From positions 1 through 22,487 of the IMG/VR virus record IMGVR_UViG_3300033144_001509: DNA of 22,487 nt; one strand, given 5' to 3'. The position numbers were made by a program, and so were the translations under genes. The stretch comes from a virus. Each line of letters opens with the position of its first letter. The first letter of the stretch is position 1. Below are positions 1-22,487 of this stretch, piece by piece. The notes below the pieces were generated by a model, which was not told where the DNA came from, did not search any database, and saw nothing but the letters and a program-made list of their open reading frames with translations.

Positions 1-1
1 C

Positions 2-3000
2 GTTACACATCCTGAGTTAGCATTAAATTATAGTCTAGGGACAGGCGGTCCTAGGAATTATTTAGATGAATTTAACTCATTTATTGATAATAGGAATGCT
101 GGTGTTTTCTCCAATGAGAAAAATAATATTTTAATGGGTGAAGGTTTTACAGATAAGATGTATAAAATAAAGTATGACAGATTAAATGCTTGGAATAATG
201 CAGATGATGCAACAAAAAAAATATTAGAAGAAAATTATCCTATGCTTTTCGGAATCAATCCTATGAATACAGCAGCAGGAAATAGTAGATATTTTTCACA
301 TATTAGTAATCAACTTGGACCTGAAGCAGCAATAAAAGGGGGAGTTAAATTAGATGAAATTTCAAATGTATTTGTCCCTAGGAATAGAATACAGCAAACT
401 ACTGATTATTTTGGTGATAAAATAGGAAATATAAAAATAAATTCATTAGAAGATTATAGTAGTAGTATTCCAAGGATGCCATATTATGAGGATATAGCCA
501 TCAAAAGACTAGAAGAATCATTAAAGCATTATAAGAAATATGGTGGTTCATTACCAAAGGCTCAAATTGGAATAGAAAGTGCAATTGTTAATCCAAGCTT
601 GGGAACATTTGGATCTATTAGTTATGATGACGTAGAAATACCAAGATCAGAAGTAGATCCAAAAGCAGTAGACATTTGGGAAGGTGGTAGAGAATTTATG
701 CAAATGTGGTATACCTCACCTATGGCTATTGAAATGATGAAAAAGGAAGACCCTGAAAACTGGCAACAATTACAAGCATATAGATTAGAAAACATAAGAG
801 AAGATCTTGCTAAAATAAAGTTTTATGAAAAAAGTAAAGATCCAGATTATGCTAATTATTGGGCATGGGCAGGTGGTAACCATGGACTTTGGAATATAGG
901 TGTATATCCAAAAGGACTACTTGCTGGACCTTCAGCATCACATGAATTTACTCATCTTTCCCATAATGCACTTGCCAGTAATGACTATACGGATGACTGG
1001 ATACGTACAGGATTACCATTAAGCATCTATGATGGTAACCCTAATGCTCCTACTCTGGTTCAGACAGATCCTAACTTTTTTAAATATTATGGTAAGCATA
1101 GTAATTGGACTAACCCTTATAGGAATAGTAATCATCCATGGAACTATGAATTTGGACAAGATGGTGGATACTCTATGAGTGATGAGCAGTATTTAATTCC
1201 TCAGTCTACTATGAATCTTATGCATACAAATGACATGAAGTTTAAAGATAAGCGTGGTCAACAAGGGGTATTAGGTAATGTAACAAAGAGAGATTCTGAA
1301 TATTGGGGAGCTCCATCTGAACACATAGCAAGACTTAATGCAATAAGATATAAAGCTTATATGACCAGAGATCAACATGGTTGGGATCCACTTACAATGC
1401 CACTTACTGATGAGTTATGGGAGAAGGTAAAAAAGAGAATTCAAACACCTGAAGGAGATGAAGCTAAATTTGAAGATAATGTAATGATAGAGCAATTAAT
1501 GAGTATAATAGGTGAAGATGCTCTTAAAGAAGAATTAAATGAAGTTTCATTTAATACAGTACCTACATATGATCCTAATAATATAGGGGATGACGTTGGA
1601 GATCCTAGAAGTATTAGATATGGTGGTTCAGTAAGAAAACATACAATAGTTAAAGGTGATACCGGTAAGAGATTAAAAGCTATGTATGGGACAGAACTAA
1701 AAGATATTCTTAAACATAATGATATAAAATATTTTAAATTAGGTGCAGAGATAGAAATACCCAAATATCAAAGTCAAGGGGAGTATCCTAAATATGGTGA
1801 TAAAGAAATGACTAAAAAACAAAAGGATTTTCATGATAAGGCTATTACTAAAGGTTGGAGATGGAATGGTTCCGGATATGATACAGCACCATTAGTAGAG
1901 GATACCAAATATCTTGATAAGCAAGTGGATTTAAATAATCCAATTTCAAATTGTCCTAATGGTAATTGTTTAGAATCTCCAAAAGAAGATGATTTAGTTG
2001 ATGAGATGTATACATATGAAACTCATGGAGATTGGTTTGATGGTCGTGCTGTTTTTACTGACGGAGCAGGAGATTATAATGATGAAGTTAGAAAAAAGAT
2101 TTATGCAGGTACTCATGGATTTAATCCAGTTACTCAGGTATTAACCAAATTAGATAAAAAACAATATGTACCATTAGGTATTCAAGAACAGTCTATGCGT
2201 ACTGATGACCCAGAATCTCCCTATTATATTGAACAGCCTATACAACCATATTTACCTGATGGAGGAAATTGGTCTAAAGGAATGTTAAATAGAATGAATC
2301 TAGAATCTAATCCTTATTATTTACTAGATGAACGAGAAACTCCAACACTTAATCTATCAGGAGATTTAAATTTTAGAGAGATGAGAGAAGATTATTTGGA
2401 AGTTGGAAAAGGTGATCCTGATGCGTGGGAAGCAATGATGGCAGGAGATACTAGATATTATACAAATCAAGATGGTTCAATAAATAAGAAAAAACAAGGT
2501 AAGTATTATTCAGCTTCTCAGTGGAAAATGAATCATTTTAATCCATTATGGTCAATTGCATCAGCATTGCACCCTGCATCTTGGCCAATATATGCTATGA
2601 GTGGATCATTAACATTACCCGGTGATACGGAAGAACTTATAGAGAACCCATCATGGTCTAATGCACTTAACTTTGGTACATCTCTGTTAGAAATAGCTCC
2701 AGCAGTAGTTGGACCAAGGATTAATGCTCAGAATATAAATAAAATAGATGATATTACAAATATTACTAATAAATCTGATGATATAGTAAGAGGTGTAACA
2801 AAAAATAAATCTGGAAATATTAAAACTTCATTTGATAATAAATTAACTACACATACCCTTGAAGCTGGAGACCAATCAGTTGCACAAATGAGGATGTTTA
2901 ATTCTAATAAATTAAAGGTTCAGAAAGGGGAGCTCTCAGTTGGAACTAGAAATGCTAATATAGAAATTGCTTCAGATGCTAGTGGTAAAATGCGTATAGA

Positions 3001-3484
3001 CATAGAGATTCCAACTAAATCAGGATTAATATCTGATGGAGGTGATATGGTATTACAGACAACAAATAAACCTGGTGTTTTTGATATACATATGACAATG
3101 CATAATCCTAAAGAGGCATACCACTCTATGAAATATTTAGAAGAGTTTATGCCAAAGGGTAGTATTCTTTCAACTACAAGTTTTAGTACAGATAGTTATA
3201 AACTTATACTAAATAGACTTAGAAATGGTAAGTTTACATATGTAGATGAAGGAGGTACGAGTTTTAAACATTTAACTCAGAGTGGTAAAGTACAGGGTGG
3301 ATATGGGGTTCAGTGGCCTAAAGATGAAGCTTTGATACAGATTAAACAAATTAATAAACAGCTAGAGAAAGCAGGAATACCATACAAAGCTAAATTAGGA
3401 GATGCACTAGGGGATGGAACGTATATGATAGATATTCCTGATGTGAAGATATTGATGGGTTACAAACTAGGAGGAGAAAAATAA
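2..3484 (+). CDS. Giant multidomain phage protein with HEFTH zincin motif and LysM-like domain (5'-partial)
   Basis: The frame is open from base 2, so the gene begins upstream of the window; the first in-frame ATG (134) is probably internal. Residues here count from that ATG. YGGSLPKAQ lies at 136-144. The zinc-metallopeptidase motif HEFTH is at 270-274 (bases 941-955), with a possible third ligand in SEHIAR (Glu396/His397). A second YGGS at 496 leads straight into a LysM-like segment at about 503-543 (starts HTIVKGDT, ends EIEIP), a fold that usually binds peptidoglycan. Hydrophobic stretches lie at about 801-830 and 843-863, and a C-terminal region from about 905 is unrecognised. Very long proteins beside phage structural genes are often virion cargo or tail proteins, so a virion-borne enzyme acting on cell wall or protein at entry is inferred. 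The HExxH and LysM calls rest on visible motifs; the substrate is unknown. Confidence 0.82.
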   Translation, partial: VTHPELALNYSLGTGGPRNYLDEFNSFIDNRNAGVFSNEKNNILMGEGFTDKMYKIKYDRLNAWNNADDATKKILEENYPMLFGINPMNTAAGNSRYFSHISNQLGPEAAIKGGVKLDEISNVFVPRNRIQQTTDYFGDKIGNIKINSLEDYSSSIPRMPYYEDIAIKRLEESLKHYKKYGGSLPKAQIGIESAIVNPSLGTFGSISYDDVEIPRSEVDPKAVDIWEGGREFMQMWYTSPMAIEMMKKEDPENWQQLQAYRLENIREDLAKIKFYEKSKDPDYANYWAWAGGNHGLWNIGVYPKGLLAGPSASHEFTHLSHNALASNDYTDDWIRTGLPLSIYDGNPNAPTLVQTDPNFFKYYGKHSNWTNPYRNSNHPWNYEFGQDGGYSMSDEQYLIPQSTMNLMHTNDMKFKDKRGQQGVLGNVTKRDSEYWGAPSEHIARLNAIRYKAYMTRDQHGWDPLTMPLTDELWEKVKKRIQTPEGDEAKFEDNVMIEQLMSIIGEDALKEELNEVSFNTVPTYDPNNIGDDVGDPRSIRYGGSVRKHTIVKGDTGKRLKAMYGTELKDILKHNDIKYFKLGAEIEIPKYQSQGEYPKYGDKEMTKKQKDFHDKAITKGWRWNGSGYDTAPLVEDTKYLDKQVDLNNPISNCPNGNCLESPKEDDLVDEMYTYETHGDWFDGRAVFTDGAGDYNDEVRKKIYAGTHGFNPVTQVLTKLDKKQYVPLGIQEQSMRTDDPESPYYIEQPIQPYLPDGGNWSKGMLNRMNLESNPYYLLDERETPTLNLSGDLNFREMREDYLEVGKGDPDAWEAMMAGDTRYYTNQDGSINKKKQGKYYSASQWKMNHFNPLWSIASALHPASWPIYAMSGSLTLPGDTEELIENPSWSNALNFGTSLLEIAPAVVGPRINAQNINKIDDITNITNKSDDIVRGVTKNKSGNIKTSFDNKLTTHTLEAGDQSVAQMRMFNSNKLKVQKGELSVGTRNANIEIASDASGKMRIDIEIPTKSGLISDGGDMVLQTTNKPGVFDIHMTMHNPKEAYHSMKYLEEFMPKGSILSTTSFSTDSYKLILNRLRNGKFTYVDEGGTSFKHLTQSGKVQGGYGVQWPKDEALIQIKQINKQLEKAGIPYKAKLGDALGDGTYMIDIPDVKILMGYKLGGEK

Positions 3485-3495
3485 TTGAATAATAA

Positions 3496-3528
3496 TTTGG
3501 AAGTTATATAAAAAAGTTTATAACTTTG
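3496..3528 (+). promoter_or_regulatory. Bacteroidota-type promoter before the UVR-like gene
   Basis: TTTG at 3496-3499 and TAACTTTG at 3521-3528 are separated by 21 bases. This fits the known Bacteroidota primary-sigma form, TTTG about 19-21 bases before TAnnTTTG. The ATG follows 17 bases after the -7 box, giving a very short leader. It lies in the 61-base gap between two same-strand genes. Confidence 0.6.
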
Positions 3529-3545
3529 CAACCAAAAAGTAATAT

Positions 3546-3899
3546 ATGAAAGATCCAATTGAAGGTTTCAATAAAATGTCAGAAATAGATAGAATAGAAG
3601 CTGAGAGACAGCTATTAGATACGGCTTTTAGAAACTCATATCACATCATAACAGGGAAATTAACATTTGAAAATATTATAGAAGAGACAGGACAGTTCTT
3701 AATAGCACACAATCCTGATTCAAACATTAAGAGAGATGATTTAGTAAATATGATGGATTATTTCACTGAAATAGAAGAATATGAAAAAAAAAAAAAAATT
3801 AGAGATATAATAAAGACCAATAAACAAAAGAAAAAAGAGATTCCTACTCAAGGGATCAATAAGATCTTCAATAAATTTGTTAGGAGAACAAAAAAATAA
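3546..3899 (+). CDS. Small helical protein with UVR-like motif
   Basis: This 117-residue protein is charged and predicted mostly helical. Its second half (about residues 66-90) reads YFTEIEEYEKKKKIRDIIK, which resembles the UVR motif of UvrB/UvrC (a helical hairpin for protein contact, with the pattern E-x-E-x-A-x-x-x-R-D-x-I). The tail is rich in Lys and Arg and could bind nucleic acid or acidic partners. The gene has its own Bacteroidota-type promoter just upstream and another promoter follows it. An uninterrupted run of 15 A (3784-3798) encodes the Lys stretch inside the UVR-like segment and could promote slippage. The UVR resemblance is by eye and weak; otherwise the function is unknown. 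Confidence 0.75.
   Translation: MKDPIEGFNKMSEIDRIEAERQLLDTAFRNSYHIITGKLTFENIIEETGQFLIAHNPDSNIKRDDLVNMMDYFTEIEEYEKKKKIRDIIKTNKQKKKEIPTQGINKIFNKFVRRTKK
3784..3798 (+). repeat. A15 homopolymer inside a coding region
   Basis: Fifteen consecutive A residues, from the last two bases of a GAA codon through four AAA codons to the first base of ATT. The annotated frame stays open across it to 3899. Runs this long are prone to polymerase slippage and to sequencing error. Confidence 0.9.
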
Positions 3900-3911
3900 A
3901 TTACTTTAAAC

Positions 3912-3942
3912 TTTATTTATTTAAACTTTTTTTGTATCTTTG
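3912..3942 (+). promoter_or_regulatory. Candidate promoter before the 3973 gene
   Basis: TATCTTTG at 3935-3942 matches the Bacteroidota -7 form TAnnTTTG, and TTTA at 3912-3915, 19 bases upstream, is one base off the TTTG element. The box sits in CTTTTTTTGTAT (3926-3937), a 12-mer that recurs exactly at 21095-21106, also in front of a gene. The ATG is 30 bases downstream. Confidence 0.55.
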
Positions 3943-3972
3943 TAATATATTAATCTTTAAAACCAATTTATA

Positions 3973-4332
3973 ATGGCAAAGAAAACCAAAGAGAATGCAA
4001 CTCTAAATGCAGAAGAAAAGGCATCAAAAGAAAACATGGATGCTAAAAGAGCAGAAGTTACTGCTTGGTACAAAGAAAGCATGATACATCTCAAAGTTCA
4101 ATTAGAATATGAAACAATTCTAAAGGATATTGAAGTTGCTAGAGCAGAAAGAGTTCAATCTCAAATGTTCTTATCACAAGCTATGGCTGGTCCAGATCAA
4201 CCTAATACTATGCCTGCTAATGTAACAACTAAGCAATCCTCAAACTCACAATCACAAGCCGGGAGTGATTGGGATGCTAACAGTGACACAGCACCTCCTA
4301 AGAGAGTACTTAAACAGAAAACAAATGTATAA
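3973..4332 (+). CDS. Small coiled-coil protein, unknown
   Basis: The product has 119 residues. Residues 1-70 are Lys/Glu/Ala-rich and look like a long helix or coiled coil; the rest is low-complexity, rich in Ser, Gln, Asn, Thr and Pro, and ends with a basic tail (PPKRVLKQK). The ATG has the A-rich leader AAAACCAATTTATA seen before other genes here and no Shine-Dalgarno. The stop overlaps the next start in the 8-base string ATGTATAA, so the two genes are probably translationally coupled. I do not recognise the family. A helical oligomer with a disordered tail would suit a small virion or lysis accessory protein, but that is only a guess from position beside a candidate lysin. Confidence 0.75.
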   Translation: MAKKTKENATLNAEEKASKENMDAKRAEVTAWYKESMIHLKVQLEYETILKDIEVARAERVQSQMFLSQAMAGPDQPNTMPANVTTKQSSNSQSQAGSDWDANSDTAPPKRVLKQKTNV

Positions 4333-4948
4333 TATTGAGAGCATAAAACGTGCTATGGATCATAAGAATTATAAATTCTTTGAGTCTGGTTCATATAACG
4401 TTAATATTATAGGGATTAGAAATAGTGCAACAGCTAATAAGGTAACAAATAAATTTGATGATAAAATAACTTTATCCTATAAGGATGAAGATGATAACTG
4501 GCAATATCATGAATTTGATTGTACCACTGATCCTGGAACTCATTATATGGATAGTCCAATATTAGAAAACACCGGATGTGCAATTTTAGTACCTGGACAA
4601 TATAAAGGATCTCATAAAATTAGAAAACATCAAGGTAGATATGAAGCTTTAGGACAACAAAGAAAAGTAAAAGTTTATCGTGATAATAATAGAGATGACA
4701 TATATAACTTAAATACAGAGTCTATTGATGAAGGCTTATTTGGTATTAATATACATAGAGCTACTAAATATGCTGGTAAGAAATCTTCACAAGTTGATAG
4801 ATGGTCAGCAGGATGTCAAGTAATTGCATCTAATGATGACTGGACTAAATTTATGAAGATATGTAGAAAAGCTAGAGACATTTGGGGTAATAATTTTACA
4901 TATACATTACTAGAATCTGATGATATACCTACATCATGGCTCTCGTAA
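4325..4948 (+). CDS. YkuD-like (L,D-transpeptidase-fold) protein, candidate cell-wall enzyme
   Basis: I start this gene at ATG 4325 (207 residues), not at the longer in-frame start at 4265, because that would overlap the upstream gene by 68 bases; 4325 gives an 8-base stop/start overlap. The catalytic-type motifs are GINIHR (His144) and, about 20 residues on, WSAGC (Ser161, Gly163, Cys164). This His plus S-x-G-C arrangement is the signature of YkuD/ErfK L,D-transpeptidases, whose Cys is the nucleophile on peptidoglycan peptides. Upstream, residues around 75-130 carry PGTHY and LVPGQYKGSHKI, a beta-rich region that could form the rest of the fold. No signal peptide or membrane helix is visible. 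In a phage it is likely a peptidoglycan-cleaving or modifying enzyme used for lysis or entry. The fold is inferred from motifs; hydrolase versus transpeptidase cannot be told. Confidence 0.8.
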   Translation: MYNIESIKRAMDHKNYKFFESGSYNVNIIGIRNSATANKVTNKFDDKITLSYKDEDDNWQYHEFDCTTDPGTHYMDSPILENTGCAILVPGQYKGSHKIRKHQGRYEALGQQRKVKVYRDNNRDDIYNLNTESIDEGLFGINIHRATKYAGKKSSQVDRWSAGCQVIASNDDWTKFMKICRKARDIWGNNFTYTLLESDDIPTSWLS

Positions 4949-5286
4949 ATAAAGTTGATAAAAGAATTAAGATACAGAAAGATGGTGCTATTAAATATCA
5001 AATCATCACTTTCTGTTTCTTAAACAATATCCAAATTAGTTCGTCTGATCTTTTATGTTTAGCTGAGTTGGCTAAATTAGGAAGTTCTGAAGTAACAACA
5101 TTCTGTAAAACTATTTCAAAAAAGAATATTTTTAAAAGTCCACAGTCTTGTAGAAATGCTATTCAAAAAGCAAAGAAGAAGAATCTGGTTATTAAAGATA
5201 AGAAGAATATTATAATTAATCCTGATATGAAAATACAAACAACAGGTAACATATTCTTAGATTTTAAAATACTTGGAGTAGATTAG
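4936..5286 (+). CDS. Probable winged-helix DNA-binding protein
   Basis: This basic protein of 116 residues overlaps the preceding gene by 13 bases and ends two bases before the next ATG. Residues about 35-90 alternate helices in a helix-turn-helix-like layout; a helix with QSCRNAIQKAKKKN (around 73-86) would be the recognition helix, followed by a short beta wing with LVIKDKKNIIINPD. No catalytic motif is seen. Its place directly before an IHF/HU-like gene supports a role on DNA, perhaps as a regulator or in genome condensation. The family is not recognised and the winged-helix call is from residue pattern alone. Confidence 0.7.
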   Translation: MALVNKVDKRIKIQKDGAIKYQIITFCFLNNIQISSSDLLCLAELAKLGSSEVTTFCKTISKKNIFKSPQSCRNAIQKAKKKNLVIKDKKNIIINPDMKIQTTGNIFLDFKILGVD

Positions 5287-5288
5287 TA

Positions 5289-5675
5289 ATGAATATAGAA
5301 GAAGGAAAAATACACCTATCTCCTAAAAGTTATAAAGATTTCTATAAAGAAATTGCTGAAGAATGTGAAGTACATCCAGATCTAGTTGATGATTTAGTTA
5401 GATTCTTTTATGATAAGGTCAGAAGAGAGTTAGAAGATTTAAATCATTCTAGGATTTTACTTCCCAATCTTGGAACATTTATAACTAGGAAAGGTAGATT
5501 AGATAGAGCAATTAAAAGACATAAGGATATGTTAGGTAATATGGAAAAGATAACATATAAAGGTTATCGTGATCATCTACCTCTTAAAAGCAAACTAGAT
5601 AAAATGATTAAAGCTTCAGATAGAATATCTAAGGAGCAAGAACATAAAAAACAATGGAAAGATGAAAATCAATAA
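5289..5675 (+). CDS. IHF/HU-like DNA-bending protein
   Basis: The product is 128 residues, longer than the roughly 90 of bacterial HU/IHF. After a short N-terminal extension, residues about 14-50 form the two HU-type helices, and residues about 57-68 (ILLPNLGTFITR) match the conserved HU/IHF strand with its G-x-F core. The DNA-binding arm region follows, then an extra Lys/Glu-rich C-terminal helix. HU/IHF proteins act as dimers that bend DNA; a subunit encoded near the structural block is a known trait of crAss-like phages. Likely roles are genome compaction, packaging or regulation. It overlaps the next gene by 14 bases. Confidence 0.8.
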   Translation: MNIEEGKIHLSPKSYKDFYKEIAEECEVHPDLVDDLVRFFYDKVRRELEDLNHSRILLPNLGTFITRKGRLDRAIKRHKDMLGNMEKITYKGYRDHLPLKSKLDKMIKASDRISKEQEHKKQWKDENQ

Positions 5676-6009
5676 AATATTAAATGCAGTAAAAAACATT
5701 GATCAAGTATATGAAGGTGTTAAGAATAAAATGTTTAAAAAATCTTATATTGAAGATATTGCTAATTATAGATGGAAACAATGTAAGACATGTCCACATC
5801 TAGATATTAAAGGTGAAAAATGTGCAGTACCTGGTACTAAACCTTGCTGTGGAAAATGTGGTTGTGCTTTATCACTTAAACTTAGAGCAATGTCAACTGA
5901 TTGTCCACTTGAAGGAGATGAAAAGAAATGGGATATAATAATGGATGCTGAACAAGAAAGTATATTACTAAAGAATTTAGATAAACAAGATGAAAAAAAT
6001 AAGTCCTGA
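5662..6009 (+). CDS. Cysteine-rich zinc-binding protein, unknown
   Basis: This 115-residue protein has eight cysteines clustered between residues 41 and 81: C41-x2-C44, C54, C62-C63-x2-C66-x-C68 and C81. The spacing (CKTC, then KPCCGKCGC, then DCP) suggests one or two zinc-ribbon or knuckle sites. The N-terminus (about 1-38) is helical and basic, and the C-terminus is acidic. The gene overlaps the IHF/HU-like gene by 14 bases and the following methyltransferase by 20, so it belongs to one tightly coupled operon. Nothing shows enzyme activity; a nucleic-acid or protein-binding adaptor is the likeliest role. From memory, similar small proteins occur in other Bacteroidota phages, but no search was done. 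Confidence 0.78.
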   Translation: MKINKILNAVKNIDQVYEGVKNKMFKKSYIEDIANYRWKQCKTCPHLDIKGEKCAVPGTKPCCGKCGCALSLKLRAMSTDCPLEGDEKKWDIIMDAEQESILLKNLDKQDEKNKS

Positions 6010-6535
6010 AGAAGTATTAAATAAATCTAGAATGAGCATGCTTGATGACTGGTTAAGACATGGTAAGAGAGTAAATAGATTATTTGGACTAAAAGAACTA
6101 ATTGATAAGTATTTAAATAAAGATACTGTTATGTGTGAGATAGGTTCATTTGAAGGTGCTTCATCTGAACTCTTTGCTTTAACTTGTAAAGAAGTTCATT
6201 GTGTTGATGTATTATTTCAACCAGCTTTCACTCTAGTGGAAGAAAGAAGAGATAATATAATTAAAATTAAGAAATGGAGTAAAGATGCTGCAAAGATGTA
6301 TGAAGATGGATTTTTTGATTTTATCTATATTGATGCAGATCATCGTTATGAAGAAGTAATAAAAGATATTAGAAATTGGAAAAGTAAAGTAAAAGTTGGT
6401 GGATATTTGGGAGGACATGATTACATAGATGCTTGGGGGTTAGCTGGTGTTATTAAGGCTGTAGATGAAATGTTTAATAAAGATGAGATAGAAACATTTG
6501 AAGACTCAAGTTGGATTGTAAAAATTAAAAAATAA
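5990..6535 (+). CDS. Class I SAM-dependent methyltransferase (Methyltransf_24-like)
   Basis: The 181-residue protein has the Rossmann methyltransferase layout. Motif I is MCEIGSFEGASS (residues 48-59) for S-adenosylmethionine; an acidic strand end CVD follows around residue 70; FIYIDADHRYEEV (about 111-123, with D115, D117 and H118) is the motif typical of Methyltransf_24/TylF-like O-methyltransferases, and VGGYLGGHDY closes the core. In such families the acidic residues and His often bind a metal and the acceptor hydroxyl. It has no recognisable DNA target domain, so a sugar or small-molecule O-methyltransferase is more likely than a DNA enzyme. It starts inside the upstream zinc-protein gene (20-base overlap) and opens an enzyme island that ends with a glycosyltransferase. 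Confidence 0.82.
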   Translation: MKKISPEEVLNKSRMSMLDDWLRHGKRVNRLFGLKELIDKYLNKDTVMCEIGSFEGASSELFALTCKEVHCVDVLFQPAFTLVEERRDNIIKIKKWSKDAAKMYEDGFFDFIYIDADHRYEEVIKDIRNWKSKVKVGGYLGGHDYIDAWGLAGVIKAVDEMFNKDEIETFEDSSWIVKIKK

Positions 6536-6540
6536 TAATT

Positions 6541-7365
6541 ATGGCTGTAATATTTAAAGAAAATGGACACGTATATGAGAGTTTAAATGAAAATCTTGAG
6601 AAAGATAAAATAATTTGGACTAGTGTTACTACTTTTATAAGTAAATTTAAACCTAAGTTTGATGCAAAAGCACAAGCTAAGAAGTCTTGTAAAAATAAAC
6701 GTTCAAAGTGGTATGGTCTTAAACCTAAAGAAGTTACTGATATTTGGAAAAAAGAAACAGAGCGTGCCATTAAATTAGGTAATTGGTATCATGATCAAAG
6801 AGAAGAAGGAATGCTTGATTTTAAGACGATAGAACGTGAAGGAGTAGAAGTACCTATCATAAGACCTATAACTGATGGTAATGGTATTAAAATAGCTCCA
6901 GAGCAGAAATTAGAGGATGGAGTATATCCTGAACACTTTGCGTACTTAAAATCAGCAAAAATATGTGGTCAAGCTGATTTAGTAACAATTGTTAATGGTA
7001 GAGTAAACATTACAGATTATAAAACTAATAAAGAGATAAAGGAAAAAGGTTTTACAAATTGGGAAGGTATAACTTCAAAGATGTATAAACCATTATCACA
7101 TCTTGATGATTGTAATCTTAATCATTATACTATACAATTGAGTTTATATATGTATATTATACTAAAGCATAACCCTAAATTAAAACCAGGGAAACTAGTT
7201 ATTCAACATGTCTCTTTTGAAAAAGAAGGAGATGACCAATATGGTTACCCAATTAGTAAATATGTAAATGATGAACCAGTTATAAAAGATATTAAAATGT
7301 ATGATCTACCATATTTAAAGGAGGAAGTGAGATCATTAATAATGTGGATAAAAGATAATAATTAA
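6541..7365 (+). CDS. PD-(D/E)XK nuclease, RecB/Cas4-like
   Basis: This 274-residue protein carries the RecB-family nuclease motifs in order: LGNWYHDQRE with His84; CGQADLV with Asp146; ITDYKT with Asp159 and Lys161 (the D-x-K of the active site); and QLSLYMY with Gln199 and Tyr203 (the Q-x3-Y motif). These residues hold the metal ions that cut DNA. No Fe-S cysteine set like that of Cas4/AddB is present and no helicase domain is fused. Phage versions act in replication, recombination, host DNA breakdown or end processing. The A-rich leader AATAATAATT precedes the ATG. Finding it among two methyltransferases and a glycosyltransferase is odd; it may belong to DNA metabolism rather than to the island. 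Confidence 0.85.
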   Translation: MAVIFKENGHVYESLNENLEKDKIIWTSVTTFISKFKPKFDAKAQAKKSCKNKRSKWYGLKPKEVTDIWKKETERAIKLGNWYHDQREEGMLDFKTIEREGVEVPIIRPITDGNGIKIAPEQKLEDGVYPEHFAYLKSAKICGQADLVTIVNGRVNITDYKTNKEIKEKGFTNWEGITSKMYKPLSHLDDCNLNHYTIQLSLYMYIILKHNPKLKPGKLVIQHVSFEKEGDDQYGYPISKYVNDEPVIKDIKMYDLPYLKEEVRSLIMWIKDNN

Positions 7366-7382
7366 CTTAAAGATAAACAATT

Positions 7383-7640
7383 ATGGCAGCAGAAGCTTGT
7401 AAAACCCCATTTTCGTGTAAATTAGATACAAATATTATCATTATGATACCTGGAGATCCCATGGTATATATAGATACACCAGGTACTATTGAACTAGGTA
7501 GTGTAACAGCTTACTTTCAATTAATAAAACCTGATGGTGAAGCAGATGAAACAGCTTGTGTTTTAGTAGTTGGTGGAGCACAACTAATTGTACGTAAGAC
7601 ATATGCAGAAATTGATTCTCTAATTAATCCTGATGAATAA
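7383..7640 (+). CDS. Small beta-rich protein, unknown
   Basis: An 85-residue acidic protein with alternating hydrophobic strands (IIIMIPGDPMVYI, VTAYFQLI, CVLVVGGAQLIV), likely a small beta sandwich or barrel. There are three cysteines (residues 6, 12 and about 59) and no signal peptide. It overlaps the next gene by 8 bases in ATGAATAA. I do not recognise the family. A beta-rich small protein inside a phage structural region could be a decoration or fibre-associated protein, but nothing in the sequence decides this. Confidence 0.7.
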   Translation: MAAEACKTPFSCKLDTNIIIMIPGDPMVYIDTPGTIELGSVTAYFQLIKPDGEADETACVLVVGGAQLIVRKTYAEIDSLINPDE

Positions 7641-8337
7641 AGATAATATGAATAAGTTTGAACATTTTTTTCTTGAAAAGAAAGATAAAAAATTAGAGTT
7701 ATATAAGTGGTTGCATTACTTTAAAATTTATGATAAACATTTTAAAAGATTTATAGGTAAGAAACCAGTAGTGCTAGAGATAGGTGTAGATAAAGGTGGA
7801 TCATTAGAAATGTGGAATTATTATTTTGATAATGACTGTACAATTTATGGTTTAGATATAAATAAAGATACATTAGATGTACCTAAAAAATTAGGTGTAT
7901 CAAACATAAAAATAGATATAGGTGATCAAGGAGATCCTAAATTTTGGGAAGAGTATTTAAAAGATAAACCTAAATTTGATATTGTTATTGATGATGGAGG
8001 ACATACAATGATACAACAGATAGTTACATATGAATCAGTTTATGATCATATATCAGATAATGGTGTTTATTTGTGTGAAGATACACATACATCCTATTAT
8101 ATGAAGTGGGGAGGAGAATCTCCATTTCAGGAGGATGGAACACAAAAGAGTTATCATAAGTCAGATACTTTTGTTGAATATAGTAAGAATTGGATAGACC
8201 AAATAAACTCATATCATATAACTGGATGTGGTGATCATAAATTTAGAAAAACTACAAATTCAATTCATTTTTATGATTCAGTAGTTGTTTTAGAAAAAGA
8301 AATAGATAATGAGAGGCCTTTATCATTAGTAAGATAA
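7633..8337 (+). CDS. SAM-dependent methyltransferase related to sugar O-methyltransferases
   Basis: This 234-residue Rossmann methyltransferase is clearly different from the one at 5990. Motif I is VLEIGVDKGGS (residues 47-57); YGLDIN around 73-78 ends the second strand; FDIVIDDGGH (Asp120, Asp121, His124) and CEDTHTSY (Glu149, Asp150, His152) supply the metal and acceptor site typical of the rhamnosyl/macrolide O-methyltransferase and cephalosporin hydroxylase-like group (MycE type). Those enzymes methylate sugar hydroxyls. Its neighbour at 8346 is a glycosyltransferase, which supports glycan modification. ATG 7633 is used because of the 8-base overlap; ATG 7648 is an alternative start. Confidence 0.82.
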   Translation: MNKDNMNKFEHFFLEKKDKKLELYKWLHYFKIYDKHFKRFIGKKPVVLEIGVDKGGSLEMWNYYFDNDCTIYGLDINKDTLDVPKKLGVSNIKIDIGDQGDPKFWEEYLKDKPKFDIVIDDGGHTMIQQIVTYESVYDHISDNGVYLCEDTHTSYYMKWGGESPFQEDGTQKSYHKSDTFVEYSKNWIDQINSYHITGCGDHKFRKTTNSIHFYDSVVVLEKEIDNERPLSLVR

Positions 8338-8345
8338 TATATAAA

Positions 8346-9050
8346 ATGAAAGTAGAAATATTTAGTGTAGTAAGAGATCAAGAACATATATTACCATTAT
8401 ATTTTAAACATTATAATGAAATATTTGATAATCCTATTTTTAATATTTATGATAATGGATCTATTGATAATAGTATGAAAATATGTAAAGAGCAAAATTG
8501 TAATATAACTAAAGTGAATTTTTCTAAATATTTAAATGAAATTAATGTGACTGGTCTGGGGACTAAAAATTCCAATGGTTGGTATGGAAAAATAGGTGAT
8601 GTACATGATTATCTTAAGTTTAATCAAAATTGCCATGCTTTTATAAATAGTAGAGAGTATAGTCCAGATGCTGATTGGATATGTATGATTGATCCTGATG
8701 AATTAATACAAATAACATCTGATGAATTAAGTAAAGAAAAAGCAGATATAATTAGATTTACAGGTTATCAGATGATTAAAAAAGATGAAACAAGTTTTGA
8801 TGAACTAACATTAGGTTATAAAGATTATAGATATAATAAACCTATATTATTTAGACCTACAATTGAACCTAATTTTGTAGTGGGTGCACATGATGCAGAG
8901 CCTATAAATAAAAATGGAGAAGAAGTTAAATGGAGTGAGCCCTTTAATGAAGAGTCTGATTATAAATACAAACTTCTACATTATTGCAGAAGATGGATGG
9001 ATTTATCAGTTCATGAAATGTTTAATACACCAATAGAAAAAGTAAAATAA
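8346..9050 (+). CDS. Glycosyltransferase, GT-A fold (GT2/GT92-like)
   Basis: The 234-residue product opens with FSVVRDQEHILPLYFKHY, the nucleotide-sugar strand and following helix seen in GT2- and GT92-like enzymes, then YDNGSIDNS (Asp36, Ser39, Asp41). IDPDE at residues 115-119 (Asp116 and Asp118) is the D-x-D motif that holds the metal and nucleotide sugar. KLLHYCRRWMDLSVHEM near the C-terminus resembles the late His-containing motif of this class. It has no membrane helix and so is cytoplasmic. With the methyltransferase eight bases upstream it probably makes a methylated sugar on a phage or host surface component. Donor and acceptor are unknown. Modified-DNA glucosylation is possible but not supported by any base-modification gene in view. 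Confidence 0.8.
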   Translation: MKVEIFSVVRDQEHILPLYFKHYNEIFDNPIFNIYDNGSIDNSMKICKEQNCNITKVNFSKYLNEINVTGLGTKNSNGWYGKIGDVHDYLKFNQNCHAFINSREYSPDADWICMIDPDELIQITSDELSKEKADIIRFTGYQMIKKDETSFDELTLGYKDYRYNKPILFRPTIEPNFVVGAHDAEPINKNGEEVKWSEPFNEESDYKYKLLHYCRRWMDLSVHEMFNTPIEKVK

Positions 9051-9051
9051 T

Positions 9052-9570
9052 ATGTTAATAAAACTATTTGATATACAGAACGGGAAGGTAATACCAACTG
9101 AACATTGTTATACACTAAAATTTCTAAAATCTATTATGGATAAATATCCAGATACCCATCTAGATGTATATATGTATTTATTCTATATGACATGTCCAGA
9201 TCCTGATGTAAATCCTTTCTTTAATATAATTGAATCAGAAAAGGAAGAAATGATTTTAGATGAAATTAATATGGAGGAATCTTTAGAATGTCCAAAAATA
9301 AGATACGCATTAGATAAATGTGCAGAATTATATGAAACTCCAACATTTAGAGCATATAAAGGTATTAAATCTATGATTGATAAATTAGCTAAGTACATGG
9401 AAAATACTCAAATTGAGCATGGTAGAGATGGTAATATTAATTCTCTTGTTAGTGCTGCTAAGAATTTTGATGCAATAAGACAATCATTTAAAGGAGCATA
9501 TAATGATATGAAAGAAGAACAAAAAAGTACAGTCCGTGGCGGTCAGGGATTGGCATATGATCAACTATAA
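9052..9570 (+). CDS. Conserved-looking protein upstream of GroES-like and TerL genes, unknown
   Basis: This 172-residue protein is mainly helical and acidic in its first 90 residues. The C-terminal part (about 105-172) has KSMIDKLAKYMENTQIEHGR, then NSLVSAAKNFDAIRQSFKGAY and a basic, Gly-rich tail (STVRGGQGLAYDQL). Its place two genes before TerL and the mix of helical N-terminus and flexible tail would allow a small terminase subunit or another packaging factor, but no DNA-binding motif is clear. From memory, similar proteins sit just before TerL in other Bacteroidota phages; this was not checked. The start follows the AAAATAAT leader with no Shine-Dalgarno. Confidence 0.75.
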   Translation: MLIKLFDIQNGKVIPTEHCYTLKFLKSIMDKYPDTHLDVYMYLFYMTCPDPDVNPFFNIIESEKEEMILDEINMEESLECPKIRYALDKCAELYETPTFRAYKGIKSMIDKLAKYMENTQIEHGRDGNINSLVSAAKNFDAIRQSFKGAYNDMKEEQKSTVRGGQGLAYDQL

Positions 9571-9582
9571 AAACTAATAAAA

Positions 9583-9861
9583 ATGGCACAACAAGTTATA
9601 CCAACAGGAAATAGAATCCTAATTAAACAATTAGCAGAAAAAGAAACTTATGGTGATACAGGTATTTATATACCGGATGCACAAAAAGTTAAAGAAAATA
9701 AAGGATACATTATTGCAATAGGTGATGAGGTAGAAGGAGTAGGAATTGGAGATTTAATACAATATGCTCAATTTGCAGATCCTGTTGAAATGAATCATCA
9801 AGGTGAAAAACATCTCTTAATAAGAAAAGGAGATATTTTAGCAGTTATTATTGATGTATAA
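9583..9861 (+). CDS. GroES-like (Cpn10) co-chaperonin
   Basis: At 92 residues it has the normal length of Cpn10. It begins VIPTGNRILIKQL, matching the GroES start (I-x-P-x-x-D-R-V-L-V-K), with Asn replacing the usual Asp. ETYGDTGIYIPD (about 21-32) is the mobile loop that docks on GroEL, KGYIIAIGDEVEG is the next strand, IGDLIQYAQFA matches VGDxVLFxxYA, and HLLIRKGDILAVI matches the family end (LILRESDILAVI). Phage co-chaperonins (T4 gp31, RB49 CocO) replace host GroES to fold the major capsid protein. The gene ends inside the TerL start (8-base overlap), linking it to head assembly. Confidence 0.87.
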   Translation: MAQQVIPTGNRILIKQLAEKETYGDTGIYIPDAQKVKENKGYIIAIGDEVEGVGIGDLIQYAQFADPVEMNHQGEKHLLIRKGDILAVIIDV

Positions 9862-12040
9862 AATTGTCCCAACATGGAATAATGGTGTTTGGGAAGAAAT
9901 GGAGTTTCAAACAATTGAAGACTTCAGAGAATTTATTGATTCAATTTTTAAAGAACCTGGTAAATATAAGTTTGATAATACATCTTTTATATTTAATGAA
10001 GAAGCAAGAAAGTTTAATGATGTAGGTTATTATTGTGATAAACCTTTTAGATCAAAAGATTTTAACATCTACTGGGAAGATCAGAAGAATAAATGTAGAG
10101 AAGGAGTTATATATCATAATAAAGAAAAAACATGGTACTTAACAAGAGACTATTATATGTGGTTAAATTTTCTTCCTATTTATGATAAGGAAGAGAAATC
10201 ATACGGTTTTGCAAAAGTAAGAGATGCTCAGTATCATATGGCATTATATGAAATAATGGCTGAGATAAACTATAAGCATGTTGCAATCTTAAAAAAGAGA
10301 CAGATAGCATCATCTTATTTTCATATGGGTAAATTAATAAATAGTTATTGGTTTGAAGAAGGTTCTGTACTTAAGGTTGGAGCTGCCCTTAAAGATTATA
10401 TAAATGATAAAGGTTCATGGAAGTTCTTAGATGAATATAAAACATTCCTTAATGAACATACTGCATGGTATAGACCTTCTAACCCAGGTAAAGTTTTATT
10501 ATGGGAACAGAAGATAGAAGTTAGAATAAATAATAGAAAAACACATAAAGGGCTTATGTCTAAGATCCAAGGGGGTTCATTTGAGAAGAATGCAACAACT
10601 GGTGTTGGTGGACCATGTACTTACTTCTTTCATGAAGAGGCGGGTATTGCTCCTAAGATGGATAAGACTTATGAATATTTACGTCCTGCAATGTCATCAG
10701 GTATGTTAACAACAGGAATGTTTATAGCTGCTGGATCAGTTGGAGATCTTGATCATTGTAAACCTCTAAAGACAATGATACTATATCCAGAAGAGAATGG
10801 TATACTTGGTGTAGAAACAGATCTGATGGATGAAAAAGGTACCGTTGGTATAGCAGGATTATTTATTCCTGAACAATGGTCTATGCCTCCTTATATAGAT
10901 AAGTATGGAAATTCCAAAGTAGAAGAGGCACTTGAAGAGATTAAGAAAGAAAGAGTAAAATGGAAAAAAGAACTTGACGGAGAACAGTATCAACTAAGAG
11001 TATCTCAAAAACCTATAGATATTGCAGAGGCTTTTGCATATAGAAAAGAATCCATCTTTCCACAGGCATATGTTTCTAAACAGATTAGACGTATTGAAGA
11101 TAAAGAATATTCATATGAACATATTAAATTGGAAAAGGATCATGGTGTTATAAAAGCATCTAAATCAGATAAACTTCCTATAAGTGAATTTCCAGTTAAT
11201 AAAAAGAGAGAAGATAAAACTGGTGTATTAGTTGTATGGGAAAGACCAATTAAAGATCCTGGGTTTGGAACATATTATGCTTCTATTGACCCTGTGTCAG
11301 AAGGAAAGACAACTACATCAGATTCTCTATGTAGTATTTTTGTATATAAAAACCCTATTGAAGTTACAAAAGAAACACCAGAAGGATTAGAAACTTTTGT
11401 TGAAGGTGATAAGATTGTTGCATCATGGTGTGGTAGATATGATGATATAAATAAAACACATGAACAGTTATGTTTAATTATAGAATGGTATAATGCTTGG
11501 ACATTAGTTGAGAATAATATATCCTTATTTATCCAATACATGATTTCTGAAAAGAAACAAAAGTATTTAGTACCAAGATCACAAATTGTCTTCTTAAAAG
11601 ATTTAGGATCAAACGCAAATGTATTTCAAGAGTATGGATGGAAAAATACAGGTACATTATTTAAGAGTCATCTTATCTCATATGCAATTGAATTTATTAG
11701 AGAAGCTATAGATGAAGAGACAGGAGAAGACGGTAAAGTATATAAAACAACATATGGTGTAGAAAGAATTCCTGATAAGATGTTATTAGTTGAAATGTCC
11801 CAGTATCATGTAGGACTGAATGTGGATAGACTTGTTTCATTCTCTGCACTTGTGGCTTTTTCAAAGATTCAACAAGCAAACAGAGGATATATAAAACGTA
11901 AAGAGAGAGATAAGTCACTAGAAATGTTGGATAACACACAAAAATTCCGTAAATTAAATATAGGAGCGTATAGAAATATAGGAAGAAATAAATCAAATGG
12001 GAGACGCAGACCAAGGTCTCCATATAAAAATTTAAAATAA
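9854..12040 (+). CDS. terL: Terminase large subunit
   Basis: ATG 9854 is preferred over TTG 9851 three bases earlier; it gives 728 residues and an 8-base overlap (ATGTATAA) with the co-chaperonin gene. The N-terminal ATPase shows KKRQIASS (147-154) at the Walker A position, lacking the usual G-K-T/S, and TYFFHEEAG (about 256-264; Glu261/Glu262 as catalytic acid) at Walker B. The C-terminal RNase H-fold nuclease has ASIDPV (Asp479), TTSDS (Asp490) and LVENN (Glu553). TerL cuts concatemeric DNA and pumps it through the portal. Length and motif style suit crAss-like and similar Bacteroidota phages. The C-terminus is strongly basic (RNKSNGRRRPRSPYKN). Confidence 0.92.
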   Translation: MYKIVPTWNNGVWEEMEFQTIEDFREFIDSIFKEPGKYKFDNTSFIFNEEARKFNDVGYYCDKPFRSKDFNIYWEDQKNKCREGVIYHNKEKTWYLTRDYYMWLNFLPIYDKEEKSYGFAKVRDAQYHMALYEIMAEINYKHVAILKKRQIASSYFHMGKLINSYWFEEGSVLKVGAALKDYINDKGSWKFLDEYKTFLNEHTAWYRPSNPGKVLLWEQKIEVRINNRKTHKGLMSKIQGGSFEKNATTGVGGPCTYFFHEEAGIAPKMDKTYEYLRPAMSSGMLTTGMFIAAGSVGDLDHCKPLKTMILYPEENGILGVETDLMDEKGTVGIAGLFIPEQWSMPPYIDKYGNSKVEEALEEIKKERVKWKKELDGEQYQLRVSQKPIDIAEAFAYRKESIFPQAYVSKQIRRIEDKEYSYEHIKLEKDHGVIKASKSDKLPISEFPVNKKREDKTGVLVVWERPIKDPGFGTYYASIDPVSEGKTTTSDSLCSIFVYKNPIEVTKETPEGLETFVEGDKIVASWCGRYDDINKTHEQLCLIIEWYNAWTLVENNISLFIQYMISEKKQKYLVPRSQIVFLKDLGSNANVFQEYGWKNTGTLFKSHLISYAIEFIREAIDEETGEDGKVYKTTYGVERIPDKMLLVEMSQYHVGLNVDRLVSFSALVAFSKIQQANRGYIKRKERDKSLEMLDNTQKFRKLNIGAYRNIGRNKSNGRRRPRSPYKNLK

Positions 12041-12148
12041 ATGTTTGAATACACAACAACATCTACATATCCAATTGGATACTTTACGTATCTATATGTT
12101 GAGGAGTGCAGACAATTAATAGAAACAGAATATTATGAAGGTACTTAG
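12041..12148 (+). CDS. Possible 35-residue ORF between terL and portal
   Basis: An ATG directly abuts the terL stop (TAAATG) and opens 35 codons before TAG, overlapping the portal start by 14 bases in another frame. The peptide is rich in Tyr, Thr and Glu (for example YPIGYFTYLYVEECR). It fills an otherwise empty 94-base gap in a block where genes abut or overlap, which is the main argument for it. No motif is visible; chance is possible. Confidence 0.42.
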   Translation: MFEYTTTSTYPIGYFTYLYVEECRQLIETEYYEGT

Positions 12149-14888
12149 TGCAATGCAACTTAAAAATGGAGCTAAAGCAAAGAAATCTGCTTTAAATGCT
12201 TCATTAACACAACCTCTTCAATTCATATCATCAAAAGAAAAAGATGAAGATTGGACTGCGTGGAATCTAGATTGGCTAGAGGAAAGGGGTATGGAATATT
12301 TAAGAAAAAATGCAAGAAAGATCCTAAAGAATTATAAACTTGCAAAAGGTATAATTGATAAGACTGATTATATTATAGAAGAGGATAATGATTATAGTGA
12401 GCTTGTTGATGTATTAACTAAGGAGGATGAGTCTGCATTAGAGTTAAAGTTCTACCCTATCATACCTAATGTTATTAATGTACTAACTGGAGAATTTTCA
12501 AAAAGATATAATAGAGTTCAATTTAGAGCTGTAGATGATACATCATATAATGAGATGTTAGAATCTAAAAGAATGATGATTGAAGAAAATTTATTAACTG
12601 ATGCACGTAATAAATTAACCATGGAAATGATAAACCAGGGTGCTGATCCACAATCAGAAGAATTTCAGAAAGCTCTTGATGATGAGAATTTAAAAACACT
12701 CCCTGAGATTGAGGATTTCTTTTCAAAGGATTATAGAAGTCTAGTAGAAGAGTGGGCAGCTCATCAATTAAAAGTTGATGAAGAGAAGTTTCATATACAA
12801 GAATTAGAAGAAAGAGCATTTAGAGATATGCTTATTGCTGATAGAGAATTCTGGCATTTCAAAATGAATGAAGATGATTATCATTTAGAATTATGGAATC
12901 CTGCTTTAACATTCTATCAAAAGTCTCCTGATTCAAGATATATATCAGATTCAAACTTTGCTGGTAAATGTGATATGATGACTGTTGCTGATGTTATTGA
13001 TAAGTATGGTTATCTTATGACTGAAAAACAATTATCATCATTACAAGAAATACACCCTTCCATTGCAGCAAAGTATCAATTAAGAGGTATGCAAAATGAT
13101 GGTTCATATTATGTAGGATCAAAATCACATGAATGGAATACTACAGGTGATTCATTAGATTATAGAAGATATAATGCAGCTTGGAATAATAATCCAGGTG
13201 AAGGTACTGATATTGTAAATTGGATACTTAATGAAGGAGATGATATAAGTAGTTGGGGTAACTCAGATATGATGAGAGTTACAACAACATATTGGAAAAC
13301 TCAAAGAAAGGTAGGTCATTTAACAAGAATAACTACAGAAGGTGAAGTTATACAAGGAATAGTAGATGATACATATAAAATTACTGAGAAACCTATATAT
13401 AATACACATCTATTTAAACAAAAAACAAAGGAGAATGTTATTGAAGGTGAACATATTGATTGGATATGGATTAATGAAGTATGGGGTGGAGTCAAGATAG
13501 GTCCTAATGCTCCAACATTTGGTAATACAGAAGATTCAGAAATTGATCCAATTTATTTAGGTATTAATAGAACTAAACCGGGTAGAGTACAATATCAATT
13601 TAAAGGTGATGCTTCACTATATGGGTGTAAACTACCAATAGAAGGAAGAGTTTATTCTGATAGAAATACAAGATCTACATCTTTAGTTGATTTAATGAAA
13701 CCATATCAAATAGGATATAATATGGTTAATAATCAAATAGCAGATATTTTAGTAGATGAATTAGGTACTGTTATTATGTTTGATCAAAATGCATTACCAC
13801 GTCACTCAATGGGTGAAGATTGGGGTAAGAATAATCTTGCTAAAGCATATGTAGCAATGAAAGATTTTGGTATGATGCCTCTAGATACATCCATTACTAA
13901 TACAGAGAATGCTACAAACTTTAATCATTATCAAACATTGAACCTTGAACAAACAAATAGATTAATGTCAAGAATTCAATTAGCTAATCACTTTAAGAAT
14001 CAGGCATTTGAATCTATTGGTATTAATGCACAACGTTTGGGAGGACCCGTAGATCAACAGACAGCAACAGGTATTACTCAAGCAATGCAACAATCATACG
14101 CACAAACTGAAACATATTTTGTGCAACATTCAGATCATTTAATGCCAAGAGTTCATCAAATGAGAACAGATTTAGCTCAACATTATCATAGTACTAATCC
14201 TTCTGTTAGATTAACATATTTAACATCTGAAGCAGAGAAAGTTAATTTCACTATAAATGGAAAAGAGCTCTTACTGAGAGATTTTAATGTTTTTTGTACT
14301 ACTAAAACAAATCATAGACAGACTTTAGAGCAATTAAAACAAATGGCTTTACAGAATAATACTACAGGTGCAAGCATTTATGATCTTGGTAATGTACTTA
14401 AAGCTGATTCTATTGCTGAAGTTTCAGATATACTTAAGGATGCTGAGACTAAACAACAAGCGTTGAAACAACAAGAGATGCAACAACAACAACAAATGCA
14501 ACAAGAGCAAGCAGCTGCTATGGCTGAAGAAGGAGATAAACAAAGAGCATTTGACAAAGAAAAAGCACAAGCTGAAATTGAGAAAGACATCACTGTTGCT
14601 GAGATAAGAGCTGCTGGATACGGAGCACAATCAGATATTAATGAAAATAAAGAGAGTGATTTCCGTGATGCAATGAAAGATATACGTGGTAGAGACCAAT
14701 ACAGAGAGCAAATGAACTTTAAAAGGGAACAAGCTGCTGTTAAAAATAATGCTACAAGTCAGAAATTAGATCTTGATAGAGAAAAATTGGATACTCAGCG
14801 TGATATTGCTAATAAAAATCTTCAAATAGCAAGAGAAAACAAAAACAAATATGATGTAAAAGGGGCAGATAAGAAGAAGAAAAAGTAG
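12135..14888 (+). CDS. Portal protein
   Basis: At 917 residues this is a long portal, placed directly after TerL and before a scaffold-like gene and MCP, the usual order. The N-terminal third contains VINVLTGEFSKRYNRVQFRAVD (about 114-135), a pattern typical of large portals of this type, followed by a helical, acidic stem and crown region and a beta-rich middle with YWKTQRKVGHLTR and DIDWIWI-like strands. ETYFVQHSDHLMPRVHQMRTD (about 658-678) is a long helix that suits the portal stem. From about residue 773 to the end the chain is Gln-, Lys- and Glu-rich coiled coil with a poly-Gln stretch and a KKKKK end. Twelve copies should form the DNA channel at one capsid vertex. ATG 12153 is an alternative start. 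Identity rests on synteny, size and general similarity. Confidence 0.82.
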   Translation: MKVLSAMQLKNGAKAKKSALNASLTQPLQFISSKEKDEDWTAWNLDWLEERGMEYLRKNARKILKNYKLAKGIIDKTDYIIEEDNDYSELVDVLTKEDESALELKFYPIIPNVINVLTGEFSKRYNRVQFRAVDDTSYNEMLESKRMMIEENLLTDARNKLTMEMINQGADPQSEEFQKALDDENLKTLPEIEDFFSKDYRSLVEEWAAHQLKVDEEKFHIQELEERAFRDMLIADREFWHFKMNEDDYHLELWNPALTFYQKSPDSRYISDSNFAGKCDMMTVADVIDKYGYLMTEKQLSSLQEIHPSIAAKYQLRGMQNDGSYYVGSKSHEWNTTGDSLDYRRYNAAWNNNPGEGTDIVNWILNEGDDISSWGNSDMMRVTTTYWKTQRKVGHLTRITTEGEVIQGIVDDTYKITEKPIYNTHLFKQKTKENVIEGEHIDWIWINEVWGGVKIGPNAPTFGNTEDSEIDPIYLGINRTKPGRVQYQFKGDASLYGCKLPIEGRVYSDRNTRSTSLVDLMKPYQIGYNMVNNQIADILVDELGTVIMFDQNALPRHSMGEDWGKNNLAKAYVAMKDFGMMPLDTSITNTENATNFNHYQTLNLEQTNRLMSRIQLANHFKNQAFESIGINAQRLGGPVDQQTATGITQAMQQSYAQTETYFVQHSDHLMPRVHQMRTDLAQHYHSTNPSVRLTYLTSEAEKVNFTINGKELLLRDFNVFCTTKTNHRQTLEQLKQMALQNNTTGASIYDLGNVLKADSIAEVSDILKDAETKQQALKQQEMQQQQQMQQEQAAAMAEEGDKQRAFDKEKAQAEIEKDITVAEIRAAGYGAQSDINENKESDFRDAMKDIRGRDQYREQMNFKREQAAVKNNATSQKLDLDREKLDTQRDIANKNLQIARENKNKYDVKGADKKKKK

Positions 14889-14930
14889 TCTTAGCTATAT
14901 ACTGCAGAAAATCTTCAATTAACTACCAAA

Positions 14931-14966
14931 TTTATAAGGTTTAGAGAAAAAACTTTCTTATATTAT
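14931..14966 (+). promoter_or_regulatory. Candidate promoter in the gap before the scaffold-like gene
   Basis: The 114-base gap 14889-15002 holds TATATTAT at 14959-14966, the same octamer found at two other gene starts here, with TTTA at 14931-14934 too far upstream (24 bases) for a standard -33 box. The leader then has ACCAATAATTAAAACC, matching the leader at 18014. No terminator is clear after the portal gene. Confidence 0.35.
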
Positions 14967-15002
14967 ATATGTAATAACCAATAATTAAAACCAAATAATA
15001 CT

Positions 15003-16298
15003 ATGGCAGAAGAAAAAAACATGGATACAACGAGTGTAGAACAAGTAGATGTGAACCTAGATGAGATCTTTAGTGGAGCTCCTGGGGCAGACTCTATTAC
15101 ACTTCCAGAAGAAAAAGAAAAAGGTAAACCAAATATTTTTTCACGTGGTGGAGATGTTGATTTAACATTTCTTGATGAGAAAATTGAGGAAGTTAAAGAA
15201 ACAGTTGAAGAAAAAGTTGAGTCAACTGATACTAAAGTAGAAACTGAAGTAAAAGAAGAAGTTAAAAAACCTGAGGTAACAGCTACTGAGGTTGATGATA
15301 TTCTTAATGAAGGATTAGAATTAGCAGAAGATAAAGAAGAAAAGTCTACGGCTAAAGGAAGAAAAAGAATTGAGGGTATGGCAGATGTCTTTAAGAAAAT
15401 GATTGAGGACGATCAAATTGTTCCTTTTGATGATGATAAAGATTTAGATGACTATTCTGCAAAAGATTGGAAAGAACTTATCCAGGCTAATATGGATGAG
15501 AGAGGTAATAAAGTAAGAAGAGAAACACCAAAACAATTCTTTGATAGTTTACCACAAGAATTACAAGTTGCAGCTAAATATGTTGCAGATGGAGGTCAAG
15601 ATCTTAAAGGTTTGTTTGCTACACTTGCTCAAGTAGAGGAAACAAGATCATTAGATATGAAGACTGTACCTGGTCAAGAGAATATTATAAGAGAATATTT
15701 AACTGCTACAGGATATGGAACTATAGAAGATATTGAAGAAGAAATTGAAATTTGGAAGGATTTAGGAAAGCTTGAAAAACAAGCAAGTAAGTTCAAACCA
15801 AAATTAGATAAAATGTCTGAAGCTGTTGTTGGTAGAAAGTTACAAGAACAACAAATGAAACAAGCACAACAACAAAAGGCATCAGAAAATTATATGGCTA
15901 ATGTATATGAGACATTGAAAGAAGGTAAATTAGGAGAGATTAAAGTTAATAAAAAAACTCAATCTATGTTATATAACGGATTAGTTAGTCCAAATTACCC
16001 GTCTATATCAGGCCAAAATACAAATTTATTAGGACACTTATTAGAGAAGTATCAATTTGTTGAACCAAATTATACTCTAGTATCAGAAGCATTATGGTTA
16101 CTTGCTGATCCACAAGGTTATAAATCTCAGATCATGGCAAAAGGAACAAATAAGGCAGTAGAACAAACAGTTAGAAAGTTAAAGACAGCTCAAGCTAACA
16201 GGAATGCTTCTACTAATACTGCTAGTAATGAAGACTCTGGAAGAAGAACTAAGAAAAGAACACTTCCAAGAGGTAATAATATATTTAAAAGATTTTAA
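15003..16298 (+). CDS. Probable scaffolding protein
   Basis: The 431-residue protein sits between portal and MCP, the usual place of a scaffold. The first 110 residues are extremely acidic and low-complexity (repeats of VKETVEEKVE type), likely disordered or coiled coil. Middle helices follow (PKQFFDSLPQELQVAAKYV at about 178-196), then a Gln-rich coiled coil (QEQQMKQAQQQK at about 280-291), and the end is strongly basic (RRTKKRTLPRGNNIFKRF). A helical body with a basic C-terminus that binds the capsid protein is typical of scaffolds such as that of P22. It contains no cysteine and no visible protease motif. Another internal head protein cannot be excluded. Confidence 0.68.
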   Translation: MAEEKNMDTTSVEQVDVNLDEIFSGAPGADSITLPEEKEKGKPNIFSRGGDVDLTFLDEKIEEVKETVEEKVESTDTKVETEVKEEVKKPEVTATEVDDILNEGLELAEDKEEKSTAKGRKRIEGMADVFKKMIEDDQIVPFDDDKDLDDYSAKDWKELIQANMDERGNKVRRETPKQFFDSLPQELQVAAKYVADGGQDLKGLFATLAQVEETRSLDMKTVPGQENIIREYLTATGYGTIEDIEEEIEIWKDLGKLEKQASKFKPKLDKMSEAVVGRKLQEQQMKQAQQQKASENYMANVYETLKEGKLGEIKVNKKTQSMLYNGLVSPNYPSISGQNTNLLGHLLEKYQFVEPNYTLVSEALWLLADPQGYKSQIMAKGTNKAVEQTVRKLKTAQANRNASTNTASNEDSGRRTKKRTLPRGNNIFKRF

Positions 16299-16334
16299 CA
16301 ACAACAATAATTATTAATTAAAAAAAGTGAAAAA

Positions 16335-17963
16335 ATGGCAACACAAGTTTTAAACAACGGTCTCTTCCTCAGAGACACTAATTACAAAGCTAGTTCTCAT
16401 GTTGATTCGTACCACTTAACTAATATGCTTGGTAACGCAGAGCCAATGGACATGGGTCCAGTGGATTTGTGGGCAATGACACAAAAGGTAGAAATGCCTT
16501 TGTATCAAATGGCATCTTTTGGTGGTAAGAATACAATCATGGTGGACAATGCTCGTGGGGAGTACAAATGGCAAACACCTATATCACAAGAATTACCTCA
16601 GATTGTAGGTGATGTGATATGTGGTGAGGGTAGAACAGTAGGTGCTGATGGTGTACCTTTTAAGATCAAATTATCTACAAGAGAATTTGGTCATGGAGAC
16701 ATCATTACATATGACAAGTACAATGGTCTAGAATTATACGTTACAGCTGATGATATTATTCAGTCAGGTGACGGATGGATTTATACCTGTGAACTTGTTA
16801 ATAACAATAGTTCTGCTACATTAGATGCTGATAAGTATTTAAAAATAGGTACTAAATTCTTTAGAAAAGGTTCTGCAAGAGGTGAGTACGGAGAAAGATT
16901 CTCTGATATTCAAGTAGGAACAGGATTTAGAGAATTCTATAACTTTGTTGGAGGTGCTGAAGCACATGTTCATTATTCAATTTCTTCTAGAGCAGATTTA
17001 ATGCTTAAAGGTGGAATGAATGCTGACGGTACTGTACCTGTAACAGAGATTTGGAGAAACTTTGATCAAAACTTAGATCCTTCTTTAGCTTCTATTGAAG
17101 ACATTGCATCAGTAATGGGTAAAGATTATGTTAAAAAAGCATTTGATAATGGTTCACTTTCTAGAACTTTCTTAACTGGAATGGAAGCTGCACACTTATC
17201 TAAAATTGCTAATGACATTGAGACTTACTTAATGTGGGGTAATGGAGGTAGAATTAAACAAGACGGACCGGATGATTTAAGATTATCAGTAGGTTTATGG
17301 AAACAATTAGATAACTCATTCAAAAGAGTATACAACAAGTCAGCATTTAGCTTGGATATGTTCAAAAATGAATTATATAACTTCTATGCTGGTAAAGTTG
17401 AATTTGATGGACCAGATCCAAAACGTCAGTTAATAGTTCAAACAGGTATTGGTGGTATGCAATTAGTTAATGCTGCAATTGCTGCTGAAGCAGGCGGAAT
17501 GACTGGTAACATGGTTACAAATGCTGATGCAATTGGAGCTGTAACAGGAAAAGGTATGGATCTAGGATTTGGATTTGCTTATACTAGTTACGTTATTCCT
17601 TTCTTAGCTAATGTTAAGTTTGTATTAAATCCAGCGTTTGATAACTTACATACTAATGACATTGAGAATCCATTAGTAGATGGTAGACCTTTATCTTCTT
17701 ATAGTTTCATCATTTTTGATGTAACTGACGAAGGAAGTGATAACATCCACTTATTAAAACTTTCTTGGGATAATGCATTGAAATGGTTCTATCAAAATGG
17801 AACTATGGATTACATGGGAAGAACTCAAGGTTTTGCATCATCAGGACACTTTAATGGTTACCGTGTAATGATGACACAAACAATGCCAGCTGTATGGGTG
17901 AAAGATCCAACTAAGGTTCTTAAGATTGTAATGAAGAATCCTGTAACAGGAGGTTCATTCTAA
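16335..17963 (+). CDS. Major capsid protein (probable HK97 fold)
   Basis: The 542-residue protein lies after the scaffold-like gene and before a strong hairpin terminator. It opens MATQVLNNGLFLRDTNYK. A beta-rich N-terminal part contains KIKLSTREFGHGDIIT and a possible insertion domain (about 130-190), then a long helix with FLTGMEAAHLSKIANDIETY (about 279-298), the spine-helix position of HK97-like proteins, and a C-terminal region ending MKNPVTGGSF. Length slightly exceeds the roughly 500 of crAss-like MCPs. Its 5' part uses more C-ending codons (AAC, TTC, CTC) than its neighbours, as expected for a highly expressed gene. The leader is A/T-only up to GTGAAAAATG, with no Shine-Dalgarno. Identity rests on synteny and overall style; there is no unique short motif. 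Confidence 0.83.
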   Translation: MATQVLNNGLFLRDTNYKASSHVDSYHLTNMLGNAEPMDMGPVDLWAMTQKVEMPLYQMASFGGKNTIMVDNARGEYKWQTPISQELPQIVGDVICGEGRTVGADGVPFKIKLSTREFGHGDIITYDKYNGLELYVTADDIIQSGDGWIYTCELVNNNSSATLDADKYLKIGTKFFRKGSARGEYGERFSDIQVGTGFREFYNFVGGAEAHVHYSISSRADLMLKGGMNADGTVPVTEIWRNFDQNLDPSLASIEDIASVMGKDYVKKAFDNGSLSRTFLTGMEAAHLSKIANDIETYLMWGNGGRIKQDGPDDLRLSVGLWKQLDNSFKRVYNKSAFSLDMFKNELYNFYAGKVEFDGPDPKRQLIVQTGIGGMQLVNAAIAAEAGGMTGNMVTNADAIGAVTGKGMDLGFGFAYTSYVIPFLANVKFVLNPAFDNLHTNDIENPLVDGRPLSSYSFIIFDVTDEGSDNIHLLKLSWDNALKWFYQNGTMDYMGRTQGFASSGHFNGYRVMMTQTMPAVWVKDPTKVLKIVMKNPVTGGSF

Positions 17964-17979
17964 TAATAACATGAGAGAA

Positions 17980-18000
17980 GGAGGAGCCTAGTGCTCCTCC
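17980..18000 (+). terminator. Hairpin terminator after the major capsid gene
   Basis: GGAGGAGC (17980-17987) and GCTCCTCC (17993-18000) form a perfect 8-bp GC-rich stem with a 5-base loop (CTAGT), followed by CTATTTCTTTT. It stands out in AT-rich DNA 17 bases after the MCP stop. The T tract is interrupted, so some read-through into the next gene is likely. Confidence 0.75.
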
Positions 18001-18046
18001 CTATTTCTTTTAAACCAATTAATAATTAAAAAAACCAGTAGAAATT

Positions 18047-19063
18047 ATGAGTACAAATGATTCAATAACAATTATAGAAAAATATCAGCAGGGTAAAAGT
18101 CATGCCATTGCTGTACGTCCATTTTTTGATGCACAAAGAGATAATATGGGCTTAGAAAAATACAAGATGACATTATTTGAGGGAGTATGGCACCATGAAG
18201 CTTTAACATGTTTAGAGAGAAACGGTGTAACAAGATATGTAACAGGTTTAAATGAATTTGCACCTGAAGTAAAAATGTTATCTCCTGAAAAGAAAGAAGC
18301 AAAAATAAAAGAAATTAGAACAGTGGTTTGTCAACTTGAAAAAGAATTAGCTGCAAATGTAATTGATCCAGAGGATAAAGACTTTTGGTCAAAGGTTCAA
18401 GTATTACAACCAAACAACAATAAATTTTGGGATAAAATATTACTTAAATGTAGTAATGATCCTCTTTATTTAGATCCAGTAAAAGATCCTTTTGATTTAA
18501 TTAAACTATATGCTATTGAAGCAGGAGGGTTTTCAATAGTTGCTAAAAGTCTTGAAGATGCAAAGGCAAAAGGTAGTAGATTTTATTTAGATAAAGTTAA
18601 AGAAACAACAGGTACAAGAACAAAATTATCTAAGATAAGAAATAGAGCTCTTGCATCATTGCAGAATTTATATGATACTGATACAACAAAATTATTATAT
18701 GTAACTAAAGTTATTCATAATAATAGTACAGAATATCTTCACAGTACCCCTATTGATGTACTATATGAAGAGATGGATGCATTTATTAATGGAGAACGCC
18801 ATGATACATCAAAAAAGAGAGCTGCAGAAGAATTTATAAAAGTATCCGGTTCATCAATGGAAGATTTAAAAATTAGAGCATTAATTAAAGATTGTTTAAC
18901 TAATAACCTAATGAAAACTAAATCTGATGGATTTATTGTTGATAAATATTCTGGTGATCAATTAGGGAAGAGACCTCTTGAGGTTCTTGAATTCCTAAAA
19001 GATCCTAAGAATGATGATATATTAACAAGATATATGAATGAAATTGAACCTATTTGGAATTAG
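18047..19063 (+). CDS. Head-region protein of unknown function after MCP
   Basis: This 338-residue, mostly helical, charged protein lies just after the MCP terminator and 3 bases before the probable connector gene. Visible features are an N-terminal GKSHAIAVRPFFDAQRDNMG, a helix LSPEKKEAKIKEIRTVVCQLEKEL (about 85-108), DPFDLIKLYAIEAGGFSIVAKSLEDA (about 148-173) and a C-terminal LEVLEFLKDPKNDDI. No enzyme motif is evident. Proteins in this place in phages are often head-completion, decoration or assembly factors. No promoter of its own is clear, so it is probably expressed by read-through past the hairpin. The leader ACCAATTAATAATTAAAA resembles the one before the scaffold-like gene. Confidence 0.8.
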   Translation: MSTNDSITIIEKYQQGKSHAIAVRPFFDAQRDNMGLEKYKMTLFEGVWHHEALTCLERNGVTRYVTGLNEFAPEVKMLSPEKKEAKIKEIRTVVCQLEKELAANVIDPEDKDFWSKVQVLQPNNNKFWDKILLKCSNDPLYLDPVKDPFDLIKLYAIEAGGFSIVAKSLEDAKAKGSRFYLDKVKETTGTRTKLSKIRNRALASLQNLYDTDTTKLLYVTKVIHNNSTEYLHSTPIDVLYEEMDAFINGERHDTSKKRAAEEFIKVSGSSMEDLKIRALIKDCLTNNLMKTKSDGFIVDKYSGDQLGKRPLEVLEFLKDPKNDDILTRYMNEIEPIWN

Positions 19064-19066
19064 ACA

Positions 19067-19768
19067 ATGAATAATGCTACACTACAAATAAAGTTTACAC
19101 AAAGGTTAAACAAACTAGCCAGTAATGACTATGATAATATAGAGTGTTGGCAAATTATTGAAGCTTTTAATAAAGCACAGATTGAGTGGTGTAGGAGACA
19201 ACTTCATGGTAATAATATGTATAAGGAAGGGGATGAGGCATCTAAGCGTAGAATAGATGATCTCCAACCTTTACTTACTAATCAAATATTAATTGGTCCT
19301 TCAAATAGTGAATATTTTAAAGGAACAAATTTTCCATCTAACTATTTGGAATACAAGAGAGTAAGTACAGATGCAACTAATGAATGTTGTAAAGATCCCA
19401 GATCAATGACAGTTTATTTAGCAGAGGAAGCTAATATAGATATTATAATGAGAGATCCTCTTAAGAGACCAGACTTTGAATGGGGTGAAACATTTTGCAC
19501 ATTACATGCAAATAATATAAAGATATATAGAAGAGATTTTGATATTGTAGATCCTGTATTAACATTTTATAGAAAGCCAAGAAATATTGAAATATTAGGA
19601 TGTATAGATCCATATACACAAGTTGCTACTGTAGCAGATATAGAATGTGAATTTAAAGATGATATAGCAGAACTTATCATTGATGAAGCTGTAGCAATCA
19701 TTGCTGGAGATATTGATGCTGTAAATCAGTACATTAGAGGATCACAATATGCAGAAAAAAATAATTAA
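19067..19768 (+). CDS. Probable head-tail connector (neck ring) protein
   Basis: The 233-residue protein starts three bases after the previous stop. Residues about 10-45 are helical (NKLASNDYDNIECWQIIEAFNKAQIEWCRRQL), a beta-rich middle contains VLTFYRKPRNIEILG (about 164-178), and the end is a helix, DDIAELIIDEAVAIIAGDI (about 200-218). The helix-strand-helix layout, with a C-terminal helix rich in Glu, Ile and Ala, resembles head-tail adaptors that dock beneath the portal (P22 gp4-like or ring proteins). It has seven cysteines, more than the capsid genes upstream. The connector call is inferred from layout and position; the fold has not been tested. Confidence 0.68.
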   Translation: MNNATLQIKFTQRLNKLASNDYDNIECWQIIEAFNKAQIEWCRRQLHGNNMYKEGDEASKRRIDDLQPLLTNQILIGPSNSEYFKGTNFPSNYLEYKRVSTDATNECCKDPRSMTVYLAEEANIDIIMRDPLKRPDFEWGETFCTLHANNIKIYRRDFDIVDPVLTFYRKPRNIEILGCIDPYTQVATVADIECEFKDDIAELIIDEAVAIIAGDIDAVNQYIRGSQYAEKNN

Positions 19769-19771
19769 CAA

Positions 19772-19803
19772 TTTGTTTACTTGGTAAATAAGTTGTATAT
19801 TAT
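19772..19803 (+). promoter_or_regulatory. Promoter for the cysteine-rich virion gene
   Basis: TTTG (19772-19775) is followed 20 bases later by TATATTAT (19796-19803); spacing and first element match the Bacteroidota form, while the -7 box deviates at its last two bases. TTGTATATTAT (19793-19803) recurs exactly at 21101-21111. A GTATAT/ATATAC inverted repeat overlaps the box. Confidence 0.5.
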
Positions 19804-19810
19804 ATTATAT

Positions 19811-19913
19811 ACAAGGATGCGGGTTCAGGTTTGACTCCCTTCATTCTGGTGAAGTAAAGTCATTCTGTTTGTAAATTAATAAAGTCCTCTGATAGAAAAG
19901 GGGCATTATAAAA
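19811..19913 (+). promoter_or_regulatory. Structured 5' leader with alternative hairpins
   Basis: This is the longest intergenic gap (19769-19913) and its leader is GC-richer than its surroundings. AGGATG (19814-19819) can pair with CATTCT (19842-19847), enclosing GGG/CCC (19821-19823 with 19837-19839). A competing hairpin, CTTCA/TGAAG (19839-19854), uses the same CATTCT bases. TCATTCTG is directly repeated at 19841 and 19860. GTCCT with GGGGC can pair near the ATG. It may control stability or translation of an abundant protein; no known riboswitch class is recognised. Confidence 0.42.
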
Positions 19914-21023
19914 ATGAGTTATTTTAATCACGCTTATAGAAAAAGCATGTTAGCAACAGGTGTTGCTGCAAAAGCAGCTGCCACAAGTACATTTGGTGCT
20001 GGTGTTGTAGGTATTGTAGATGCGTCTACTTACCTAGCATATGATCCAGCTGCAACAGTACTTGCTGGAGACGTTTTACTTGTACAAGGAAACTACAATA
20101 CTGTAGACACTATTGGAGGTAATCCTCTTCATGGTGGATATTCTGAGTCAATTAAATCTAAAATTATTAAACCTAAGTTCATAACAAAAGTATGGACACA
20201 AGATTGTACTGATGCTTGTGCTGCTGCTGATGTTACTGTAACTGTGGCAGACACATGTTTTCCATGTGGTTCACATCCTCAATTAAGAATTGATCTTAAA
20301 GGTGATAATATAATGAGGTTCTTAGGAAGAAACAATTATTTTATTGCTGATTTAACAGGATGTTGTGCAGCAGGAACAGGTAATTTTACAGGAGTAGAAG
20401 TTACTGAAGGTTGGAGAGATGCTATTAATAATGATCCAACAATTAGTCCTTTTGTTACTGCATCAGCTGCTGCTGGAGTATTAACACTTTCTTTAGCATG
20501 TCCAGATGAAACTGCATTTGATAATTGTTCATTTGATACTAGAGACTGGTATGGAACAACTCCTATCACTATGCTAGTTAATGGAGTTGATGATGATGGA
20601 GATGCTTGTACAGATTTCTGTGGTGTTATCAATAAAAATGAAGTTACAACTATGCCAGCTGAAACAAGTGGTGAAACAGTATTGAGAGATCTTATCTTAG
20701 ATGGAAGATACCGTCAAGATGGTGGTCATAACCAAGGTAATAAAGATTCTGCTAGATTTAGAGACATTGAAGGTGGAGATACTTTAATTGCTGCAGTTAA
20801 TAGAGCTGCATATTATAAGATGTATTATGTACAGCATACTGTGCCTCGTTACAATAATCCAACTGGAGTATTTGATAATGATCAATATGTAGTTTCAGTT
20901 GCTGTTGATTGTACTGAGACTGACTTAAAAACCTATATGGATGTTATATGGGGAGCATTAGCAGCTAGTTGTGCTGTATGTAGTCCTGTTGATCAAGATT
21001 GTCCTACACAGGAAGAAAGATAA
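19914..21023 (+). CDS. Cysteine-rich abundant virion protein (inferred), unknown family
   Basis: The 369-residue product has 14 cysteines, several in pairs (DCTDAC, CFPC, GCC, ACTDFC, CAVC). The first 45 residues are Ala/Gly/Thr-rich (AAKAAATSTFGAGVVGIVDA); the rest is beta-rich with many Gly and Asp, including the acidic VDDDGDACTD at about 226-235. It has no signal peptide of standard form. A promoter, a structured leader and a strong intrinsic terminator isolate it as a single-gene unit, which suggests high, separate expression, as for a decoration, tail or fibre protein. Cysteines may bind metal or lock a virion shell after lysis; the cytoplasm normally keeps them reduced. I do not recognise the family. 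Confidence 0.8.
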   Translation: MSYFNHAYRKSMLATGVAAKAAATSTFGAGVVGIVDASTYLAYDPAATVLAGDVLLVQGNYNTVDTIGGNPLHGGYSESIKSKIIKPKFITKVWTQDCTDACAAADVTVTVADTCFPCGSHPQLRIDLKGDNIMRFLGRNNYFIADLTGCCAAGTGNFTGVEVTEGWRDAINNDPTISPFVTASAAAGVLTLSLACPDETAFDNCSFDTRDWYGTTPITMLVNGVDDDGDACTDFCGVINKNEVTTMPAETSGETVLRDLILDGRYRQDGGHNQGNKDSARFRDIEGGDTLIAAVNRAAYYKMYYVQHTVPRYNNPTGVFDNDQYVVSVAVDCTETDLKTYMDVIWGALAASCAVCSPVDQDCPTQEER

Positions 21024-21046
21024 GAATTATCTTATAATTAATTACT

Positions 21047-21079
21047 AAAAGGGATGGGATTAAGTTCCCATCCTTTTTT
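21047..21079 (+). terminator. Strong intrinsic terminator after the cysteine-rich gene
   Basis: GGATGGGA (21052-21059) pairs perfectly with TCCCATCC (21066-21073) around the loop TTAAGT, and the stem extends through A/U pairs (AAAAG with TTTTT) into a run of six T. This is a textbook intrinsic terminator and, because of the A tract, may work in both directions. Confidence 0.9.
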
Positions 21080-21094
21080 GTTTTATATATGAAG

Positions 21095-21111
21095 CTTTTT
21101 TTGTATATTAT
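21095..21111 (+). promoter_or_regulatory. Candidate promoter before the 21149 gene
   Basis: CTTTTTTTGTAT (21095-21106) is identical to 3926-3937, and TTGTATATTAT (21101-21111) is identical to 19793-19803. It lies between a strong terminator and the next ATG, where a promoter is required. TTTG at 21077-21080 lies 23 bases upstream of TATATTAT, slightly longer than the usual spacing. Confidence 0.5.
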
Positions 21112-21148
21112 TAATAGGTAGTAATATATACTCAAAATAAAAAATAAT

Positions 21149-21694
21149 ATGGCGGCAAAACACATACTCAGTTTAGAATCATTCTTTGTTTCTAATCCAG
21201 AAATTTTTCATTTAAAAGACACAAGTCAATATGCTGATAATCTTAATATTGATTGTCCCGAATTACTTATAACTGCACCAGGTTATAATACACCAGCATT
21301 AATTGAAGTTCAACCTGGTTTTGACTTATCTATTAATGCATGTTCATTAAATATTCAATCAGCAGATTGTAACTCTACAAGGGTAGATATTCCAGATGGA
21401 ATTTACATTGTAAGATATAGTGTAGCTCCAAATGATAAGGTATATGTTGAATATAACATGTTAAGAACAACATCTTTAATGAATATGTATTATGATAAGA
21501 TGTGTGCTATTGATGTGAGTCCTTGTGAACCTTCTTCTGAGAAAAAAGCATTAATGGATGATATGGGATTTATTAGAACATTAATTGATGCAGCAAAATC
21601 AAAAGTAGAATATTGTGGTAGTCCTAGTCAAGGTATGGAACTTTTTGAATTTGCCAAAAGAAAACTAGAAAAAATAACATGCCCAACATGTTAA
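21149..21694 (+). CDS. Small cysteine-containing structural-region protein, unknown
   Basis: The 181-residue product appears to have two parts. A beta-rich N-terminal domain (about 1-110) contains LLITAPGYNTP and IPDGIYIVRYSVAPNDKVYVEYN; a helical C-terminal part (about 130-181) contains FIRTLIDAAKSKVEYC and FEFAKRKLEKITC. It has eight cysteines, ending in CPTC. A beta domain followed by helices beside neck and tail genes could suit a tail-completion or fibre-adaptor protein, but no family is certain. It starts a new transcription unit after the strong terminator, with the leader AAAAATAAT before ATG, and is followed at 24 bases by a tiny zinc-finger-like gene. Confidence 0.78.
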   Translation: MAAKHILSLESFFVSNPEIFHLKDTSQYADNLNIDCPELLITAPGYNTPALIEVQPGFDLSINACSLNIQSADCNSTRVDIPDGIYIVRYSVAPNDKVYVEYNMLRTTSLMNMYYDKMCAIDVSPCEPSSEKKALMDDMGFIRTLIDAAKSKVEYCGSPSQGMELFEFAKRKLEKITCPTC

Positions 21695-21718
21695 TAAACC
21701 AAAAAAAAACTAAATAAT

Positions 21719-21835
21719 ATGGCTAATTGTGCACATTGTAGAAAACCCTTTACCTGTGGTTGTCAAAAAACAAAAACATCTGACGGTAGAACAGTTCATA
21801 AAGGTTGTAGATCTGCAGCAGAGAAAAAGAAATAA
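21719..21835 (+). CDS. 38-residue zinc-knuckle microprotein
   Basis: This short gene begins MANCAHCRKPFTCGCQK and ends in Lys-rich sequence. Cysteines at 4, 7, 13, 15 and 30 (C-x2-C-x5-C-x-C, then HKGC with His27) fit a single zinc site. The start has the same AAATAAT leader and ATGGC context as its neighbours, and its stop shares one base with the next ATG (TAATG), which strongly supports it as real. A structural zinc protein or assembly adaptor is plausible; the function is unknown. Confidence 0.75.
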   Translation: MANCAHCRKPFTCGCQKTKTSDGRTVHKGCRSAAEKKK

Positions 21836-22487
21836 TGAAAAACTGTACAAATAAGGATTATAATATCAAGAAGATTGAGATAGAACGTAACTTTGCTGAT
21901 GATGTCTTTAAGAAGTATAGATATAAAAGATATGGTATTGGTAATTGCTGTGGTAGTGATTTTGACGATAATGTAAACAAGAAAGCTCTTTGTGATTATG
22001 ATGATAATCAATTAATTACATACACTGATATTACAGTTACATCAGAAATATATACTCCACCTGAAGGTGGTGCTGAGGATGATCCTAATAAACCTGACTG
22101 GGTTAATGCACTTTGTGGTATGGATCATGATGAAGTTCAGATATATTTTTATTATGATGCAACATCATTAGGTATACCAGAAACTATTGCTGCATATACA
22201 GCTGCTCAAGCATGGGTAGATAATATTAAACAAGATAATGATGGACCTGAATACATAAACTGTACTAATATAGAAGAGAATAGTATTGAGTCATATCATA
22301 CAACAGTATTTGGAGAAAGATGGTTAGATTGGGCAACATCTGCAATGACAGGAGCATTTAATAATTCAGGAAGTTGTGGTGGTAATGGTACTGTTGATAT
22401 TAATGGTGCTGGTTGTGTTACAGGAACTGCTGTAAATGTAGATCCTATTCCATCAAGAAATTTTGGTATAAATGATTGTGGTAGTGC
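21835..22487 (+). CDS. Cysteine-rich protein, possible vWA-like region (3'-partial)
   Basis: The frame is open from ATG 21835 to the window end (217 complete codons), so the C-terminus is missing. The N-terminus is basic (KKYRYKRYG) with NCC at about 37-39. VQIYFYYDATSLGIPETIAAYTAA (from about residue 101; Asp108) resembles the first strand, metal-site loop and helix of von Willebrand A-like domains, but the loop D-A-T-S-L lacks the full D-x-S-x-S. TTVFGERWLDW follows at about 155-165 and then a Gly/Asn/Cys-rich stretch. There are at least nine cysteines. A large tail or fibre protein is the likeliest role by position; the vWA comparison is weak. Confidence 0.72.
   Translation, partial: MKNCTNKDYNIKKIEIERNFADDVFKKYRYKRYGIGNCCGSDFDDNVNKKALCDYDDNQLITYTDITVTSEIYTPPEGGAEDDPNKPDWVNALCGMDHDEVQIYFYYDATSLGIPETIAAYTAAQAWVDNIKQDNDGPEYINCTNIEENSIESYHTTVFGERWLDWATSAMTGAFNNSGSCGGNGTVDINGAGCVTGTAVNVDPIPSRNFGINDCGS

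Follow-up and report, generated by a model that had tools for sequence, protein, structure and literature searches.

The genes at the end of this viral DNA encode proteins much richer in cysteine than the genes preceding them, which raises the question of what these proteins are and what their cysteines do. The stretch analyzed, hereafter the window, is a 22,487-base virus record (IMGVR_UViG_3300033144_001509, positions 1 to 22,487). The cysteine counts given in a preliminary description of this DNA are all correct: none in the 431 residues of the scaffold-like protein, 2/542 in the major capsid protein (MCP), 3/917 in the portal and 7/233 in a connector, followed by 14/369, 8/181, 5/38 and, in a gene cut by the window end, 9 in 217 residues. 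Cysteine content rises from 0.9% (56/6211 aa) in the 19 ORFs up to position 19063 to 4.1% (43/1038 aa) in the five ORFs from 19067 (binomial P = 6e-16). The abrupt switch reported at 19914-22487 is therefore real, but that region omits the connector, where the switch begins: the gene between MCP and connector, skipped in the description, is at background level (4 cysteines in 338 aa), which places the switch at the connector. A further cysteine-rich ORF lies upstream, at 5662-6009 (8 cysteines in 115 aa, two CxxC motifs), and may encode a zinc protein upstream of the terminase.

Gene identities and gene order

The window MCP matches the Pfam family Crass_capsid (PF23898; E 3.5e-31, score 108.6 against a cutoff of 27) and the portal matches P22_portal; the window is thus a fragment of a crAss-like phage. 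In crAss001 the corresponding genes are named MCP gp32, gp33, rings gp34 and gp35, auxiliary capsid gp36 and hub A gp38, followed by hub B gp39, ring gp40, HU/IHF-like gp42, ring gp43 and muzzle gp44 (PMC10172136). The window genes follow this order, the MCP and gp33 homologue being followed by ring R3/R4, auxiliary capsid protein and tail hub protein A (Table 1). Two of the assignments come from profile comparison by hhalign, that of the gp33 homologue (P 84.6, E 6.8e-6, 223 columns) and that of the connector, which matches crAss001-family R3/R4 ring proteins (P 88.9, E 2.4e-6, 211 columns).

Table 1. Features of the window discussed in the text, all given in window positions.
Feature	Position	Strand	Basis
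Major capsid protein, crassvirus type; cysteine-poor reference	16335..17963	+	PF23898; 2 Cys, non-conserved
Homologue of crAss001 gp33 (annotated dsDNA-binding protein); background Cys	18047..19063	+	hhalign; crAss001 gene order
Tail ring protein, R3/R4 type (the connector), 7 Cys	19067..19768	+	hhalign profile; Cys conservation
Ring Cys27 codon, predicted partner Cys179	19145..19147	+	Concordance and shared changes
Ring Cys179 codon, predicted partner Cys27	19601..19603	+	Concordance and shared changes
Predicted auxiliary capsid protein (decoration layer), 14 Cys	19914..21023	+	AlphaFold2 model, Foldseek, VIA-align
Auxiliary capsid Cys98 codon, predicted partner Cys333	20205..20207	+	Shared changes; held-out concordance
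Auxiliary capsid Cys333 codon, predicted partner Cys98	20910..20912	+	Shared changes; held-out concordance
Predicted tail hub protein A (fibre-docking collar), 8 Cys, C-terminal CxxC	21149..21694	+	AlphaFold2 model, VIA-align, conservation
38-aa zinc-ribbon-like protein, CxxC-x5-CxC-x11-[HC]xxC	21719..21835	+	Cys conservation; His/Cys at site 27
Giant Cys-rich fibre-like protein, N-terminal part, cut by window end	21835..22487	+	Long homologues in relatives

No significant match was found in PHROGs, Pfam or NCBIfam for the auxiliary capsid, hub or 38-residue proteins, nor by tblastn against isolated phages for the auxiliary capsid protein or the hub, and PDB sequence-profile searches identified neither these two nor the ring. 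Against their crAss001 counterparts, the sequence profiles of auxiliary capsid and hub A gave hhalign E values of 0.22 over 80 columns (non-significant) and 0.24 over 26 columns, respectively. As sequence profiles did not detect them, the identities of both proteins rest on predicted folds and gene order. The AlphaFold2 model of the auxiliary capsid protein (81 sequences, pLDDT 85.7) has as top Foldseek match 7qof_a, which is crAss001 gp36 (E 2.8e-10); in VIA-align the two superpose over 291 residues (Z 16.8, rmsd 4.2), residues 4-362 of the model corresponding to 4-333 of the chain, so that the gp36 fold is matched along nearly the entire protein. Residues 100-249 also match tail sheath and flagellin domains; a contractile tail sheath identity was rejected because the gp36 match spans the whole chain at a higher Z. 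The block had initially been read as a contractile-tail sheath and tube pair, a reading dropped on the fold results. For hub A (model pLDDT 89.3) the top VIA-align match is 7qoj_G, which is gp38, over 148 residues. The Z of 8.7 is modest; the beta-sandwich and the C-terminal helices align with gp38 near full-length, while nearly all other structural matches span little beyond the FN3-like half. By predicted fold and gene order, the two genes encode the crassvirus auxiliary capsid protein and tail hub protein A.

Related loci were gathered from viral contigs, four of the searches each confirming more than 530 relatives. Nearly all of these loci keep the gp33-like, ring, auxiliary capsid and hub genes in a syntenic block, which the isolated Leptolyngbya phage Lbo-JY46 shares. 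Three relatives extending past the end of the window (L012, L017, L022) carry R2 (E 1.1e-14) and R1 (E 9.3e-9) 3' of the fibre genes. The crassvirus module thus has more than one ring-protein gene, R3/R4 within the window, R2 and R1 in relatives, and the ring-gene set is complete. Genes for muzzle and cargo proteins would be expected beyond this 22.5-kb fragment.

Conservation and paired change of cysteines

The contrast between the two sets of genes extends to the relatives. The scaffold is devoid of cysteine in 31/31 distinct sequences, and the MCP contains 0.1%, the two cysteines of the window protein being conserved in 10-12% of sequences only; the four later families contain 2.3-10%. Conservation among homologues had been proposed as a check in the preliminary description, and in non-redundant sets of 67-82 sequences the cysteines are conserved far above the protein average. 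In the auxiliary capsid protein C115, C118, C150, C151, C205 and C232 are conserved at 93-100% and C236 at 84%. The ring CC doublet at 107-108 is kept in 99-100% of the clade. Seven of the eight hub A cysteines are found at 93-99%, and the mean for all eight is 0.89, against 0.56 for all residues of the protein. Most of these conserved cysteines are absent from the distant relative Lbo-JY46.

Co-gain and co-loss of disulfide partners is an idea used in published work on connectivity prediction (e.g. PMC4498770). Parsimony changes were counted on a tree built from concatenated proteins with all cysteines masked; the test is informative for varying cysteines only, invariant ones giving no signal. 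Among 102 distinct loci, every change was joint for three pairs: residues 98/333 of the auxiliary capsid protein (9/9 changes), 27/179 of the ring (5/5) and hub columns 21/61 (4/4), the last being occupied by residues other than cysteine in the window. These are 3 of 31 cysteine pairs, against 0 of about 45,000 pairs of the other 19 residue types.

Concordance was then scored in held-out loci, retrieved with queries from divergent members. The held-out set is made up of protein sequences non-identical to earlier ones, and since non-identity is its only definition it may include close relatives; three of the loci scanned share contigs with earlier loci. Ring C27 and C179 are both present or both absent in the 105 earlier and in 113/113 held-out distinct sequences, and hub columns 21/61 are concordant in 106/106 held-out sequences. 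C98 and C333 of the auxiliary capsid protein occur together in 36 held-out loci and one without the other in 2, the rest having neither or being gapped. On an enlarged tree of 220 distinct loci, joint changes were 14 of 14/15 for C98/C333, 10/10 for C27/C179 and 3/3 for hub columns 21/61, a pair with few independent changes behind it. Auxiliary capsid columns 110/189, also non-cysteine in the window, changed jointly in 11 of 11/12 cases. At the set threshold, the control on 220 loci gave 1 pair in 174,337 for other residues and 3 in 188 for cysteine. Hub columns beyond residue 181 also seemed to pair; these cases have the appearance of C-terminal alignment shifts and were dropped.

Coordinated changes involving exactly two cysteines argue for disulfides over zinc. 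Disulfides are the best explanation of the co-variation of C98/C333 in the auxiliary capsid protein and of C27/C179 in the ring, and the paired columns point to disulfides in the hub protein of relatives too. The partners may belong to the same subunit or to two like subunits, which the test does not distinguish. The suggestion of a disulfide-hardened decoration layer or tail in the preliminary description is thereby largely borne out at the level of co-varying residues, the genes concerned encoding the predicted outer capsid protein, hub A and the tail ring; zinc is supported for the 38-residue protein only, on account of the interchange described below.

The 38-residue protein and the fibre-like genes

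The gene following hub A, whose TAA overlaps the ATG of the fibre-like gene (TAATG), encodes a 38-residue protein carrying two CxxC / [HC]xxC half-sites with ligand interchange. C4, C7, C13, C15 and C30 are present in 67/67 non-redundant sequences, and site 27 is His in 47, Cys in 20 and nothing else. Alternation between His and Cys typically marks a zinc ligand; the protein thus bears a zinc-ligand signature and is a predicted zinc binder. Matches to named zinc-ribbon families are all sub-threshold (L37Ae, E 0.0033; Elf1 Zn ribbon, E 0.0089). An ORF fitting the pattern lies directly 3' of hub A in 186/201 distinct loci, a tally that adds nothing to the interchange count, as the pattern itself demands His or Cys at that site. 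The gene occupies the place of hub protein B in crAss001; hhalign revealed no relation of its product to hub B (E 0.77), and it is not assigned that identity. A variant of the small protein with an extra cysteine (CxxCxxCxC...CCxxC) is found directly 3' of hub A in the clade formed by loci L023 to L036. The small gene is missing from L017, L058, L061, L062, L067, L110 and L035, where mostly a fibre-type N-terminal domain adjoins hub A.

The last ORF of the window is probably a tail fibre gene, judging from place, size and repeats. Its homologues in six relatives (L003, L004, L006, L008, L011, L012) span 1177-3024+ aa and contain 47-164 cysteines; several feature repeats of the type GCTDPxAxNYDPxAxxDDGSC. 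Two loci have single genes exceeding 3000 codons, with about 164 cysteines, which run off the locus ends (L004:12100-21168, L006:12099-21170). A separate protein of 174-220 aa with 10-13 cysteines is encoded between the fibre genes and R2 in four loci (L012:18038-18574, L008:19343-19867, L067:13411-14073, L017:15977-16609); it matches none of the crAss001 ring, hub or auxiliary capsid profiles.

Role of the cysteines and comparison with known phages

The region is probably a crAss-like head-to-tail module, made up of ring R3/R4, auxiliary capsid protein, hub A, a small zinc-ribbon protein and a giant fibre-like protein, and stabilized by disulfides. These products would be located in the virion's outer layer and tail, after being synthesized and assembled in the reduced state in the host cytoplasm. 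Oxidation of paired cysteines, presumably after lysis, would form disulfides mainly inside subunits or between like subunits, and these may lock three parts of the particle: decoration layer, tail ring and fibre-docking collar. For the 38-residue protein zinc binding, not disulfide formation, would be expected; encoded between hub and fibre genes, this protein would most likely act in fibre-hub assembly, a guess from its position.

A virion covalently cross-linked between different proteins (ring, hub and capsid), rather than mainly within or between like subunits, is somewhat unlikely. Precedents exist, as disulfides between hubs, between hub and ring and between R1 and R2 stabilise the tail barrel and docking hubs of crAss001 (PMC10172136), and in the Agrobacterium phage Milano a network runs through capsid, collar and tail (PMC10491603); many invariant cysteines of the present proteins are moreover left without an assigned partner. 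The tree test, to which such invariant residues contribute nothing, nevertheless revealed no convincing cysteine pair that co-changes between any two of the ring, auxiliary capsid and hub proteins.

We consider it unlikely that the cysteines serve mainly as zinc ligands, forming structural sites of the CxxC knuckle type in the auxiliary capsid protein and hub, with the 38-residue protein as a third. The conserved CxxC motifs at residues 115-118 of the auxiliary capsid protein and at the hub C-terminus would fit such sites, as would the joint loss of auxiliary capsid cysteines 115, 118, 151 and 205 in relative L009 and the interchange in the 38-residue protein. The coordinated changes, however, involve two cysteines and not four, though invariant cysteines cannot be sorted by this test, and among aligned losses at conserved auxiliary capsid and hub sites none is a replacement by His, except in the distant Lbo-JY46.

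It is likewise improbable that the disulfide reading extends to a redox-locked virion throughout a large crAss-like clade, with auxiliary shell, ring and fibre collar stapled by disulfides once the cell has lysed, and a zinc-ribbon protein that guides hub-fibre assembly and prevents premature oxidation. It is hardly credible that the proteins are rich in cysteine simply because of the composition of the lineage or the type of protein, without any role in bonding: the genome is AT-rich and nearly all cysteine codons are TGT, but scaffold, MCP and portal in the same genomes remain cysteine-poor, cysteine positions are much better conserved than the average residue of these proteins, and paired gain and loss of cysteines far exceeds that of other residues.

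The analysis puts names to genes that databases leave unannotated, in a group of phages represented by several hundred viral contigs. It also predicts, ahead of any observed particle, which residues of which virion proteins form disulfides, in a form testable on expressed protein. crAss-like phages are usually linked to Bacteroidetes. Lbo-JY46 (L038, PP438436.1), an isolated cyanobacterial phage almost wholly annotated as hypothetical, bears a crass-type structural block: homologues of MCP, gp33-like, ring, auxiliary capsid and hub A are found in the same order as in the window. Its ring has 2 cysteines and its hub 4.

Milano shares with the window cysteine-rich structural proteins. In that phage disulfides in capsid, decoration proteins, neck and tail raise physical stability, making the virion markedly more robust, and reduction abolishes the effect (PMC10491603). 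Milano is however non-crAss-like and has a tail sheath and collar, and what is seen here is a pattern of pairing, neither bonds nor inter-protein cross-links.

The closest parallel is crAss001. Gene order, ring profile and the predicted auxiliary capsid and hub A folds are alike, as is the cysteine-rich hub A, which in crAss001 (11 cysteines in 215 aa) is the most cysteine-rich of the structural proteins compared; the crAss001 tail is reported to be disulfide-stabilised (PMC10172136), whereas disulfides are here predicted from sequence. The two differ in that crAss001 has hub protein B where the clade of the window has the small zinc-ribbon-like gene, and in that relatives of the window place giant cysteine-rich fibre-like genes between hub A and R2. 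R3/R4 ring proteins contain on average about 6 cysteines in relatives of the window and 1-4 in the crAss001 family. The auxiliary capsid protein averages about 10 in relatives of the window; eleven crAss001-family proteins have 0-2, and a cysteine-rich auxiliary layer is for this reason without direct precedent. Extending the crAss001 principle of tail disulfides, by analogy, to the auxiliary capsid and the R3/R4 ring best explains the data. Tail disulfides being already known in crAss001, the new element is the cysteine-rich auxiliary capsid layer; if the prediction is true, crassvirus relatives carry disulfide stabilisation beyond the tail and into the outer layer of the capsid.
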